In this document: piece by piece, positions 1 through 64,000 of the stretch
Layout of the letters: each line of letters begins with the position of its first letter
How positions within the stretch are numbered: position 1 is the first letter of the stretch
NCBI GenBank assembly: GCA_021413975.1
Contig: JAIOPJ010000029.1
Location: 1 to 64,000, forward strand
Reading direction: 5' to 3'
DNA length: 64,000 bases
Source: Gemmatimonadota bacterium
GTDB taxonomy: Bacteria; Gemmatimonadota; Gemmatimonadetes; Gemmatimonadales; Gemmatimonadaceae
Notes under the pieces: model-generated
The model's input: the letters and a program-made list of their open reading frames with translations, nothing else
The model's database searches: none
Told to the model about the DNA's origin: nothing
Translations under genes and position numbers: made by a program

Positions 1-19
1 CCTTTCCCTTGGATTTCAT
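1..19 (-). CDS. Start of a gene running off the left edge
   Basis: Only the first six codons (M-K-S-K-G-K) lie in the window, read leftwards from an ATG at 19-17. The support is the upstream signal: on the minus strand a perfect GGAGGT ribosome-binding site lies at 30-25, five bases before the ATG, with a TAACTT -10-like box at 42-37. The product cannot be identified. It would be transcribed divergently from the next gene to the right. Confidence 0.45.
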
Positions 20-173
20 GTGCTACCTCCGCCCCGAAGTTAGGGCGAGTGAGGCGTCCACGAAATCGGGTTAAGCTCATTTTGGCCCGATCGGATCATG
101 GACCGGTCAGAACGGAATCGATCAGCTGCACTCCCTCGGTAGCACTGCACCCGCCATGGAGCAAGGAATCCTG

Positions 174-554
174 ATGTCAATCAAGTTGACCACGACACTC
201 GCAGTGGGCTGCGCCGCCATCGGAGGATATGTTGGTGGTACGGCAATGCTCGGAAAGATGGGCTTCTATGTGGAGAGGGCCGCTGAGGTTGGCGTGCAGC
301 GATACTACGTTGGGGAGGGGCTGTATCGCAGCGCTCCCAACTTCTTCGGAACGCTCAATACGTGGTGGCTTCGCGGAAAGGCAAGCCAAGGCGCGGAGTT
401 CATGCTTTCCAACCCAAGCGCTGGTGCGACGGGGATCTTCGCGCAAGAGTTGAGGGCGCTCAAGGGGATGGGCTACCGTGAGATGCTGCCCGGTCTCATG
501 ACGCGAGGGTTCGCAGGATCACGCACGATAGTCGGCTGTCTCCCTATCCTGTAG
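174..554 (+). CDS. Hypothetical protein with hydrophobic N-terminus, possible orphan toxin-tip-like protein
   Basis: A 126-residue protein I do not recognise. I chose ATG 174 over the in-frame ATG 156 because AAGGAA at 163-168 gives correct Shine-Dalgarno spacing for 174 only. Residues 4-28 form a glycine-rich hydrophobic stretch that could be a membrane segment; the rest is soluble, with aromatic residues near the middle. It ends 11 bases before the next gene, so the two are probably co-transcribed. The position, upstream of an RHS gene in a compositionally relaxed region, is typical of displaced toxin/immunity cassettes, but no toxin motif is visible, so this is inference only. Confidence 0.55.
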   Translation: MSIKLTTTLAVGCAAIGGYVGGTAMLGKMGFYVERAAEVGVQRYYVGEGLYRSAPNFFGTLNTWWLRGKASQGAEFMLSNPSAGATGIFAQELRALKGMGYREMLPGLMTRGFAGSRTIVGCLPIL

Positions 555-565
555 GACGAGGACGG

Positions 566-997
566 ATGCCAGACATAAAGGCCATTGTTCGCGAAGTACT
601 TCGAGACGAGTTGGAGCTGCAGGTACTCCACCACACGTTGCCACTCGCCGAATCTGAACGACGGTACGACGTCATCGTCTACTTAACGGACGGGGTGTTT
701 GTTGTCCGAATCGCATGGGATCGTGGATTCTGGGACGTCATGGTGGGACGAAGTGCCGACGCTCGATCCACTGCGATGAACTTGTTGACGGACGTCCTCG
801 CCGCGATGGATGTTACTGACACGGTTCCGGACCTACCGGGTGACCTTAAGACCGATGTGCGAAACATCCTCGCACTGTTGATCCGGCATCGCGAAGCACT
901 GGACGCATTCTATCGCGTCGATGAGGAATCCCGGTCGAGGCAACGCAAACTGGACGCGGTGGTACGCGAGAGGCTCAGGCAGGCGCATCGTCGATAA
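566..997 (+). CDS. Hypothetical cytoplasmic protein, possible immunity-type partner
   Basis: A 143-residue soluble protein without signal peptide or membrane segment. It has an acidic helical start, a central beta-rich part (YDVIVYLTDGVFVVRIAW) and a charged Arg-rich helical tail. GAGGA lies just before the ATG at 566. It follows the previous gene by 11 bases and looks like the second gene of a two-gene unit. Size, solubility and context suit an immunity protein, but no family is recognised and the assignment is speculative. Confidence 0.55.
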   Translation: MPDIKAIVREVLRDELELQVLHHTLPLAESERRYDVIVYLTDGVFVVRIAWDRGFWDVMVGRSADARSTAMNLLTDVLAAMDVTDTVPDLPGDLKTDVRNILALLIRHREALDAFYRVDEESRSRQRKLDAVVRERLRQAHRR

Positions 998-1199
998 GCG
1001 ACATTCAAATGACTTGAGGAGTATCGAGGCACCGTGCTCCGTTGCTGCCCGAAACTCGGAACGCCGACGCGCCTTCAAATACGCACTGCTGAACCGGTCG
1101 GCGAGCTCTTGTAGGTCCTCGTTAGGCCAATCAAGGGATTGACCCGAGGGCGGTGCCCATGAAGCTCACATCAAATAGGTAACTGACTCGAGACAACCA

Positions 1200-1622
1200 T
1201 TGCGCAACCTCCTGCTGATTCTGCTTCTTGTGGCACCGTCCTGCGTCGAACTTCCGCGGGTGACGTCCGACATGCCGCCGCCATGGGCCGAGTTCATGCG
1301 CAGCGAAGTTGCGACGGGCTGGCTAGATACGAGCCTCGTGCCCCCAGTGGGAATCGAAATGGCTGATCTCCAGTTACGAATCGACTTCGCCAAGTCACAG
1401 CAAGCACCGGGCGACTCGGTCGAGTTCTGGCACATGGACTGGTGGGTCAACGTGGATTGCGCCAGAGGCCGCGTCCGAAGTCTGGGGATGACTCTCTATG
1501 ACTCGCTCGGTTCGGCGCTTCGCTCCGGTGCGATGGATGGAACCTGGCTACCGACCGAGTCGCACCCGTCGGGCAACACGATCCCGTGGGTTTGCCGCAA
1601 GCTGACAGAACTGCGTCCGTAG
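1200..1622 (+). CDS. Small exported lipoprotein, surface-adhesin-E-like pattern
   Basis: A 140-residue protein starting at TTG 1200. The N-terminus is a short hydrophobic signal (LLLILLLVAPSC) with a lipobox-like Cys near residue 15, so a lipoprotein is likely. The body has a W..NVDC..GR.RSLGMTLYD..G arrangement, a later tryptophan-containing segment and a final VC, with two cysteines that could pair. This resembles the small surface-adhesin-E-type domain as I know it, a weak pattern match. No good Shine-Dalgarno is visible, so the start is uncertain. It stands alone, with gene-poor DNA on both sides. Confidence 0.5.
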   Translation: MRNLLLILLLVAPSCVELPRVTSDMPPPWAEFMRSEVATGWLDTSLVPPVGIEMADLQLRIDFAKSQQAPGDSVEFWHMDWWVNVDCARGRVRSLGMTLYDSLGSALRSGAMDGTWLPTESHPSGNTIPWVCRKLTELRP

Positions 1623-2032
1623 AGCTTCCGCGGCAGCTTCTACGCCCACCGCGAATGCGTGTGCAGCGTCGCTCCGTTCGCTGTTTGCGCTTCCGAGTCG
1701 CGCGGCGCAGGCGGCAGCGGGCTTATTGAGCGCTCTTGACCTGGACGGAGCACGCGTGCAGTTCAAGGGTTTTCGCTCATTTTCGAGTGCTGAGCGGGAC
1801 GGCCTTGAGCCAGGATCTGGTTCTCCGACGCCCGGAGTGTTTGCGGCGCCCGCAATGGAATCGCGTGGGGGGTACGATCAAGCTGCTGGTGGACCAAGAC
1901 TTGGGTTGGGAGTACGTGCGCCGTGGACCACCGGCCGTTGCGAGTCCGTCACCTCATCAGAATCCGCGCGACACCGTGGGAGGCGCCGTATGCTGAGCAT
2001 CTAGATCCAATCTGATCGAATCCCTAGACTCG

Positions 2033-2066
2033 AGCGGCCCCTCGCGATTGACCGCGGGGGGCCGCT
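2033..2066. terminator. GC-rich hairpin, possible terminator
   Basis: AGCGGCCCC at 2033-2041 pairs perfectly with GGGGCCGCT at 2058-2066 around a 16-base loop. No run of T follows on either strand, so intrinsic termination is uncertain. No gene ends immediately before it. Confidence 0.35.
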
Positions 2067-2323
2067 TCGTGAGAACCGTGAGTTGATCGTCGCACTTGAG
2101 CCCCGGCTCGCCGCGTTGCCGTCTCGATCGTCGAATGCCGCGAGCGACTTCTCAGCCCACGGGCAGATTTCCAAGTCAGCGGCGGCCGAGATCCAGTGTC
2201 TCCTTACGCGGGGACATGGCATCTGCGGCGCGCCATTCGCTCGCGCTGCAACTGCACGCGCCGTTTCAGGGCACTGCCCGAGCACCTTGCAATGGGCCAC
2301 GGCAAAAGGCCAGGACCCAAGTG

Positions 2324-2355
2324 ATTGGCGCCAATTGGGTGCCAATTGGGCGCCC
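2324..2355. repeat. Palindrome and tandem repeat cluster
   Basis: ATTGGCGCCAAT at 2324-2335 is a perfect 12-bp palindrome. GCCAATTGGG occurs twice, at 2330-2339 and 2341-2350, an 11-base period close to one helical turn. GGGCGCCC at 2348-2355 is a further palindrome. The arrangement resembles a multimeric regulator-binding site 150 bases upstream of the RHS start codon. Confidence 0.4.
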
Positions 2356-2500
2356 ATGAATCGACGTCCGTAGAGTGACCCTTCGGTAACGTGTTCTGTG
2401 GCAATGGATTTCCAAGGACGGCAGAGCGGTCCGGTGTTTGCCAAGAGTGTTGGCAACCAGATGGTACCTCTCTGAACGACTCCGCCCTTTGGAGGTTTGC

Positions 2501-5500
2501 GTGCGCACCATCGACCGTGTTGTCCTATCGCTCGAGGCGTTGGTCGCCGTGGCGTCTCGATCTTCGCACTGTCTCGTCGCACTCATAGCGTTGAGTGCCG
2601 CAACAGGAGTCGACGCCCACGCACAGCTCTGCTCCGACTCGAATCCCTGCGGTCCACCCTCGATCCAGGTGCAGATCAATGGCAGCTCGAGCGTCGCGGG
2701 TACGCCGCTGTCGATCTTCGTCTCCGACGATGGGACGCTGGACATGGGCAGTTGGCAGCTCTGGTATAACGGCGCTGATGTCTCGAGCTGGATCGGCGGC
2801 GCAGGAGTCGTGGACGACCCCGGTGGCATGCATACCTCGGTCTCGGCGTCTGGGCTTTTCACGCTCACACAGGGCACGTTCTGGCTGAAATCGCGCATCT
2901 GCGATACGGGCACCGGTTCCTCGTGCACGGCGGATTCAGTGCAGGTGACATATTCGCCGCCGCCACCGCCGCCCGCTCGGGCCCGCCCGGTCGTCACCCT
3001 CGCGCAACGGAATGACTTCCGATCGCTCGATGGCTGCGCGACCTGCGCCTCCGCGACCACGGCCTACAGCACGCCGGCATTCTTCGCCAACGGCACCGCG
3101 CTCAGCACGACCCTCCGCTACTCCAGCGAGTCGGCCAAACCGACTGGCTACGTCGAAGTGGACGTGAAGGTATCGGCGACCACCGTACCAGACCGACTAC
3201 GCATCCGGTTGCGGCGCGCCGATGGCTCCTTCGTGACGCTGTCGAACACCTCGACCGAGGCGTTCGTGCTCGGCGACACCGCCGCCGTGCGGCTCGCGGC
3301 GCAGTATGACGCGTCGGGCTACTGGCCAGGCGTCTACACGTACGACGTGCTCGTGACCGCGTTCTACGGCTCGGCTGACTCGACGACGACCCTGTCGGGC
3401 GTGCGCGTGCTGAAACAGAACGAGAGCGCGAGTCCGTACGGACGAGGCTGGGCCGTGGTCGGTGATGAGCGTCTCTACAGACAGGCCGACGGAAGCCTCC
3501 TTCTTACCGATGGCGCCGGGGGCCTGTCGTACTTCGCTGCCGGCAGTTGCGGTGGCACGCCATGGACCTGTAGTTACGCCGCTCCCGCGGGAGATTTCTC
3601 AACGATGGTGCGACGGATCCGCCCTTTGGCCACGGACACCATCTGGGTCCGGACCGATCGGGAGGGAGGAACGACCGAGTGGAACAACGCTGGACTGCTC
3701 ACCAGCCACACGGATCGCTGGGCGAATGTCAGCCGGATCGAGCGCATGAGCACGGGCGACGGTACCCGCATCTATCGCGTCAAGTACGAGACCGACGTGG
3801 GTGGAACAGCGGTCACCAAGTACACGACCTTCGCCTACAACAGCACCAGCGGGAAGCTAAGCAGCATCACGCTGCCGGACGGACGGCAGAGCACGTTCAC
3901 GGTCGCGAGCGGCACGAACGGGGAACTCACTGGGATCGTCGATCCGGATGGCGTCACGGCGCTCGCAGCGTCGTACAGTGCCGGCGCCCTGGTCGGCATC
4001 GCAGGACGGGATACCGCCACCACGACGATCGTCTACGACTCGCTCACCCAAGTGGCCAAGCACATCAGTCCGTCGGCGAAGATCGAGGGCGACACCATCG
4101 CCCGCGACACGACCGTCATCGTCTCGCAGCGTAGCGTGCTTCTGTACTCCCAGGCGAAGGCGCTCACCGACGGCGCGCGCGCAGCCAACCGCGTCGACAG
4201 TGTGTTCCTGCGGGTCACGAACGCCAAGGGAACGGCGACGACCACGTGGGGCCACGTTTCTGGCGGTCCGACGCAAGTGCTCACGCGATCGAGCGCGAAT
4301 AAGCGCGACTCGACGCTCTTCACCTACAACGGATATCATCAGACGACCTCCGTCACGCCGAGCGGTCAGGGCGGCACGGAGTATGGGTGGTGGGGAGCCC
4401 TGCTCCTCTCGGAGCTGGACGTCGCGTCAGGGAGTCTCGTGCAGTATGAGTACACGACCTTCGACCAGCTCGATTCGGTGCGCGTGAACGGCAAGACGCA
4501 AGCGAAGTACTTCTACAGCGGGTCCCGTCTGGCGCCCGACAGCGTCCGCACCGATTCGATCAAGGTGACGCGCTTCACCTATGATTCCCGGGGCAGGGCG
4601 CTCACCGTGAAGGACGCCGCGAATGCGACGGTCACGACGACCTACGAGACAACCCATGCGAATGCCGCGTCGGTCGCGAGAACGGCCAGCGGCGTAGCGA
4701 CCTCCACCAGGAGCACCACGTACGACGGCAGCGGGCGGCCGCAGATCGTGACCGATCCGCTCGGGCGCGTCTTCAAGACCTACCGCGACGCCCTCAATCG
4801 GGACACGCTTCAGATCGCGCCCGATACCGCCGTCAAGACGCGCCATCGCTACGCGGACGTGGCCGGGACCGATACGGTGATCGATGCGAACACGCAGAAG
4901 TACACCACCGTCCGGAACGCCCGCGGGTGGGTGGTCCGCTCCGTCGACCCACGCGGGAAGGCCGATAGCGTGCGGTATGACCGGCTCGGTCGGCCCACGC
5001 GACTCTATGGGCGCCGCGGGGACCTCGTGACGCTCGCGTACGACGGCCTCGATCGTCCGACGGTGCGCACCGACAGCGCACCCGGCGGCACGAAGAACAC
5101 CACGACGTTCGCCTACGATCCCAAGGAGAAGTGGGTAGCGGTCGAGAACGCCGAGAGCACCGATACGCTGTGGGTGGACCACGCTGGGCGCCCCACGCTC
5201 ACGACGACGGTGCGGGCGGGGCGGATCTTCCGCCTCGGGTACGGCTACACGGCCGGGAGTCTCACCGATCAGATCACGGTCCGGCGGGACAGCGCGTCGT
5301 CGATCGTCTGGGCGGACACGATCAATGTCGGCTACAACGCTGCGCGACGCGCGTTTCAGTTCATGGACTTCGGCAACAAGACGACGACCATGCTCGTCGA
5401 CGCGGCGGGGCGCGAGATCACCGACTCTCTACCTACGAGTACGACGCCGGCCTCGAAGGTCCGCAAGTCCATCGGGTACTCCGCGGCGAGCCAGGTCCTC

Positions 5501-6991
5501 TCGGAGACGTACAGCGGGAATCCCAACAGCGCGTTGAGCCGGACGTACGGCGACTACGACGCCGTCGATCGTATCGGCTCCATCGCCCGCGCGGGCTCTC
5601 CCGCGCCGGTCGTGCGCTTGCACGAGTACGATGCGCTTGGGCGCCTCCAGCGCTACCGGGACGAGCAGACCTGGTCATGGACCGAGTACTTCCAGACTCC
5701 CAACGACCCGTACGGCGACTGCCCCGGGTGCTTCATCCTTGATTCGATCGTGCACGTGGAAGTGGATACGCTGAATGCGGCGGTCTACTCCTATGACAAG
5801 GTGGGGAACCGCACCGACCTGGGTGCCACGATCAGCGACGGCAATCGCATGACCGGCATGGACGGCTGGACCATCACCTATGACGATGCCGGGTACATGA
5901 TCAAGCGGAAGAAGGGGACCGATTCCCTGACCTACGCGTGGAATGCCCTGGGGCAACTGGTGCAGGTGACTTCGAGCGTGCCGAGCAATACCGTGACGTA
6001 CGGGTACGATGGGCTGGGCCGACGCGTGCGGAAGACGGTGAATGGCACCGCGACGCGCTATCTGGTCGAGGGCGACCGGGTGCTCGTGGAACTGGACAAC
6101 AGTTGGCTGCCGGCGGCCAAGTACTCGTACTATCCGGGGGTGGATCGTCCGCACGCCATGGTGCGCGCGGGGAAGCGGTACTACTTCGCGCAGGACCTGC
6201 AGGGGAATATCACGGGCGTGATGGATTCGATCGGCAACGTGCAGCAGGCGTATCTGTACACGCCCTACGGCGAAGCGCTCCCCGACGGGGGGACGCCGGT
6301 TCCGGATCCGTACCGCTTCAAGGGACGGGAGTGGGATGCGGAGGCGCGGCTCTACTTCATGCGGGTGCGGTACTATGATCCGCAGCTGGGGCGGTTCATC
6401 TCGGAGGATCCGATTGGGCTCGCTGGGGGGATCAATCCGACGGCGTTTGTGGGGAGTGAGCCCGTGAATCGCGCAGATCCCACGGGGCGCATGTGCCAGC
6501 TCGTCGGGTGGACGACAACCGAGATTGGCGGCCTCACTTTCGCAACGCCCATCTATGACGGCACAACATGCGAACTCGACTCGGGAGGAGGCGTCTCGAA
6601 CTGGACGAGCGGGGGAGATCTCTCCTGTTACTTTTGGGGACCCTTTCTTGTGTGCACTGGCTCGCCTGTTGGTGGGGGCATGTCGGCGACTTCGGCTCTT
6701 GCACCTGGAGACACCAGAGTTTTAGCCCGAGCTCTAGAAGTGGCGTGGGAGGACGCCTCCGCCTACATGGAGCAGCGGAGAAATAGCATCATGGGTGCAG
6801 TATTATATGGGTTCATGACGTTGTCTAGCTTTCTTCACTCATCCTTTCCAAAGGGACCTTGCCAGTCGGGAACGGTGAGCACTCCGGCACTGCCGGTTGT
6901 ACCCTCCCCCAGCCTGGACGACGATTCGCTCGAAGTCAAGTCGGAGCCCATGCCGCCGTGCAATCCGGCTGCGAGGGGCTACCGACCGTGA
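2501..6991 (+). CDS. Secreted RHS/YD-repeat protein with variable C-terminal tip
   Basis: A 1,496-residue RHS-family protein. The start is GTG 2501, which has GGAGG at 2491-2495; upstream in-frame ATGs lack this and would bury the signal peptide. Order: signal peptide (about 1-40, ending in HAQ), an Ig-like N-terminal part, a proline linker (PPPPPP, near residue 155), then about 20 YD repeats (for example YDSRGR, YDRLGRP, YDGLGRR). The RHS-associated core follows near residues 1265-1330, with RYYDPQLGRFISEDPIG and a final DPTG. The last 167 residues (from 6488) form a variable tip of different composition, with several cysteines (MC, CEL, SCYFW, VCTG, GPC, PPC) and one hydrophobic helix. RHS shells encapsulate a polymorphic C-terminal toxin; here Sec export is predicted. 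The tip matches no toxin family I know. Confidence 0.9.
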   Translation: MRTIDRVVLSLEALVAVASRSSHCLVALIALSAATGVDAHAQLCSDSNPCGPPSIQVQINGSSSVAGTPLSIFVSDDGTLDMGSWQLWYNGADVSSWIGGAGVVDDPGGMHTSVSASGLFTLTQGTFWLKSRICDTGTGSSCTADSVQVTYSPPPPPPARARPVVTLAQRNDFRSLDGCATCASATTAYSTPAFFANGTALSTTLRYSSESAKPTGYVEVDVKVSATTVPDRLRIRLRRADGSFVTLSNTSTEAFVLGDTAAVRLAAQYDASGYWPGVYTYDVLVTAFYGSADSTTTLSGVRVLKQNESASPYGRGWAVVGDERLYRQADGSLLLTDGAGGLSYFAAGSCGGTPWTCSYAAPAGDFSTMVRRIRPLATDTIWVRTDREGGTTEWNNAGLLTSHTDRWANVSRIERMSTGDGTRIYRVKYETDVGGTAVTKYTTFAYNSTSGKLSSITLPDGRQSTFTVASGTNGELTGIVDPDGVTALAASYSAGALVGIAGRDTATTTIVYDSLTQVAKHISPSAKIEGDTIARDTTVIVSQRSVLLYSQAKALTDGARAANRVDSVFLRVTNAKGTATTTWGHVSGGPTQVLTRSSANKRDSTLFTYNGYHQTTSVTPSGQGGTEYGWWGALLLSELDVASGSLVQYEYTTFDQLDSVRVNGKTQAKYFYSGSRLAPDSVRTDSIKVTRFTYDSRGRALTVKDAANATVTTTYETTHANAASVARTASGVATSTRSTTYDGSGRPQIVTDPLGRVFKTYRDALNRDTLQIAPDTAVKTRHRYADVAGTDTVIDANTQKYTTVRNARGWVVRSVDPRGKADSVRYDRLGRPTRLYGRRGDLVTLAYDGLDRPTVRTDSAPGGTKNTTTFAYDPKEKWVAVENAESTDTLWVDHAGRPTLTTTVRAGRIFRLGYGYTAGSLTDQITVRRDSASSIVWADTINVGYNAARRAFQFMDFGNKTTTMLVDAAGREITDSLPTSTTPASKVRKSIGYSAASQVLSETYSGNPNSALSRTYGDYDAVDRIGSIARAGSPAPVVRLHEYDALGRLQRYRDEQTWSWTEYFQTPNDPYGDCPGCFILDSIVHVEVDTLNAAVYSYDKVGNRTDLGATISDGNRMTGMDGWTITYDDAGYMIKRKKGTDSLTYAWNALGQLVQVTSSVPSNTVTYGYDGLGRRVRKTVNGTATRYLVEGDRVLVELDNSWLPAAKYSYYPGVDRPHAMVRAGKRYYFAQDLQGNITGVMDSIGNVQQAYLYTPYGEALPDGGTPVPDPYRFKGREWDAEARLYFMRVRYYDPQLGRFISEDPIGLAGGINPTAFVGSEPVNRADPTGRMCQLVGWTTTEIGGLTFATPIYDGTTCELDSGGGVSNWTSGGDLSCYFWGPFLVCTGSPVGGGMSATSALAPGDTRVLARALEVAWEDASAYMEQRRNSIMGAVLYGFMTLSSFLHSSFPKGPCQSGTVSTPALPVVPSPSLDDDSLEVKSEPMPPCNPAARGYRP

Positions 6992-7003
6992 TCAGGCTCG
7001 CAG

Positions 7004-7708
7004 GTGCGACTCGAGGTGATTCCAATCGTATGTTCTAAGATGTTGCATAGGTGGCAATCGCGCGCGCGAGCCCTGAGATCCCGAGTGATCTCAAGGCTTA
7101 TGGCAGGTAGTTTGACCTCAGTCGGCTGCGAGAACTCCGCAGGGATAGAGGTTTTCGACGCGAGCGCGGAACATTCGACTATGCTCGAAACGCATCGCCG
7201 AACGATCGACGCAATCACGCTGCTGCACGAAACTTGTCCGATTCACATTCAGTGGATGCGGCGTTGTGCAAAGCGAATAGTTCTGGCTCGACCGCTGGGA
7301 TCGCCGGCGTCCTTCGACCAAGTTAGTCAAAGCATCTTCTTGGACTGTGAGCTTGGAGCTCACTACGATGTAGTTGCCATCGCCGCAATGCTGGTCCACG
7401 AGATCGCCCACTCGCGCATAGCGGCCGCCGGGGTCGCAACTTCGGCGAAGCGCCTCGACCTTCGGGTACGCGTCGAGCGAAGGTGTGTACGTGAACAACT
7501 CGAGGCGCTGTTACGAATCGACCCTAGCCACTTCTTCGTGCAGTGGTCACGCGAGTTGCTTGAATCCAGGGCGCAGTCCGAACTCCTGCCGACGATTGAT
7601 GAAGAGAGCATCGCGCGGCGTCGAGCCTACCGACGAATGCGCGCAAGTGGGGTTCCGAGCTGGATTTCCAGGCTTACCATCCGTGCGGTCCGATCGCCAC
7701 GTCCATGA
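7004..7708 (+). CDS. HEXXH zincin-like protein next to the RHS gene
   Basis: Up to 234 residues, beginning 12 bases after the RHS stop. The key motif is VHEIAHSR (near residues 129-136), a zinc-binding HEXXH, followed about 20 residues later by RVRVERRCVREQ, whose Glu is a candidate third ligand. I associate this layout with a group of uncharacterised soluble HEXXH proteins. No signal peptide or membrane segment is visible. The start is uncertain: GTG 7004 has a poor Shine-Dalgarno, while ATG 7100 has CAAGG at suitable spacing. Position suggests a dedicated partner of the RHS protein: immunity protein, processing protease or second effector. None is shown by the sequence. Confidence 0.6.
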   Translation: MRLEVIPIVCSKMLHRWQSRARALRSRVISRLMAGSLTSVGCENSAGIEVFDASAEHSTMLETHRRTIDAITLLHETCPIHIQWMRRCAKRIVLARPLGSPASFDQVSQSIFLDCELGAHYDVVAIAAMLVHEIAHSRIAAAGVATSAKRLDLRVRVERRCVREQLEALLRIDPSHFFVQWSRELLESRAQSELLPTIDEESIARRRAYRRMRASGVPSWISRLTIRAVRSPRP

Positions 7709-7718
7709 ACTGAATGAC

Positions 7719-7949
7719 GTGACTCAACGTGATCATTCGGAGCGCACCGTCAAGAATCCAGCGACCCGCTTACTCGCTCTCTTGGTCACCATCGGTGCCT
7801 TCGCTTGCGGAACTGTCGAAAATCGTGACGCAAGCATCAGCGTATCGCCCCGAGCTTGCCTGAGACTTCGCTCCGTGAACGCCGGCGCAAACACCCTCTC
7901 AAGCGAAGAATGGAACGGCCTCTCGCGCATTGCTCGATGGGCCTCGTAG
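7719..7949 (+). CDS. Possible small lipoprotein
   Basis: A 76-residue frame from GTG 7719. It contains a basic stretch followed by RLLALLVTIGAFACG, a credible lipoprotein signal with the lipidated Cys near residue 31. The mature part is only about 45 residues and unrecognised. No Shine-Dalgarno is seen, and the frame continues upstream into the HEXXH gene, so the start and even the gene are uncertain. It ends 17 bases before the convergent transketolase stop. Confidence 0.35.
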   Translation: MTQRDHSERTVKNPATRLLALLVTIGAFACGTVENRDASISVSPRACLRLRSVNAGANTLSSEEWNGLSRIARWAS

Positions 7950-7966
7950 TTTCTCGCGCTCCCGCG

Positions 7967-9985
7967 TCAGCTCACGCCGCACACCGCCTTCACCACCGCC
8001 TCCGCCGTGATTCCATACTCCTCATACAGCTTCTGGAACGGCGCACTCGCCCCGAACGTCTCGATCCCGACCACAGCACCATCGAGTCCGACCCAGCGAT
8101 ACCACGGCATCGGATGCGCCGCCTCGATCGCCACGCGCTTCACGCCCGCCGGCAGCACACTCGCCTGATACGCAGCATCCTGCGCGCCGAACACCTCCAT
8201 CGACATCATCGAAACCACCCGCGTCGCCACCCCGGCCGCCGCGAGCTCCCCCTGCGCCTTGAGCGCGATCTCCACCTCCGACCCGCTCGCCAGGATCACC
8301 GCCTTGGGCGCCTGCCCGTCGGGCGCATCCTTCAACACGTAGGCGCCGCGCGTGGCCCCACTCGCCGCCCCATGGGTGTCGCGATCGATCAACGGCAACT
8401 TCTGCCGCGTCAGCACGATCGCCGAAGGCCCCGTCCGATACCGCAACGCCATCCGCCAAGCCTCCGCCGTCTCGGCCGCGTCCGCAGGCCGCAGCACGAG
8501 CAATCCCGGAATGCACCGCAGTGAGGCAAGATGCTCCACCGGCTGGTGCGTCGGCCCATCCTCGCCGAGCCCGATCGAGTCGTGCGTGAACACATAGATG
8601 CACTGCTGCTTCATCAGCGCCGCCAACCGGATCGCCGGCCGCATGTAGTCCGCGAACACCAGGAAGGTGCCGCCATACGGGATGATCCCCCCGTGCAGCG
8701 CCATGCCGTTCATCATCGAACCCATCGCGTGCTCGCGGATGCCGAACCGGAAGTTGCGCCCCCCGCGCTGCGTGGGCGAGAAGATCGGCGCGCCCTTCAC
8801 ATCGGTGAGGTTGCTGCCGGTGAGGTCCGCCGAGCCGCCGATCAGTTCGGGCAACGCGATCGCGAGCGAGTTGATCACCGTCCCAGACGCCGCACGGCTC
8901 GCCACGTTTCCGTTGCTCGCGTCGAACACGGTGAGCGACTTCTCCCAGCCGGCCGGCAGGTCGCCATGCCAGCGGCGCCCGAGCTCCATCGCCTCGCTCG
9001 GGAAGGCCTTGGTGTAGGCGGCGAAGCGCGTCATCCACTCACGCTGCAGGTTCACGCCGCGCTCCTTGGCGCTGCGCCAGTGCTCAAGCGCCTCCTGCGG
9101 CACGAAGAACGGTTCCGTGCTCGGCCAGCCGTACGCGGCCTTGGTAAGCAGGATCTCGTCCTTGCCGAGTGCCTCGCCGTGGGCCTTGGCGGTGTCGGCG
9201 CGGTTGGGAGAGCCGTAGCCGATGATCGTCTTGGTGCAGACGAGGGTCGGGCGCCCGGTGTCGGCCTTGGCGGCGGCGACGGCGCGGTCGATCTGCCCCT
9301 GGTCGTTCACGTCGGTGATGTGCAGCACCTGCCAGCCGTAGCTCTCGAACCGCTTGGCGACGTCGTCGCTGCTGGAGAGGCTCACCCGGCCGTCGATGGT
9401 GATGCTGTTGTCGTCCCAGAAGCCGATGAGCTTGCCGAGCTTCTGGTGGCCGGCGAACGAGGCGGCCTCGTGCGAGATGCCTTCCATGAGGCAGCCGTCG
9501 CCGGCGATGAACCAGGTGTAGTGGTCGAGCACACCGTGCCCTTCGCGATTGAACACCGCCGCCAGGTGCGCCTCGGCGACCGCCATGCCGACCGCATTCG
9601 CCACGCCCTGGCCGAGCGGGCCGGTGGTGGTCTCCACGCCGGCGGTGTGGCCATGCTCGGGGTGGCCGGGGGTCTTGCTGCCCCACTGACGGAAGGCCTT
9701 GATGTCGTCGAGCGAGAGGCCGTAGCCGGTCAGGTAGAGCGTCGAGTAGAGGAGCATCGACGCATGGCCGGCCGAGAGGACGACGCGGTCGCGGTCGGGC
9801 CAGTGGGGGTCGGCGGGGTTGTGCTTCACGTGGCGCATGTAGAGCGCGTACGCGAGCGGGGCGAGTGCCATGGGGGTGCCGGGGTGGCCGGACTCGGCAG
9901 CCTGCACGGCGTCCATGGAGAGGGTGCGGATAGTATCGATCGCGAGCTTCTGCAGCTCGGGTGAGACGGGTGCGACGACGGTCAC
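7967..9985 (-). CDS. tkt: Transketolase
   Basis: A 672-residue transketolase, the family's normal length. It moves two-carbon ketol units between sugar phosphates in the non-oxidative pentose phosphate pathway, in the cytoplasm, using thiamine diphosphate and Mg2+. Visible motifs: [13 protein letters not shown] near residue 31, [19 protein letters not shown] (109-127), and the cofactor motif GDGCLMEG (162-169) with DDNSITIDG around 191-199. The pyrimidine-domain segment [17 protein letters not shown] follows near 420. Start is GTG 9985, with GGAG about nine bases upstream. It is monocistronic and diverges from the HEAT-like gene. Confidence 0.97.
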
Positions 9986-10125
9986 TGGTGGGGCTCCGGC
10001 AGGGAAGTCGCCCGCGTGGCGTCGCGGGCACGGGGGACGCGCGAAATGGGGGCAGCGTCCGCGGGAAAGTTAGCCGGGCCAGCGCATTCATGCAGTGCGC
10101 GGTAGCCCGATACTGTCACGCGCCC

Positions 10126-10131
10126 CATAAT
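10126..10131 (+). promoter_or_regulatory. -10 box (CATAAT), predicted leaderless start
   Basis: CATAAT lies seven bases before the ATG at 10139, which would place transcription start at or within a base or two of the start codon. No Shine-Dalgarno precedes the ATG. A matching -35 box is not obvious. Confidence 0.45.
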
Positions 10132-10138
10132 TCCCCCA

Positions 10139-12235
10139 ATGGGGCGCCCCTCGACAAGCGTTGAGTCCGCGACATTGTCGCGGGACTTGGCAGATTTCCT
10201 GATCGAGCTCTCGATCGGGCTGCACAAGAACGCCATCTACCCGCCCGGCCACCCGCTGCTCGAACATACGTCGTCGGAGCTCAAGCGACGGCTCGACGTC
10301 CTGATGAAGGAGCGCGAGGCGCTCTCGCTGGGCGTGGCGCGGCACCAGCTGATCATCGAGGGCGTGGCGACCGACGACAAGAACCCGGTGCTGCGCGAGC
10401 TCGCGGTGCGGCTGCACAAGCATCATCTGGGTGCGGTGAAGTTCACGAATGGCGTGAGCGAGGACGAGCTTATCGACATGCTCTCCACCGTCTCGGTCGA
10501 CGCCGGGCGGAGTGCGCGGCCGCTGGGCTTGGAAGGGCCGGAGGTGCTCGCGCAATGGGCGCACATCCGGCTCTTCCCCATGACGTTCGCGCAGTTGCAG
10601 CTCATCGAGGAATCGCCGGACGCCGCCGCGGCCGCGAGCGACGACCAGATCCGCGCCTCGACGTCGGGGAGCCGGTCGGCGCAACTGTGGATCGGTCTGG
10701 CACGCGCAGCGCTCGTGAATCAGTCGGGCGTGGTGGTGGACGAGGACGACGCGGCGTCGTCCGACCCCAAGATGGTCGCGGCCGCGATCGAGGAGACCAA
10801 GCGCGACTCGGCGTACGACCAGGTGGTGGTGGGCTACCTGCTGCAGATCGCCGAGGAGCTCAAGGTGAAGGGGGGCCGCGACGCGGCCGCGCTCACCAAG
10901 CGCGTGAGTCAGCTCGTGAGCCAGCTCTCGCCCGACGCGCTCAAGCGCCTGCTGGCCATGGGTGGCGATGTGCGACAGCGGCGGCAGTTCGTCAACAACG
11001 CGTCGCAGGGCATGGCGGTGGATGCGGTGGTGGAGCTCGTGAAGGCGGCCGCCGAGACCTCGGGGCAGACGGTGTCGACGTCGATGGTGCGCATGCTGTC
11101 GAAGATGGCGGCCCACGCCGACGGTGGCACACCGGACGGGCGGGTGAAGGCCGACGGCGCGCTGCGGGAACAGGTCCAGCAGCTCATGGCCGGGTGGGAG
11201 CTCGAGGATCCGAACCCCGACGGGTACCGGATCACGCTCGACAACATGTCCAAGCGCGCGCCGCTCTTCGTGAATACCGACCACTCGATCCCGATCGAGC
11301 CCGAGCGGTTGCTCATGATGGGACTCGAGATCGAGACGCTCGGTGACCAGGTCTGGCGCTCGGCGGACATCATGGTGGCCAAGCCCGATCTCACGCCGCT
11401 GCTCGACACGGTGGACAATGCCCCCGCGCCCTGGATCCGCGATGCGCTCTGGCGGCACATCGCGACGCCGGAGCGGCTGCGGGTCCTGCTCACGGTCGAT
11501 CCCTTCCCGACCGCGGCGATCCACCGCGTCGTCGTGCGCATGGGCGTGGCCGCGGTGGATCCGATCCTCGACACGATGGACGACGCGTTGGACGAGAAGT
11601 CGATCGAGCGGCTCACCGAGATGCTCGCCGTGGTCGGTGCCCAGGCCGGCGCGCCGATCCTCGCGCGACTCACCGGGTTGCGTTGGGCGCTGGTGCGGCC
11701 CCTGATCGTCCTGCTCGGGAAGCATCCCGAGTGGGCATGCGGTTACGATGCCGCCCAGTTCCTGGCACACCCCGACGCGCTCGTGCGGCGCGAAGCGCTG
11801 CGGCAGCAGCTGCGCCGGCCCGAGACCCATGACGTGGCGATCGTGCGTGCGCTCGCCGACGCCGACGAGGGCGCGTTGCGCCTCGGGCTGGGCGCGGCGA
11901 TGAGCAACTGCCCGCGCGACGCCGCCTCGGTGCTCCGCGTCCGTGCGGACGACGCCACGATCTCGGCCGACCTGCGTGCGCTCGGGATCCGCGCGCTGGC
12001 GAGCCACAAGGGCGGCGACACCGCGGCCTGGCTCGCCGCGCGCGTGGTGAAGATGGGGAAACTGCTCAAGCGCCCGGCGCTCGTGACGAAGTCGCCGGAG
12101 ATGCTCGCCGCACTCGAAGGACTCGCCACGCACTGGAGGAACGACAAGATGGCCCGTGAGGCGCTCGCGCTGGCGGCAGCGAGTTCGGACGACGAGATCC
12201 GCGGCGCGGTGCAGCCGCGCGGGAGCTCGGCGTGA
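10139..12235 (+). CDS. HEAT-like helical repeat protein, first gene of c-di-GMP operon
   Basis: A 698-residue cytoplasmic protein, mostly amphipathic helices. The N-terminal 160 residues contain a segment (IGLHKNAIYPPGHPLLE) echoed in the next gene's product (LYGDGHPARERV), suggesting a shared N-terminal module. The C-terminal half (about 370-680) looks like HEAT/ARM-type helical pairs. No catalytic motif is seen. Its stop overlaps the next gene's GTG (GTGA), so translation is probably coupled. The role is likely scaffolding or regulation for the two cyclic-di-GMP enzymes downstream; this is inferred from context only. A -10-like box seven bases upstream suggests a leaderless mRNA. Confidence 0.8.
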   Translation: MGRPSTSVESATLSRDLADFLIELSIGLHKNAIYPPGHPLLEHTSSELKRRLDVLMKEREALSLGVARHQLIIEGVATDDKNPVLRELAVRLHKHHLGAVKFTNGVSEDELIDMLSTVSVDAGRSARPLGLEGPEVLAQWAHIRLFPMTFAQLQLIEESPDAAAAASDDQIRASTSGSRSAQLWIGLARAALVNQSGVVVDEDDAASSDPKMVAAAIEETKRDSAYDQVVVGYLLQIAEELKVKGGRDAAALTKRVSQLVSQLSPDALKRLLAMGGDVRQRRQFVNNASQGMAVDAVVELVKAAAETSGQTVSTSMVRMLSKMAAHADGGTPDGRVKADGALREQVQQLMAGWELEDPNPDGYRITLDNMSKRAPLFVNTDHSIPIEPERLLMMGLEIETLGDQVWRSADIMVAKPDLTPLLDTVDNAPAPWIRDALWRHIATPERLRVLLTVDPFPTAAIHRVVVRMGVAAVDPILDTMDDALDEKSIERLTEMLAVVGAQAGAPILARLTGLRWALVRPLIVLLGKHPEWACGYDAAQFLAHPDALVRREALRQQLRRPETHDVAIVRALADADEGALRLGLGAAMSNCPRDAASVLRVRADDATISADLRALGIRALASHKGGDTAAWLAARVVKMGKLLKRPALVTKSPEMLAALEGLATHWRNDKMAREALALAAASSDDEIRGAVQPRGSSA

Positions 12236-13452
12236 GCGAGCCGGTCAGGTTCCTCAACACCTTCGCGCAGTCGCTCGCGACCATGTCGCTCTACGGCGAC
12301 GGGCATCCGGCGCGCGAGCGCGTGATCGACCAGGCGTACGACTCGCTGCAGCGGCTGCTCGAGACCGAGTCGCGCCCGCGCTTCAGCTTCCTCGGGCACG
12401 ACGTGGTCCATGGAGAGGTGGCGCTCCGGGAGCTGGGCGAATGGGACTGGGGCTCGCGGCTCGCGAACGCCGGCGTGCAGCGGCTCGAGTTCGAGCGCGG
12501 GACGTCACGCGAGGAGTTCGAGATGTTCCTCGAGGAGGTGCTCGCGCGGCTCACGCTGCAGGCGATCGACAGCACCACCCGGAGTCCCGAGAAGCGCAGC
12601 ACGATCAAGTTCGGCGCGATCGGCGTGAAGGGGAGCGACGATTCGGTCCGGCCGGTGGAAGCGGTCGCGATGCCGACGGCGGGGATGCGCTACTCGCTCA
12701 ACGACGAGGCCGCGGCCGTCCGCTGGATGCATGACGAGGTGCTCGACACGGGCAGTCTGCCGTTGATCGAGGCGGAGAGCGTGGTCCGTTCCCTCTCGTT
12801 GGCGATGCACGGGGACAAGAACATCGTCATCCCGCTGCTCCAACTGAAGGAGTTCGACCAGTACACCACCACCCATAGCCTCAATGTGAGCGTGCTCACG
12901 ATGGCGCTCGCGGAATGGATGGGAATGGGGGCCAAGGACGTCCGGGCGTTCGGCGTGGCCGGACTCTTGCACGACCTCGGGAAGGTCCGGATCCCCAAGG
13001 ACGTCCTCACCAAGCCCGGGAAGCTCACGGACGAGGAGTGGGCCATCATGCGGCGGCATCCGGTGGACGGTGCGAAGATCATCTACGAGAGCGACCGCGA
13101 CCTCGACCTCGCGGCCGCGGTGGCCTATGAGCATCACATCATGATCAACGGGCAGGGCTATCCCAAACGGCACTTCGATCGCGGCGTGCACGCCGCGAGC
13201 AAGATCGTGCACGTCTGCGACGTGTACGACGCGTTGCGGACGAATCGTCCCTACCGCGCCGCCTGGGAGTCCGAGAAGGTGCTCACGCACATGGAGGCGG
13301 GGGTGGGCACCGATTTCGATACGGAATCGGCCACGGCCTTCGTGACGATGATGCGGAGCTGGGAACGGCGCGTGGCGGTCATGGACGAGTCGACCGAGAT
13401 GTCGCTCGGTGGTGAGCTCGTGGTGACGGCGATCGAGGGCAAGGCACCATGA
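12232..13452 (+). CDS. HD-GYP domain phosphodiesterase
   Basis: A 406-residue protein starting at GTG 12232 and overlapping the previous stop. Residues 1-150 form the module related to the upstream gene's N-terminus. The HD-GYP domain covers about 205-375: HSLNVSVLTMALAEWMGM, the HD pair in LLHDLGKVRIPKDVL (near 246), RRHPVDGAKII (near 279), and EHHIMINGQGYPK carrying the GYP signature near 307. HD-GYP enzymes hydrolyse cyclic di-GMP. The metal-binding HD and downstream HH are present, so activity is plausible. No receiver domain is present; input may come from the N-terminal module or its operon partners. It overlaps the next gene by ATGA. Confidence 0.92.
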   Translation: MSEPVRFLNTFAQSLATMSLYGDGHPARERVIDQAYDSLQRLLETESRPRFSFLGHDVVHGEVALRELGEWDWGSRLANAGVQRLEFERGTSREEFEMFLEEVLARLTLQAIDSTTRSPEKRSTIKFGAIGVKGSDDSVRPVEAVAMPTAGMRYSLNDEAAAVRWMHDEVLDTGSLPLIEAESVVRSLSLAMHGDKNIVIPLLQLKEFDQYTTTHSLNVSVLTMALAEWMGMGAKDVRAFGVAGLLHDLGKVRIPKDVLTKPGKLTDEEWAIMRRHPVDGAKIIYESDRDLDLAAAVAYEHHIMINGQGYPKRHFDRGVHAASKIVHVCDVYDALRTNRPYRAAWESEKVLTHMEAGVGTDFDTESATAFVTMMRSWERRVAVMDESTEMSLGGELVVTAIEGKAP

Positions 13453-14330
13453 CCCCGAGCTACCGGTCGCTCGACGACGCCGACAGCCTGCGATCGCTCG
13501 TGAAGAACCTGCGCGAGGCGATCTACATCACGAACGCGCGCGGCGACATCCTCGACGGCAACCCGGCCTTCTTCACCCTGCTGGGCGTGCGCTCGCTCGA
13601 CGACATGCAGAACTACGGCGCCAACGAGCTCGTGGTGAATCCGGCGCGGCGCCTCACCGAGATCGAGCTCGTGGAGCGCGAGGGGTTCGCGCGCGACTTC
13701 GAGCTCCAACTCGTCCGTCCCGACGGGGTGCTGATCACGGTCCTCGACACCGTCTACGCGGTGCACGACCCGGAAAGCGACGAGACGCTCTATCATGGCA
13801 TGCTGGTGGACATCACCGCGCGCAAGCGGATGGAGGAGGAGCTGCGGCAGCAGTCGATGCGCGATCCGCTCACGGGCTGCTTCAACCGGCGCTACCTCGC
13901 CGAGCTGGACGAGGAGATGAGTCCCTCGGACTCGCCCTGGGGCTGCCTCTTCATCGACATCGACCACTTCAAGCACTACAACGACACGCACGGGCACCAG
14001 ATGGGCGACAACACGCTCATCCGCATGAGCCGCTTCCTCATGCGGCAGGTGCGCGCCGAGGAGCCGGTGATCCGGGTGGGGGGCGACGAGTTCGTGATCG
14101 TGCTGCGGGGGGCGAGCGAGGCGCAGGCGATGATGGTGGCGCAGCGCATGCAGGCGTCGGCGCTGCGGACGGCGCCGGTGCCGTTCTCGCTGGGGTGGGC
14201 GTCGCGGCAGCCGGCGGAGAACCTCATGGGGACGATGCATCGGGCGGACCAGAACCTGCTGGCGGTGCGGGTGATCGAGCGGACGCCTGTCCGTACTCTG
14301 GCGGTGCCTCCCTCGGACGAGGTTCGCTAG
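13449..14330 (+). CDS. PAS-GGDEF diguanylate cyclase
   Basis: A 293-residue protein that makes cyclic di-GMP from GTP. A PAS domain occupies about 17-130 (VKNLREAIYITNARGDILDGNPAF..., ending in DITARKRMEEEL). A GGDEF domain follows at about 137-280: DPLTGCFNRRYL, FIDIDHFKHYND, and intact GGDEF near 212-216. The product-inhibition site (RxxD five residues before GGDEF) is degenerate, RAEE, so feedback inhibition may be weak. No membrane segment, so probably cytoplasmic. ATGA overlap with the HD-GYP gene puts synthesis and degradation of cyclic di-GMP under one transcript. Confidence 0.94.
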   Translation: MTPSYRSLDDADSLRSLVKNLREAIYITNARGDILDGNPAFFTLLGVRSLDDMQNYGANELVVNPARRLTEIELVEREGFARDFELQLVRPDGVLITVLDTVYAVHDPESDETLYHGMLVDITARKRMEEELRQQSMRDPLTGCFNRRYLAELDEEMSPSDSPWGCLFIDIDHFKHYNDTHGHQMGDNTLIRMSRFLMRQVRAEEPVIRVGGDEFVIVLRGASEAQAMMVAQRMQASALRTAPVPFSLGWASRQPAENLMGTMHRADQNLLAVRVIERTPVRTLAVPPSDEVR

Positions 14331-14340
14331 GATCTCACCG

Positions 14341-14460
14341 GCGGGGCGGGGGCATTCCCTCCGACCCGGCCACGCGCTTACACGCTGCGAGCCCGCCGCA
14401 ACGGCGCGGCGGTCTCTTGCTACGCGCGAGGCCGGGCCTGCGGGAACGCCCCCGCCCCGC
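14341..14460. repeat. 120-base composite GC-rich hairpin
   Basis: Positions 14341-14359 pair with 14442-14460 in 18 of 19 positions. Inside, CCCGGCC pairs with GGCCGGG (7 bp), CGCGC with GCGCG (5 bp), and an apical CCGCCGC with GCGGCGG (7 bp). It follows the diguanylate cyclase stop by 11 bases, so it may end that operon, but its size exceeds an ordinary terminator. Confidence 0.6.
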
Positions 14461-14575
14461 CTCGCAGCCTTGGCGGTTCGGCCGACCGTCTCCACGGGCG
14501 GCGGGCGAGTTCCCGGGGCATGTGCAAGTATCCGGGGCGGCGGCGTCTCCTTGGCGAACCCAACCGGGAGATACC

Positions 14576-16912
14576 GTGTACCGCAGTGTCATGCAGCCCC
14601 TCGTGCTCCGCAGCTTCCTTCTTCGCGCGGTCGCTCTGTTGCCCGTCCTCGCCGCTTCGGTCGCCGCACAGCGACCGGTGGACGTGGAGTTCGGCCCTGA
14701 ATGCGGGACGCGCATGTGCGTTCGGGCGCCCTGCCCGCAGCCGCCGCCCTGCACCACGCGCGGTGTGGAGCGCAGCTCGCGCGAGGTGCGCGTGACCCTC
14801 GAGGGGCGCGTGCTGCGCTATGAGGTCACGGAACAGTGGACCAACCACGGCCGCACGATCGGCGAGGCCGACTACGTGCTGCCGCTGCCGCGCGGGGCGG
14901 CCTTCGAGGACCTCGCGCTCGAGATCGACGGCGAGATGGTCACCGGCGAGGCGCTCGCGGCGGGTGAGGCGCGGCGCGTCTATGAGGAGATCGTGCGGCA
15001 GCGGCGCGACCCCGCCCTCGTCGAATGGATGGGCCTCGGCGTGCTGCGCACCCGGATCTTCCCGATCCAGCCCGGCGAGACGCGCACGGTGAAGGTGCGC
15101 TTCCGCGCGGTCGCCGAACGCGAGGGTGACGCGCTGCGCGTGGATGTGCCGGCGCCTCGCGGGCAGGGCACCAACAGCGGCACCGCGCTCTCGTTGCGCT
15201 GGCCGGCCGGCGACGGCTTCGGCGAGGCCTGGTCGCCCACGCACCGCGTGGTCGTGGGGCGCGACGGTGAGCGTCGTACGGCGCGGGTGATGGACGCCAA
15301 CGGCACCGTCACCATGCTGATCCCCGTGCGTGACAACGATCGCGCCGCGATCTCGGTGCTCACGCATGCGCCCCAGGGCGAGGACGGCTACGCGCTCATC
15401 ACGCTCACGCCGCCGATGCTCGTGCGCCGCTCGACCGCGCGCGACATCACCTTCGTGATCGACGTCTCGGGTTCGATGGCCGGGGAGAAGCTCGCGCAGG
15501 CCAAGGCGGCGGGGCGTCAGTTGCTCGGTTCGCTCGGAGCGGAGGATCGGTTCCGGATCATCGCGTTCTCGAACGACGTGGACGAGTTCCGCGACGGCTG
15601 GACCGCCGCGACCTCGATCGAACGCCGTCGCGCCGAAGCCTGGCTCTCGGAGCTGCGCGCGGTGGGTGGCACCAACATCGCCGGTGCCCTCGAGAGCGCG
15701 CTCGAGGCGGACGAACGGTCCGGCCGGCTCGCGCTCGTGCTCTTCCTCACCGACGGCGCGCCCACCGTGGGCGAGCGCCGCGCCGAACGGCTGGCGGCAC
15801 GCGCGGCGGAGTTGCGCGGTGCGCGCCGTGTGTTCACCTTCGGCCTCGGTGCCGACGTGAATGCGTCGCTGCTCGAACAGGTCGCGCTCGACGGCGCGGG
15901 GACCGCGCACTTCGTGCGGCCGGAGGAGGATGTGGAGCGCGTGGTGGGCGTGGTGGCGCAGCGGTTGTCGCGTCCGGTGGCGACGAACCTCCGGGTGCGC
16001 GCCTCGGGCGTGCAGTTGCATGCGATCCAGCCGGCGGGGCGGCTCGACCTCTTCGCCGGTCAGGAGCTCACCGTGCTCGCGCGCTATCGTCGCAGCGCGA
16101 TCCCCATGGGGTTCGGCCAGGAGAATGGTGGGCGCATCACGATCACCGGTGAGACCCCCGACGGTCCCGTGACCTGGGTGGCGCAGGCGCAGTTCCCGGC
16201 GCGGCGGACCGGCGACGCGTTCGTCGGCCGTCTCTGGGCCACGCAGCGCGTGGGGTGGCTGAGCGCGGAGCGTCGCCGGAACGGCGCGTCGCCCGAGCTC
16301 GATGGGGAGATGCGCCAGCTCGGAGAGAAGTGGGGCATCCCCACGGAGTTGACGTCGTACCTCGTGCTCGAGCCCGGCATGCAGGTGGCCCAGCGGCAGA
16401 ACGGGCTGCGCCGCGACCAGTCCGCACGGATCATCGATACGCCGAATGCACCCACGAGCACCACGCTGGGCAGCACCGACGCGCTCGCGAACCGGGGAGT
16501 GGCGGGTGGCGTGGCGAGCCCCTCGGTCACGGGCGCCGCGACTGCGGATCGCAAGGAGACCGAGTTCGATCGCGCCAAGCAGGCCGCGACCATGCGTGAG
16601 TCGCGTTCGATGTCGGACTTCGTGACGGCCAACACCGAGACGTCGCGCCGCACGGCGACGCGGAGCTTCACGCTCGTCGATAGTACTTGGGTCGATGCGC
16701 GGCCCGCGGCGACCGACGCGCGCGTGGTCACGGTGAAGCCCTTCTCGCCGGCGTACTTCACGCTCATGGAACGCGTCGGCGAACTGCGCGAACTCTTCGG
16801 CGTGGGCGAACGGATGGAGATCCACGGGCGCGCGGTGACGATCCGCCTCGCGGCGGACGGTGCGGCGCGGCTCGACGAGGCCGCACTCACGGCCATCACC
16901 CGCGACTGGTAG
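14576..16912 (+). CDS. Exported VIT/von Willebrand factor A domain protein
   Basis: A 778-residue protein. GTG 14576 is chosen because GGGAG (14566-14570) precedes it by five bases and a signal peptide follows at once (hydrophobic core before SVAAQ). A Cys-rich strip (PECG..MC...PC...PC) leads into a VIT domain (about 55-175; EVTEQWTNHG, DYVLPLPRGA, ARRVYEEIVRQRRDPALVEW). The vWA domain covers about 290-460, with an intact metal site DVSGS near residue 296 and TDGAPT. The C-terminal part contains LTSYLVLEPG, typical of VIT-vWA proteins, then a low-complexity linker. These domains mediate adhesion or protein assembly outside the cytoplasmic membrane. It ends five bases before an ECF sigma factor gene. 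Confidence 0.9.
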   Translation: MYRSVMQPLVLRSFLLRAVALLPVLAASVAAQRPVDVEFGPECGTRMCVRAPCPQPPPCTTRGVERSSREVRVTLEGRVLRYEVTEQWTNHGRTIGEADYVLPLPRGAAFEDLALEIDGEMVTGEALAAGEARRVYEEIVRQRRDPALVEWMGLGVLRTRIFPIQPGETRTVKVRFRAVAEREGDALRVDVPAPRGQGTNSGTALSLRWPAGDGFGEAWSPTHRVVVGRDGERRTARVMDANGTVTMLIPVRDNDRAAISVLTHAPQGEDGYALITLTPPMLVRRSTARDITFVIDVSGSMAGEKLAQAKAAGRQLLGSLGAEDRFRIIAFSNDVDEFRDGWTAATSIERRRAEAWLSELRAVGGTNIAGALESALEADERSGRLALVLFLTDGAPTVGERRAERLAARAAELRGARRVFTFGLGADVNASLLEQVALDGAGTAHFVRPEEDVERVVGVVAQRLSRPVATNLRVRASGVQLHAIQPAGRLDLFAGQELTVLARYRRSAIPMGFGQENGGRITITGETPDGPVTWVAQAQFPARRTGDAFVGRLWATQRVGWLSAERRRNGASPELDGEMRQLGEKWGIPTELTSYLVLEPGMQVAQRQNGLRRDQSARIIDTPNAPTSTTLGSTDALANRGVAGGVASPSVTGAATADRKETEFDRAKQAATMRESRSMSDFVTANTETSRRTATRSFTLVDSTWVDARPAATDARVVTVKPFSPAYFTLMERVGELRELFGVGERMEIHGRAVTIRLAADGAARLDEAALTAITRDW

Positions 16913-16917
16913 GGCGA

Positions 16918-17433
16918 GTGGACCAGGCCGAACGTCTCTTCCGCGAGTATCACGCCACGCTCGTGCGGTATCTCACCCGACGGCTGGGTGACCGCGACTG
17001 GGCGGAGGAGGTCGCGCAGGAGACGTTCGTCCGGGCCCTGCGCCAGGACACGATCGTGAACGAACGCAGCTGGGTGTTCGCAGTGGCGCACAACCTGGTG
17101 CGCGACGGGGCGCGCCGCGATGCGCGCAACCGTCGCCACCTGGAGCTGCTGGCCGAGGAACAGCGCGATGCGCACGAGCCGGCGGCCGATCTCACGATCG
17201 AGCGGGCGCAGAGTGCGGCCTTCGCGCGGAAGGCGCTCGAAGGTCTGACGGAACGTGACCGGCAGGCGCTGCTGCTGAAGGAGGAAGGGCTGGACTACGG
17301 CGAGATCGCCGAGATCCTGCAGATCGAGAAGAACTCGGTTGGCACGACACTGTCGCGGGCGCGGAAGCGTCTCGCCGAGTCATATGAGGCGCTGGTGGCT
17401 GCGCGCCGTGGAGGAAGCAATGCCGCGTCCTGA
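16918..17433 (+). CDS. ECF RNA polymerase sigma factor
   Basis: A 171-residue sigma-70-family protein. GTG 16918 is chosen because TAGGG lies just upstream and the product begins cleanly with VDQAERLFREYHATLVRYL. Region 2 covers about 7-70 (DRDWAEEVAQETFVRAL, typical of helix 2.2) and region 4 about 95-155 (LTERDRQALLLKEEGLDYGEIAEIL...SVGTTLSRARKRL, a helix-turn-helix). It overlaps the next gene by 14 bases, the usual arrangement for a sigma factor and its regulator, and lies five bases after the vWA gene. Confidence 0.92.
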   Translation: MDQAERLFREYHATLVRYLTRRLGDRDWAEEVAQETFVRALRQDTIVNERSWVFAVAHNLVRDGARRDARNRRHLELLAEEQRDAHEPAADLTIERAQSAAFARKALEGLTERDRQALLLKEEGLDYGEIAEILQIEKNSVGTTLSRARKRLAESYEALVAARRGGSNAAS

Positions 17434-18589
17434 TGAACGACCCGACGATGGGCTGATCCACGCCTGGCTCGACGGTGAGCTCGGTGCCGAGGAAGCTGCG
17501 CGCGTGGAGCGGTTGGTGGCAGAGGACGCCGAGTGGGCCGCGGCCGCCGCGGAGGCGCGCGGACTGATGGCCGCGAGCACGCGGATCCTCGGTGCGCTGG
17601 ACGTGGTGGCGGGGGATGTGATCCCGCGCGGCGGGAGTGCGGCGGGGACGTTCGCGCCGACGGTCGACGGGTCGCGTGCGCCGACGGCTCGCGTGACGCG
17701 CTGGGCCGTGCCGACGTGGATGCGGGTGGCGGCGGGGGTCGCGCTCGTGGCAGGGGTCGGGTATCTCGGAATCGAACGAACGGCGGATCGATCGTCCGTC
17801 GCCTCGGCGCCGGGTGCGACGCTCGACGGTGCACGCGAGACTCGTGCGGAAGTGGCCGACGCGATCAGCCGTGATGCCGTCGAGCCGGTCGCGAAGCAAG
17901 CGGAGAGCGGTGTCGCGCCGTCCTCAGCTCAGGCGACAGTACCGTCCGCCACGGGCGGCGCCCCCGCAACACCGGAACGCAGTGCGCGCCAGAGTGCGCA
18001 GGCGACGAGGACCGAGTCCGACCTCTCGGCGCGCGATGCGAGGCGCGCTGCACCGGTCGCTGCGGCGGTCGCCGCGCCGACGAGCACTGCGCCGGTCACC
18101 ACGCCGCCGGTCACAGGTGAGACGGGAGTGGCCGGAGGGATCGCGAGCGGCGCGGTCTCGCGCTCCGCCGCAGAGTCGAAGGAGATGCTCACGACAGCAG
18201 GGGTCGCGACGGAACGTGAAGCCCGCGCCAAGACGATGCAGCGCGCGCTCGCGCAGACGCCGAGCGCACCGCTGGGGCGCGCCCTCGACAGTCCGAGCGC
18301 CACCGCCGCGCCAGGCGCCCTGATGGCGGATCGCCTCGCCGAGAATGTCGTGACACGCACCAGCGTCAGTGGCTGCTGGCGTGCGGAGACCGCGGCGAAG
18401 GTGGATTCGATCCAGGTCTCGCCGCGCATCGTCCGGTCGGTCGGCGACACGCTGGTGCTGGCGCTCACGCCGACCGGCGCGGAGGCGCGGGTGGTGCGGG
18501 AGTCGGACACGACCCTGCGCGGCAGCGCGCGCGGCGTTACGGGCCCGTCCGCGACGTTCCGCGCCGACCGCACGGCCTGCACGCCGTAG
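17420..18589 (+). CDS. Membrane-anchored anti-sigma-like protein
   Basis: A 389-residue protein starting at ATG 17420 with GGAGGA at 17410-17415, inside the end of the sigma gene. The first 60 residues (LIHAWLDGELGAEEAARVERLVAED) match the helical anti-sigma N-terminus but lack the HxxxCxxC zinc motif, so it would be a zinc-independent type. One membrane segment lies near 96-118 (MRVAAGVALVAGVGYLG). A long Ala/Thr/Pro-rich periplasmic stretch (about 125-310) ends in a small domain with CW and a final C. It probably sequesters the upstream sigma factor at the membrane; inferred from position and fold. Confidence 0.8.
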   Translation: MPRPDERPDDGLIHAWLDGELGAEEAARVERLVAEDAEWAAAAAEARGLMAASTRILGALDVVAGDVIPRGGSAAGTFAPTVDGSRAPTARVTRWAVPTWMRVAAGVALVAGVGYLGIERTADRSSVASAPGATLDGARETRAEVADAISRDAVEPVAKQAESGVAPSSAQATVPSATGGAPATPERSARQSAQATRTESDLSARDARRAAPVAAAVAAPTSTAPVTTPPVTGETGVAGGIASGAVSRSAAESKEMLTTAGVATEREARAKTMQRALAQTPSAPLGRALDSPSATAAPGALMADRLAENVVTRTSVSGCWRAETAAKVDSIQVSPRIVRSVGDTLVLALTPTGAEARVVRESDTTLRGSARGVTGPSATFRADRTACTP

Positions 18590-18597
18590 GTTCGTGG

Positions 18598-18626
18598 TTG
18601 CCCCCGACCCTGAGGTGTCTTACGTT
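18598..18626 (+). promoter_or_regulatory. Promoter of toxin-antitoxin pair, leaderless
   Basis: TTGCCC (18598-18603), a 17-base spacer and TACGTT (18621-18626). The -10 box ends seven bases before the ATG at 18634 and no Shine-Dalgarno exists, so the transcript probably begins at the start codon. Confidence 0.5.
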
Positions 18627-18633
18627 GTCATAC

Positions 18634-18855
18634 ATGAAGACCTCGGCCCTCACCATCCGGCTCGACGCGAGTCTGCAGCGCCAGCTGGACCGGCTCGCGA
18701 AGGCATCCGGGCGGTCGCGTAGCGACATCGTGCGCGACGCCCTGCGCCGGCAGCTCGCCCTGTTGCAGTTCGAGGAGGCACGGCGCCAGGTCACGCCCTT
18801 CGCCGAAGCGCGCGGCTACCTCACTGACGAGGACGTCTTTCGCGCGGTGTCGTGA
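18634..18855 (+). CDS. Ribbon-helix-helix antitoxin
   Basis: A 73-residue protein. Residues 1-45 form a ribbon-helix-helix DNA-binding domain (ALTIRLDASLQRQLDRLA followed by GRSRSDIVRDALRRQL), typical of CopG/VapB-type antitoxins that repress their own operon. The acidic C-terminus (FAEARGYLTDEDVFRAV) would bind and block the toxin. Its stop overlaps the toxin's GTG, so the two are co-translated, the normal layout for type II systems. Confidence 0.88.
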   Translation: MKTSALTIRLDASLQRQLDRLAKASGRSRSDIVRDALRRQLALLQFEEARRQVTPFAEARGYLTDEDVFRAVS

Positions 18856-19262
18856 AGGTCTGCCTGGACACCAATGTGCTCGTCGCGGCCTTCGCGACCC
18901 GGGGACTCTGCGCCGACCTGCTGCGCACCGTCGTCACCAAGCACGAGCTCGTGATCGGCGAGGTGATCCTGACCGAGTTGCGGCGCGTGCTGAGGACCAG
19001 GATCAGACTCCCGGACGCGCAACTCCGTTCGGTCGAGGCCGCACTCGCGCAGTATCCGGTGGTGCCGAAGCCCACGGCGCCCACGATGATCGAGCTTCGG
19101 GACCACAGCGACCGGTGGATCATCGCGACGGCGGTCGATGGAGGAGCGGACGCACTCGTCACGGGCGATCAGGACCTGCTCATCGCGAGAGCCTCAGCGC
19201 CGCTGCCGATCGTGGATCCACGCGAGTTCTGGGAGTTGTTGCGCCGCGGGAGCAGAGGCTGA
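18852..19262 (+). CDS. PIN-domain ribonuclease toxin
   Basis: A 136-residue PIN-domain protein of the group annotated as putative toxin component of PIN family. Acidic residues expected for metal-dependent RNA cleavage are visible: CLDTNVLVAAF (Asp6), GEVILTELRRVL (Glu near 42), SDRWIIATAVDGGADALVTGDQDL (Asp residues near 91, 102 and 107). Start is GTG 18852 overlapping the antitoxin stop. In this family the toxin is held inactive by its partner until the antitoxin is degraded. Confidence 0.88.
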   Translation: MKVCLDTNVLVAAFATRGLCADLLRTVVTKHELVIGEVILTELRRVLRTRIRLPDAQLRSVEAALAQYPVVPKPTAPTMIELRDHSDRWIIATAVDGGADALVTGDQDLLIARASAPLPIVDPREFWELLRRGSRG

Positions 19263-19314
19263 TGCGTGAGCGGGCGGAAGCGCCGCCGCGCGCCTTCGCC
19301 GGCAGCCAGCCAGC

Positions 19315-20016
19315 TCAGCCGTACGACCCGCCCGCATAGATCAGGTTCACCGCGAAGAAGAACACCGGATTGAACGCGAAATCGAACAGCTGCCACGCGA
19401 TGAAGATCCCCAGGAACCCGATCGCCGGCGTGCTCCAGATGAACTCCTGGTACTTCGACGTCGTCCCGCGGTCCATGAAGAGCGTGATCGCCGCACTCCC
19501 GTCGAGCGGAGGGAACGGCAACAGGTTGAAGACCATGAGCAGCAGGTTCATGGAGAAGATGACGCTCAGGAACCGGCCGACCGCGAGCCAGGTCGCGCCG
19601 GCGTCGCTGCCGGCGAGGTCGCCGAAGCGGACCGAGTCGGGCGCGAAGAACACCCCGCTCAGCTCGCCGCCGCGCAGCGCGATCGCGGCGAGCAGCGCCA
19701 GCGCCAGGTTCGCGCCCGGCCCGGCGAGCGCCATCCAGGCCGCGCGCCGCGGATGCATCCGTGCCCAGTTCACGTTGTAGGGCGCACTCGCGAACCCCAT
19801 CGGCCAGCCGGTGAGCAGCGCGCTCATGAGCGGGAGCACCACCATGCCGAACGGTTCGCGCCGGATGTGCGGCAGCGGATCGAGCGAGACCTGTCCGCCG
19901 TCGTACGCCGTGCGATCGCCGCCGCGGAGCGCCGCCCACGCGTGCGCGGCCTCGTGGAGCGTGGTCGAGAAGAGGAAGACGATGAAGTAGACGAGCGCTT
20001 CGGAGATCTCCGCCAC
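19315..20016 (-). CDS. M50 site-2-protease-like membrane metallopeptidase
   Basis: A 233-residue polytopic membrane protein. The zinc motif LHEAAHAW (His21, Glu22, His25) lies in the first membrane segment, and the second conserved site NLLPFPPLDGS (near 170-180) supplies the third ligand, Asp. This short form lacks a PDZ domain, as in the group-3 site-2 proteases often called Rv3-type peptidases. It would cleave membrane-embedded substrates; the substrate is unknown. Start is GTG 20016, overlapping the R2lox stop by one base, so it is the last gene of a four-gene operon. Confidence 0.9.
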   Translation of the reverse strand: MAEISEALVYFIVFLFSTTLHEAAHAWAALRGGDRTAYDGGQVSLDPLPHIRREPFGMVVLPLMSALLTGWPMGFASAPYNVNWARMHPRRAAWMALAGPGANLALALLAAIALRGGELSGVFFAPDSVRFGDLAGSDAGATWLAVGRFLSVIFSMNLLLMVFNLLPFPPLDGSAAITLFMDRGTTSKYQEFIWSTPAIGFLGIFIAWQLFDFAFNPVFFFAVNLIYAGGSYG

Positions 20017-20894
20017 TATCGATCGCCCTCTTCCGCGTACTCGGCCTCGCTCAGCACTTCTCCCCCGAGCCCCGCCGCCGCGGCGAACCGCTGGTACTGC
20101 GCCAGTGCATACGCGCTCAGCTTGTCGATGTCGACCAATGGCTGCGGATAGTCGAACTCGGCCACCGTCGCGAGCACGTTGGGCAGGTGACGCTCGAAGG
20201 TCGCCGAGACCACTTCGCGCAACTCCGGTCGCTCCGCCGTGAGCTCGGCGATGCAGCGCATGCCGAAGGTGACGTGTCGCCCCTCGTCGCGCTTGACCAG
20301 GCGGAACCCCTCCTGCAGCCCGGGCAGCCAGCCTCGCGTCGCCAGCGCATCGTGCGCCCCCACGTACCCGGTGCGCGCGAGCATCGCCTCCACCACGCCC
20401 ATGTAGTGCGTCACCGATTCGGCGAAGACGGGGATGATCCGGTCCCGGCCCTCCGCCCGGCGCAGCCGTTCCGTCACCTCCTCGAGGTCGGCGATGAGCA
20501 CGGCCTGCGGCGCCGGCGTGATGTACTGCCGGGTGATCGCCCCATCCACCTCGAACACCTCGGCGAAGTACCGCGCGAAGAAGTCGAAGTGCTTCGCCTC
20601 CTCGTAGAGCTGCGTGGTGAGGAAGAGCTCCTTGTCCACGCCGAGCCCGGCGCGCGAGACGGCCGAGCAGAAGGGGGCGAGCGTCCGCGTCACCGACTCC
20701 TCCCCTTCATAGAAGAGCGAGGTGAGCCGCAGGATCTGCTCGTCGTACCGCTCGCCCGCATGCTCGCGCTTGATCATGGCCCACTGTGCGCGATCGGCCG
20801 AGAGGTCGACGTCCGCGGGGTCCCAGTGGAGCTGCTTCGCCTTGCTGTAGAGCGAGAAGTAGGGACTCGTGAACTGCGCGGCGGTGAGCGGCAT
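20016..20894 (-). CDS. R2-like ligand-binding oxidase (R2lox)
   Basis: A 292-residue ferritin-like protein. All six predicted metal ligands are present: Glu65 (GEESV), Glu99 and His102 (EEAKH), Glu169, Glu204 and His207 (DEGRH). The residues that form the R2lox-specific ether cross-link, Val68 and Tyr164 (five residues before Glu169), are conserved too, which separates it from ribonucleotide reductase R2. Known R2lox proteins assemble a Mn/Fe centre, activate oxygen and bind a long-chain fatty-acid-like ligand; the biological substrate is unknown. It lies between an SCP2-like lipid carrier gene and an M50 protease gene. ATG 20894 has no clear Shine-Dalgarno, but it starts two bases after the upstream stop. 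Confidence 0.9.
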   Translation of the reverse strand: MPLTAAQFTSPYFSLYSKAKQLHWDPADVDLSADRAQWAMIKREHAGERYDEQILRLTSLFYEGEESVTRTLAPFCSAVSRAGLGVDKELFLTTQLYEEAKHFDFFARYFAEVFEVDGAITRQYITPAPQAVLIADLEEVTERLRRAEGRDRIIPVFAESVTHYMGVVEAMLARTGYVGAHDALATRGWLPGLQEGFRLVKRDEGRHVTFGMRCIAELTAERPELREVVSATFERHLPNVLATVAEFDYPQPLVDIDKLSAYALAQYQRFAAAAGLGGEVLSEAEYAEEGDR

Positions 20895-20896
20895 GG

Positions 20897-21325
20897 TCAG
20901 GACTCGTCGGGAAAACGGGTGGGCACCGCGCGGGCGCACGCACAGAGTGCGCTCGCGGACCGGGCGTGCATCATGAGGGTGGCGAGCGAACCCTTCACCC
21001 CGATCCTGCCCCGCGTGACGCCGGCGAGCGGGTCGAGCTCGCCGCGCATGACGAGCTTCCAGGTGGCATACGGCGCGCGGAGCACGAAGGGCGCGGTGAC
21101 GGCATCGGTGTGGCGGATCACGGCGCCGTGGCAGCGGCCGCGGTCGAGCGTGAGCTCGACCGCGACGGCGTCAGGGTAGCCGAGCTCGGGAGCGGCGTCG
21201 AGCACGAGCGCGACCGGCCAGGTCCACTTGGCCGCGAGCTCGCGGTAGGTCATGTCGGCTTCGATGGCGTCCTGGAACGCCGCGGCCCACTCAGGCGTGA
21301 AGGGACGGTGGGCGACGGCGCTCAT
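20897..21325 (-). CDS. SCP2-like sterol/lipid-transfer domain protein
   Basis: A 142-residue soluble protein. The C-terminal two thirds carry the pattern FVLRAPYATWKLVMRGELDPL followed by GVTRGRIGVKGSLATLM, characteristic of the SCP2 fold, which holds a hydrophobic ligand in a tunnel. It ends two bases before the R2lox start, so the proteins are made together. R2lox binds a fatty-acid-like ligand, so the obvious hypothesis is that this protein carries or presents lipid to it. No signal peptide. Confidence 0.8.
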   Translation of the reverse strand: MSAVAHRPFTPEWAAAFQDAIEADMTYRELAAKWTWPVALVLDAAPELGYPDAVAVELTLDRGRCHGAVIRHTDAVTAPFVLRAPYATWKLVMRGELDPLAGVTRGRIGVKGSLATLMMHARSASALCACARAVPTRFPDES

Positions 21326-21332
21326 GTGCGTC

Positions 21333-22334
21333 TCAGGGCTTGGGCGCGGGAGCCGCCGCCGGAGCGGGCGCTTCGTCGATGGGCCAGAACTCCACGCGGT
21401 TGTCGTTGAAGAGCGGCACGGCGATCAACTTGCGCGCCGGATCGTAGCCCAGGTCGGCCGGGGAGTTGAGACCCTTCCGCAGCGTGGTGCTCGTGCCGCC
21501 CACGAAGACGGTGAGCGAGGAGTCGGCCCAGCTCGAGTAGATCGCGCGCCCGTCCGCGAGCACGATGAGTCCGTCGCCGCCGCCGGGGCCGGTGCCGAGC
21601 ACGGTGGTCTCCTTCGCGCCGATGACCCATTCGAAGATGTTCGGCGAGTTGAAGCCGATGATCATCCAGGCGTTCTTGGGCGCGTTCCAGGCGATGCCGT
21701 TGGCCGCGGATTGCCTGGGGAGCTTCACTGCGACGGTCGGCACGCCGTTGCGCACCACGAAGACCTGACTCTGCCCCGGATGCGAGACCGCGCCCTTCGC
21801 GTCGAAGGCGATGCCGCTGTCGGTGATGTAGATGCCGCCGTCGTTCCCGATCGCGACGTCATTGAGGAAGGTCGCGCGCAACGGTGCGAGGTCGATGCTC
21901 GCGACCTGCTTGCCGCTGGTGAGGTCGAACCCGCGCAGCGCATCGATGTCGGCCACCCAGAGCGTGTCGCCGCGCATCGCCATGCCCTTGGGCGCATGCA
22001 ACGTGACATCGTCGTCGGCACCGCTGATGAACGGAAGCGAGTCCATGGTCTCGCCATTGGCGCCCAACCGCACGATGTACCCGTTGTCGTCCTTCTGCGG
22101 GGCCTGCCCGTTGATGTTGGAGACGTACCAGACCTGGCGCGTCGCGTCCCAGAGGACCGACTCGGGCGTCGCGAGACCGGTGCCCGTGACGTGGAGCGGC
22201 GTGTTCGGATCCCGCACCGCAGGCGCGGCGGTCGCGGCTTCGGGCTCGGCTTCCTTCTTGGCGCACGCCACGAAGGTGATGAGGACGAACGCGGCGAGCG
22301 CACCGCGCGTAAGCGAACGGACCGTGATTGCCAT
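21333..22334 (-). CDS. SMP-30/gluconolactonase-like beta-propeller lipoprotein
   Basis: A 333-residue lipoprotein: signal segment ALAAFVLITFVACAKKE with the lipobox Cys near 24. The mature protein is a six-blade beta-propeller of the SMP-30/gluconolactonase/NHL kind, with repeats such as TPESVLWDATRQVWYVSNI, LNDVAIGNDGGIYITDSG and NGIAWNAPKNAWMIIGFN. Catalytic metal ligands are only partly recognisable, so lactonase activity is unproven. Start ATG 22334 has AGGGGA upstream. Seven bases separate it from the SCP2-like gene, making it the probable first gene of the operon, with its own divergent promoter region. Confidence 0.82.
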   Translation of the reverse strand: MAITVRSLTRGALAAFVLITFVACAKKEAEPEAATAAPAVRDPNTPLHVTGTGLATPESVLWDATRQVWYVSNINGQAPQKDDNGYIVRLGANGETMDSLPFISGADDDVTLHAPKGMAMRGDTLWVADIDALRGFDLTSGKQVASIDLAPLRATFLNDVAIGNDGGIYITDSGIAFDAKGAVSHPGQSQVFVVRNGVPTVAVKLPRQSAANGIAWNAPKNAWMIIGFNSPNIFEWVIGAKETTVLGTGPGGGDGLIVLADGRAIYSSWADSSLTVFVGGTSTTLRKGLNSPADLGYDPARKLIAVPLFNDNRVEFWPIDEAPAPAAAPAPKP

Positions 22335-22465
22335 CGGAGGATCCCCTGGAGAGGTCGTAGGCGGCCGCCACCCGGCGGCGATGCGGCTGAATCTAGCGCT
22401 TGCGTTCCCTGTCCGACTCTGGCAACATCGGAGTGCCCGTCCCCACCCCTGAGGAGGAAGTTCGC
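22335..22465. promoter_or_regulatory. Divergent intergenic region
   Basis: 131 bases between the minus-strand SMP-30-like operon and the plus-strand Asp-box gene must carry both promoters. GAGGAGGAAG at 22451-22460 is the strong ribosome-binding site for the plus gene. I cannot place -35/-10 boxes with confidence. Confidence 0.35.
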
Positions 22466-25400
22466 GTGAGTCTCCGCTCCCTGTTCCGCCGCGCTGCGTT
22501 CGCCGCCGCCGCGACGGTCGCATTCTGGCCCGCTGCGCTCACCGCGCAGATGGTGCAACCCACCGCCTTCAACGGCCTGCGCTGGCGTGAACTCGGCCCC
22601 GCGCGCGGTGGCCGATCGGTCGCGGTGGCCGGCTCCGTCGCCCGCCCGCTCGAGTACTGGATGGGCACCACCGGCGGCGGCGTCTGGAAGACCACCGACG
22701 GCGGCGTGAACTGGCAGCCCGTCACCGACCGCTACTTCGGCGGGACGATCGGCGCGATCGGCGTGGCCGAGTCGAATCCTGACGTGGTGTACGTGGGTGG
22801 CGGCGAGACCGACATCCGCGGCAACACGTCGCACGGCGACGGTCTATGGAAGACGACCGACGGTGGCCGTACCTGGACGTCGATGGGACTGCGCGAGACC
22901 CGGCACATCGGCCGCGTGCGCGTGCACCCGACCAATCCCGACATCGTCTATGTGGGCGCGCTGGGGCATGCGTTCGGCAAGAACCCCGAGCGCGGCGTCT
23001 TCAAGTCGATCGACGGCGGCAAGAGCTGGAGCAAGAGCCTCTTCCGCAACGATTCCACGGGAGTCTGGGACCTGATCATGGACCCGACCGACCCGAACAC
23101 GCTCTACGCGACCTTCTGGCATGCGTACCGCACGCCCTGGATGCTCAACTCCGGTGGCCCCGGCGGCGGCATCATGAAGACCACCGACGGCGGCGCGACC
23201 TGGCGCGAGCTCACGGCCAACCCGGGCCTCCCGCGCGGCGTGCTCGGCAAGATCGGCATCGCCATCTCGCCGGCCAATCCGCGCCGCGTGTGGGCGCAGA
23301 TCGAAGCCGACTCGGGTGGCACGTACCGCTCCGACGACGCCGGCGCGACCTGGCAGTTCCTCAACGGCGACCGCAACCTGCGCCAGCGCGCCTGGTACTA
23401 CTCGCGCATCGTCGCCGATCCCAAGGACACCAACGTCGTCTACGCGCTCAACGTCTCGTTCCACAAGAGCACCGACGGCGGCAAGACCTTCCGCCAGACG
23501 ATCAACGTGCCGCACGGCGACAACCACGACATGTGGATCGCGCCGAACGATCCGCTCCGCATGATCGAGAGCAACGACGGCGGCGCCGTGGTGAGCACGA
23601 ACGGCGGCGCCACGTGGAGCGAGGAGGATTTCGCCACGGCGCAGTTCTATCATGTGTCGACCACGAACCACTTCCCGTACCGCGTCTGCGGCGCGCAGCA
23701 GGACAACTCGACGCTCTGCGGGCCGAGCCGGAATCCCGGCAACATCTCGATCGGTGACTGGCAGGACGCCGGCGGCGGCGAGTCGGGCTACGTGACGGCC
23801 GATCCGACCAACCCCGACATCATCTACGCCGGCAGCTACTCGGGCTATCTGACGCGCAAGGACATGCGCAACGGCCTCGAGCGCAACATCAACGCCTGGC
23901 CCATGAACCCCATGGGTTGGTCGTCCGAGGACATCAAGTACAAGTTCCAGTGGACCTTCCCGATCGTGATCTCGATGCACGATCCCAAGGTCCTCTATGC
24001 GGGCGGCAGCACGCTCTTCCGCTCCACCAACGAGGGGCAGAGCTTCCAGATCATCTCGCCGCCGCTGGCGCGCAACGATCCGCGCACGCTCGGCGCCTCG
24101 GGTGGTCCGATCACCAAGGACCAGACCGGCGTCGAGACCTACGGCGTCGTCTTCGCGCTCGCCGAGAGCTTCCAGTCGCCGAACGTGCTCTGGGCCGGCA
24201 GCGACGACGGTTACGTGCAGGTCACGCGCGACGGCGGCAAGACCTGGAAGAACGTGACGCCGCCGGGGATCGGCGACTTCACGCGCATCTCGATCATCGA
24301 GGCGTCGCACTTCGCCGAGGGCACGGCCTACGTGGCCGCGAACCGGTTCCAGCTCGACGACTTCCAGCCGCTGCTCTACAAGACGACCGACTTCGGCGCG
24401 ACCTGGACCAAGATCGTGAACGGGATCCCCGCCGACGAGTTCACGCGCGTGATCCGCGAGGATCCGGCGCGGCGCGGCCTGCTCTACGCCGGCACCGAGC
24501 GCGGCGCCTGGGTGAGCTTCGACGACGGCAACAACTGGCAGAAGCTGCAGCGCAACCTGCCGCCCGTGCCGGTGCACGACCTCGTCATCAAGGAAGGCGA
24601 CCTGATCGCCGCGACGCACGGGCGGTCGTTCTGGGTCATGGACGACCTCTCGGCGCTGCGACAGATGGACGCCCAGGTGCTCGCGCACCCGGTGCACCTG
24701 TTCACGCCGCGCGATGCGTACCGCATCGAATGGGGCGGCGGATTCGGCGGCGGTGGTCGCGGTGGTGCTCAGGGCGCGAGCAATCCGGGTCAGAACCCGA
24801 CGACCGGTGCGGTGGTGTTCTACCACCTCGCCGCCGCGAACCAGAAGGTGAAGCTCGAGTTCCTCGCGCCCAACGGCGACGTGATCAAGAGCTACGAGTC
24901 CGCCGACTCGGTGCAGCTCGCGGCCGAGCGTGACTCGGCGCGCGCCGCGGCGGGAGCGGGTGGTGGCGGTGGTCGCTTCGGCGGCGGTGGTGCCGCGCGT
25001 CCGGCCAACGCGGCCGGACTCAACCAGTTCGCCTGGGACATGCGCTACCCCGACGCGAGTTCGTTCCGCGGGATGATCATGTGGGCCGGCGGCACACGCG
25101 GCCCGGTGGCGCCGGCGGGGACCTACTCGGTGCGTCTCACCGTGGGCACCGCGGCACCGCAGGTGGCGACGTTCAAGCTGATCAACGATCCGCGCTCGAC
25201 GGCCACCGAGGCCGACCTCGTGGCGCAGTTCGAGTTCCTCATGAAGGTGCGCGATCGCACCACGGCGGCGAACGACGCGGTGAAGACCATCCGCAACGTG
25301 CGCGCGCAGCTCGCCGATCGTGTGGCGGCGGCTCCTCGCCTCAAGCGGACGGCCGACGCGATCAACGAAGCGCTGGCGGCGGCGGAGCGCGAGCTCTACC

Positions 25401-25726
25401 AGGTGAAGAACCAGAGCGGGCAGGATCCGCTCAACTTCCCCGTGCGGCTCAACAACCAGATGGCGGGGTTGGCGGGCGTGGCGGGCTCGGGCCCGTATCG
25501 TCCCACCGACCAGTCGGTGGCCGTCTACGACGAGGTCTCGGCGCTGATCGAGGTGCAGCTGCAGAAGGTGCGGAAGGTGCTCACCGAGGACCTCAACAAG
25601 TTCAATCAGGAAGCGAAGCGCGCCGGCCAGGCGCCGGTGGTGCCCAAGGCCGAGGATCCGCCGGCGACGCCGCGGCCGACCGTGACCGCGGACGCCGACC
25701 TGCCGGAGTCGGACCAGGCCGCGTGA
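22466..25726 (+). CDS. Exported giant Asp-box (VPS10/sortilin-like) beta-propeller protein
   Basis: A 1,086-residue exported protein. GTG 22466 is favoured by GAGGAGGAAG six bases upstream and gives a clean signal peptide (VSLRSLFRRAAFAAAATVAF...LTAQ). About ten Asp-boxes follow across residues 60-740 (TTDGGVNW, TTDGGRTW, SIDGGKSW, TTDGGATW, STDGGKTF, TRDGGKTW, SFDDGNNW), forming one or two beta-propellers like those of glycosidases and sortilins. Glycine-rich strips near 760 and 840 flank a small domain, and the C-terminal 200 residues are helical. No sialidase active-site set is visible, so glycosidase activity is unproven. Confidence 0.88.
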   Translation: MSLRSLFRRAAFAAAATVAFWPAALTAQMVQPTAFNGLRWRELGPARGGRSVAVAGSVARPLEYWMGTTGGGVWKTTDGGVNWQPVTDRYFGGTIGAIGVAESNPDVVYVGGGETDIRGNTSHGDGLWKTTDGGRTWTSMGLRETRHIGRVRVHPTNPDIVYVGALGHAFGKNPERGVFKSIDGGKSWSKSLFRNDSTGVWDLIMDPTDPNTLYATFWHAYRTPWMLNSGGPGGGIMKTTDGGATWRELTANPGLPRGVLGKIGIAISPANPRRVWAQIEADSGGTYRSDDAGATWQFLNGDRNLRQRAWYYSRIVADPKDTNVVYALNVSFHKSTDGGKTFRQTINVPHGDNHDMWIAPNDPLRMIESNDGGAVVSTNGGATWSEEDFATAQFYHVSTTNHFPYRVCGAQQDNSTLCGPSRNPGNISIGDWQDAGGGESGYVTADPTNPDIIYAGSYSGYLTRKDMRNGLERNINAWPMNPMGWSSEDIKYKFQWTFPIVISMHDPKVLYAGGSTLFRSTNEGQSFQIISPPLARNDPRTLGASGGPITKDQTGVETYGVVFALAESFQSPNVLWAGSDDGYVQVTRDGGKTWKNVTPPGIGDFTRISIIEASHFAEGTAYVAANRFQLDDFQPLLYKTTDFGATWTKIVNGIPADEFTRVIREDPARRGLLYAGTERGAWVSFDDGNNWQKLQRNLPPVPVHDLVIKEGDLIAATHGRSFWVMDDLSALRQMDAQVLAHPVHLFTPRDAYRIEWGGGFGGGGRGGAQGASNPGQNPTTGAVVFYHLAAANQKVKLEFLAPNGDVIKSYESADSVQLAAERDSARAAAGAGGGGGRFGGGGAARPANAAGLNQFAWDMRYPDASSFRGMIMWAGGTRGPVAPAGTYSVRLTVGTAAPQVATFKLINDPRSTATEADLVAQFEFLMKVRDRTTAANDAVKTIRNVRAQLADRVAAAPRLKRTADAINEALAAAERELYQVKNQSGQDPLNFPVRLNNQMAGLAGVAGSGPYRPTDQSVAVYDEVSALIEVQLQKVRKVLTEDLNKFNQEAKRAGQAPVVPKAEDPPATPRPTVTADADLPESDQAA

Positions 25727-25745
25727 ACGCAGTGGTCCGGTACGT

Positions 25746-25778
25746 GACACGGGGGGCGCGATGAGCGCCCCCCGTGTC
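25746..25778 (+). terminator. 14-bp perfect hairpin spanning the next gene's start
   Basis: GACACGGGGGGCGC (25746-25759) pairs perfectly with GCGCCCCCCGTGTC (25765-25778) around a five-base loop. The ATG at 25761 lies in the loop and the G-run that would be its ribosome-binding site lies in the stem. It is either the terminator of the Asp-box gene or a translation-blocking structure for the GNAT gene. Confidence 0.6.
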
Positions 25779-26249
25779 GTGCGTGCGGCCGTCGCGGCGG
25801 ATCACGCGGCGGTGCTGGCGATGAACAACGCGGCCGCGCCGAACGTGAACCTGTTGGAGCCGCACGAGTGGGAGTGGCTCGTGGCGCACGCCGCGTACTT
25901 CCGTGTGTGCGAGGATGCCGAGGGCGTGGCGGGATTCGTGCTCTGCCTGCCCTGGGACGTCGAGTACTGGAGCGAGAACCACAAGTGGTTCCTCGCGCGC
26001 TACGACGCCTTCCTGTATCTCGACCGCGTGGTGGTCGCGGAGCGCGCGCGGGGGGCGGGGATCGGCGCGCTCCTCTACGCCGACCTGCATGCGTTCGCCG
26101 CCGGCCGCTGGCCGCGCGTGACGCTGGAGGTCAATCTGGAGCCGCCCAATCCGGGCTCCATCCGGTTCCACGAACGACTCGGCTACGAGCGCGTCGGCGC
26201 GCGGGAGTACGGGGAGAACGCCGTCGCGATGTTCGTGCGCCCCGTCTGA
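25761..26249 (+). CDS. GNAT family N-acetyltransferase
   Basis: A 162-residue GNAT. The acetyl-CoA-binding motif A is VVVAERARGAGIGALLYADL (about 91-110), followed by the PNPGSIRFHERLGYERVG segment typical of the fold's C-terminus. It transfers an acyl group from acyl-CoA to an amine; the substrate is unknown. Start is uncertain: ATG 25761 lies in the loop of a 14-bp hairpin, while the in-frame GTG 25779, directly after the hairpin, gives a more usual GNAT N-terminus (VRAAVAADHAAVLAMNNAA) but no Shine-Dalgarno. Confidence 0.9.
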   Translation: MSAPRVVRAAVAADHAAVLAMNNAAAPNVNLLEPHEWEWLVAHAAYFRVCEDAEGVAGFVLCLPWDVEYWSENHKWFLARYDAFLYLDRVVVAERARGAGIGALLYADLHAFAAGRWPRVTLEVNLEPPNPGSIRFHERLGYERVGAREYGENAVAMFVRPV

Positions 26250-26263
26250 CGCGACCACCCGAT

Positions 26264-26293
26264 CTTCCACCCTTCATCCTTCATCCTTCTTCC
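26264..26293. repeat. CTTCATCC short tandem tract
   Basis: Near-tandem copies of CCTTCATC(C) between two convergent genes, touching the fabI stop. The reverse complement motif GATGAAGG recurs at 36069, 43969 and 63841, always between or at the edge of genes. Confidence 0.5.
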
Positions 26294-27201
26294 TAGAAGG
26301 TCGGAACCGTCGCCCCGTCCACCGCCATCCCCATCGAGTGGTACCCCTTGTCGACGTAGACCGTCGCCCCGGTGATGCCCGATGCGAGCGGTGAGCAGAG
26401 GAAGGCCGTCGCCGCGCCGACCTCGGAGGCCTCGAGCACCTGCGGCAGGGCGCTGTTCTTCTCGCAGTACTTCACCATCGAGCCGATGATGCCGATCGCG
26501 CTCGCGGCGCGCGAGGCGTAGGGACCGGCACTCACGGTGTTCACGCGCGTGCCCCATTTGCGACCCGCCTCATACGCGAGCACGCGCGTGTCGCTCTCGA
26601 GGGCGGCCTTGGCCGAGCTCATGCCGCCGCCGTAGCCGGGGATGGCGCGCTCGCTCGCCATGTAGGTGAGCGACGCGACGGCGGCGCCCGGGCGGAGCAT
26701 CGGCCCCAGGTGCTGCATCAACGAGATGAGCGAGTACGCGCTCGTGCCGATCGCCGCGAGGTACCCGCCGCGCGAGACCTCGAGCAGCGGCTTCTTCACC
26801 TCGGGGCCGTTCGCCAGCGAATGCACGACGATGTCGAGCGGCTGCTCGCCGAAGTCGGCCCGCATGCGGGCGGCCATGCCGGCGACGGAGAAGTCGCCGG
26901 TGTCCTTGTAGCGCTTGTTCTCGCGGATCTCGGCCGGCGCGTCCTCGAGCCGGTCGAAGGAGGCGTCGAGCGGATAGATCCGCTCGAAGCCGAGGAGCGT
27001 GCCGTCGGAGAGTTTGCGCGACTCGTCCATCTTCCCGCGCTCGAGCAGGTTGAGGAAGATGTTGAGGGCAGGGGGCCAGGTGGCGACGCAGACGGTCGCG
27101 CCGGCCTCGATGAGGCACTTGGCGATGGCGAAGCCGAAGCCGCCGTCGTCGGCGACGCCGGCGACGAGGGCGCGCTTGCCCTTGAGGTCGATGGGGAGCA
27201 T
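26293..27201 (-). CDS. fabI: Enoyl-[acyl-carrier-protein] reductase, plant/chlamydia-like type
   Basis: A 302-residue short-chain dehydrogenase that reduces enoyl-ACP with NAD(P)H in the last step of the fatty acid elongation cycle. The N-terminus [23 protein letters not shown] binds the nucleotide. The active site [25 protein letters not shown] carries the Tyr and Lys. Its length and the insertion after strand 2 ([20 protein letters not shown]) make it resemble plant and chlamydial enzymes rather than the 260-residue E. coli type. Start ATG 27201; Shine-Dalgarno is weak. Monocistronic, divergent from the SusC gene. Confidence 0.95.
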
Positions 27202-27335
27202 GAGGGGATATGCCCTGTGCCAAGGTGAGAAGCAAGGGTATCGGGGCGGTCCGGAAGCGGCGAGGGAACCGAGCGCCACGGAATCCAGACAGAATCGCTC
27301 GTCTTGTGGTCGAGCCGAGGGTGCAGGTCGACCCG

Positions 27336-27368
27336 TTTGACGGCGGTCCGAACCGATACCAAGTTTGC
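27336..27368 (+). promoter_or_regulatory. Possible Bacteroidetes-type promoter for SusC operon
   Basis: TTTG at 27336-27339, a 20-base spacer, then CAAGTTTGC at 27360-27368, which matches the Bacteroidetes -7 consensus TAnnTTTGY at all but its first base. It would give an untranslated leader of about 57 bases before ATG 27433. The overlapping TTGACG could serve as a -35 for a sigma-70 promoter instead. Confidence 0.35.
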
Positions 27369-27432
27369 TTCCTGCAGCACACGCGGCGGGCGTCAGGCCC
27401 GTCGAGTTCACCAGAACCCGGACGACGTCCCT

Positions 27433-30400
27433 ATGATGAGAAAAGTATTCCTGGTGTTGGCGGGAATATCCCTCCTGACCGCACCAGCACTCGCGCAGAA
27501 CCAGCAGGTCACCGGCAAGGTGACCACCGAGCTGGGGAACCCGATGTCGAGTGTCCAGGTCGTGATCAAGGGCACGACCACGGGCGTGCTCACCAACGCC
27601 GACGGCGGGTACTCGATCCGCGTCGCCAGCGGTCAGATCCTGCAGTTCCGCTTCATCGGCCACGCGCCGGTCGAACGGCGCGTCGGGACGGAGCTCGTCA
27701 TCAACGTCTCGCTCAAGCGCGTCGCCAATCAGCTCGACGCGATGGTCGTCACGGCGCTCGGCGAGACCGTCAACAAGCGCGGGATCGGCACCTCGCAGCA
27801 GTCGGTCGCGGGCCCCGAGATCGCGCAGACCCAGCGCGAGAACTTCATCAACTCGCTGCAGGGTCGCGTGGCGGGCGTGGAGGTGACGAGCACGTCGGGC
27901 GTTCCGGGTGCTTCGTCGTCGATCACCATCCGCGGCGTGAGCTCGATCAGCTCGAGCAACCAGCCGTTGATGATCGTGGACGGTCTGCCGATCGACAACA
28001 AGACGTTCAACACCGGTTCGCTGGCCTCCGATGCGCCGGGATCGACGACCGCCTTCTCCAACCGCGGCATCGACTTCAGCAACCGGGCCTCCGACATGAA
28101 TCCGGAGGACATCGAGTCGCTCGTGGTCCTCAAGGGCCCTGAGGCCTCGGCGTTGTACGGGATCGACGCGGCCAATGGCGCGATCGTGATCACGACCAAG
28201 CGCGGCCGCGCGGGGCAGGGCGGCTTCGAGTACAGCAACAGCTTCCGCGTGGAGAACGCGCGGTCGCAGCCGGAGCTCCAGCGCACCTTCGGGCCGACCT
28301 CGATCTCGGGGAACAGCCTCGGGTCGTTCCAGTACTTCGGCGCGCCGTATGCGGCCGGCACGCAGTTCTACGACAACATCGACGGGTTCTTCAACACCGC
28401 GCTCACGTCCAAGCACAACCTCTCGTTCAGCGGCGCCGCCGCGGACAACCGGGTCAACTACCGGCTCGCCGTCTCGAGCGACAAGCAGGAAGGCGTCGTC
28501 CCCAACTCGGTCTTCGGCCGCACGAACCTCACCGGTGCCTCGCAGGCGCAGGTGACGCGCTGGCTCCGCACCGACGTCTCGATGGCCTATTCGTTCTCGA
28601 ACAACGACCAGCCCTGGAAGGGCGCGGACGGCCCGCTGATCGGGCTCCTCGTCTGGCCGCAGACCGACAACGCACGGGACTGGCAGACCGCCGCCGGCAC
28701 GCGCCGCCGCCTCACGCTGCTCGCGGCGGCGAGCGAGACCGACAACCCGTACTTCAACGTCGAGAAGAACCTCAACAAGTCGAAGAACAGCCGCCTCGTC
28801 TCCAACATCGGCCTCGTCCTGACGCCCTTCTCCTGGGGCAGCCTCAAGACGAACATCGGCGTGGATGCGTACACGAACGAGATCCGGATCCTGCGTCACC
28901 CCGAGAGCGCCTTCGCCGCGACGACGAACGGCATCCTCGACGAGGCGACCGACGTGGTGCGCAACATCAATGCGCAGACGATCCTCAACGTCGAGCGCCG
29001 GACGCTCTGGCGCGACATCTCGATCGGCGGGCTGGTGGGGAACCAGATCTCCGACTTCCGCTCCAACACGAGCGGCATCAAGGGCCAGGACTTCCTCGAC
29101 CCGAACTTCGTCTCGGTCAACAACACGAGCATCCGGACCAACCGCACGAACCTGAGTCAGCGTCGCCTGGTCAGCTTCTTCGGCAGCGCGACGGCGGACT
29201 ACAAGGACTACCTCTACCTGACCGTCACCGGCCGCAACGACTGGACGTCGACGATCCCGCAGGAGCGCAACTCGTTCTTCTACCCGTCGGTCTCCACGAG
29301 CTTCGTCTTCTCGGACGCCTTCCCGGCGATCAAGAAGTGGGTGACGGGCAAGGTGCGGCTGGCGTACGCCGAGGTGGGACGTGACGCCCGGCCGTATGCC
29401 TTCCGTCCGTCCCTCGAGTACAAGACGACCGTGAACGGCGGCTACGGCTACGGCTTCACCGGACCCAACGTGAACCTTCGCCCCGAGTTCGCGCGGTCGT
29501 ACGAGGGCGGCTTCGACCTCTCGTTCCTCGACGACCGGCTCGGCCTCGACGCGACCTGGTACCGCAAGCGCACCAAGGACCAGATCGTCAACGACATCCG
29601 CGGCAGTTACGCGACCGGCTTCATCCTGTTCAACCTGAACGGCGCCATCACGTCGAACTACGGCACCGAGCTCACGCTGCGCGGCACACCGCTCGTGACG
29701 GACAAGCTGACGTGGGACGTGATCGTGAACTTCGATCACTCGTTCGGCTACACCAAGGCGTTGCCGAATGCGCTGCCGGAGTCCTACGTCTCCGACACCT
29801 GGCTCTACGGCAACGTGCGCAACGGCACGCAGCCCGGTCTCTCGACCCGCTCGTTGACCGGCCTGTACTATCTGCGGAACGCGCGCGGCGACATCCTGAT
29901 CGATCCGACCACCGGCCTCCCGCTGCGCTCGACGGTGTTCATGGATGGCGGCTACGACCGCACGCCGGACTACACGATCGGCCTCACGAACTCGTTCCGC
30001 CGCGGCCCGCTCTCGCTGAACTTCCTGATCGACATCCGGAAGGGCGGCGACGTGCTCAACGCCACGGAGCACTACCTGGTGACCCGCGGGCTGAGCAAGC
30101 GGACGCTCGACCGGGAGACGCCACGAGTCGTGCGCGGCGTGCTGCGTGACGGACGCGAGAACAGCGCCACGCCGACGCCGAACAACATCGTCGTGATCCC
30201 GGCGGTGCAGCCGGCGTACTACACCTCGATCTCCGAGGAGCTGTTCATCGAGAAGGACATCAACTGGGTGCGCTTGCGCGACGTGACGGTGCGCTACGAG
30301 CTGCCCGGGCACTGGCTGATGGCGCGCAACGCCAGCGTCTTCCTCACCGGCACCGACCTCTTCCTCTTCACCAACTACTCCGGCCTCGACCCGATCGTGA

Positions 30401-30504
30401 ACGGCAACTCGGCCGCGGTCGGCGGCTCCGGCGGCGCCGGCATCGACTACGGCAACTTCCCGATCCCGCGCGGGTTCAGCTTCGGCCTCAAGGTGGGGTT
30501 CTGA
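27433..30504 (+). CDS. SusC/RagA-family TonB-dependent outer-membrane receptor
   Basis: A 1,023-residue outer-membrane transporter, normal for the family. Signal peptide about 1-22 ([22 protein letters not shown]). A carboxypeptidase-regulatory-like domain follows ([22 protein letters not shown]), then the plug domain ([49 protein letters not shown]). The rest is a TonB-dependent beta-barrel ending in the aromatic-tailed FSFGLKVGF. With TonB it imports a bound ligand; specificity is unknown. Start ATG 27433, with a second ATG at 27436. It is followed after two bases by its SusD partner. Confidence 0.95.
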
Positions 30505-30506
30505 CC

Positions 30507-32093
30507 ATGACCAACTTCCTCGGATCGCGCGCCTTGCGCGCCGGACTCCTCGCCGGAGTGCTCCTCACCGCACCGGCGTGCGACGACTTCCTCGACGTCA
30601 ACACCAATCCGAACGGCCCCGAGATCGTCACGGCGAACCTGTATCTCTCGCCGATGCTCCATTGGATGGTCACGTCGCCGGCCTTCGACGGACGCTTCGT
30701 CGGGCGCTACAACCAGGAGTGGACGCTCCCCGGCACGAGCCTGACCACCTGGGACCGCATGGGCTACGACCCCTCCAGCGACAACGGGGCGCAGCAGTGG
30801 CGCGACGTCTACTGGTCGTTCGGCCAGAACCTCGTCGACATGAACCAGAAGGCCACCGCCGAACAGCGCTGGGACCTGCTCGGCGTCGGGCTGATCCTGA
30901 AGGCGTGGGGGTGGCAGGTGCTCACCGACCTCCATGGCGAGATCATCGTCCAGGAGGCCTTCAACCAGGGGACCTTCAGCTTCCGGTACGACACGCAGCA
31001 GTACGCCTATGAGGAGGTGAGGATCCTCCTCGATTCGGCGATCGTGCTCCTGCAGCGCACCGACGGCGCCGTCGACCAGGCGTACATGGCCCGCACCGAC
31101 AAGATCTACAACGGTGACCGGACCAAGTGGCTCAAGTTCGCGCACGGGCTCAAGGCGATCAGCCTCAACCACTACTCGAACAAGTCCACGTACTCCCCCG
31201 CGACGGTGATCGCCGAGGTGGACCTCGCGTTCGCGAGCAATGCCGACGACGCGATCCTCGCGTTCCCGGGCACGCAGAACGACGACATCAACTTCCTGGG
31301 CCGCACGCGCGGCAACTTCAACGCCTACCGCCAGACCGACTTCGCGGTGCGCCTCATGAACGGCACCGCCTTCGGCGGCGTGGTCGATCCGCGCCTGAGC
31401 CGCATCCTCTCGCCGTCGCCTGACGGCGTGTACCGGGGCCTCGACATCAACGTCGTGGGGTTCGGCGCGCTCACGACGGCACAGCAGCCGAACAACTTCT
31501 ACGGCTTCGCCGGCACCGGCGGCACGGGCGTGCCCGGCCGCTACCTGTTCGACGACAAGGTGAAGATGCCGGTCATGACGTACGCGCAGTTGCAGTTCGT
31601 CAAGGCCGAGGCGGCCTACAAGCTCGGTGACAAGCCGACCGCGCTCACCGCCTACCGCAACGGCGTCTCGGCGCACATCGACTTCGTGAACTCCCGCAAT
31701 CTCGACAACGGCCAGTCACCGACGCAGATCAGCGGGGCGGAGAAGACGGCCTTCCTCGCCGCGCCGGCGATCGTGCCGGCGACGGCGGCGGCGCTCACCC
31801 TCACGCAGATCATGTCGCAGAAGTGGATCGCGCAGTGGGGATGGGGACACAACGAGACCTTCATGGACCTGCGCCGCTACCACTACACGGACATCGACCC
31901 GGCCAGTGGCGTGCAGGTCTTCCCCGGCTTCACGCCGCCGACGAACCTCTATCCCGACAACGGCGGCCTCGTCGTGCAGCGCATCCGGCCGCGCTTCAAC
32001 TCGGAGTACGTGTGGAACCGGCCCGGCCTCGACGTGGTCGGCGGTCTCGCACTCGACTATCACACCAAGCCTCTCTGGATCATCCAACCGTGA
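30507..32093 (+). CDS. SusD/RagB-family nutrient-binding lipoprotein
   Basis: A 528-residue lipoprotein: signal [24 protein letters not shown] with the lipidated Cys near residue 25, followed by the family's typical [13 protein letters not shown]. It is mostly helical with TPR-like repeats. It forms the lid on the SusC barrel and captures ligand at the cell surface. Two bases separate it from the SusC gene. No glycoside hydrolase lies in the operon, so the ligand may be a peptide or another polymer rather than a glycan. Confidence 0.94.
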
Positions 32094-32101
32094 GCCGAGC
32101 C

Positions 32102-32875
32102 ATGAACCGAACCAGAGCCCTCGCGGCGCTCCTGTGCGTGGTCGCACTCTCCGCGTGCGACGAGAATGCCGTGCAGGAGATCACCGGCCCGGAAGCCGGT
32201 GCACGCATCAAGTTCTTCAACTTCGGCGTGAACGCGCCGGGGGTGAACTTCTACGCGAATGATGTGAAGTTCACGGCGATCAGCTCCACGAGCGGGATCG
32301 AGTCCACCACCGGCGTCGCCTACGGCAGTGTGGGGTCGGGCGGCCTGTATGGCGGCATCGCCCCAGGCACGTACACGCTGACGGGCAAGATCGCCGCCAC
32401 CGTGGACAAGGACCTCGTGATCGCCACGCAGTCGGGAACGCTCGAGAACGGCAAGGCCTACTCGTACTTCATGAGCGGCTTCTACAACACCACCGCCAAG
32501 ACGAGCGACGGGTTCCTGGTGGAGGACGCATTCTCCCCCACCATCGACTACGCGATGGCGTACGTGCGGTTCGTCAACGCGAGCTCGAATGCGAGCCCGA
32601 TGCAGCTGATCGCGACCAGCACGACGACGGCGACGCTGGTCGACACGATCGGCGGCGTGATCGCCTACAAGGGTGCCGGCGCGTTCGAGGCGGTGCTGCC
32701 GGGCGTCTACAACCTCGCCACCCGGTATGCCGCGACCACGACCAACGCGATCGCGCGCACCGGCGTCTCGTTCGTGGCGGGGCGCGTCTACACGATCGGC
32801 GCGCGCGGGGACATGACGGTGACCTCGACGACCGCGACCAACCGGCCGTTCCTGGACAACACGGCGAACCGATAA
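32102..32875 (+). CDS. DUF4397-like lipoprotein of the SusCD operon
   Basis: A 257-residue lipoprotein (signal RALAALLCVVALSACDE, Cys near 19). The mature part has two similar Ig-like halves with ARIKFFNFGVNAPGVNFYANDVKF and YVRFVNASSNASPMQLIAT, the hallmark of DUF4397 domains. It begins eight bases after the SusD stop and precedes a strong terminator, so it completes a three-gene operon. It is probably a surface accessory protein; the family's function is unknown. Confidence 0.85.
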   Translation: MNRTRALAALLCVVALSACDENAVQEITGPEAGARIKFFNFGVNAPGVNFYANDVKFTAISSTSGIESTTGVAYGSVGSGGLYGGIAPGTYTLTGKIAATVDKDLVIATQSGTLENGKAYSYFMSGFYNTTAKTSDGFLVEDAFSPTIDYAMAYVRFVNASSNASPMQLIATSTTTATLVDTIGGVIAYKGAGAFEAVLPGVYNLATRYAATTTNAIARTGVSFVAGRVYTIGARGDMTVTSTTATNRPFLDNTANR

Positions 32876-32890
32876 CACCGGTCGGCTGTG

Positions 32891-32926
32891 ACGAAGAGAC
32901 CCCGGCTCACGCCGGGGTCTCTTCGT
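32891..32926. terminator. Strong bidirectional terminator
   Basis: A perfect 16-bp stem (32891-32906 with 32911-32926) around the loop TCAC. The plus side is followed by CTTCC. It separates the SusCD operon from the convergent M20 amidohydrolase gene and can serve both. Confidence 0.85.
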
Positions 32927-32956
32927 CTTCCAGGAGGCCTCGCGCGCGACCGGGCA

Positions 32957-34183
32957 CTACGGACGCACGGCCGCGCTCGCCACCCGCGCGCACTCCGCGA
33001 GCACCGCCGCGGCGACGAACAACGCGTCCTCATCCGGATCGAACCGCGGTGTGTGCACCCCCGAACGATCCCGTCCCTCGCTCCAGGTCCCCACGCGCAT
33101 GAAGCACCCCTCCATGCGCTCGGTGTAGAAGGCGAAGTCCTCGCCACCCATGTTCGCGGTCGCGAGCATCTTGAGCGCCTCACCGCCGAGCACCGTACGC
33201 GCAGCCGTCTGCGCCCACGCGGACGCTTGCACGGTGTTGACGAGCGGCGGCGTTCCCTCGCTCAGCGTCACCTCGGCGCGCAGTCCGTGCGTTGCCGCCA
33301 CGCCGTCGGCCAGTGTGCGCACGCCGTCGCAGAGCAGTGTGCGCGCCTCGGGCGTGGTCGCACGAATGGTTCCCGCGCAGCGCGCGCGCTCGGGGATCAC
33401 GTTCGACGCGATGCCCGCCTGCACCACGCCCACCGTGACGACGCCGGGCAGGCCCGGATCGAGTCGCCTCGAGACGAGGGTCTGCACTTCCATGATGAAC
33501 GCGCCGAGGCCGACCACCGGATCGATCGTGTCGTGCGGCCGCGCTCCGTGACCGCCGCGACCGTGGAACGTGATCTCGAACGTGTCGGTGCTCGCGGCGA
33601 GCGGACCGGCGGTCGCGACCACCTCGCCCACGGTGAAGCGCCAGTCGACGTGCGCGCCGAAGATCGCCCGCACGCCGCCGAGCGCGCCGCTCTCGAGCAC
33701 CTTCGTCGCGCCCTCGCCCACCTCCTCGGCGGGCTGCAAGATCAACCGCACCTCTCCTTCGGCGGGATGCTTCCTCAGCAGGATCCCCGCAGCGACCGCC
33801 CAAGTCGCGTGCATATCGTGCCCGCAGGCGTGCATGACGCCAGGGGTGTTCGATGCGAACGGGAGCCCGGTCTCTTCGGTGATGGGCAGCGCATCGATGT
33901 CCCCGCGGAGCGCGATCACCGGCGCGCCGGGGCGGGTCCCCGGTATCGTCGCCACGAGGCCGGTGTCGGCGATCACGCGCACGTCGGTGACGCCCTCGTG
34001 CGCGAGCGCGGCGACGAGTCGCGTCTGGGTGCCGCGTTCCTGCCACGAGAGCTCGGGGTGGGCGTGCAGTCCGCGCCGCAGCGCGAGGATCCGCTCGCGC
34101 TCCGAGGGCGTGAAGAGTGCGATCGCTGCCGAGACGCGCGCCGAACGCGCTCCGTCGCGTTCCGGGTCCGTACCCTCGCTCAC
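32957..34183 (-). CDS. M20 amidohydrolase, likely N-acyl-L-amino-acid deacylase
   Basis: A 408-residue M20-family metallohydrolase. Metal-site segments: ACGHDMHATWA (near 118), the Glu pair in QPAEEVGEGA, AHVDWRF, and the late GGEDFAFYTE. The dimerisation domain contains HGRGGHGARPHDTIDPV. Such enzymes remove the N-acyl group from acyl-amino acids. GTG 34183 overlaps the stop of the racemase gene (GTGA), so it is third in the operon after an acyltransferase and an N-succinylamino-acid racemase. That layout predicts it is the L-specific desuccinylase. Confidence 0.9.
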   Translation of the reverse strand: MSEGTDPERDGARSARVSAAIALFTPSERERILALRRGLHAHPELSWQERGTQTRLVAALAHEGVTDVRVIADTGLVATIPGTRPGAPVIALRGDIDALPITEETGLPFASNTPGVMHACGHDMHATWAVAAGILLRKHPAEGEVRLILQPAEEVGEGATKVLESGALGGVRAIFGAHVDWRFTVGEVVATAGPLAASTDTFEITFHGRGGHGARPHDTIDPVVGLGAFIMEVQTLVSRRLDPGLPGVVTVGVVQAGIASNVIPERARCAGTIRATTPEARTLLCDGVRTLADGVAATHGLRAEVTLSEGTPPLVNTVQASAWAQTAARTVLGGEALKMLATANMGGEDFAFYTERMEGCFMRVGTWSEGRDRSGVHTPRFDPDEDALFVAAAVLAECARVASAAVRP

Positions 34184-35304
34184 GCCCGCAGCTCCTCGGT
34201 CCGCACCGTGATCCGGTCGATGTGCGCGCGGTCGACCTCCACGCCGATCCCCGCGCGGTCGAGCGGCACCTGCACCATGCCGTGCGCATCCATGGTCCAC
34301 TCCGGCGTCACGACGTCCTTGGCCCAGTAGCGCGCGCTGGGCGAGAGGTCACCGGGGAGCGTGAAGTTGGGGAGCGACGCGAGCGCGACGTTGTACGCGC
34401 GGCCGATCCCGCTCTCCAGCATCCCGCCGCACCAGACGGGGATCCCCCGCGACTCGCAGAAGTCGTGGATCGCGATCGACTCGGCGAACCCGCCCACGCG
34501 ACCGGGCTTGATGTTGATGATCCGGCCCGCACCGAGCGTGGCCATGTCCTGGGCACGGTCGAGCGAGGTGATCGACTCGTCGAGACAGAGCGGCGTGGTC
34601 AGCTTCCGCTGCAGCTCCGCATGGCGCACGAGATCGTCCCACGCGAGCGGCTGTTCGATCATCATGAGCCCGAGCTCGTCGAGGCGCGCCAGGTGCGCCG
34701 CATCGGCGAGCGTGTAGGCGTTGTTGGCGTCGGCCATGAGGTGCGCGTCGTGCCCGACCGCGGTGCGCACGGCGCGCACCCAGTCCACGTCGCGGCCGGG
34801 CGCGATCTTGATCTTCACCTTCTGGTACCCTTCGGCGATCGCGGCCTCGGCCTTGGCGATGAGCGCATGCACGTCGCGCTGGATGCCGAGCGAGATGCCG
34901 GTGGCGATCCGTTCGCGCGATCCGCCGATCAGTCGCGAGAGCGGGAGGTTCGCCTGGACGGCGGTCAGGCCCCAGCACCCCATCTCGAGCGCGGCCTTGG
35001 CCATGTTGTGCCCGCGCACGTCCTTCTCGAGGATCGCGTGCACGTCGCCCGGTCCCTCGATCGTCTTGCCGAGCAGCCGGGGCGCGAGCACCCGCACGAT
35101 GGTCGGCCAGACGGTGTCGATCGTCTCGGGCGAGTAGTTCGGCTCATCATCGGCGACGCACTCGCTCCAGCAGCTCGCGCCGTCGGCATCGAAGAGCTCG
35201 CACAGGATGATGCGCCGTTCACGCATCTCGCCGGAAGAGATGCGGAAGGGCTCGCGGAGCGTGAGGCCGATCTCGCGAAGGACGATGCGGTCGAGTTCGA
35301 TCAT
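34180..35304 (-). CDS. Enolase-superfamily N-succinylamino acid racemase / o-succinylbenzoate synthase
   Basis: A 374-residue member of the muconate-lactonising subgroup. The active site is complete: KVKIKIAPG gives the KxK motif (Lys164, Lys166), metal ligands are Asp192 (DANNAY), Glu217 (IEQPL) and Asp242 (LDESI), and the opposite-face base is Lys266 (NIKPGRVGG). Spacing matches the Amycolatopsis OSBS/NSAR enzyme with a three-residue offset (from memory). No menaquinone genes are adjacent; instead the flanking genes are a GNAT and an M20 deacylase, which favours racemase use. It overlaps both neighbours by four bases. Confidence 0.9.
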   Translation of the reverse strand: MIELDRIVLREIGLTLREPFRISSGEMRERRIILCELFDADGASCWSECVADDEPNYSPETIDTVWPTIVRVLAPRLLGKTIEGPGDVHAILEKDVRGHNMAKAALEMGCWGLTAVQANLPLSRLIGGSRERIATGISLGIQRDVHALIAKAEAAIAEGYQKVKIKIAPGRDVDWVRAVRTAVGHDAHLMADANNAYTLADAAHLARLDELGLMMIEQPLAWDDLVRHAELQRKLTTPLCLDESITSLDRAQDMATLGAGRIINIKPGRVGGFAESIAIHDFCESRGIPVWCGGMLESGIGRAYNVALASLPNFTLPGDLSPSARYWAKDVVTPEWTMDAHGMVQVPLDRAGIGVEVDRAHIDRITVRTEELRA

Positions 35305-36065
35305 CGGGTCAACAGGTAGGTCCCGCCCGTGGCGTCGGCGACGAAGCCGCGCACGTGATAGCCAAGGGGGAGATAGTGGGTGAAGGCGCGCCGCGTGGCG
35401 AAGCGCCAGCGGCGTGCGGCCGCGATGTCGGCGGCCGCGAGTGCGGTGATGTCGCGCGGGACACGTACGCCGACGTTGCGCGCATCGACCAGTGCGCCCT
35501 CGCGCGCCTCCTCGCCGACCGCGAGCGGGAGTGCGTCGGGGAGCGTGCCGAGCGGTTCCGCCGCCTGCGCCGGATCGATCGCCCAGGCGATCACGAACCG
35601 GTCGGTGGGCATGTCGCCCTGCAGCGGGGAGTTCGTCTCCTCGCCGTACATGGCGACGACGAACTCGTCGACGCGGGCGCGCATGCGGTTGAGGTTGAGG
35701 TGGGCGTTGCGCGAGACGAGCGGGTCGTAGGTCCAGTACATGGTCTCGATGCCCATCGCCCGGCACCTGTCGCGCTGGTATTCCTTGAGCTGCTCGCCCA
35801 GGTGCAGACCCTGCGCATCCGGGTGCACGGCGAGCATGTCGGACCAGTGGATCAGCTTGCCGTCCTTCACGCCCGTGACGCCGAAGACGTAGCCGAGCAT
35901 CCGCCCGGAATCGTCGAAGGCACCGGCGGTCACGCCGCCCGTCTTCTGGGCGACGAGGAGCATGGCGGCGGGGACCTTCTCGGTGAAGCCGCGGCCCCAG
36001 GTGAGTTCCTGGAGTTCGACGCACTGGGCGCGGTCGGCGTGCGACGCGAAATCCCTGATCTTCAA
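35301..36065 (-). CDS. GNAT acyltransferase, candidate D-amino acid N-succinyltransferase
   Basis: A 254-residue protein of the large GNAT group often found beside OSBS/NSAR genes. The CoA-binding region is MLAVHPDAQGLHLGEQLKEYQRDRC (near 77-100), followed by IETMYWTYDPLVSRNAHLNLNRM and a long C-terminal part ending in YHVRGFVADATGGTYLL. In the pathway described for Geobacillus kaustophilus a GNAT of this kind succinylates a D-amino acid. The start appears to be TTG 36065 without a clear Shine-Dalgarno, so it is moderately uncertain. ATGA overlap with the racemase gene shows coupling. Confidence 0.85.
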   Translation of the reverse strand: MKIRDFASHADRAQCVELQELTWGRGFTEKVPAAMLLVAQKTGGVTAGAFDDSGRMLGYVFGVTGVKDGKLIHWSDMLAVHPDAQGLHLGEQLKEYQRDRCRAMGIETMYWTYDPLVSRNAHLNLNRMRARVDEFVVAMYGEETNSPLQGDMPTDRFVIAWAIDPAQAAEPLGTLPDALPLAVGEEAREGALVDARNVGVRVPRDITALAAADIAAARRWRFATRRAFTHYLPLGYHVRGFVADATGGTYLLTR

Positions 36066-36068
36066 CGG

Positions 36069-36105
36069 CGATGAAGGCTGGATGATGAAGGCGGAAAGAT
36101 GACGG
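36069..36105. repeat. GATGAAGG short repeat tract
   Basis: GATGAAGG-type units (GATGAAGGCTGGATGATGAAGG and following) in the divergent region between the GNAT and PAP2 genes. Similar tracts lie at 26264, 43969 and 63841. Confidence 0.45.
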
Positions 36106-36138
36106 ACGGACCGCGTCGCAGGGAATCCTTCTTCCTGC

Positions 36139-36144
36139 TAAACT
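36139..36144 (+). promoter_or_regulatory. -10 box (TAAACT), predicted leaderless start
   Basis: TAAACT ends seven bases before ATG 36152 and no Shine-Dalgarno is present; the transcript probably starts at the ATG. Confidence 0.45.
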
Positions 36145-36151
36145 ACGACAC

Positions 36152-36994
36152 ATGAAAGCTTCGCGCCTCTGCCTGACGATCCTGCTGATCCCGTTCGTTG
36201 CGGGAAGCACGGGGGGGCAGGAACCGGTGAAGCGCGATTCGAGCGTCACGCCGGCTCCGCTCGTGATGAAGCGCGATCTCCTCGTACTCGGTGCCGGCGC
36301 TGGGCTGGCGTTCCTGGCGCAGCACGTGGATCTCCGGGTGCGCGATGAGGTCCGGTCGGGGGGGTGGCAGGGGAACGGCCTGCTCGATGCGATCGAGCCG
36401 GTCGGGGATCTGTGGGGCGGGGCCGCGGCCGTCGGGGCGGGATTCGTGCTCTGGGGCGGCGGACGCTACGCCGGGAATGCCACGGTCGCGGCCTCGGGAC
36501 TGCGCGCCGTGGAGGCGATCACGGTCTCGGGGCAGATCACGGCGCTTCTCAAGGGTGCGATCGGACGGGCTCGGCCCCGGGTGGACTCGACCGACGCCTG
36601 GAACGTGGAGTTCGGACGTGGGTTCCGGGGCTCCTCCGGCGACTACATGTCGATGCCCTCCGGGCACACCACGGCCGCCTTCGCCTTCGCCGCCGCCGTG
36701 ACGAGCGAGGTCGCGCGCCGCGCGCCGGAGCGGGCGCGGCTCGTGGGGATCACGACCTACGGTCTCGCCGGCATCACGGCCTATTCGCGGATGCACAGCA
36801 ACGCGCACTGGCTGAGCGATGTGACCGTGGGGGCGGCGATCGGCATGGCCAGCGGTTGGGCCGTCACGCGCTGGCATGCGACGCGGCCCCACAACCGGTT
36901 CGACGAGCTCCTGCTCGGTCGGGCGTTGTCGCCGCTCGTGTTGCGGTCGCCGGGCGGTGGCACGCTCGTCGGAGCGTCGATCGCATGGCGTTAG
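36152..36994 (+). CDS. Exported PAP2-family phosphatase
   Basis: A 280-residue membrane/periplasmic phosphatase with a signal peptide (about 1-22). The three signature motifs are intact: KGAIGRARP (KxxxxxxRP, near 134), PSGHTT (near 169) and SRMHSNAHWLSDVTVG (SRxxxxxHxxxD, near 212). The histidines form and hydrolyse a phospho-enzyme intermediate. Substrates in the family are lipid phosphates such as undecaprenyl pyrophosphate or phosphatidic acid; which one applies is unknown. It overlaps the next gene by ten bases. Confidence 0.92.
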   Translation: MKASRLCLTILLIPFVAGSTGGQEPVKRDSSVTPAPLVMKRDLLVLGAGAGLAFLAQHVDLRVRDEVRSGGWQGNGLLDAIEPVGDLWGGAAAVGAGFVLWGGGRYAGNATVAASGLRAVEAITVSGQITALLKGAIGRARPRVDSTDAWNVEFGRGFRGSSGDYMSMPSGHTTAAFAFAAAVTSEVARRAPERARLVGITTYGLAGITAYSRMHSNAHWLSDVTVGAAIGMASGWAVTRWHATRPHNRFDELLLGRALSPLVLRSPGGGTLVGASIAWR

Positions 36995-37521
36995 ACGGCA
37001 TCTTCATCACGACCGAGCTCGAGGGCGACCTCGCGAAGCGCATCCACGCGCACCAGCTCGAGTTCGATCCGAAGATGGCCAACTTCCTCCCGCCGCATGT
37101 GACACTGATCGGTTCCTCGGGGGCGGGTCCGATCCCCTCCGACACGCCGGTCGCCGAGCTCAAGGCGAGGATCCTCCCGGTGACCGAGGCGACGGCACCG
37201 ATCACACTGCGATTCGGCCCGCCCGAACGGTTCGTCCAGCGCGAGATCGTCTCGCTCCCGCTCGATCCGCACGGCCCGATCCGCACGCTCCACGAGCGGC
37301 TCCGGGGGTGCGGGATCCCGCTGCTGCAGGCGCGGTACCCGTTCACGCCACACTGCACCATCAACCTGTACCCGACGCTGACGCCGGCGACGCTCAAGCG
37401 CTTGCTGGCGATCCGCGAGAGCGAGGAGTTCACCCTGCACACGATCTGCGTCTATCACACGAAGGAGCCGCAGAAGCCGCGGCTGCTGTTCCGGGCGTCG
37501 CTCGGGGGGACGTCCAAGTGA
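36985..37521 (+). CDS. 2'-5' RNA ligase / 2H phosphoesterase family protein
   Basis: A 178-residue protein with the two HxT/S-type motifs of the 2H superfamily: PPHVTLIG (near 38) and PHCTINLY (near 124). Members hydrolyse or form 2'-linked RNA phosphodiesters or related cyclic phosphates. Start ATG 36985, inside the end of the PAP2 gene, with GGAGCG eight bases upstream. The in-frame extension upstream has no support. Role unknown. Confidence 0.88.
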   Translation: MALDGIFITTELEGDLAKRIHAHQLEFDPKMANFLPPHVTLIGSSGAGPIPSDTPVAELKARILPVTEATAPITLRFGPPERFVQREIVSLPLDPHGPIRTLHERLRGCGIPLLQARYPFTPHCTINLYPTLTPATLKRLLAIRESEEFTLHTICVYHTKEPQKPRLLFRASLGGTSK

Positions 37522-37555
37522 GCGGGGCGGTCGGGCGCCCGCGCGGAAACGGCTC

Positions 37556-37628
37556 CACCACCGAGGCACCGAGGACACCGAGGAACCGCGGATCGGTCGT
37601 TCCCGGTGCCCCCGGTGCCTCGGTGGTG
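37556..37628. repeat. Dispersed inverted repeat, copy A
   Basis: CACCACCGAGGCACCG at 37556-37571 pairs perfectly with 37613-37628; the inner arms are similar but imperfect. This is the same element as the copy at 38540-38615. Its right arm ends in GTGGTG and supplies the likely start codon (37623 or 37626) of the following hydrolase. Confidence 0.75.
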
Positions 37629-38528
37629 AACGCCGTTCGCCGTGCGGGATGGGCACTACTGCTGTGCTTGGCGCTATCGTCTTCCGCGAGCGCACAACAA
37701 CGTCTCCTCCGCGCGTCGGACAACGACACGCTCCCCTCGAAGCCCCCCACCGCGCGCATCCACTACGGCCCGGACTCCCTCCAGTTCGGCGACCTCCGAC
37801 TCCCGGCCACCCCGGGGCCGCACCCGGTGGTGATCGTGATCCATGGCGGCTGCTGGGTCTCGCGCTTCGCCACGATCCAGAACAGCTCGGCCCTCGCCGA
37901 CGCCCTGCGGGACGCGGGGTTCGCGACCTGGAACATCGAATACCGGCGTACCGACAGTCCCGGCGGCGGTTGGCCCAACACCTTCCTCGATGTCGCGCGT
38001 GCCACGGACCACCTGCGGACCATCGCCACGCAGTACGCGCTCGACCTCACGCACACCATCGCGCTCGGTCACTCGGCGGGCGGGCACCTCGCGCTCTGGC
38101 TCGCGGCGGCGGATCGCGTGCCGGCCGCGAGCGGGATCGCGCGCCGCGATCCGCTCAAGCTGCGCGGGGCCATCGCACTCGCGGGGATCGCCGACCTCGC
38201 CGATTTCCGCACCTACTCCATGAACAGCTGCGGCAGCGTCGTCGATCCGTTCATGGGCGGCTCGCCCGAGGAGTTCCCGGAACGCTACGCGGCGGGATCA
38301 CCGGTGGCGCTCTTCCCGCTCTCGGTGCCGCAGGTGCAGATCGTCGGGACGCTGGACCGCGTGATGCCGCAGCGCGCGCGCGAGGCGCATGAGGCGGCGG
38401 CTCGCGCGAGCGGGAGCGCGTTCGAGCTGATCGTGATCGACGGGGCGGGGCATCACGAGCTCATGTCGCCGCGCAGTGCGGCGTGGCCGGCGATCGAGAC
38501 CGCCGTACGGAGTCTGCTCAGGCCGTAA
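37626..38528 (+). CDS. Exported alpha/beta hydrolase (esterase-like)
   Basis: A 300-residue hydrolase with a signal peptide (RRAGWALLLCLALSSSASAQ). The oxyanion motif is IHGGCWV (near 75), the nucleophile elbow GHSAGGH (near 146), the acid GTLDRVMP and the final His in GAGHHELM. The best start is GTG 37626 (or 37623), which lies in the right arm of a dispersed inverted repeat. The frame is open upstream to GTG 37518, which overlaps the previous stop and has a G-rich Shine-Dalgarno; using it would put about 36 repeat-encoded residues before the signal peptide. Substrate unknown. Confidence 0.85.
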   Translation: MNAVRRAGWALLLCLALSSSASAQQRLLRASDNDTLPSKPPTARIHYGPDSLQFGDLRLPATPGPHPVVIVIHGGCWVSRFATIQNSSALADALRDAGFATWNIEYRRTDSPGGGWPNTFLDVARATDHLRTIATQYALDLTHTIALGHSAGGHLALWLAAADRVPAASGIARRDPLKLRGAIALAGIADLADFRTYSMNSCGSVVDPFMGGSPEEFPERYAAGSPVALFPLSVPQVQIVGTLDRVMPQRAREAHEAAARASGSAFELIVIDGAGHHELMSPRSAAWPAIETAVRSLLRP

Positions 38529-38539
38529 CTGCCGCGACG

Positions 38540-38615
38540 TTCACCACCGAGGCACCGAGGACACCGGGAACTGCTGCTCCGCGGTTCCCGGTGTCCTCGG
38601 TGCCTCGGTGGTGAA
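38540..38615. repeat. Dispersed inverted repeat, copy B (perfect 32-bp stem)
   Basis: Positions 38540-38571 are the exact reverse complement of 38584-38615, with a 12-base loop. It lies between two convergent hydrolase genes and could terminate both. Internally it is built of CACCGAGG-type units. A related copy is at 37556 and a degenerate half-copy at 56785. Confidence 0.9.
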
Positions 38616-38629
38616 ATGCAGTTCGCCGT

Positions 38630-39550
38630 TCAGTCCGGCAACGCCGGCGACTCGACATCGACGGACGCGACCCGCCGCACGAACTTCCCGATCGCCGTGA
38701 AGTACGTCGCCGAGTCGGCCGCGAACGCCCGATCATGGCCGCCGGTCAGCGTCACGAACTCCTTCGGCGCCGGCGCGGCGTCGAACAACCGCTTCCCGAA
38801 CTCGAACGGGATCGCGCCATCGTCACTCGCATGCATGAACAGCTTGGGCATCGCGATCGAGTCGATCCGCTCCACCGAGGCGAATCGTTCGCCCGAGAGC
38901 AGGCGGATCGGCATCCACGGGTACCGCGCTGCACCGACGTCGGGAATGGAGGTGAACGCGCCCTCGAGGATCAGCCCCCCGGCTTCCACGTTCGCCGCGA
39001 GATGCGTTGCGACGCCGGAGCCGAGCGAGTGGCCGTAGATGATGACGTGCTGCGGGTCGATGCCCTTCACCCGCACCATCCAGTCGTAGACGCTCTGCGC
39101 ATCACGGTAGAGCGCCTCCTCGTCCAGCGGGCCGTCGTCGCTCACGCCGTAGCTGCGGTAGTCGTACGAGACGATCCCCACGCCTTGGGCCGCGAGCGCG
39201 CGCGACCACTGCTGCCGCAAGTCGAGGGAGATGTTGCCGGCGTTGCCGTGGTTGACGAGCACCCAGTAGCCGAGCGCCGTGGCGCTGTCGGCGGGCGGGA
39301 TCGTCCAGGTGCTGAGCTCGAGCGAATCGATCGAGCGGATGCGAGCGGCCGTCACGTGCAGGTCGGCGGCGGGCGCGACCATGCCTCGGCCGCCGTACAC
39401 GTCAGGATGGTAGACGAACGAGCGTTCGTTGACCTTCATGTACGCCATCGCGGCGAGGTAGCCGCCCACGGCGACGCCGAGCGGGACGATCAGCAGCCAG
39501 AGGCGTGAGCGGGACGCCGGCGGGTTCACGCGTTCATGGAAGCCGCTCAT
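38630..39550 (-). CDS. Membrane-anchored alpha/beta hydrolase
   Basis: A 306-residue protein with one N-terminal membrane segment (about 17-37, LWLLIVPLGVAVGGYLAAMAY) and a hydrolase domain of the BEM46/ABHD13-like kind. The oxyanion region is NHGNAGN, the nucleophile elbow YGHSLGSGVA, the acid in HASDDGAIPF and the His in GGHDRAF. ATG 39550 has GGGAGG seven bases upstream. The longer upstream frame is unsupported. Probably faces the periplasm; substrate unknown. Confidence 0.9.
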   Translation of the reverse strand: MSGFHERVNPPASRSRLWLLIVPLGVAVGGYLAAMAYMKVNERSFVYHPDVYGGRGMVAPAADLHVTAARIRSIDSLELSTWTIPPADSATALGYWVLVNHGNAGNISLDLRQQWSRALAAQGVGIVSYDYRSYGVSDDGPLDEEALYRDAQSVYDWMVRVKGIDPQHVIIYGHSLGSGVATHLAANVEAGGLILEGAFTSIPDVGAARYPWMPIRLLSGERFASVERIDSIAMPKLFMHASDDGAIPFEFGKRLFDAAPAPKEFVTLTGGHDRAFAADSATYFTAIGKFVRRVASVDVESPALPD

Positions 39551-39578
39551 GTGCCGCGCCTCCCGCGAAGTCCCCGGA

Positions 39579-40091
39579 TCACTTGAGCGCCTTCTGGATC
39601 GCCGCCTCGATGTCCTGCTTCCCGCCGACCCCCGTGTACACGACCTTCCCGTTCCTGTCGACCACGACCACGTAGCTCGTGGCGGGTACGTCGTAGTCAC
39701 CCACGGCATCGCCGCGGCGATCGTAGAAATGCGTGAAGCCCAGCAGGTGCTCCGTGGTATACCGGCGCACCCGCTCTGGCGACTGGTTCACGCTCACCGA
39801 CACGCCGATGAACGCCACCTTGCCCGCGTGCTTGGCCTGCGCGGCCGCGAGCGTCGGTTCGAGCTCACGGCAGTTCGGGCACCAGGTCGCCCAGAACTCG
39901 ATCACCGCCGGCTTCCCCGCGAAGGCCGCCGCGAGCTGGGCCGGCCTGCCGTCGAGCGTCTCCACCGTGGCATCCGGGGCCTTGGCGCCGATGTCGATGC
40001 CGAGCTGTGCCGTGAGCACGCGCGGTGCCGCGCCGAACAGGAGTGCGATCGCCACGGATGTCACAAGGGACTTCGATACGACCCTGATCAT
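39579..40091 (-). CDS. TlpA/ResA-like thioredoxin-fold protein
   Basis: A 170-residue exported thioredoxin-fold protein (signal peptide about 1-29, ending VLTAQ). The redox motif is FWATWCPNCRELEP (CPNC, near 74-77) and the cis-proline follows in VPATSYVVVVD. It would reduce disulfides in periplasmic targets such as apocytochrome c. ATGA overlap with the upstream CcdA-like gene shows the pair works together: CcdA passes electrons across the membrane to this protein. Confidence 0.9.
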   Translation of the reverse strand: MIRVVSKSLVTSVAIALLFGAAPRVLTAQLGIDIGAKAPDATVETLDGRPAQLAAAFAGKPAVIEFWATWCPNCRELEPTLAAAQAKHAGKVAFIGVSVSVNQSPERVRRYTTEHLLGFTHFYDRRGDAVGDYDVPATSYVVVVDRNGKVVYTGVGGKQDIEAAIQKALK

Positions 40092-40804
40092 ATGAGCAGC
40101 TTCCCCATCTCTATGAGATAGTACTCGGCCACGCCGAGCATGATGAATGCGAAGAGACGCTTGACCCACACCATCCAGGCGCCGGCGCGCGGGAGGCGCG
40201 AGACGGCACCGCTCGAGAGGCCCACCAGCACCAGCAGGGTGCACATCCCGAGGGAGAACACGAAGAGATACACGAAACCGAGCCCGGCGCTCCCTGTGGT
40301 GGTCACCCAGGTGAGGACGGCCGCCATCACCGGGGCGCCACAGGGGGCGGCGACGAGGCCGGACATGGAACCCATCACGAAGGCGCCGGCGGCGCGACCG
40401 CCCGTCCCGGCCGTGGCGGCCCGCTGCATGATGCTCGACGGGAGCTGGATGGGGATCACATCGAGCATCGCGAGGGCGGCGAGCACCAGGAGGTTCGCCA
40501 TGGCGAAGTAGAGCCACGGATCGGTGCTGATGGTGCCGAACATCGTGCCCGTGACCCCGGCGATGAGGCCGAGGACGGAGTAGACCGACGCGAGCCCCAA
40601 CACGTACGACATGGTGAGCGCGAAGGTGCGCCACTTGGGCGGAGCCACATCGCCGACGGTCTGCCCTCCCACGATCGCCGCGGTGATCGGGATCATGGGG
40701 TAGATGCAGGGCGTCATGCTCGTCAGCACGCCCGCGAGGAAGACCAGCGGGATCGCCGTGATGGGGCTGGTGCCGAGCCGGGAGGCGAGGTCGGAGAGAT
40801 CCAC
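40088..40804 (-). CDS. CcdA/DsbD-like transmembrane electron transporter
   Basis: A 238-residue protein with six predicted membrane segments. The two conserved cysteines sit in TPCIYPMIPIT (near 31) and APCGAPVM (near 136), as in CcdA and the DsbD membrane domain, which shuttle thiols from cytoplasmic thioredoxin to periplasmic partners. GTG 40804 is the best start (VDLSDLASRLG), but no Shine-Dalgarno is seen and the frame is open to 40942. First gene of a two-gene unit with the TlpA-like protein. Confidence 0.88.
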   Translation of the reverse strand: MDLSDLASRLGTSPITAIPLVFLAGVLTSMTPCIYPMIPITAAIVGGQTVGDVAPPKWRTFALTMSYVLGLASVYSVLGLIAGVTGTMFGTISTDPWLYFAMANLLVLAALAMLDVIPIQLPSSIMQRAATAGTGGRAAGAFVMGSMSGLVAAPCGAPVMAAVLTWVTTTGSAGLGFVYLFVFSLGMCTLLVLVGLSSGAVSRLPRAGAWMVWVKRLFAFIMLGVAEYYLIEMGKLLI

Positions 40805-41052
40805 TAGGGGCGGATGGGAGTTGGGAGAGGTGAGATGTAAGATGGCGCATCCGGCCGGCCCGGGCGCTGGCCCCGCTTCAGATGAAGCGTTCCGGGGGAT
40901 CGGAAGTTCGCTCAGGGGCCCCGCGGCACTCCTCCCGTTCAAGAATCACGGGTTCGGGCCGAGACTCTGCCTATCAGCAGGCTCCACTCCGGGATTGAAA
41001 CAGGCAGAGGGGTCTGGTCGTCCTGTCTCCGACCCCGACAACGAGACCCGCC
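40805..41052. promoter_or_regulatory. Divergent intergenic region with structured potential leader
   Basis: 248 bases between the CcdA gene (minus) and the 42-residue protein (plus). CTCTGCCT (40965-40972) pairs with AGGCAGAG (41002-41009), and GGGGTC near 41009 can pair with GACCCC near 41031, giving two adjacent or alternative stems before the plus gene. No riboswitch class is recognised. Confidence 0.35.
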
Positions 41053-41181
41053 ATGCTCGATCGCATCCGTTCCATCGTTCCCGCGCTCTCGAGCACGCTC
41101 GCGTACTCGTGGGCACCGCTCACGGTCGCGCTCTTCGCGGTCGCGGTGCTCTTCTCGGGCGGAGTCGGCGGCAGCCGGTAG
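41053..41181 (+). CDS. 42-residue single-pass membrane protein
   Basis: A short frame from ATG 41053. The first 20 residues are amphipathic (LDRIRSIVPALSSTLAYS), followed by one membrane segment (WAPLTVALFAVAVLFSGG) and a Gly/Arg tail. Codon use matches neighbouring genes. No good Shine-Dalgarno is visible. It ends 48 bases before the convergent agmatinase-family gene. Function unknown. Confidence 0.5.
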   Translation: MLDRIRSIVPALSSTLAYSWAPLTVALFAVAVLFSGGVGGSR

Positions 41182-41229
41182 GTCGCCCGCCCGCTCCCCG
41201 GATCGCCGTCCGCGCTCTGCCGCCGGCGG

Positions 41230-42099
41230 TCAGGCTTCCCGCGCCGCGAGACTCGCCAGCTCCTTCACCAGCTTGGCCGCGAGCGCCGCGGTGATCCCCT
41301 GCAGGTCGAGCATGGGGTTCAGCTCCACGATGTCGGCCCCCACGAGCGGCCCCTGCTGCGCCTGCAGCACATCGAGCAACTGGCGCGTGCTGAGTCCGCC
41401 CGGTTCCTGGTGCGACACGCCCGGCGCGAACGCCGGGTCGAGGCCGTCGAGGTCCACGCTCACATACAACGGGCCCGAGAGCACCGGCACCATGCGGCTC
41501 GTGAACTCGAGCATGGGGATGATCTCCACGCCGAACCGCTGTGCCTGCTCGCGTTGATGCCGGTTGAGCGTCCGGATGCCCACCTGCACGAGCCGCGACG
41601 CCAGCCCCTGCTCCATGATCCGCGCGAAGGGTGAGGCATGCGAGTGCGGGTTGCCCTCGAAGTCGTCGTAGAGATCGCAGTGGGCGTCGATGTGCAGGAT
41701 GTGCAGCGGTCCATGGATCGCGGCCAGGGCGCGCACCACTGGGTAGGTGATCGAGTGGTCGCCGCCAAGCACCAGAGGCACCAGAGTGGTCTCGTCGCGC
41801 TCGGCCGCTGCGGAGGAGGCTGCCGAGCCGGATGGCGAGACGAGCGCCGAGACGCGTGCGCTGATGCGCTCCGCGTCGGTGGCGTCCTCCCGGATCTCCA
41901 CGTCCCCCGCGTCGATCAACTCGATCTCGTGCCCGAGTTCGGCACCGCTCTCGGTCGCCGGGTTGCCCACATCGCTCGTGAGGATCTCACGGATCCGCGC
42001 CGGTGCCGCCGCCGGCCCGCGCCGGAACGACGAGTTCACGTCGGTCGGGACGCCCAGGAGCGCGACGCGGACCCGGGTGCTGTTGGTCACGGATCCCAT
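41230..42099 (-). CDS. Ureohydrolase (agmatinase/arginase family)
   Basis: A 289-residue ureohydrolase. The binuclear manganese site is recognisable: GGDHSIT (near 124), DAHCDLYD (near 148-155) and SVDLDGLDPAFAPG (near 220), followed by HQEPGGLSTRQ. These enzymes hydrolyse agmatine, arginine, formiminoglutamate or similar guanidino/imino compounds to release urea or formamide. Substrate cannot be fixed from the sequence; no histidine- or polyamine-pathway neighbours help. ATG 42099 is chosen; the upstream extension is basic and unsupported. Divergent from ettA. Confidence 0.9.
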   Translation of the reverse strand: MGSVTNSTRVRVALLGVPTDVNSSFRRGPAAAPARIREILTSDVGNPATESGAELGHEIELIDAGDVEIREDATDAERISARVSALVSPSGSAASSAAAERDETTLVPLVLGGDHSITYPVVRALAAIHGPLHILHIDAHCDLYDDFEGNPHSHASPFARIMEQGLASRLVQVGIRTLNRHQREQAQRFGVEIIPMLEFTSRMVPVLSGPLYVSVDLDGLDPAFAPGVSHQEPGGLSTRQLLDVLQAQQGPLVGADIVELNPMLDLQGITAALAAKLVKELASLAAREA

Positions 42100-42289
42100 G
42101 CCGCCACGCCTCGCGAAGAGTGTCCGACCGCGCGCCGCACGGACTGTCCGAGTGCGCACCGTTCCGTAGTGCGCGGGCCCACGCGCCGCTAACTTCAACC
42201 CCGGTCGGGGAAGTTACCGGCCCACGATGGAATCACCAGCAGCGAGCGCGCGCCCGGCCCGCTCTCGCCGCCTGCACCGGAGCACTGCG

Positions 42290-43963
42290 TTGGCACCACA
42301 GTTCATCTACGTCATGAAGGGGCTGAAGAAGGTCATCCCCCCTTCGCGCATCATCCTCGACGACATCTGGCTCTCGTTCTATCCCGGTGCCAAGATCGGC
42401 GTGCTCGGTCCCAACGGCGCGGGCAAGTCGTCACTGCTCAAGATCATGGCGGGCGTCGACCAGGACTTCCAGGGCGAGGCCTGGGCCCACAAGGGGACCA
42501 AGATCGGCTATCTCCCCCAGGAACCGCAGCTCGACGAGGCCCTCGACGTGCGCGGGAACGTGGAGGTCGCGGTCGCGGCGCAGCGCAAGCTGCTCACGCG
42601 CTATGAGGAGATCTCGCACAAGTTCGCCGAGCCCATGAGCGACGACGAGATGACCAAGCTCATCGACGAACAGGGCCGCGTGCAGGAACAGATCGACGCG
42701 CACGACCTCTGGAACCTCGACAACAAGATCGAGGTCGCGATGGACGCGCTGCGGCTCCCGCCCGCCGACGCGAGCGTGAAGAACCTCTCCGGCGGCGAGC
42801 GCCGCCGCGTGGCGCTCTGCCGCGTGCTGCTCGAGGAGCCCGACATGCTGCTCCTCGACGAGCCGACCAACCACCTGGACGCCGAGTCGGTGGCATGGCT
42901 CGAGCACTTCCTGGAGAGCTTCCCCGGCACCGTCGTCGCGATCACGCATGACCGGTACTTCCTCGACAACGTCGCCAAGTGGATCCTCGAACTCGACCGC
43001 GGCCGCGGCGTGCCGTACGAGGGCAACTACTCCGGCTGGCTCGACCAGAAGGCCACGCGGCTCAAGCAGGAGGAGAAGATCGCCTCGGCGCGCCAGCGCT
43101 CGCTCAACCGCGAGCTCGAGTGGGTGCGCATGGCGCCGCGCGCGCGGCAGGCCAAGAGCAAGGCCCGCCTGCAGAACTACGAAGACATGATGAGCGAGGA
43201 GCAGAACGAGAAGATCAACGCCAACGAGATCATCATCCCGCCGGCGCCGCGACTCGGCAACGACGTGGTGATCGCGAAGAAGCTCACCAAGGGCTTCGGC
43301 GACCGGCTGTTGATCGACAAGCTCGACTTCTCGCTGCCGCGTGGCGGCATCGTCGGCGTGATCGGCCCCAACGGTGCCGGCAAGTCGACGCTCTTCCGCA
43401 TGATCACGGGGCAGGAGACGCCCGACGGCGGCGAGCTCAAGGTCGGCGAGACCGTGCAGCTCGCGTACGTGGACCAGTCGCGCACGCTCGATCCCAACAA
43501 GACCGCGTGGGAGGAGATCAGCGGCGGGAACGAGCAGATCATGGTCGGCAAGAAGGAGATGAACACGCGCGCCTACCTCTCGACCTTCAACTTCAAGGGC
43601 ACCGACCAGCAGAAGAAGGTCGGGATCCTCTCGGGCGGTGAGCGCAACCGGCTGCATCTGGCCAAGACCGTCCTGAGCGGCGGCAACCTCCTGCTCCTCG
43701 ACGAACCGACCAACGACCTCGACGTCGACACGCTGCGCGCGCTCGAGGAGGCGCTCGTCGACTACTCCGGCTGCGCCGTGGTGATCTCGCACGACCGGTG
43801 GTTCCTCGACCGGCTCGCGACGCACATCCTGGCGTTCGAAGGGGACTCGGAGGTGGTCTGGTTCGAGGGGAACTACGGGGCGTACATCGAGGACCTGCGG
43901 CGGCGGAAGGGGGCGGATGCGGACCAGCCGCATCGGATCAAGTTCAAGCCGTTGGTCAGGTGA
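42290..43963 (+). CDS. ettA: ABC-F translation factor EttA
   Basis: A 557-residue soluble protein with two ABC ATPase domains and no membrane part; E. coli EttA is about the same length. TTG 42290 is chosen because GGAG lies eight bases upstream and the product then begins [17 protein letters not shown], the conserved EttA N-terminus. Walker A motifs are GPNGAGKS (domains 1 and 2), signatures LSGGERRR and LSGGERNR, Walker [13 protein letters not shown] and [12 protein letters not shown]. The interdomain linker, rich in Arg/Lys, contacts tRNA in the ribosomal E site. EttA regulates the first translation steps according to energy state. Confidence 0.95.
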
Positions 43964-43968
43964 AGCGA

Positions 43969-43988
43969 TGAAGGCCGAAGGATGAAGG
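43969..43988. repeat. GATGAAGG short repeat tract
   Basis: Two GATGAAGG units separated by CCGAA, directly after the ettA stop and before the hairpin at 43990. Same motif as at 26264, 36069 and 63841. Confidence 0.4.
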
Positions 43989-43989
43989 G

Positions 43990-44011
43990 GGGGCGGCCGC
44001 GCGGCCGCCCC
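43990..44011 (+). terminator. Terminator after ettA
   Basis: A 22-base perfect palindrome, GGGGCGGCCGC paired with GCGGCCGCCCC, followed by TTCTTG. It lies 27 bases after the ettA stop. Confidence 0.65.
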
Positions 44012-44060
44012 TTCTTGCATCCGATCCTTCCTCCCTGCATCGTGAGGCACACATCCGGGG

Positions 44061-44066
44061 TATGAG
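44061..44066 (+). promoter_or_regulatory. -10-like box (TATGAG), possible leaderless start
   Basis: TATGAG ends five bases before ATG 44072; no Shine-Dalgarno precedes the ATG. Weaker than the other examples because the last base is not T. Confidence 0.3.
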
Positions 44067-44071
44067 ATCGA

Positions 44072-45454
44072 ATGCACGTTCCTGCGCTCGTTCGACATGC
44101 GGCGACTGCCGCGCTGCTCGCCGCCTCCGCGCGATCGCTCGCTGCGCAGGGGACGATCCGCGGAGTCGTGAACGACTCGCTGCTCTCGGCGGCACCCCTC
44201 TCCGGCGCGATGGTGATCCTCCAGGGTGCGCCGAATACGGCGGTCACCGATCGCTTCGGGCGGTTCGTCATGCGCGACGTGCCGGCCGGGAGGTACGCCA
44301 TCGGCTTCTTCCACCCGGTGCTCGACTCCCTCGAAGCGACCGCCCCCCTCGGACGCGTGGAGGTGCGGGACGGCGAGACCTCCGTCATCACACTCGGCAT
44401 GCCGAGCGCGAACACGCTGAGTCTCGCGCTCTGCGGCCGCGAGTCGGAGCAGGCCACCTCGGTCGTGTTCGGCGTGGTCCGCGACGCCGAACGCGGCGAG
44501 CCGCTCGGCGGCGCCCTGGTGCGCACCTACTGGTACCAGATGGCACTCATCGCCGGCGTGACGCGCGAGACGCAACGGGTGGAGTCCGATACGGCGGATG
44601 CCGACGGCCGGTACGTGATCTGCGGCGTGCCGAACGACATCTCGCTCACGCTGGCGTCGTCCATCGAAGAGCAGGTGACGGGTGACCTCACCCTCGCGCT
44701 CGATCATCTCCCGATCGGCCGCCGCGACCTCATCGTCAGTCGCAGCGACACCGCCGCTCGCAGGCCGCCACCGGTCGCGAGCGACGACACCGTCCCGCGG
44801 CGCCGGCCGCCCGGCAGTGCCCGGCTCCGCCTGCTGGTCACCACCACGCAGGGCCGTCCGGTCGAAGGGGCGACCGTGGGTGTGCGCGAGACGAGCGCGA
44901 ACTCCACGACCGATGTCGCCGGCCGCGCGCGGCTCGCCGGCATTCCCGCAGGCTCGCAGACGCTCATCGTGCGCAAACCGGGGTCCGAGCCCGTGACGCG
45001 CATCGTGGCGCTGCGGCCGGGGATCGACAACGAACTCACCGTCGAGATCGGACGCACCATCACCATGCTCCCGACCGTCGCGGTCACGGGACAGCGCCGG
45101 AGCCAGCTCGAGTCGGACATCACCCGCCGTCGGATGCTCGGGTACGGGAAGTTCTTCAACGCCAACCAACTCGAGGGCGCGACGCGCGGCCTCGCCTTCT
45201 GGGCCATGATCCCCGGCGTCACGCTGGGCATGGACGGGATGGACGTGCTCCCGCTGCTGCGCAACAGCCTGGGCAATCCCTGCCAGCCGAACGTCTGGGT
45301 CGACGGTGCGCTGCAGAACAGCGTCGTGGCCTGGGAACTGCGCACCTACCTGATCGGCGCGCGGTGGATGGAGATCTACCCCAGCTCGGCGAACCGGCCG
45401 CCCGAGTTCACGTCGTCAGGGGACTGCGGGGCGCTGGTGATCTGGACGGGCTGA
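44072..45454 (+). CDS. Exported carboxypeptidase-regulatory-like domain protein with TonB-plug-like end
   Basis: A 460-residue exported protein (signal peptide ends SLAAQ near 26). Three carboxypeptidase-regulatory-like Ig modules follow: GTIRGVVNDSLLSAAPLSGAMV (near 27), FGVVRDAERGEPLGGALV (near 132) and LRLLVTTTQGRPVEGATV (near 252). The C-terminus (about 340-460) contains MLPTVAVTGQRR, GMDVLPLLRNSL and DCGALVIWTG, like a TonB receptor plug without the barrel. Proteins with this order are common in Gemmatimonadota as I recall them. Role unknown, probably outer-membrane associated. Confidence 0.85.
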   Translation: MHVPALVRHAATAALLAASARSLAAQGTIRGVVNDSLLSAAPLSGAMVILQGAPNTAVTDRFGRFVMRDVPAGRYAIGFFHPVLDSLEATAPLGRVEVRDGETSVITLGMPSANTLSLALCGRESEQATSVVFGVVRDAERGEPLGGALVRTYWYQMALIAGVTRETQRVESDTADADGRYVICGVPNDISLTLASSIEEQVTGDLTLALDHLPIGRRDLIVSRSDTAARRPPPVASDDTVPRRRPPGSARLRLLVTTTQGRPVEGATVGVRETSANSTTDVAGRARLAGIPAGSQTLIVRKPGSEPVTRIVALRPGIDNELTVEIGRTITMLPTVAVTGQRRSQLESDITRRRMLGYGKFFNANQLEGATRGLAFWAMIPGVTLGMDGMDVLPLLRNSLGNPCQPNVWVDGALQNSVVAWELRTYLIGARWMEIYPSSANRPPEFTSSGDCGALVIWTG

Positions 45455-45533
45455 CCCGATCGGTCGCCTCTGCCGCGCGGTCGCCCGAAAGGCTACGATT
45501 GGGGCGCGTGTCACGCTCCCTCGCAGAGGCCCA

Positions 45534-47735
45534 ATGAACACCGCCGCTCGCTCCGCTCTCCGCGCCACGTTGGCGCTCGTCGTTCTCGTTCCCTCGGCCG
45601 CGCTCGCCCAGCGTCGACCCACAGCGGCTTCCGCCTCCGCTCCCACCATCGCGAGTTTCACACTCGACCAGGTGATGAGCGCCCCCTACCCCACCAACCT
45701 CACCGCCGCCGCCACGGGCGAGAAGCTCGCCTGGACGCTCAACGAGCGCGGCAAGCGCAACGTCTGGGTCGCCGAGGGCCCCGCCTTCGCGGCGCGGCGA
45801 CTGACGAACTACGAGACCGACGACGGTCAGGAGCTCAACGCCGTCCAGATCTCCGACGACGGCAAGTGGGTCGTCTACATGCGCGGCGGCGACTTCGGTT
45901 CCAACTGGGACGACGCGATGCCGGTGAACCCCACCGCGATGCCGAACCCCATGAAGGTCGAGATCTGGGCCGTGCCGTTCGCGGGCGGCACACCCGTCTC
46001 GCTCGGCGAGGGACTGAGTCCGGTGATCTCGCCGCGCAGTGACGTGGTGGTGTTCGAGCGCGCGCGCCAGCTCTGGTCCATCGCCATCGACGCCTCGTCG
46101 CCCGCCAAACGGCTCTTCGACCAACGAGGCAGCGCCGGCGAGGCGCAGTTCTCCCCCGACGGATCGCGCATCGCATTCGTCAGCGGCCGCGGCGATCACG
46201 CGTTCATCGGCATCTACACGAACGAGACGACGCCGATCCTCTACGTGGCGCCGAGCACCAACCGTGACGGGTCGCCACGCTGGTCGCTCGACGGCAAGCA
46301 GATCGCGTTCGTGCGCCGCCCGGGCGCCGGTGGTGCCGCGGTGAACTCCCTCGAGATCCAGCCCTCTCCCTGGAGCATCTGGATCGCCGACGCGGCGACC
46401 GGCGAGGCGAGGCAGCGTTGGGTGAGCGAGGCGTCACTGCGCGGCAGCGTGCCGAGCACGCATGGCGGCACCAACCTCAACTGGGCCGCCGGCGATCGCA
46501 TCGCATTCATGAGCATGCAGGACGGCTGGTCGCACCTCTACTCCATGACCGCACGCGGCACCGACGCGCCACTGCTGCTGACGCCGGGCGACCACATGGC
46601 GGAGTACGTCACGCTCTCGAGTGACCGGAGGTTCCTCCTCTACGCCGGCAACCTCGGCGGCACTCCGGGCGACATCGATCGCCGCCATGTCGTGCGCGCA
46701 CCGGTGGACCGCGCCGCGCCCGAGGTGCTCACGCCGGGCGCCGGACTCGAATGGACGCCCGTCTCCATGAGCAACGGTCGCATCGCCGCGATCGGCGGCA
46801 CGGCGCAGAAGCCGCCGGTGCCGTTCGTCCTCGAGGCCGCCGGCGACGCGCGCGCCGCCGGCAGCACGCCGCGCCGCTGGCTCGGTGAATCGCAGGTGCC
46901 GTCCGACTTCCCCTCGGCACAACTCGTGGTGCCCAAGCAGGTCATCTACAAGTCGGCCGACGGCCTGACCGTGCACGCGCAGCTCTTCGAGCCCGCCGGA
47001 GGCGGAGCGGGACGCAAGCCGGCCATCGTCTACGTGCACGGCGGTCCGCCGCGGCAGATGTTGCTCGGCTGGCACTACGGCGACTACTACTGGAACGCCT
47101 ACGCCGAGAACCAGTATCTCGCGAGCCGCGGCTTCGTGGTGCTCGCGATCAACTACCGGCTCGGCATCGGCTACGGCCATGACTTCCAGCGCCCGCCCAA
47201 TGCCGGCATGGCCGGCGCGAGCGAGTATCTCGACGTGAAGGCGGCGGGTGAATGGCTGCGCGCGCAGGCGAACGTCGATCCGGCGCGGATCGCGATCTAC
47301 GGCGGCAGCTACGGCGGCTATCTCACCGCGCTCGCGCTGGGCCGCGATTCCGACCTCTTCGCCACCGGCGTGGACATCCACGGCGTGCACGACTGGACGA
47401 GCGATTCGGGCAACCGCTTCGGTGCCGGCACCTTCCGCTTCGAGCGCCCCACGAGCGAAGTGGAGGCGATGGCGCGCACCGCGTGGCAGGCGTCGCCGGT
47501 CAGTTCGGTGCTCACCTGGCGGTCACCCGCGCTCTTCATCCATGCGGACGACGACCGCAACGTGCGCTTCTCGCAGACGGTGGATCTGCTGCAGCGCCTG
47601 CGCGCGCAGAAGGTGGAGCTGGAGGAGATCACGATCGTCGACGACACGCACCATTTCATGCGGCATGAGAACCAGAAGCGCGTGAATGCGGCGATCGCGG
47701 GCTATCTCGAGAAGAAGCTCAAGCCGGTCATGTGA
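45534..47735 (+). CDS. Exported S9-family prolyl-oligopeptidase-like peptidase
   Basis: A 733-residue serine peptidase. Signal peptide about 1-25 (ends ALAQ). An N-terminal beta-propeller covers about 40-470 with repeats such as DGQELNAVQISDDGKWVVY and AQFSPDGSRIAFVS. The C-terminal alpha/beta hydrolase domain carries the nucleophile Ser592 in GGSYGGYL, an acid in HADDDRNVRF (near 672) and a His in DDTHHFMRH (near 705). It would cleave peptides in the periplasm. A possible TACGAT -10 box lies about 35 bases upstream of ATG 45534. The MBL hydrolase gene begins on its stop codon. Confidence 0.93.
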   Translation: MNTAARSALRATLALVVLVPSAALAQRRPTAASASAPTIASFTLDQVMSAPYPTNLTAAATGEKLAWTLNERGKRNVWVAEGPAFAARRLTNYETDDGQELNAVQISDDGKWVVYMRGGDFGSNWDDAMPVNPTAMPNPMKVEIWAVPFAGGTPVSLGEGLSPVISPRSDVVVFERARQLWSIAIDASSPAKRLFDQRGSAGEAQFSPDGSRIAFVSGRGDHAFIGIYTNETTPILYVAPSTNRDGSPRWSLDGKQIAFVRRPGAGGAAVNSLEIQPSPWSIWIADAATGEARQRWVSEASLRGSVPSTHGGTNLNWAAGDRIAFMSMQDGWSHLYSMTARGTDAPLLLTPGDHMAEYVTLSSDRRFLLYAGNLGGTPGDIDRRHVVRAPVDRAAPEVLTPGAGLEWTPVSMSNGRIAAIGGTAQKPPVPFVLEAAGDARAAGSTPRRWLGESQVPSDFPSAQLVVPKQVIYKSADGLTVHAQLFEPAGGGAGRKPAIVYVHGGPPRQMLLGWHYGDYYWNAYAENQYLASRGFVVLAINYRLGIGYGHDFQRPPNAGMAGASEYLDVKAAGEWLRAQANVDPARIAIYGGSYGGYLTALALGRDSDLFATGVDIHGVHDWTSDSGNRFGAGTFRFERPTSEVEAMARTAWQASPVSSVLTWRSPALFIHADDDRNVRFSQTVDLLQRLRAQKVELEEITIVDDTHHFMRHENQKRVNAAIAGYLEKKLKPVM

Positions 47736-48637
47736 TGCGTGGATCCCTGGTCTTGGCGCTCGCGCTCACGCTGCCCGGGTGCGTAGCGCGCGCCCAGGTT
47801 TCCGCGACGCAGGTCGTGATGCTCGGCACCGGGACCCCCAACGCCGATCCTGACCGCAGCGGTCCTGCGGTGAGCGTCGTCCGTGACGGCCGTTCCTACC
47901 TCGTGGACGCGGGACCCGGCATCGTTCGCCGTGCGGCGGCCGCTGCACGCCTCGGGTTCACCGCGCTCGAGCCCAAGAACCTCAAGGTGCTCTTCCTCAC
48001 GCATCTGCATTCGGACCACACCATCGGCCTTCCCGACGTGATCCTCAGCAGCTGGGTGCTCGAACGCACCACGCCGCTCGAGCTCTACGGTCCGCCGGGC
48101 ACCAAGGCGATGGTCGATCATCTCCTCGCCGCCTATTCCGCCGACATCCGCAACCGGCTCGACGGACTCGAGCCGGCCAACGAGACCGGATACCTGGTGA
48201 ATGTCCACGAGATCGCGCCCGGAATGGTCTTCGACGACGGCAACGTGAAGGTCACCGCCTTCGCCGTGCCGCACGGCGACTGGGAGGTGGCGTTCGGGTA
48301 TCGGTTCGACTCCGCCGACCGCTCGATCGTGATCTCCGGCGACACGCGCGCGAGCGACGCGGTGGTCACGGCCTGCAATGGCTGCGACCTTCTGCTGCAC
48401 GAGGTCTACTCGGCCGAGCGCTTCAAGACGCGACCGCCGGAGTGGCAGCGGTACCATGCGCGCGCGCACACGAGCACCGAGGAACTCGCGGCGCTCGCCA
48501 CGCGGGCGCGCGCCGGGCAGTTGCTGCTCTATCATCAGCTGTACTGGGGCACCGACGACGCGGGGCTGATCGCAGAGCTCGCGCGTGCCGGCTACGCGCG
48601 CGCGGTGGTCGCGGCGCGGGATCTCGGGATCTACTAG
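47735..48637 (+). CDS. Exported metallo-beta-lactamase-fold hydrolase
   Basis: A 300-residue protein with a signal peptide (RGSLVLALALTLPGCVARAQ). The metal motif is THLHSDHTIGL (HxHxDH), with further ligands in SGDTRASDAV (Asp) and HEVYSAERF, and a later AHTSTEELAAL and LYHQLYW, resembling RNase Z/arylsulfatase-like MBL hydrolases. ATG 47735 overlaps the peptidase stop (TGATG), so the two are co-translated. Substrate unknown. Confidence 0.9.
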   Translation: MRGSLVLALALTLPGCVARAQVSATQVVMLGTGTPNADPDRSGPAVSVVRDGRSYLVDAGPGIVRRAAAAARLGFTALEPKNLKVLFLTHLHSDHTIGLPDVILSSWVLERTTPLELYGPPGTKAMVDHLLAAYSADIRNRLDGLEPANETGYLVNVHEIAPGMVFDDGNVKVTAFAVPHGDWEVAFGYRFDSADRSIVISGDTRASDAVVTACNGCDLLLHEVYSAERFKTRPPEWQRYHARAHTSTEELAALATRARAGQLLLYHQLYWGTDDAGLIAELARAGYARAVVAARDLGIY

Positions 48638-48734
48638 AACTGCAGAGGGGAGGTGGGAGAGGGGAGGAGGCCGCCCGTTCGGGCAGCCTTCGCTGCGTCC
48701 GCCCGTGCGCTCTTCCCACTCCCTTCTTCCTCGA

Positions 48735-49544
48735 TCATCTCTTGGTGGCCGAGATGATGGTGTAGTCGAGTCGTCCGCCGCGTCCCGCCCCGGCGATCCC
48801 GACGCCGGTCGCGAGGGCGCGCCAGCCGCCGGACTGCGGTCGCATCGCCCAGCGCAGCGCCGAGCGGAAGGCGAAGCGCGAGAATCCGCCGAGCACGTCG
48901 GGCCCGCATCGGACCAGGCGATCGAGCACCCACCCGGCCTCGGCGAGGACCGGCTCCACGTCCTGCGCCGACCAGAGGTTCTCGGTGGGGATCGCCGCAC
49001 GCCGGGCGACCTCGGCCACGCCTCGGCTCGCGCGTTCACGATACGGCACCAGCAGATCCGCGAGGCCGAGCCGTGCTCCCGGAGCGACACCGGCACCCAA
49101 GCGCTTGAGCCAGTTCGCGCGCGAGGCGAAGAGGTACGCCGCATCGACGCAGACCACGGCGGTCACGCCGGGGAAGTCGCGCGCGAACTCCATGGTCTCC
49201 GCCTCACCGCGCCGGAGCGTGATCCGGTCGCGCAGTCCCCATGCGTTCACCCGCTCCTGTGTCGCGAGCACGATGGCCGGATCGGGCTCGACGCCGATCG
49301 CGCGCTTCACGCCGAACTCCTTGACCCAGAGCGCGAGCGAGTCACCGTGCCCGCAGGCGATGTCGAGCACCACGTCGCCCGGACCGAGCCGCGCCGCCTG
49401 GCCGGTGCGCCGCGCGAGGTCGGTCGCGGCCTCTGCATAGGTGCGCGCGTCGCGCCAGAAGCCGAGGTTGGTCCACTGGGCGCCGCTGTCCGGGGAGTTC
49501 AGCAGCGTGGCGTCGACCACGGGGCGCGGTGTTCTGGTGGTCAT
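48735..49544 (-). CDS. SAM-dependent methyltransferase
   Basis: A 269-residue class I methyltransferase. Motif I is VVLDIACGHGDSLAL (near 58-72), with the acidic end of strand 2 in IGVEPDP and a motif near VVCVDAAYLF. The C-terminal half resembles cyclopropane-synthase/small-molecule methyltransferases. ATG 49544 overlaps the DUF2490 stop by one base, making a two-gene unit. Substrate unknown. Confidence 0.88.
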   Translation of the reverse strand: MTTRTPRPVVDATLLNSPDSGAQWTNLGFWRDARTYAEAATDLARRTGQAARLGPGDVVLDIACGHGDSLALWVKEFGVKRAIGVEPDPAIVLATQERVNAWGLRDRITLRRGEAETMEFARDFPGVTAVVCVDAAYLFASRANWLKRLGAGVAPGARLGLADLLVPYRERASRGVAEVARRAAIPTENLWSAQDVEPVLAEAGWVLDRLVRCGPDVLGGFSRFAFRSALRWAMRPQSGGWRALATGVGIAGAGRGGRLDYTIISATKR

Positions 49545-50278
49545 CACCTTCCCGACGTGACGACCCAGTTGATGGTCACGGTGTGGTTCACCTCGTTCGC
49601 CGGTCTGGAGGCGATCGCGTTCCAGAGGTTCATGTAGCCGACGTCGAGTCGCTGCCGCGCGGTGAGGGGCAGTCCCGCGCCGACGGCGAACCGGTTCTGC
49701 GTGAATCGTCCGGCCGATCCGCCGTGTCCCACCGGCAAGAGCAGCTCCTCTTGCAGGTAGCCGATGACCGCGCGGGATCGGTAGGTGAGTCCGCCGAGCG
49801 GGAGTTGCGCGCGCACCATGTACCGTGCGCGCTGTTGGTAGCCGTAGCCGGTGGTCACCGTGGCGATCCAGCGCTGCTCCCACCGATAGCGATGCGTGAT
49901 CGCGGCCGGCCCGGCTGCGTGGGTGACGGTCAACTGCTGCCAGGTGCGATGCTCGCGCAGCGGCGTCGGAGCCGGGACCTCGCCGTACGGTGCGGTCCCG
50001 ACGTAGGTGTACCCCGCGCCGATCCGTACCCCGGGGGCGATGGTGTGGAGGATCCCGGGTCGGAGCAGCACCTGTTGCGGCTCACCGCCGAAGCCCATGC
50101 GGCGCCAGTTCCCGTCGAACCAGAGCGACGTCTTCGGGGAGACCCGGTGTTCGAGAGTCGTGGTGACCCAGAGCGCCTGCTGATGTACCGTGGGCCACGA
50201 ACCGCCTTGGCCTGCCGCGGCGGTGGCGACGAGTCCGAGCGCAAGGACAAGGAGGAGCGAGTGAGAGGCGCGCAGCAT
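49544..50278 (-). CDS. DUF2490-like outer-membrane beta-barrel protein
   Basis: A 244-residue exported protein (signal peptide LLLVLALGLVATAAAGQ). The mature part is alternating beta strands rich in aromatic residues (TSLWFDGNWRRMGF, GVRIGAGYTYVG, ENNH-like end NHTVTINWVV), as in DUF2490 and related small outer-membrane barrels. Start ATG 50278; a TATCAT box ends six bases upstream, implying a leaderless transcript. Function unknown. Confidence 0.8.
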   Translation of the reverse strand: MLRASHSLLLVLALGLVATAAAGQGGSWPTVHQQALWVTTTLEHRVSPKTSLWFDGNWRRMGFGGEPQQVLLRPGILHTIAPGVRIGAGYTYVGTAPYGEVPAPTPLREHRTWQQLTVTHAAGPAAITHRYRWEQRWIATVTTGYGYQQRARYMVRAQLPLGGLTYRSRAVIGYLQEELLLPVGHGGSAGRFTQNRFAVGAGLPLTARQRLDVGYMNLWNAIASRPANEVNHTVTINWVVTSGR

Positions 50279-50284
50279 GAGGGA

Positions 50285-50290
50285 ATGATA
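50285..50290 (-). promoter_or_regulatory. -10 box (TATCAT), predicted leaderless start
   Basis: On the minus strand TATCAT (50290-50285) is followed after six bases by ATG 50278. It directly follows the hairpin at 50292-50313, which ends the upstream gene. Confidence 0.4.
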
Positions 50291-50291
50291 A

Positions 50292-50313
50292 GGGCCACTC
50301 CGAGGAGTGGCCC
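50292..50313 (-). terminator. Hairpin terminator
   Basis: GGGCCACT (50292-50299) pairs with AGTGGCCC (50306-50313) around six bases. Read on the minus strand it is followed by TTATCATT. It lies 41 bases after the end of the upstream minus-strand gene. Confidence 0.55.
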
Positions 50314-50354
50314 AGAGGACCTTGGGGCGCGGTGCCGGCGCTCGAACGCGCTGC

Positions 50355-50822
50355 TCAGGGAGCGCGCCGCCCGGTCACGGGCTGCGGTGGCGGCAGCTCC
50401 ATCTGCATTCCCTCGAGCTCGCGGCCCAGGGTGCCCGTCATCACGTCATCGGTGACCTTGAGGATCCAGGTCGAGATCGCCGTGGTCGTGTGCTCTTCGC
50501 CATTCATGTTCAGCTTCGCTTCGGAGCGCTGCTTGAAGGTCACCTCGTTGCCGGCCGCCTTGAGGGCCGCGAAGCGTCCGTCGGGACGCGGCGGCAGGTT
50601 CGGGTTCGGCTCCATGTGCAGCGTCGCGACGAGCGAGTCGCCGACCTCCGTGATGGTGAGCAGTGCCTTGGCGCTGATCGCGGTGGGTTCACCGTTCTCG
50701 ATGCGCATGCCGCCGGTGTATTCGATGGTCCATTTGCCGGCGAGCGGATGCGCCTGGGCGTGCGCGACGACGGGGGAGAGCGCGAGCAGGGCGGCGAGGG
50801 CGAGTCTTGGGAATCGGTTCAC
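50355..50822 (-). CDS. Small exported protein, hypothetical
   Basis: A 155-residue exported protein with a signal peptide (RLALAALLALSPVVAHAQ). The mature part is a small beta-rich domain beginning PLAGKWTIEYTGG and containing ALLTITEVGDSLVATLHM and TGTLGRELEGMQM. This lipocalin-like pattern is seen in exported proteins with the form 'GxWxxxxxx...G.l....gd.l.gt'. GTG 50822 is the likely start, without a Shine-Dalgarno. No specific function is assigned. Confidence 0.75.
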   Translation of the reverse strand: MNRFPRLALAALLALSPVVAHAQAHPLAGKWTIEYTGGMRIENGEPTAISAKALLTITEVGDSLVATLHMEPNPNLPPRPDGRFAALKAAGNEVTFKQRSEAKLNMNGEEHTTTAISTWILKVTDDVMTGTLGRELEGMQMELPPPQPVTGRRAP

Positions 50823-50878
50823 TGGATTGGTCCGGGTGGGTGGTCTTCGCTCTGAGTCACGGGAAGGGTCCGAAGGGT

Positions 50879-51307
50879 TCACCGCACGGGGTCCACCCAC
50901 CGGAGCCGCGGGTATCGCCCGAAGTCGGCATCGGCCGAACAGAGTTCCGCTCCGCGCTCGATCGCGAGCGCGGCCAGGTGGGCATCGCTCACGAGACTCC
51001 CCGCGGCGCCGGACTCGTGCAGGAGATCGCGCATGATCGACCAGTGCTCGGGTCCGGGCTCGAGTGCCACGACGTTCGGTCGCGCCAACCAGGCGTCGAG
51101 GACCCCGATCGCCTGCTCGGAGGAGAGGGCCTGCGGGAAGACGCGCGCATTCGTGACCATGCTCAGGAAGCCCAGGATCACCGGCCACGGGAGCCCGACC
51201 GTCTCGTCGGTATTCAGGACGCGGTCGAGGAAGTTGCGCGCGTTGGCGTGGTGCGCGCTCCGCGAGTCGAGGGCGTAGAGCAGCAGGTTCACGTCGAGGA
51301 TCTTCAT
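50879..51307 (-). CDS. vapC: VapC-type PIN ribonuclease toxin
   Basis: A 142-residue PIN-domain toxin. Catalytic acids are visible in ILDVNLLLYALD (Asp5), the SDAHLAALAIERGAELCSADADFGRY block (Asp residues near 109, 126 and 128), and a central Glu/Asp. Enzymes of this family cut specific RNAs and are neutralised by the partner antitoxin, encoded eight bases upstream. It is unlike the PIN protein at 18852, so the window holds two independent systems. Confidence 0.9.
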   Translation of the reverse strand: MKILDVNLLLYALDSRSAHHANARNFLDRVLNTDETVGLPWPVILGFLSMVTNARVFPQALSSEQAIGVLDAWLARPNVVALEPGPEHWSIMRDLLHESGAAGSLVSDAHLAALAIERGAELCSADADFGRYPRLRWVDPVR

Positions 51308-51315
51308 CGGCGCGA

Positions 51316-51582
51316 CTACTTGCGGCGCTGGAGCTTGCGGACCGACTCCTGGTCCGCGAGGACGCTCGCGAGCGCGAGCGCCTTGTCCAAGTCGATGCCC
51401 TCGGGCACTGGGCCGAGCGCGAAGGTGGGCGTGAGGTACGGCTCGGTGACTCGTGCCCCGGACATGGAGAGCCCGCGGTGGATCACGCGATTCAGCTCCT
51501 CGCGGAACGAACGCCCGGAGCGCATCGAGTCGGAGCGCACGCGTTCAAGGAGGTCTGGATCGATGTCGACCGTCGTTCGCAT
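51316..51582 (-). CDS. vapB: VapB-type antitoxin
   Basis: An 88-residue antitoxin. Residues 1-45 (RTTVDIDPDLLERVRSDSM, GRSFREELNRVIHRGL) form a ribbon-helix-helix DNA-binding domain; the C-terminal half (VPEGIDLDKALALASVLADQ) is the likely toxin-binding tail. ATG 51582 sits directly downstream of a promoter and palindromic operator, consistent with autorepression. It is followed after eight bases by the toxin gene. Confidence 0.9.
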   Translation of the reverse strand: MRTTVDIDPDLLERVRSDSMRSGRSFREELNRVIHRGLSMSGARVTEPYLTPTFALGPVPEGIDLDKALALASVLADQESVRKLQRRK

Positions 51583-51616
51583 TGATGATGCTAACGCATC
51601 ATTCAGATGATGTCAA
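51583..51616 (-). promoter_or_regulatory. vapBC promoter and palindromic operator, leaderless
   Basis: On the minus strand: TTGACA (51616-51611), a 17-base spacer, TAGCAT (51593-51588), then five bases to ATG 51582. The operator ATGATGC-4-GCATCAT (51585-51602) covers the -10 box, and a third half-site ATGATG lies at 51607-51612. No Shine-Dalgarno, so the message probably starts at the ATG. Confidence 0.8.
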
Positions 51617-51954
51617 TACGCTAGAATGCAATTCGACGACATCAGTCGACGAGTTCAATCGCTATAACTGGTTGTCAGTAAGCTTCTTACCTGCGTCCAA
51701 TACTATCGTTGTGCTCCGAATCCGTCAGCATTCCTCGCCGTCGGAACAGCTGGTCGAAGAACCGCCGCTCCTCGGACTCCCACCGGACCGGCCAGGTCGG
51801 ACTCCTTGTCGTCCTCCGGCACGAAGGGTGAGGTCGACGCGACGCCGCACGCGATCGGGCGCAGACCGAAGGCGAAGAGCCCAGGCGGGTGAGCCGTGCC
51901 GCCAGGACCGACCGCGTCGTCTTCATGATGTCCCTCGCCATGGAAGCGGTCTCG
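51617..51954. other. 338-base stretch without a recognised gene
   Basis: The first 100 bases are unusually AT-rich for this chromosome; the rest is GC-rich with chance frames on both strands. Beyond the vapBC promoter at its left edge I see nothing assignable. GGAAG at 51942-51946 is the ribosome-binding site of the next gene. Confidence 0.5.
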
Positions 51955-52194
51955 ATGAACAGTCCTGTCGCCAGACTCACCTGCCTAGCGGTGCTGACCC
52001 TCGCGGCCGCCTGCGGCTCGAGCTCCGAAGCGCCGAAACCCCCGCCGCGCACGGCCGCCCAGCAACGGGCGGTCGACTCGACCCTCGGCGCGTCCAACCT
52101 GCCCGGCGCGCGCGGCGTGAAGGGCGCGCTCGCCGTGAGCGATTCCGCGGCGGCCAAGCGGCGGATGGAGGATTCGATCGCGGCCAACCCCTGA
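51955..52194 (+). CDS. Small lipoprotein
   Basis: A 79-residue lipoprotein: signal ARLTCLAVLTLAAACGSSS with the lipidated Cys near residue 20. The mature part is a low-complexity Ala/Ser/Pro-rich tail ending in KRRMEDSIAANP, probably helical. ATG 51955 has GGAAG eight bases upstream; upstream in-frame starts lack support. Function unknown. Confidence 0.7.
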   Translation: MNSPVARLTCLAVLTLAAACGSSSEAPKPPPRTAAQQRAVDSTLGASNLPGARGVKGALAVSDSAAAKRRMEDSIAANP

Positions 52195-52213
52195 GTCGAA
52201 CGCCCTCCGTGAG

Positions 52214-52219
52214 TAGACT
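52214..52219 (+). promoter_or_regulatory. -10 box (TAGACT), predicted leaderless start
   Basis: TAGACT is followed after six bases by GTG 52226 with no Shine-Dalgarno. CTGAGT, 17 bases further upstream, is a weak -35. Confidence 0.45.
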
Positions 52220-52225
52220 TCACGG

Positions 52226-53044
52226 GTGACCGCACCGTACTTCAGCCGCTACGTCGCACTCGGTGACAGTTCCACCGAAGGACTCGACGACCCGGTCGCC
52301 CCCGGCCGCTACCGCGGCTGGGCCGATCGGCTCGCCGCCCACGTGGCCCACGCGCGCCTCGCGGCCGAACCCGCGGCCGAGCCGCTCCTCTACGCGAACC
52401 TCGGCGTCCGCGGCCGCAAGACGCGCCAGATCCTCGACGAGCAGCTGGCCCCCGCGCTCGCCATGAAGCCCGACCTCGCGACGGTGTTCAGCGGCACCAA
52501 TGACATCATCCGCAGCGGCTTCCTGCTCGAGCCGGTGATCGACGACATCCGCACCATGCAGCGCGCCCTCCGCGAGGCCGGCGCCACGGTGCTCACGATC
52601 ACCATGCCCGACCTCTCCGAGGTGATGCCCTTCGCCGGGCGCGCCGCGCCCAAGCTGCGCGCCTTCAACGCCGCCGTGCGCGAGGTCTCGCGCGAGACCG
52701 GGACGATCGTCGTCGACCTCGCCGCGCGACCGTTCGCGACCGATCCGCGCTTCTGGAGCGAGGACCGGTTGCACGCCAACAGCGAAGGGCACCGACGGAT
52801 CGCCGCCGCCCTCGCGCATGCGCTCGGGCTGCCGCACGTGGACGACCGCTGGGCCGAGCCGCTGCCTCCCCGCCCGAGTCCCTCGGCGGTGCAACGCGTG
52901 GCGAGGGAACTGCGATGGACCCGCGACTACTTCATCCCCTGGGTGTGGCGCCATGCGCGCGGCCGCTCCTCGGGCGACGGCATCACGGCGAAGCGGCCCC
53001 ACCTGTCGCCGGTGCTCGATCGCGCGTCGCACGCGAGTCCGTAA
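52226..53044 (+). CDS. SGNH/GDSL-family hydrolase
   Basis: A 272-residue cytoplasmic esterase/lipase-like protein. Block I is YVALGDSSTEG (Ser near residue 15), the glycine block is NLGVRG, block III FSGTNDI (near 90) and block V EDRLHANSEGH with the catalytic Asp and His (near 178-181). These enzymes hydrolyse esters or acyl groups; substrate unknown. Start GTG 52226, apparently on a leaderless message. The C-terminal 60 residues are basic and family-specific. Confidence 0.92.
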   Translation: MTAPYFSRYVALGDSSTEGLDDPVAPGRYRGWADRLAAHVAHARLAAEPAAEPLLYANLGVRGRKTRQILDEQLAPALAMKPDLATVFSGTNDIIRSGFLLEPVIDDIRTMQRALREAGATVLTITMPDLSEVMPFAGRAAPKLRAFNAAVREVSRETGTIVVDLAARPFATDPRFWSEDRLHANSEGHRRIAAALAHALGLPHVDDRWAEPLPPRPSPSAVQRVARELRWTRDYFIPWVWRHARGRSSGDGITAKRPHLSPVLDRASHASP

Positions 53045-53065
53045 CCCCCTCATCCGCTGCCGCCA

Positions 53066-53542
53066 ATGTCGATCTACGAGATCCCCGTCAGCACGCTCGA
53101 CGGCACGCCGACCACGCTCGAGAGGTACCGCGGGCAGCTGCTGCTCATCGTGAACGTCGCGAGCAAGTGCGGCCTCACGCCGCAGTACACGGGTCTCGAG
53201 GCGATGCACGAACACCTCGCGCCGCGCGGCTTCTCGGTGCTCGGATTCCCGTGCAACCAGTTCGGCGAGCAGGAGCCGGGGAGCGAGAAGGAGATCGAGA
53301 CGTTCTGCTCCATGACCTATGGCGTGACCTTCCCGATGTTCGCCAAGGTCGACGTGAACGGCCCCGGGGCGCATCCGCTCTGGGAGCACCTGAAGTCGGA
53401 ACGCCCCGGGCTCCTGGGCACCGAGGCGATCAAATGGAACTTCACGAAGTTCCTCGTGGCGCGTGACGGCGCCGTGCTCAAACGGTTCTCCCCCACCGAC
53501 GAGCCCGCCGCGATCGAGAAGGAGATCGCCCCGTTGCTCTAG
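53066..53542 (+). CDS. Glutathione peroxidase-family thiol peroxidase
   Basis: A 158-residue peroxidase. The peroxidatic residue is Cys35 (NVASKCGLT), followed by GFPCNQFGEQEPG and IKWNFTKFLV, which supply the Gln, Trp and Asn of the active site. Cys81 (FCSMTYGVTFP) is the expected resolving cysteine, so it is a cysteine rather than selenocysteine enzyme and probably uses thioredoxin. It detoxifies hydrogen peroxide and lipid hydroperoxides. Starts 21 bases after the SGNH gene. Confidence 0.95.
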   Translation: MSIYEIPVSTLDGTPTTLERYRGQLLLIVNVASKCGLTPQYTGLEAMHEHLAPRGFSVLGFPCNQFGEQEPGSEKEIETFCSMTYGVTFPMFAKVDVNGPGAHPLWEHLKSERPGLLGTEAIKWNFTKFLVARDGAVLKRFSPTDEPAAIEKEIAPLL

Positions 53543-53590
53543 GGGGTCCGATCGGGCGTCCGCCGCACCGCACGGACGACCGCCTGGCGC

Positions 53591-54172
53591 TCAGCGCGCG
53601 TAGATCGCCTTCTGCACCATGTCGCGGATCCGCAGTTCGAGCTCGCTCTTCGACGAGCAGCGCACCTCGGCCGAGCTCGAGGTGATCGGGTTCTTGGCGG
53701 TGCCGCTGATGGCGGTCGAGATGACGGATCCGCCGTTGGGATTGGGGATCACCGAGGTCACGATCGAGAGATTCAGCGAGTAGGTCTCGGCGTTCTCCAT
53801 CGTCCCGGACGAACCGCATTCCAGGTACCGCTGCGCCGGGACGCGGCCGATCACGCGCCGGGTCTTCCAGCCCGTGTTGCCGATCGTCTTCGTGCGGGGG
53901 TCATTCACGGAGACGGGGATGAGGAGCTCGGCGTAGACACCCGGCAGCACCGCCCAGGCCTCGTCGGGAGTCCCGGTCACGAAGAGCTTCACGTCGAGAT
54001 CGATGTTCATGGTGTTCATCTGCAGCGTCGCCCCGGTGCCGGTGACGACCCGCGTGGTGTTCACCGTCGGTGTGGGTGCATTGCTGGTGGTGGGCGCGCT
54101 CGTGCCCGCGGGGGCCGTGCTCGCGCAGCCGGCGACGGCGACGGTGAGGGCGAGGAGGGAGAGGGTGCGCAT
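53591..54172 (-). CDS. Lipoprotein of unknown function
   Basis: A 193-residue lipoprotein (signal TLSLLALTVAVAGCAST, Cys near 16). After a Thr/Pro/Ser-rich linker (about 17-45) comes a compact domain with NIDLDVKLFVTGTPDEAWAVL, GWKTRRVIGRVP and a conserved-looking RYLECG, and a second Cys in VRCSSKS. A related layout is common among exported Gemmatimonadota proteins as I recall. Convergent with the peroxidase gene, divergent from the TlpA-like gene. Function unknown. Confidence 0.75.
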   Translation of the reverse strand: MRTLSLLALTVAVAGCASTAPAGTSAPTTSNAPTPTVNTTRVVTGTGATLQMNTMNIDLDVKLFVTGTPDEAWAVLPGVYAELLIPVSVNDPRTKTIGNTGWKTRRVIGRVPAQRYLECGSSGTMENAETYSLNLSIVTSVIPNPNGGSVISTAISGTAKNPITSSSAEVRCSSKSELELRIRDMVQKAIYAR

Positions 54173-54283
54173 CGGGTTCTCGCGGTAGGGGAGTTGGAGC
54201 GGAGGTGCGGTGAGGCGTGGCCGACAGGAGCGACGCCCGATCCCGAGACGATAACTCCGCCGCCCCGACGCGGACAGGCCACT

Positions 54284-54289
54284 TAGCTT
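54284..54289 (+). promoter_or_regulatory. -10 box (TAGCTT), predicted leaderless start
   Basis: TAGCTT is followed after seven bases by ATG 54297 and no Shine-Dalgarno is present. No clear -35. Confidence 0.4.
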
Positions 54290-54296
54290 GTTCAAT

Positions 54297-54887
54297 ATGA
54301 CGGAGCCGGAAGTTCCCGCCGGGCCCGCGAAGCCCCGCCGACGTCGGACCGTGCGCGAGTGGCTCCGGCATCAGTGGCATTGGAGCAACCTGATCATCGT
54401 CGCGGCACTGCTCTATGCGGGGCCGACGCTCCTCCCGCATGTCGGCGCGCTGTTCGGCGTCCGCTCGGGACCACAGGTCGCACCGCGCTTCGCGTACCCG
54501 AGTCTCACCGGCGAGCTGCTGAGCTCCGATTCACTGCGCGGCAAGGTGGTGCTGGTGAACTTCTGGGCAACCTGGTGCGCGCCCTGCCGCGCCGAGATGC
54601 CGTTGCTCGAGGCGATGTACCAGAGGCACAGGGCCGACGGGTTCGTGATCGTGGGATTGGCGGTCGATCAGGCCCCGACCGCCGAGGTGGCGGCCTTCGT
54701 GCGGGACCGCGGGGTCTCGTACCCGATCGCGCACGTGGGGCGCGAGGCGGAGTCGCTGTTCGGTGGCGTGCGGGGGTATCCGACGTCGTTCCTCATCGGG
54801 CGCGACGGTGTGGTGCGGCACCGCGTGCTGGGGCCGATCGGGGCGGTGTCGCTGGAGCCGGCGGTCCGTCGGGCCCTCTCGCCGTGA
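54297..54887 (+). CDS. Membrane-anchored TlpA/ResA-like thioredoxin
   Basis: A 196-residue protein with a basic N-terminus, one membrane anchor (about 29-51, NLIIVAALLYAGPTLLPHVGAL) and a periplasmic thioredoxin domain. The redox motif is FWATWCAPCRAEMP (CAPC near 95-98) and the cis-proline is in GYPTSFLIGRDG. It would act on periplasmic disulfides, for example in cytochrome c maturation. ATG 54297 is preferred over TTG 54288 because a -10 box predicts transcription starting there. Confidence 0.9.
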   Translation: MTEPEVPAGPAKPRRRRTVREWLRHQWHWSNLIIVAALLYAGPTLLPHVGALFGVRSGPQVAPRFAYPSLTGELLSSDSLRGKVVLVNFWATWCAPCRAEMPLLEAMYQRHRADGFVIVGLAVDQAPTAEVAAFVRDRGVSYPIAHVGREAESLFGGVRGYPTSFLIGRDGVVRHRVLGPIGAVSLEPAVRRALSP

Positions 54888-55019
54888 CTCGAGTGCGCGC
54901 TGCAACGTTCAAGATCACCGCCGATGCGGCAGCTCCGCGACTCCGCCCGCTTCCAGCCACCGAGCGCGGGAAGTAGTTCTCAGTCATCTCCCCTCTCCCC
55001 TCTCTCCTCCGCAGTCCAC

Positions 55020-55490
55020 ATGTCGACCTACCACGCGAACATCAGCTGGGCCCGCGGCGCCGACGCCTTCCTGCATCAGAAGTACTCGCGCGGCCATCGC
55101 TGGACCTTCGACGAAGGCGCGAGCATCGCCGCCTCGGCGTCGCCGCACGCGGTGCGCGCCCCGTGGCATGTCGCGGCCGCCGTCGATCCCGAGGAGGCGC
55201 TCGTCGCGGCCCTCTCGAGTTGCCACATGCTCTTCTTCCTCTCCTTCGCCTCGAGCGCCGGATTCACCGTGGAGTCGTACGAGGACGCGGCCGAGGGCGA
55301 GATGGCCAAGAACGCCGAGGGGCGGGAAGCCATGGTGCGCTTCACGCTCCGGCCGGTGGTGACGTTCAAGGAGCGGGCGCCCATCGCGGCGGAGTTCGAT
55401 GCGATGCACCACCGCGCGCACGAGCAGTGCTACGTGGCCAACTCGCTCAAGGGTGACGTGACGGTCGAGCCGACGGCGCGCGTGGGATGA
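55020..55490 (+). CDS. OsmC/Ohr-family peroxidase-like protein
   Basis: A 156-residue OsmC-family protein. The two redox cysteines are Cys68 (LSSCHMLFFL) and Cys137 (EQCYVAN), as in OsmC/Ohr enzymes that reduce organic hydroperoxides with a lipoyl or dithiol cofactor. The start region SWARGADAFLHQKYSRGHRWTFDEG is typical. ATG 55020 follows a CTCCCCTCTC-rich stretch and has no clear Shine-Dalgarno. It overlaps the exporter gene by ATGA. Confidence 0.9.
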   Translation: MSTYHANISWARGADAFLHQKYSRGHRWTFDEGASIAASASPHAVRAPWHVAAAVDPEEALVAALSSCHMLFFLSFASSAGFTVESYEDAAEGEMAKNAEGREAMVRFTLRPVVTFKERAPIAAEFDAMHHRAHEQCYVANSLKGDVTVEPTARVG

Positions 55491-56761
55491 CGGAGGAACG
55501 AAGGGCTGCGGGCGCGACGCGCAGCGACGCCGACATCGACGCCCGGGTCCGCTTCCTGACGGAACTCGCGCGCCGGCTCCATCTCGCGGGTGTCTCCTCG
55601 CAGCGACTCGAGGGGGCCGTGCGCGCGACCGCGCGCGCGCTGCACGTGAACGCGGAGGTCTGGTCCACGCCCACCGGCCTGTTGCTCTCGCTCTCCGACT
55701 CGGACGTGCTGCACGGCACGCAGCAGACGCGCGTGCTGCGGCTCGAACCGGGGACGGTCGACCTGAGCGCGCTCGTGCAGCTCGACCGGATCGCCGAGGA
55801 CGTGCTCTCGGGACGGCTGAGCGTGCAGGCCGCGTGGGACACCATGCGCGCGCTCGACCGCCCGGTGACCACGGGACAACGCGTCCGACTGGTGGGCGCG
55901 TTCGGCCTCGCGTCGGCGGCCGTCGCCGGGCTGCTCGGCACCGGCTGGCTCGACATCGCCGTGGCTCTCGCGATCGGGCTGATCATCGGGTGGATCGTGC
56001 TCATGAGCATGACGCGCCCGCACCTCGCCGCCGCGAGCGAGGCGGTCGCGGCGCTCGTCGCGACCACGCTGGCGACGGCCTTCGCGCATTTCGTGGCACC
56101 GCTCTCGCTGCAGACGGTGATCGTCGCCTCGCTGATCGTCCTCATGCCCGGGCTCACGCTCACGACGGCGGTGACCGAACTCGCCACGCAGCAGTTGGTG
56201 ACGGGCACCACGCGATTCGCCGGGGCGCTCACGGTGCTCCTCAAGCTCACCTTCGGCAGCGTGGCGGCGACGCAGGTGCTCACGGCGATCGGCTGGACGG
56301 TGCCGGCGGCGGTACCGGTCGCGCTGCCGCGGATCGTCGAGGTCGTCGCGGCGGTGGCGGCGGCGGGCTCGTTCGCGATCCTGTTCAATGCCGCGCGACG
56401 CGACGTGCCGCTCGTCATGGCGTCGGCGATCCTGGGCTACGTGCTCACGCGCGCGGCGGGCGACTGGCTCGGGTTCGCGGACGGGACCTTCGCCGGCGGC
56501 GTCTTCTTCGCGTCGCTCATCGTGGCGGCACTCTCGAACCTGTACGGGAGGTTCGCCGGGCGGCCGGGAGCGCTGGTGCGGTTGCCGGGGATCATGCTGC
56601 TCGTCCCCGGGAGCGTGGGGTTCCGGGCGCTGGGGTTCGTGATGGAGAAGGACTATGCGGTGGGGTTCGATACGCTCGTGGCGGTGCTGAGTGCGCTGCT
56701 CGCGTTGACTGCCGGACTGTTGTTCGGGGCTCTGCTCGTGCCACCAAGGAGGCATCTGTGA
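55487..56761 (+). CDS. ThrE-type threonine/serine exporter family protein
   Basis: A 424-residue membrane protein of the ThrE family with both halves fused. The N-terminal cytoplasmic part (1-125: FLTELARRLHLAGVSSQRLEG) is followed by about ten membrane segments in two sets (about 130-260 and 275-420). Characteristic segments are LMPGLTLTTAVTELATQQLVTGTTRFAGA and RLPGIMLLVPGSVGFRALG. ThrE exports threonine and serine using the proton gradient. ATGA overlap with the OsmC gene. Confidence 0.92.
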   Translation: MTEERRAAGATRSDADIDARVRFLTELARRLHLAGVSSQRLEGAVRATARALHVNAEVWSTPTGLLLSLSDSDVLHGTQQTRVLRLEPGTVDLSALVQLDRIAEDVLSGRLSVQAAWDTMRALDRPVTTGQRVRLVGAFGLASAAVAGLLGTGWLDIAVALAIGLIIGWIVLMSMTRPHLAAASEAVAALVATTLATAFAHFVAPLSLQTVIVASLIVLMPGLTLTTAVTELATQQLVTGTTRFAGALTVLLKLTFGSVAATQVLTAIGWTVPAAVPVALPRIVEVVAAVAAAGSFAILFNAARRDVPLVMASAILGYVLTRAAGDWLGFADGTFAGGVFFASLIVAALSNLYGRFAGRPGALVRLPGIMLLVPGSVGFRALGFVMEKDYAVGFDTLVAVLSALLALTAGLLFGALLVPPRRHL

Positions 56762-56784
56762 TCTCTACTGCAAACGCCACTGCT

Positions 56785-56821
56785 TTCACCACAGGGGCAC
56801 CGAGGACACAGGGAACTGCGG
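56785..56821 (+). repeat. Dispersed repeat, degenerate half-copy C
   Basis: The left arm of the repeat seen at 38540 recurs with three mismatches in 35 bases; the right arm is missing or decayed. The G-run at its end (56819-56824) lies where the ribosome-binding site of the next gene (TTG 56832) should be. Confidence 0.65.
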
Positions 56822-56831
56822 GGGGTGGCAC

Positions 56832-59060
56832 TTGAACTTCATTTGGGATGCGGTCTTTCTCTCCCTGGCGCTCGCGGCGCCGGCGCTCGCGACCGCCGCG
56901 GGTGCGCAGGTGCCGCTGCGCACCGTGCCGCTCACGGCGGGGATGACGATCACGTCGTCGGTGCGGATCAGGCCGGGGACGTATCGGTTGCCGGCGGATG
57001 CCTCGCTCGACTCGGCGCTGGTGACGGTGCGCGGTGAGGGGATCACGGTCGACATGCGCGGGGTGCGGCTCGAGGGGACCGCGCTCGATGCGCTTCCGGA
57101 CGAAGGGCAGGGTGTCGCGGTGCGCGTCGACGGGGGGCGCGACGTACGCATCATGGGCGCGACGATCCGCGGATACCGGATCGCCCTGCTCGCGCGCGGC
57201 ACGCGCGGGCTCACGCTCTCGGAGAACGATCTCTCGCACAACTGGAAGCCGCGGCTCTTCTCGCTCGTGGGGCACGAGAGTCTCGTCGACTGGCTCTCGT
57301 ACCACCAGAACGAGAAGCGCGAGTGGATGCGGTTCGGCGCGGCGATCTACCTCGAGGACGTGACCGGCGGCGAGATCCGCGGCAACCGCGCCGAGCAGGG
57401 GATGAACGCGCTCCTCATGACGCGGACCGACAGCGTGACGGTGCTCGACAACGTGTTCGCGTTCAACTCCGGGCTCGGGATCGGGATGTACCGGTCGAGC
57501 TGGAACGTCATCGCGCGGAATCGCGTGGACTACGACGTGCGTGGCTATTCGCACGGCTGGTACCGCCGCGGACAGGACTCGGCCGGACTGCTCATGTTCG
57601 AGCAGAGCAGCCACAATATCGTCGCCTGGAACTCGGTCACCCACGGCGGCGACGGGCTCTTCCTGTGGGCGGGGCAGAGCACCATGGACACCGGTGCGGG
57701 AGGTGCCAACGACAACCTCTATTTCGCCAACGACTTCTCGTTCGCGCCGACCAACGGGATCGAGGCGACGTTCAGCCGCAACCGCTTCGTGGCGAACGTC
57801 GTCGAGGGGAACGACCATGGCGTCTGGGGCGGCTACAGCTACGAGAGCGAGATCACCGGGAACTGCTTCGCGCGCAACCGCGTGGCGATCGCGATCGAGC
57901 ATGGCCAGGACAACGCGATCGCGCGGAACGCGTTCGCGGGCGACACCACCGCGATCTATCTCTGGGCCAACCCGATCGAGCCGTCGGACTGGGTCTATCC
58001 CAGGAAGCGCGACACGCGCAGTCGTGACTATCGCATCACCGGCAACACCTTCCGCGATCACCTCACCACCTGGCGCGTGAGCGAGACGGCGCCGCTCGAC
58101 ACGTCCGGGAACGCGGTGGACTCGCTGAAAGCACTCGACGCGCGGATCGCGCCCGGATCGCGCGAACGGCGCGCGACGCGCTGCGACCCGCGCACGCTGC
58201 TCGGCGTCGAGTACGATCGGTTCGCCGAGAAGGTCGGCAGCTATCTCCCCGGCGGCGCGCACGCGATCCCCGCCGCGCCATGGCCCCGCCGCGAACGCTC
58301 GGCGATCGTCGTCGACGAGTGGGGCCCGTTCGACTGGCGGTCGCCCAAGCTCTGGCCGATGGACACGCTGCGCGACGCCGTGCGGTTGCGTACGCTCGGG
58401 CCCGCCGGTCGCTGGCGCGTGGTCGCCATGGACGGCGTGCGTGGCCTCTCCGCGCGCAGCGGGACGATCGGCGACACGCTCATCGTACGACCGCATGCCG
58501 ACCGCGAGCACGACTGGGCGGTCACGCTCGAGTACGTGGGTGCGGCGACCGTCTCGCCGAACGGCGTGCGCGCGGAGGCCGGTGCGCCGGTGCGCTTCGC
58601 GTTCGAGCGTCGCGAGCCACGCCTCGAGTGGGACGTGCGTTACTTCACGTGGAGCGACACGCTCATGGATCCCGACCGCGCACCGGGGAACCTCGATGCG
58701 ATCGTCGCCGGCACGCCGACCATGACGCGACGCGAGGCGCGACTCGACTACCAGTGGTACCGCGCGCGATTCGGGTTGCCGCAGGAACGATGGGCGCTCG
58801 ACGCCCGTGCGACCGTCGACGTGCCGGCCGGCGTGCATTCGTTGCGCGTCATCAGCGACGACGCGGCGCGCGTCTGGGTCGACGGCCAACTCGCCATGCA
58901 GCGCGCGCAGCCGGGTGGGTCGGAGGTGATGTACGCGGCGATCACGCCGGGCCGACATGCCGTGCGCGTGGCGTTCTACCAGCTCACGGGGTGGACCGAG
59001 CTCCGCGTGGAAGTCGTGCGTGGCGGTTCGCGATCGGTGGGTTCGGCCGGGCCGCACTGA
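56832..59060 (+). CDS. Exported right-handed beta-helix protein with PA14-like end
   Basis: A 742-residue exported protein. Start TTG 56832, with a G-run about eight bases upstream; signal peptide ends TAAGAQ near 25. Residues about 60-420 form parallel beta-helix repeats of the NosD/PbH1 type (VRIMGATIRGYRIALLARG, LTLSENDLSHNW, VTVLDNVFAFNSGLGIGMY, SEITGNCFARNRVAIAIEH). A linker with conserved tryptophans follows, and the last 100 residues resemble a PA14-like carbohydrate-binding domain (VPAGVHSLRVISDDAARVWVDGQ). Such proteins often bind or process polysaccharide at the surface. No catalytic site is assigned. Confidence 0.88.
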   Translation: MNFIWDAVFLSLALAAPALATAAGAQVPLRTVPLTAGMTITSSVRIRPGTYRLPADASLDSALVTVRGEGITVDMRGVRLEGTALDALPDEGQGVAVRVDGGRDVRIMGATIRGYRIALLARGTRGLTLSENDLSHNWKPRLFSLVGHESLVDWLSYHQNEKREWMRFGAAIYLEDVTGGEIRGNRAEQGMNALLMTRTDSVTVLDNVFAFNSGLGIGMYRSSWNVIARNRVDYDVRGYSHGWYRRGQDSAGLLMFEQSSHNIVAWNSVTHGGDGLFLWAGQSTMDTGAGGANDNLYFANDFSFAPTNGIEATFSRNRFVANVVEGNDHGVWGGYSYESEITGNCFARNRVAIAIEHGQDNAIARNAFAGDTTAIYLWANPIEPSDWVYPRKRDTRSRDYRITGNTFRDHLTTWRVSETAPLDTSGNAVDSLKALDARIAPGSRERRATRCDPRTLLGVEYDRFAEKVGSYLPGGAHAIPAAPWPRRERSAIVVDEWGPFDWRSPKLWPMDTLRDAVRLRTLGPAGRWRVVAMDGVRGLSARSGTIGDTLIVRPHADREHDWAVTLEYVGAATVSPNGVRAEAGAPVRFAFERREPRLEWDVRYFTWSDTLMDPDRAPGNLDAIVAGTPTMTRREARLDYQWYRARFGLPQERWALDARATVDVPAGVHSLRVISDDAARVWVDGQLAMQRAQPGGSEVMYAAITPGRHAVRVAFYQLTGWTELRVEVVRGGSRSVGSAGPH

Positions 59061-59130
59061 CGCCCCTGCACCCACCCCCGCCCGGCCGGGTATCATTCTC
59101 CCTCGACCACCCCAGCCTCCGATCCGCCCA

Positions 59131-59589
59131 ATGCGCCGCCGCCTCGCACTCCTCCCGCTGCTCCTCCTCGCCGTCGCCGCCTGCGCCGACAGCTCGCCGT
59201 TCGTGCCCAACATCGAGACCACGAGCTTCGCGCCGTCGCTCAACGTGAACCTCGCCGCCTCGACCAAGACGGCCTCGGGACTCTACTACCGCGACATCAC
59301 CGTCGGTGCCGGCGCACTGGTGCCTGCGGCCTCCGGCGCGTCGGTGACCACCACCTATGCCGGCTACCTTCGCAACGGCACCCAGTTCGACGCGGGGAAC
59401 CTGCCTGCCTTCACCACCGGCACCGGCGCCGTGATCGATGGCTACGACGAAGGCGTGCGAGGCATGCGTGTGGGCGGCCAACGGCAGCTCATCATCCCTC
59501 CGGCGCTCGGCTACGGCAGCAGCGGATCCGGAAGCATCCCGGGCAACTCGATCCTCGTCTTCGTCATCACGCTCACGGCCACGAACTGA
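59131..59589 (+). CDS. FKBP-type peptidyl-prolyl isomerase lipoprotein
   Basis: A 152-residue lipoprotein (signal RLALLPLLLLAVAACAD, Cys near 18). The FKBP domain occupies about 50-150: ASVTTTYAGYLRNGTQFDAG, VIDGYDEGVRGMRVGGQRQLIIPPALGYG and SILVFVITL. It catalyses proline isomerisation during folding of exported proteins. ATG 59131; a TATCAT -10 box lies about 35 bases upstream and there is no strong Shine-Dalgarno. Confidence 0.93.
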   Translation: MRRRLALLPLLLLAVAACADSSPFVPNIETTSFAPSLNVNLAASTKTASGLYYRDITVGAGALVPAASGASVTTTYAGYLRNGTQFDAGNLPAFTTGTGAVIDGYDEGVRGMRVGGQRQLIIPPALGYGSSGSGSIPGNSILVFVITLTATN

Positions 59590-59709
59590 GCAGATGCCGG
59601 TCGCCGGGAAGGCCGGACACGGGCCGAACGACGACCGAATCTGAGGCGATTTCGAGCGGAAGTGCCCGGTTCGGGGTAGATTGTGGATAACCCCGAGGAG
59701 AGCACCCCG

Positions 59710-60762
59710 ATGGACACGCCGAACGACACCAAGGGACCGGTCCGCCGGTTCGAAGCCAGTGAATGGCGCAAGATCGTCGCGCGTTACACCGGCGCCGACG
59801 CGTTCCGCTCGCTCCGGCAGGTCGCCGTGACGCTCGGGCTGCTCGTCGGCGGGCTGGTGCTCGGCTACTGGCTCATGGGGACCGCTCCCTGGGCCGCGGC
59901 CCTGCTGATCATCCCGCTCGGCGGGCTCCTGATCCGCACCTTCATCATCATGCACGACTGCTCGCACGGCAGCTTCCTGCCCTGGCCCAAGGTGAACGAC
60001 ACCGTCGGCTTCATCACCGGCGTGCTCACCTTCACGCCCTTCGCGCAGTGGCGTCGCGAGCATGCCATGCACCATGCCTCCGCCGGCGATCTCGACCACC
60101 GCGGCGTGGGCGACATCTCCACGCTCACGATCGCCGAGTACGAGGCGCTGTCGCGCTGGGACCGGCTCAAGTACCGCGTCTACCGTCATCCGTTCGTGCT
60201 CTTCGGGATCGGTCCGCTGCACATGATGATCCTCCAGCGGTTCCGGCTCAACGGCCCGGCCACGGGCGGCAAGCAGCAGTGGAACATCTGGATGACGAAC
60301 GCGGCGCTCGTCTGCGGCCTGGCGATCGCGGTGATCACGGTGGGGTGGAAGCCGGTCTTCCTGCTCTATCTCCCCGCCTACTACCTCGCGGCGGCCGGCG
60401 GCATCTGGCTCTTCTACGTGCAGCACCAGTTCGAAGAGGCCTACTGGGAGCGCGGGCAGCAGTGGGACTACGCCACGGCCGCGATCACCGGCAGCTCGCA
60501 CCTCCGGCTCCCGGCGATACTGAATTGGTTCACCGGCCACATCGGCCTGCACCATGTGCACCACCTGGGCCCCCGCATCCCGAACTACCGGCTCAAGCGG
60601 GCGCATGAGGAGAATCCGATCTTCGCCGAGGCCCCGGAGCTCACGCTCCGCACCGCCTGGCGGACGCTCCGGCTCACCCTGTGGGACGAGGCGAACAAGC
60701 GGATGATCGGCTTCCGCGAGCACCGTCAGATGCAGCGGCTCGCGGCGCACCGCGCGGTCTGA
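59710..60762 (+). CDS. Membrane fatty acid desaturase
   Basis: A 350-residue membrane di-iron desaturase. The histidine boxes are HDCSHGS (near 84), HAMHH (near 120) and HHVHH (near 284), with four or so membrane segments between. It inserts a double bond into acyl chains of membrane lipids, using oxygen and an electron donor. ATG 59710 is chosen because GAGGAGAG precedes it; the in-frame GTG 59683 lacks a site. A TAGATT -10 box lies about 30 bases before the ATG. It may help adjust membrane fluidity. Confidence 0.93.
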   Translation: MDTPNDTKGPVRRFEASEWRKIVARYTGADAFRSLRQVAVTLGLLVGGLVLGYWLMGTAPWAAALLIIPLGGLLIRTFIIMHDCSHGSFLPWPKVNDTVGFITGVLTFTPFAQWRREHAMHHASAGDLDHRGVGDISTLTIAEYEALSRWDRLKYRVYRHPFVLFGIGPLHMMILQRFRLNGPATGGKQQWNIWMTNAALVCGLAIAVITVGWKPVFLLYLPAYYLAAAGGIWLFYVQHQFEEAYWERGQQWDYATAAITGSSHLRLPAILNWFTGHIGLHHVHHLGPRIPNYRLKRAHEENPIFAEAPELTLRTAWRTLRLTLWDEANKRMIGFREHRQMQRLAAHRAV

Positions 60763-60780
60763 TCGGTCGTTGGGAATGCA

Positions 60781-60810
60781 CGGGGCGGACGCCGAGAGGC
60801 GTCCGCCCCG
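60781..60810 (+). terminator. Terminator after the desaturase gene
   Basis: A perfect 13-bp stem (60781-60793 with 60798-60810) around GAGA, 19 bases after the stop codon, followed by TCTGC. Confidence 0.75.
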
Positions 60811-60844
60811 TCTGCATGAACGGATTCAGGGCCCCGGGCGGGTG

Positions 60845-60850
60845 TATCTT
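60845..60850 (+). promoter_or_regulatory. -10 box (TATCTT), predicted leaderless start
   Basis: TATCTT is followed after six bases by ATG 60857. The AAAGG touching the ATG is too close to act as a Shine-Dalgarno. Confidence 0.45.
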
Positions 60851-60856
60851 TAAAGG

Positions 60857-62617
60857 ATGTCAACACGCCCCGCCTCCGAAGCACCCTCCACGGGGTTCGC
60901 CTCGCTCGATCTCGACCCGAAAGTCGTCGCCGCCCTGACCGCCCTGGGCTATGAGGAGCCGACGCCGATCCAGCTCGCCGCCATCCCGCCGCTGCTCGCC
61001 GGCCGCGATGTCCTGGCCCAGGCCGCGACCGGCACCGGCAAGACCGCCGCCTTCGCGCTGCCGTTGCTGCACCGCCTGAACCTCGACGCGCCGCCGCGTG
61101 AACGCACCGCCGCGCTCGTGCTCGTGCCCACGCGCGAACTCGCCATGCAGGTCGCCGAGGCGATCCACCGCTACGGCAAGGCGCTCGGCGCGGTCGCGGT
61201 GCCGATCTATGGCGGTGCGTCGATGGAATCGCAGATCCGTTCGCTCAAGCGCGGCGTCGACGTGATCATCGCCACGCCGGGCCGCGCGCTCGACCATATC
61301 CGCCGCAAGACGGTGCATCTCGCCGCGGTGCGCACGGTGGTGCTCGACGAGGCCGACGAGATGCTCGACATGGGTTTCGCCGAGGACCTCGAGGCGATCC
61401 TCTCCGCCACCCCGAAGGAGAAGCAGGTCGCGCTCTTCTCGGCCACGCTCCCGCCGCGCATCGCGGCGATCGCCCGCACGCACCTGCGCGATCCGCACGT
61501 GATCCGGATCGACGCGGCCGCGGTGAAGGCCGGCAACACGGCGAAGGTGCGCCAGGTGGCCTATCTCGTGCCGCGCGCACACAAGATGGCCGCACTCGGT
61601 CGCATCCTCGACGTGGAGCAGCCCAAGGCCGCGATCGTCTTCTGCCGCACGCGCACCGAGGTGGACGAGCTCACCGAGACGATGAACGGCCGCGGCTTCC
61701 ACGCCGAGGCGCTGCATGGCGGCCTCTCGCAGGAACAGCGCGACCGCGTCATGAAGCGCTTCCGTGCGCACACGTCGGAACTGCTGATCGCGACCGACGT
61801 CGCGGCGCGCGGCCTCGACGTCTCGCACGTGTCGCACGTGGTGAACTACGACGTGCCGAGCGCCGCCGAGGCGTACGTGCACCGGATCGGCCGCACCGGT
61901 CGTGCGGGCCGCACCGGCATGGCGATCACGCTGGCCGAGCCGCGCGAGCACCGCATGCTCAAGAACTTCGAGCGCGTGACCGGCGTGGCGATCGAGACGC
62001 TCGCCGTGCCGACCGTGGCGGATCTCAAGGCCCGGCGCATGGAGCTCACCCAGGCGACGATCCGCGAGGTGATCCTCGTCGGCGACCTCGACATCTGGCG
62101 CGGCGTGGTGGCGGCGCTCGCCGACGAGTTCGAGCTGATGGACATCGCGGCGGCGGCGATGAAGCATGGCGCGGCGGGCTCGGACGAGGTGAAGCAGGAG
62201 GAGATCCCGACCTCGGCCTCGCCGCGCGAGAAGCACCCGGCGCGCGCGCGCGACGACGAGCGGTCGCTGAAGCGCGAGGACAAGACGGCGCGAGGCGCCG
62301 CGGAGGCCGTGCGTCCGGCCGCGGGGCCGGCAGGCAAGACCCCGGCGGCCAAGCGCTCGGGCCCGAAGCCCGGGTGGGAATCCGCGAAGCTCTACGTGGG
62401 CGCGGGCCGGAAGCTCAAGATCCGTCCGGGCGATCTCGTGGGCGCGATCACCAACGAGATGGGACTCGACTCGACGATGATCGGTGCGATCACCATCTGG
62501 GACCGGCACTCGATCGTCGAAGTGCCGGAGTCGCTCGCGGACGACATCATCCGCACGCTCATGGCGACCTCGATCAAGGGGAAGCGCGTGCTGGTTCGGC
62601 GCGACCGCGCGGGGTGA
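60857..62617 (+). CDS. DEAD-box RNA helicase with DbpA-like RNA-binding end
   Basis: A 586-residue ATP-dependent RNA helicase. Core motifs: Q motif PTPIQLAAIPP, motif I AATGTGKT, Ia PTRELA, II DEAD, III SAT, and VI HRIGRTGRAGR (all within about 10-370). A charged linker (about 440-505, rich in Lys, Glu, Arg) precedes a C-terminal DbpA-type RNA-binding domain (LYVGAGRKLKIRPGDLVGAITNEMGL). Proteins of this type (DeaD/CsdA, DbpA) act in ribosome assembly and cold adaptation. The desaturase immediately upstream has a similar theme, but a terminator separates them. Confidence 0.95.
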   Translation: MSTRPASEAPSTGFASLDLDPKVVAALTALGYEEPTPIQLAAIPPLLAGRDVLAQAATGTGKTAAFALPLLHRLNLDAPPRERTAALVLVPTRELAMQVAEAIHRYGKALGAVAVPIYGGASMESQIRSLKRGVDVIIATPGRALDHIRRKTVHLAAVRTVVLDEADEMLDMGFAEDLEAILSATPKEKQVALFSATLPPRIAAIARTHLRDPHVIRIDAAAVKAGNTAKVRQVAYLVPRAHKMAALGRILDVEQPKAAIVFCRTRTEVDELTETMNGRGFHAEALHGGLSQEQRDRVMKRFRAHTSELLIATDVAARGLDVSHVSHVVNYDVPSAAEAYVHRIGRTGRAGRTGMAITLAEPREHRMLKNFERVTGVAIETLAVPTVADLKARRMELTQATIREVILVGDLDIWRGVVAALADEFELMDIAAAAMKHGAAGSDEVKQEEIPTSASPREKHPARARDDERSLKREDKTARGAAEAVRPAAGPAGKTPAAKRSGPKPGWESAKLYVGAGRKLKIRPGDLVGAITNEMGLDSTMIGAITIWDRHSIVEVPESLADDIIRTLMATSIKGKRVLVRRDRAG

Positions 62618-62669
62618 CGGCGCGGGGTGACGGCGCGCTCGGTCGTGCGGAGCGTCGCGCCGCCGGCCG

Positions 62670-63152
62670 CTACGGCCTGAGCGACGCCCGCATGGGGCGC
62701 TGCAGCACGACCATCATGAGCGAGTCATACGCGAGCGCATCGGCGGTGCCCTGCGCGAGCGGATTCCCGGCCGCCGTGCGCACCGCGACGGTGTGTGAAG
62801 CGTCGCTCGCGATCACCGTGCCGAAGAGTCCCCCGGCGGCATCGGCCGGGATCTTGTTCCACGCGGCCGTCTTGAAGACGCGGACGACGATCAGCGGCTC
62901 GTTGACGAGCGTCGAGTCGGCGCGCACGAAGCGGAAGGCGAGCTCGCGTTCGAGTCCGGCGGTCGTGGTCGTCACGCTGTCGCCCACGCGGTAGCGGCCC
63001 TGCCAGACGCTCGGCAAGTCGAGACCCACCCCACTCTGGGCGTCCGTGTACAGGTGGCCGCCCACGCGGGCGGGCGTCTCGGCGGCCTTCTCGCCACAGG
63101 CGACGGCAAGGGACGCGGCGAGAGCGAGGGTCAGGCGGACCAGGCGGGACAT
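62670..63152 (-). CDS. Lipoprotein of unknown function
   Basis: A 160-residue lipoprotein (signal RLTLALAASLAVACGEK, Cys near 19). The mature domain begins with GGHLYTDAQSGVGLDLPSVWQGRY and contains VNEPLIVVRVFKTAAWNKI, a pattern resembling small substrate- or inhibitor-binding lipoproteins in which a hydrophobic 'P..W....' segment follows the linker. No function is assigned. Divergent from the ECF sigma gene. Confidence 0.75.
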   Translation of the reverse strand: MSRLVRLTLALAASLAVACGEKAAETPARVGGHLYTDAQSGVGLDLPSVWQGRYRVGDSVTTTTAGLERELAFRFVRADSTLVNEPLIVVRVFKTAAWNKIPADAAGGLFGTVIASDASHTVAVRTAAGNPLAQGTADALAYDSLMMVVLQRPMRASLRP

Positions 63153-63255
63153 CCAGCGGCTCCGGGCGGGGGAATGCCGTAGTGTAGTGGGCGCGGGCCC
63201 GCCGTGCGGCCCCCCAACGCTTTTCCGGACCCCTGTGTCCAACCCGGCATCACCG

Positions 63256-63840
63256 ATGACGACACCTGCCATCGCACTGCAAGCCCCGGACGCGGGGCCG
63301 GACGAACGGACGCTGATCTCCCGCACGGTCGCGGGCGATCGGCGCTCCGCCCGGACGCTCTATGACCGGCACGCCAAGCGCGTGCACCGGCTCGTGTTCC
63401 GCATCTGCGGCGACGAGGAGTTGGCGTGCGACCTGGTGCAGGACGTCTTCGTGCGGGCCTTCTCGCAACTCGCCGGCTTCCGTGGCGACTCGGCCTTCAC
63501 GACCTGGCTGCACCGGATCGCCGTGACCACCGCACTCAACCAGATGCGGAAGGTGAAGCGGATCCGGGCGCACGAGGAGGCGATGGGGGACGAGGACGTC
63601 CACGCGGCGCCGGCCCGCGAGGCGGATCCCGACCTGAAGGTCCGCCTGCACGCGGCGATCGACGCGCTGTCGGAGGGCCTGAGGATGACGGTGCTGTTGC
63701 ACGACCTCGAGGGCTACACGCATGCGGAGATCGGCACCATGCTCGGCGTGGCCGAAGGGACCAGCAAGGCACGGTTGTTCGAGGCACGCGCGAAGCTGCG
63801 CGTCGCGCTGAAGGACTTCGATGACTTCTTCAACGACTGA
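63256..63840 (+). CDS. ECF RNA polymerase sigma factor
   Basis: A 194-residue ECF sigma factor. Region 2 covers about 30-95 (RRSARTLYDRHAKRVHRLVF, DEELACDLVQDVFVRAFSQL) and region 4 about 135-185 (LSEGLRMTVLLHDLEGYTHAEIGTMLGV, SKARLFEARAKL). It differs clearly from the sigma factor at 16918. ATG 63256 is the likeliest start, though GTG 63235 is possible; neither has a good Shine-Dalgarno. The truncated gene starting about 14 bases later is the probable anti-sigma partner. Confidence 0.92.
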   Translation: MTTPAIALQAPDAGPDERTLISRTVAGDRRSARTLYDRHAKRVHRLVFRICGDEELACDLVQDVFVRAFSQLAGFRGDSAFTTWLHRIAVTTALNQMRKVKRIRAHEEAMGDEDVHAAPAREADPDLKVRLHAAIDALSEGLRMTVLLHDLEGYTHAEIGTMLGVAEGTSKARLFEARAKLRVALKDFDDFFND

Positions 63841-63866
63841 TGAAGGGTGAATGATGAAGGATGAAC
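63841..63866. repeat. GATGAAGG short repeat tract
   Basis: TGAAGGGTGAATGATGAAGGATGAA, the same motif family as at 26264, 36069 and 43969. Here the repeat also supplies the ribosome-binding site and start codon of the next gene. Confidence 0.45.
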
Positions 63867-64000
63867 GGTTGGACGACCTCCTGCGGGAGGCGAAGCAGAG
63901 CTACCGGGTGCCGCCCGAGGCACCGTTCGATGCCTTGTGGGAGCGGATCGAGCGCGAGTCGTTCGACGGGCCGCGCGCGCTGGTGCCGACGCACGGTGAC
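63854..64000 (+). CDS. Truncated gene at right edge, probable anti-sigma factor
   Basis: The first 49 codons of a gene cut by the window end (M-K-D-E-R-L-D-D-L-L-R-E-A-K..., VPPEAPFDALWERIERE). Start ATG 63854 (or 63851, same frame) with AAGGG upstream, 13 bases after the sigma stop. Position after an ECF sigma gene and the short helical N-terminus (LLREAKQSYRVPPEAPFDALWERI) fit a regulator of that sigma factor, but no zinc motif or membrane segment is reached. Confidence 0.6.
   Translation, partial: MKDERLDDLLREAKQSYRVPPEAPFDALWERIERESFDGPRALVPTHGD

Follow-up and report, generated by a model that had tools for sequence, protein, structure and literature searches.

What does an R2-like ligand-binding oxidase (R2lox) act on when its gene directly follows that of a predicted SCP2-domain lipid carrier? 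The question is raised by a locus in a stretch of Gemmatimonadota DNA of 64,000 nucleotides, the whole of which is referred to here as the window. A tunnel at the metals of R2lox accommodates a long-chain fatty acid, and the enzyme forms a two-electron Tyr-Val cross-link (PMC6399176); its physiological role was called unknown in papers of 2014 and 2019 (PMC4118035, PMC6399176). The initial annotation had also regarded the natural substrate as unknown, which holds with a qualifier: GkR2loxI from Geobacillus was reported in 2024 as an alkane hydroxylase, from crude lysates, and the activity of its double ligand mutant was "not significantly lost" according to the authors (PMC10867098).

Gene Organization of the Locus

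Four closely packed genes are located on the minus strand exactly where the initial annotation had placed them, and the families that it had assigned are borne out by profile or structure-sequence matches. The first gene (22334-21333) encodes a 333 aa SMP-30/gluconolactonase-like beta-propeller protein (PF08450, 28.2 bits, cut-off 26.3), the N-terminus of which (..TFVAC) we take, by the lipobox rule, to resemble a lipoprotein signal. It is followed by the genes for the SCP2-domain protein (21325-20897, 142 aa), R2lox (20894-20016, 292 aa) and an M50 (site-2-protease-like) membrane metalloprotease of 233 aa (20016-19315; PF02163, 43.7 bits, cut-off 27.2). The translation of the latter shows HExxH and DG motifs (HEAAH and NLLPFPPLDG), presumably those of the M50 family. 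The SMP-30 and SCP2 genes are separated by 7 nt and the SCP2 and R2lox genes by 2 nt, and R2lox and M50 overlap by 1 nt. With such spacing on one strand, the four genes look like a single transcription unit.

The tight one-strand packing (gaps of 7, 2 and -1 nt) is in keeping with the earlier proposal that the whole set, a lipoprotein propeller, a carrier, an oxidase and an intramembrane protease, acts jointly to oxidise lipids or to control membrane quality. This proposal was rejected as very improbable, since SMP-30 and M50 fail to track R2lox either in the genomes of the window's genus or in the wide loci. The genus is represented by eight SCP2-bearing genomes; the SMP-30-like gene adjoins SCP2 or lies one gene off in all eight, whereas R2lox is present in two and absent from six. 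M50 is found within four genes of SCP2 in two of the eight, one of them without R2lox (L268). Among the other 23 R2lox genomes sampled, the wide loci contain no M50 match, and the single genome with an SMP-30 match is G129, which belongs to the same genus. The SMP-30-like gene is a syntenic neighbour of SCP2 and is not R2lox-specific, and M50 is probably a local neighbour outside the SCP2-R2lox module.

Identity and Active Site of R2lox

Residue mapping on the Geobacillus structure 4hr0 confirmed that all six metal ligands (E65, E99, H102, E169, E204 and H207) and the V68/Y164 cross-link pair are kept, as had been noted in the initial annotation. The pair is present in 9/9 rows of the window clade. 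In the Geobacillus protein, the counterparts of G64, A173 and Y177 are G68, A171 and Y175. Ala171 leaves the lipid tunnel of R2lox open, while the R2 protein of ribonucleotide reductase (RNR) has Phe there (PMC6399176). The tunnel position is occupied by Ala in 9/9 window-clade rows, 34/34 other linked rows and 95/99 remaining R2lox rows, with Gly in the other four.

The protein matches PF00268 with 47.9 bits. NCBIfam R2lox models match it at 1e-43, the best with 149.8 bits, and the curated cut-offs of the five models (194-346) are not reached. The AlphaFold2 model has a pLDDT of 93.5, and in a Foldseek search against the PDB, ranks 1-34 are all R2lox and R2 proteins appear only from rank 35. 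The TM scores with known R2lox structures are 0.75-0.84 by query length. In the tree, the window clade is deep and separate, joined to the main body of R2lox by a branch of 2.25 changes per site. Judged by these comparisons, R2lox is by far the best-matching family, yet the protein is divergent.

Membership in PF00268 would also suit an RNR R2 subunit mistaken for R2lox. The retained cross-link pair, the tunnel Ala in place of the Phe of R2 (criterion of PMC6399176) and the 34 best structural matches rule this identity out for practical purposes, as does the class II reductase of the same genome. The assembly, which is 92.7% complete, contains one PF00268 match, that is, the window gene, together with the class II ribonucleotide reductase NrdJ (605 bits); hence, the window gene is not the nucleotide-reductase subunit of its host. 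NrdB was likewise considered and rejected for three lower-scoring Chloroflexota rows, which keep V72, Y162 and A171 and so represent a divergent R2lox-like clade. Consequently, the Chloroflexota count of 34 R2lox genomes, obtained with a 200-bit line, is conservative, and the root of the R2lox tree is arbitrary. A short-pattern search of viral contigs found no relative.

The SCP2 Protein

The SCP2 protein matches the Thermus SCP2 protein TT1886 over nearly its full length (1wfr, E 1.1e-19; 2cx7, E 3.3e-19), which indicates a putative lipid carrier of the TT1886 type. Its PF02036 score of 21.0 bits is just below the cut-off of 21.3; the cut-off is exceeded by relatives at L012, L064 and L138, and the fusions L080, L094 and L228 are unlisted at E 0.001. 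In a predicted model of a fused relative, the SCP2 part folds onto 2cx7 and 1wfr. One Anaerolineae genome encodes a fusion of the same SCP2 family with wax ester synthase/DGAT.

In genera related to that of the window, a gene for flippase-like LPG_synthase_TM (LPG_TM) precedes SCP2.

Fusion and Linkage of SCP2 and R2lox

R2lox loci of Gemmatimonadota were surveyed with the window protein as the sole query at 1e-10, so that more distant R2lox may be missed. SCP2 is linked in 15 of the 24 loci found: in seven, it lies beside or near R2lox, and in eight, a single reading frame encodes SCP2, a linker and R2lox, with SCP2 N-terminal. The nine remaining R2lox genes are unlinked within the flanks examined (8 of the 16 distant ones, and G014); at G159, opposite-strand genes lie between SCP2 and R2lox. 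Within the window clade, seven of nine rows are linked, G014 and L050 being unlinked. This SCP2 is encoded in 24/24 R2lox genomes of the phylum versus 56/274 others; 56 of the 80 SCP2-bearing genomes thus have no R2lox.

Beyond the Gemmatimonadota sample, 11 further fused R2lox were found, giving 19 non-identical fused rows in total. Apart from Gemmatimonadota (L012, for example), the fusions come from Chloroflexota and from the Rhodothermales/Bacteroidetes lineage; they include the named loci L060, L064, L072, L080 (Thermoflexus), L091 and L094, as well as L228, L230, L231, L234 and L235 in the phylum of the Rhodothermales genome. The predicted model of one fusion consists of two separate folds, matching R2lox and the TT1886 SCP2, joined by a linker (139-172) of low confidence. 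In Acidobacteriota, SCP2 and R2lox are separate neighbouring genes, and at L061 (Thermoanaerobaculia) they are adjacent. R2lox is linked at 10/10 SCP2 loci in the order of Melghirimyces (eight directly, two with an alcohol dehydrogenase (ADH) gene between), an order counted from SCP2 loci and not from the R2lox survey; a member of this order, Polycladospora (G313/L105), encodes R2lox but yielded no match to SCP2. Linkage was found in 6/24 R2lox genomes of Deinococcota (four from loci, two from coordinates), and an SCP2-ADH-R2lox cluster in 4 of the 20 SCP2 loci listed for this phylum.

SCP2 is encoded in 7/8 R2lox genomes versus 2/190 others in the phylum of the Rhodothermales genome, and in 18/24 versus 14/77 in Deinococcota. 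In Chloroflexota, it occurs in 8/34 R2lox genomes (P 0.16, not significant), and among the 30 loci examined, a linked SCP2 was present only in the centre genome. As related genomes are not independent, the co-occurrence P values overstate the significance. Of the named R2lox loci, 68/80 are without SCP2, 10 of these 68 having less than 1.5 kb upstream.

Before tree building, R2lox rows identical to another were dropped (from 196 down to 145), and so were matches covering fewer than 180 model positions. The 142-row R2lox tree requires the linked state to change 12 times, and the SCP2 tree, which has few columns and was used for this count alone, gives 11 changes. The R2lox tree was built rapidly, with SH-aLRT as its only branch support, its 12 changes do not separate gains from losses, and the starred branches alone force fewer changes (5 for the unlinked state). 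As many of the linked rows entered the 142-row set by way of SCP2 searches, they are over-represented there; the fractions are therefore given per survey. Gene calling with a hexamer script missed or cut some genes and called none at L046 and L273, so fusion and adjacency were read from profile matches on stop-to-stop frames.

The SCP2-R2lox link is patchy and not general. On the strength of sequence comparison, the coupling is nevertheless well supported. The adjacency extends beyond this strain, fused or side by side, to at least six phyla, and the suggestion of the initial annotation that the carrier works with R2lox gains from this recurrence, although not for all four genes. Absence of the adjacency from all other strains, which the initial annotation had named as a refutation, is contradicted, and its proposed survey of conserved neighbours of R2lox returned SCP2, patchily, and not M50. 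In the literature library searched, R2lox and SCP2 are not mentioned together in any paper.

A search for a third partner in 22 linked loci revealed no other family that keeps a constant position next to R2lox from lineage to lineage. The large clusters besides SCP2 and R2lox are antisense frames of R2lox. Protein kinases occur at varying positions (a 7-locus cluster, with Pkinase matched in all five members scanned), an ABC protein occurs in four loci (two scanned), sortilin-like genes and LPG_TM occur in Gemmatimonadota, and four related loci (L060, L064, L072 and L091) have further genes in common.

The adjacency in Gemmatimonadaceae might instead reflect membrane-lipid housekeeping by SCP2 and the flippase-like LPG_TM, R2lox merely sharing their transcription unit, and would then be uninformative on R2lox. 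LPG_TM is ahead of SCP2 in 5/7 linked window-clade genomes (one a contig-edge fragment below the Pfam cut-off), and the LPG_TM-SCP2 arrangement exists in R2lox-less Gemmatimonadaceae (L203, L209, L211, L212, L213, L218, L225 and L283). However, the LPG_TM cluster is limited to the window clade among the 22 linked loci, and the one-frame fusions of three lineages and the pairs in the order of Melghirimyces are left unexplained, which makes this explanation distinctly unlikely.

Proposed Mechanism

The position of the SCP2 gene directly ahead of R2lox, together with the fusions elsewhere, suggests a carrier passing lipid to the oxidase. We consider it reasonably probable that SCP2 and R2lox form a module in which SCP2 presents a hydrophobic chain and R2lox oxidises it. 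SCP2 would bind a hydrophobic molecule (an acyl, alkyl or isoprenoid chain), drawn either from the membrane or from the cytosol. On contact with R2lox, SCP2 would present the chain so that it enters the tunnel. The Mn/Fe site and O2 would then carry out a two-electron oxidation, most simply a hydroxylation. Where a zinc alcohol dehydrogenase is encoded between the two genes (some Deinococcota and two loci in the order of Melghirimyces), it could oxidise the product further. The part of SCP2 would resemble that of UbiJ, whose SCP2 domain binds hydrophobic intermediates within a complex of ubiquinone enzymes (PMC6747719). SMP-30 and M50 are left out of the scheme.

The direction of transfer could also be reversed: R2lox would release an oxidised lipid, or clear harmful lipid products, and SCP2, as an acceptor or protector, would convey the product to the membrane or to a subsequent enzyme. 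The SCP2-first order of genes and domains is silent on direction, and in Deinococcota, SCP2 is associated with alcohol dehydrogenase in 20/20 loci listed, 16 of which are without R2lox within 1.5 kb flanks. Against this, in the fusions SCP2 is the partner retained by R2lox without the dehydrogenase, and the UbiJ precedent is one of binding biosynthetic intermediates before their hydroxylation; the reversed direction appears rather unlikely.

With SCP2 as the donor, the R2lox-joined carriers of other bacteria suggest that SCP2 hands R2lox its putative lipid substrate. There is somewhat less than an even chance that, more broadly, the pair is a self-contained bacterial lipid mono-oxygenase, sometimes a single polypeptide, whose Mn/Fe oxidase is loaded by a lipid-transfer domain tethered to it, that it has spread or persisted in at least six phyla, and that SCP2 indicates the substrate class of R2lox. 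The natural fusion offers a direct handle on the role of R2lox, through the lipid held by SCP2 and the action of R2lox on it.

Comparison with Known Systems

The window R2lox is like the known proteins (4hr0; Mycobacterium tuberculosis 3ee4/4ac8; Saccharopolyspora 7qbp; Sulfolobus 6qrz/7qbk) in its ligands, V/Y pair, tunnel Ala and fold. It differs from them in its low identity (24-29% over structural alignments), two short insertions, deep clade, NCBIfam scores and SCP2 partner gene. In the alkane-oxidation cluster of G. kaustophilus (GK2771), R2lox is near alcohol/aldehyde dehydrogenase and beta-oxidation genes, and the excerpts of the report name no SCP2 (PMC10867098), whereas the four window genes include no beta-oxidation genes. 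Unlike the SCP2-ADH-R2lox clusters of Deinococcota, the window has no alcohol dehydrogenase between SCP2 and R2lox. UbiJ and UbiT offer an analogy, being small SCP2 proteins of a hydroxylating pathway, of which UbiJ binds and UbiT is proposed to bind hydrophobic intermediates; the hydroxylases there, however, are the flavin enzymes UbiI/H/F or UbiU-UbiV and not R2lox (PMC6747719). Thermus TT1886 (1wfr, 2cx7) belongs to the same SCP2 subfamily as the window protein (E 1e-19), and the link to R2lox gives context to this orphan structure.

Window Genes and Identity of the Oxidase

The window carries four tightly packed minus-strand genes at 19315-22334, for an SMP-30-like protein, a small putative lipid carrier of the SCP2 type (SCP2), an R2-like ligand-binding oxidase (R2lox) and an M50 protease, as the initial annotation described. 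All R2lox residues tested are retained in the oxidase. Its structural model (pLDDT 93.5) matches R2lox structures at ranks 1 to 34, with an identity of just 24-29%, and its sequence scores below the NCBIfam cut-offs. R2lox is the sole PF00268 match in the window genome, no second one being found there, and a class II reductase is encoded in the same genome.

Association of SCP2 with R2lox in Gemmatimonadota

A sample of 298 Gemmatimonadota genomes, including that of the window, was searched with the window R2lox at a threshold of 1e-10. Matches were found in 24 genomes, eight close (51-100% identity) and 16 distant (33-43%). SCP2 lies upstream of R2lox in seven of the eight close genomes: directly in five (the window, G129, G236, G203 and G281), with an amidohydrolase gene between in G123 and with opposite-strand genes between in G159. 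In the eighth, G014, R2lox sits on a 5.2 kb contig without SCP2, which is found on a different contig. A ninth close relative, the named genome L050, shows no SCP2 gene up to 8 kb away. Eight of the 16 distant genomes encode SCP2 and R2lox in a single reading frame, SCP2 domain first; the other eight have no SCP2 in the flanks examined, which span 7.5-9 kb each way apart from shorter stretches upstream at L033 (5.3 kb) and downstream at L029 (0.2 kb).

A separate SCP2 search detected the gene in 80 of the 298 genomes, all 24 R2lox genomes among them (Fisher P 1e-15, kinship ignored). By genus, all 13 with R2lox fall within the 31 with SCP2, out of 119 (P 2.6e-9, kinship likewise ignored).

Distribution in Other Lineages

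Among named genomes, the best 80 of at least 223 confirmed R2lox loci were scanned, 11 of them with less than 1.5 kb of upstream sequence. SCP2 was present at 12 of these 80; six duplicate genomes of the Gemmatimonadota survey (four linked), leaving eight linked among 74. Fusions occur in MAGs of Bacteroidetes (L064), Rhodothermales (L072) and Roseiflexaceae (L094), in two further MAGs (L060, L091) and in a Thermoflexus (L080); a Thermoanaerobaculia MAG (L061) has an adjacent pair, and Melghirimyces (L076) has a zinc alcohol dehydrogenase (ADH) gene between SCP2 and R2lox. Within the same best 80, all loci titled Anaerolineae or Anaerolineales are unlinked, as are the 13 rows of a clade that groups Bacillus, Neobacillus and Alicyclobacillus with their relatives.

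Further lineages were surveyed from the SCP2 side. In the order of Melghirimyces, SCP2 was found in 9 of 42 genomes, and all ten loci lie beside R2lox, directly in eight and across an ADH gene in two; these counts come from the SCP2 search. Polycladospora has R2lox and no SCP2 match. In the phylum of the Rhodothermales genome (names were checked; its exact phylum depends on the taxonomy, NCBI using Rhodothermota), SCP2 occurs in 9 and R2lox in 8 of 198 genomes, and the seven with both are all linked (six fusions, one pair of overlapping frames). Of 101 Deinococcota genomes, 32 have SCP2, 24 have R2lox above 200 bits and 18 have both, six of them linked. Chloroflexota (251 genomes) have SCP2 in 41, R2lox above 200 bits in 34 and both in eight; of the 43 SCP2 matches, 30 were examined with flanks of 1.5 kb, and only the centre genome's locus is linked among these. 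One Anaerolineae genome has an SCP2 of this family fused C-terminally to a wax ester synthase/DGAT (frame 1-1896 of L137).

Searches of an open-access library, which most subscription papers and bioRxiv preprints fall outside, listed no paper naming both R2lox and SCP2; the fusion may already be visible in domain databases.

Phylogeny of R2lox

A quick tree of 142 rows was built; its root carries no meaning, because the outgroup rows turned out to be R2lox-like. The linked state requires 12 changes on this tree and the fused state five, and both cluster beyond all shuffles; the starred branches taken alone force fewer changes. The window clade (nine rows) forms one deep branch.

Three Gemmatimonadota loci (L018, L023 and L025; wide versions L027, L032 and L034) replace the cross-link Val by Met, with Tyr and all ligands kept, so these proteins are presumably unable to make the usual ether bond. 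Their flanking genes match in size and in L027 encode type II secretion/pilus E and F proteins. Divergent R2lox-like proteins of Chloroflexota (L285, L286, L287) keep the V/Y pair and A171 and have Gln for Tyr175; some genomes of this phylum contain up to four R2lox-profile matches.

Neighbours of the Proposed SCP2-R2lox Module

A single four-gene system for lipid oxidation or membrane quality had been proposed. SCP2 beside R2lox does recur across lineages, but the SMP-30-like and M50 genes do not behave as R2lox partners. In the window genus, SCP2 occurs in 8 of 12 sampled genomes; the SMP-30-like gene is beside it or one gene away in all eight, whereas R2lox is present in two and M50 lies within four genes of SCP2 in only two. 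One genome (G183, locus L268) has the order SMP-30, SCP2, M50 without R2lox. From the shared position we infer that R2lox was ancestral in the close clade and often lost, rather than gained.

The flippase-like LPG_synthase_TM gene separates the SMP-30-like gene from SCP2 in two of the eight genomes and often directly precedes SCP2 in other Gemmatimonadaceae. In two scanned cases, this pair is preceded by a gene combining a beta-propeller and a phosphoesterase (PF04185; L271 7282-9666, L275 2527-5028). We read the SCP2 neighbourhood in this family as a lipid-handling block.

The plus strand of the window carries a ribbon-helix-helix gene followed by a PIN-domain gene (18631-19262), an ordinary toxin-antitoxin-like pair, and genes for a VIT/von Willebrand domain protein, a sigma factor and a probable anti-sigma factor (14573-18589). 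Downstream of SCP2 or R2lox, loci L050, L035 and L264 have genes similar in size to the latter set.

Proposed Function and Comparison with Known Systems

In R2lox structures a long-chain fatty acid is reported to bridge the metals, at a site that carries out two-electron oxidation (PMC6399176). UbiJ illustrates that SCP2 proteins can hold hydrophobic intermediates of a hydroxylating pathway (PMC6747719). The fused SCP2 would deliver lipid to the R2lox tunnel; the modelled fusion, with its low-confidence linker of about 34 residues, fits such delivery. The zinc ADH between SCP2 and R2lox in two lineages would oxidise an alcohol product, and its position fits that role. In 2024, crude lysate of GkR2loxI, whose gene lies near alcohol and aldehyde dehydrogenase genes, was reported to deplete alkane; this activity is only suggestive, because the remaining alkane differed by just 11-21% in a ligand double mutant (PMC10867098). 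In Deinococcota, a zinc ADH gene comes after a Thermus TT1886-type SCP2 at all 20 loci examined (L244-L263; 20 of 36 matches), with R2lox next at four of these 20; this arrangement provides a genomic context for the orphan structures 1wfr and 2cx7.
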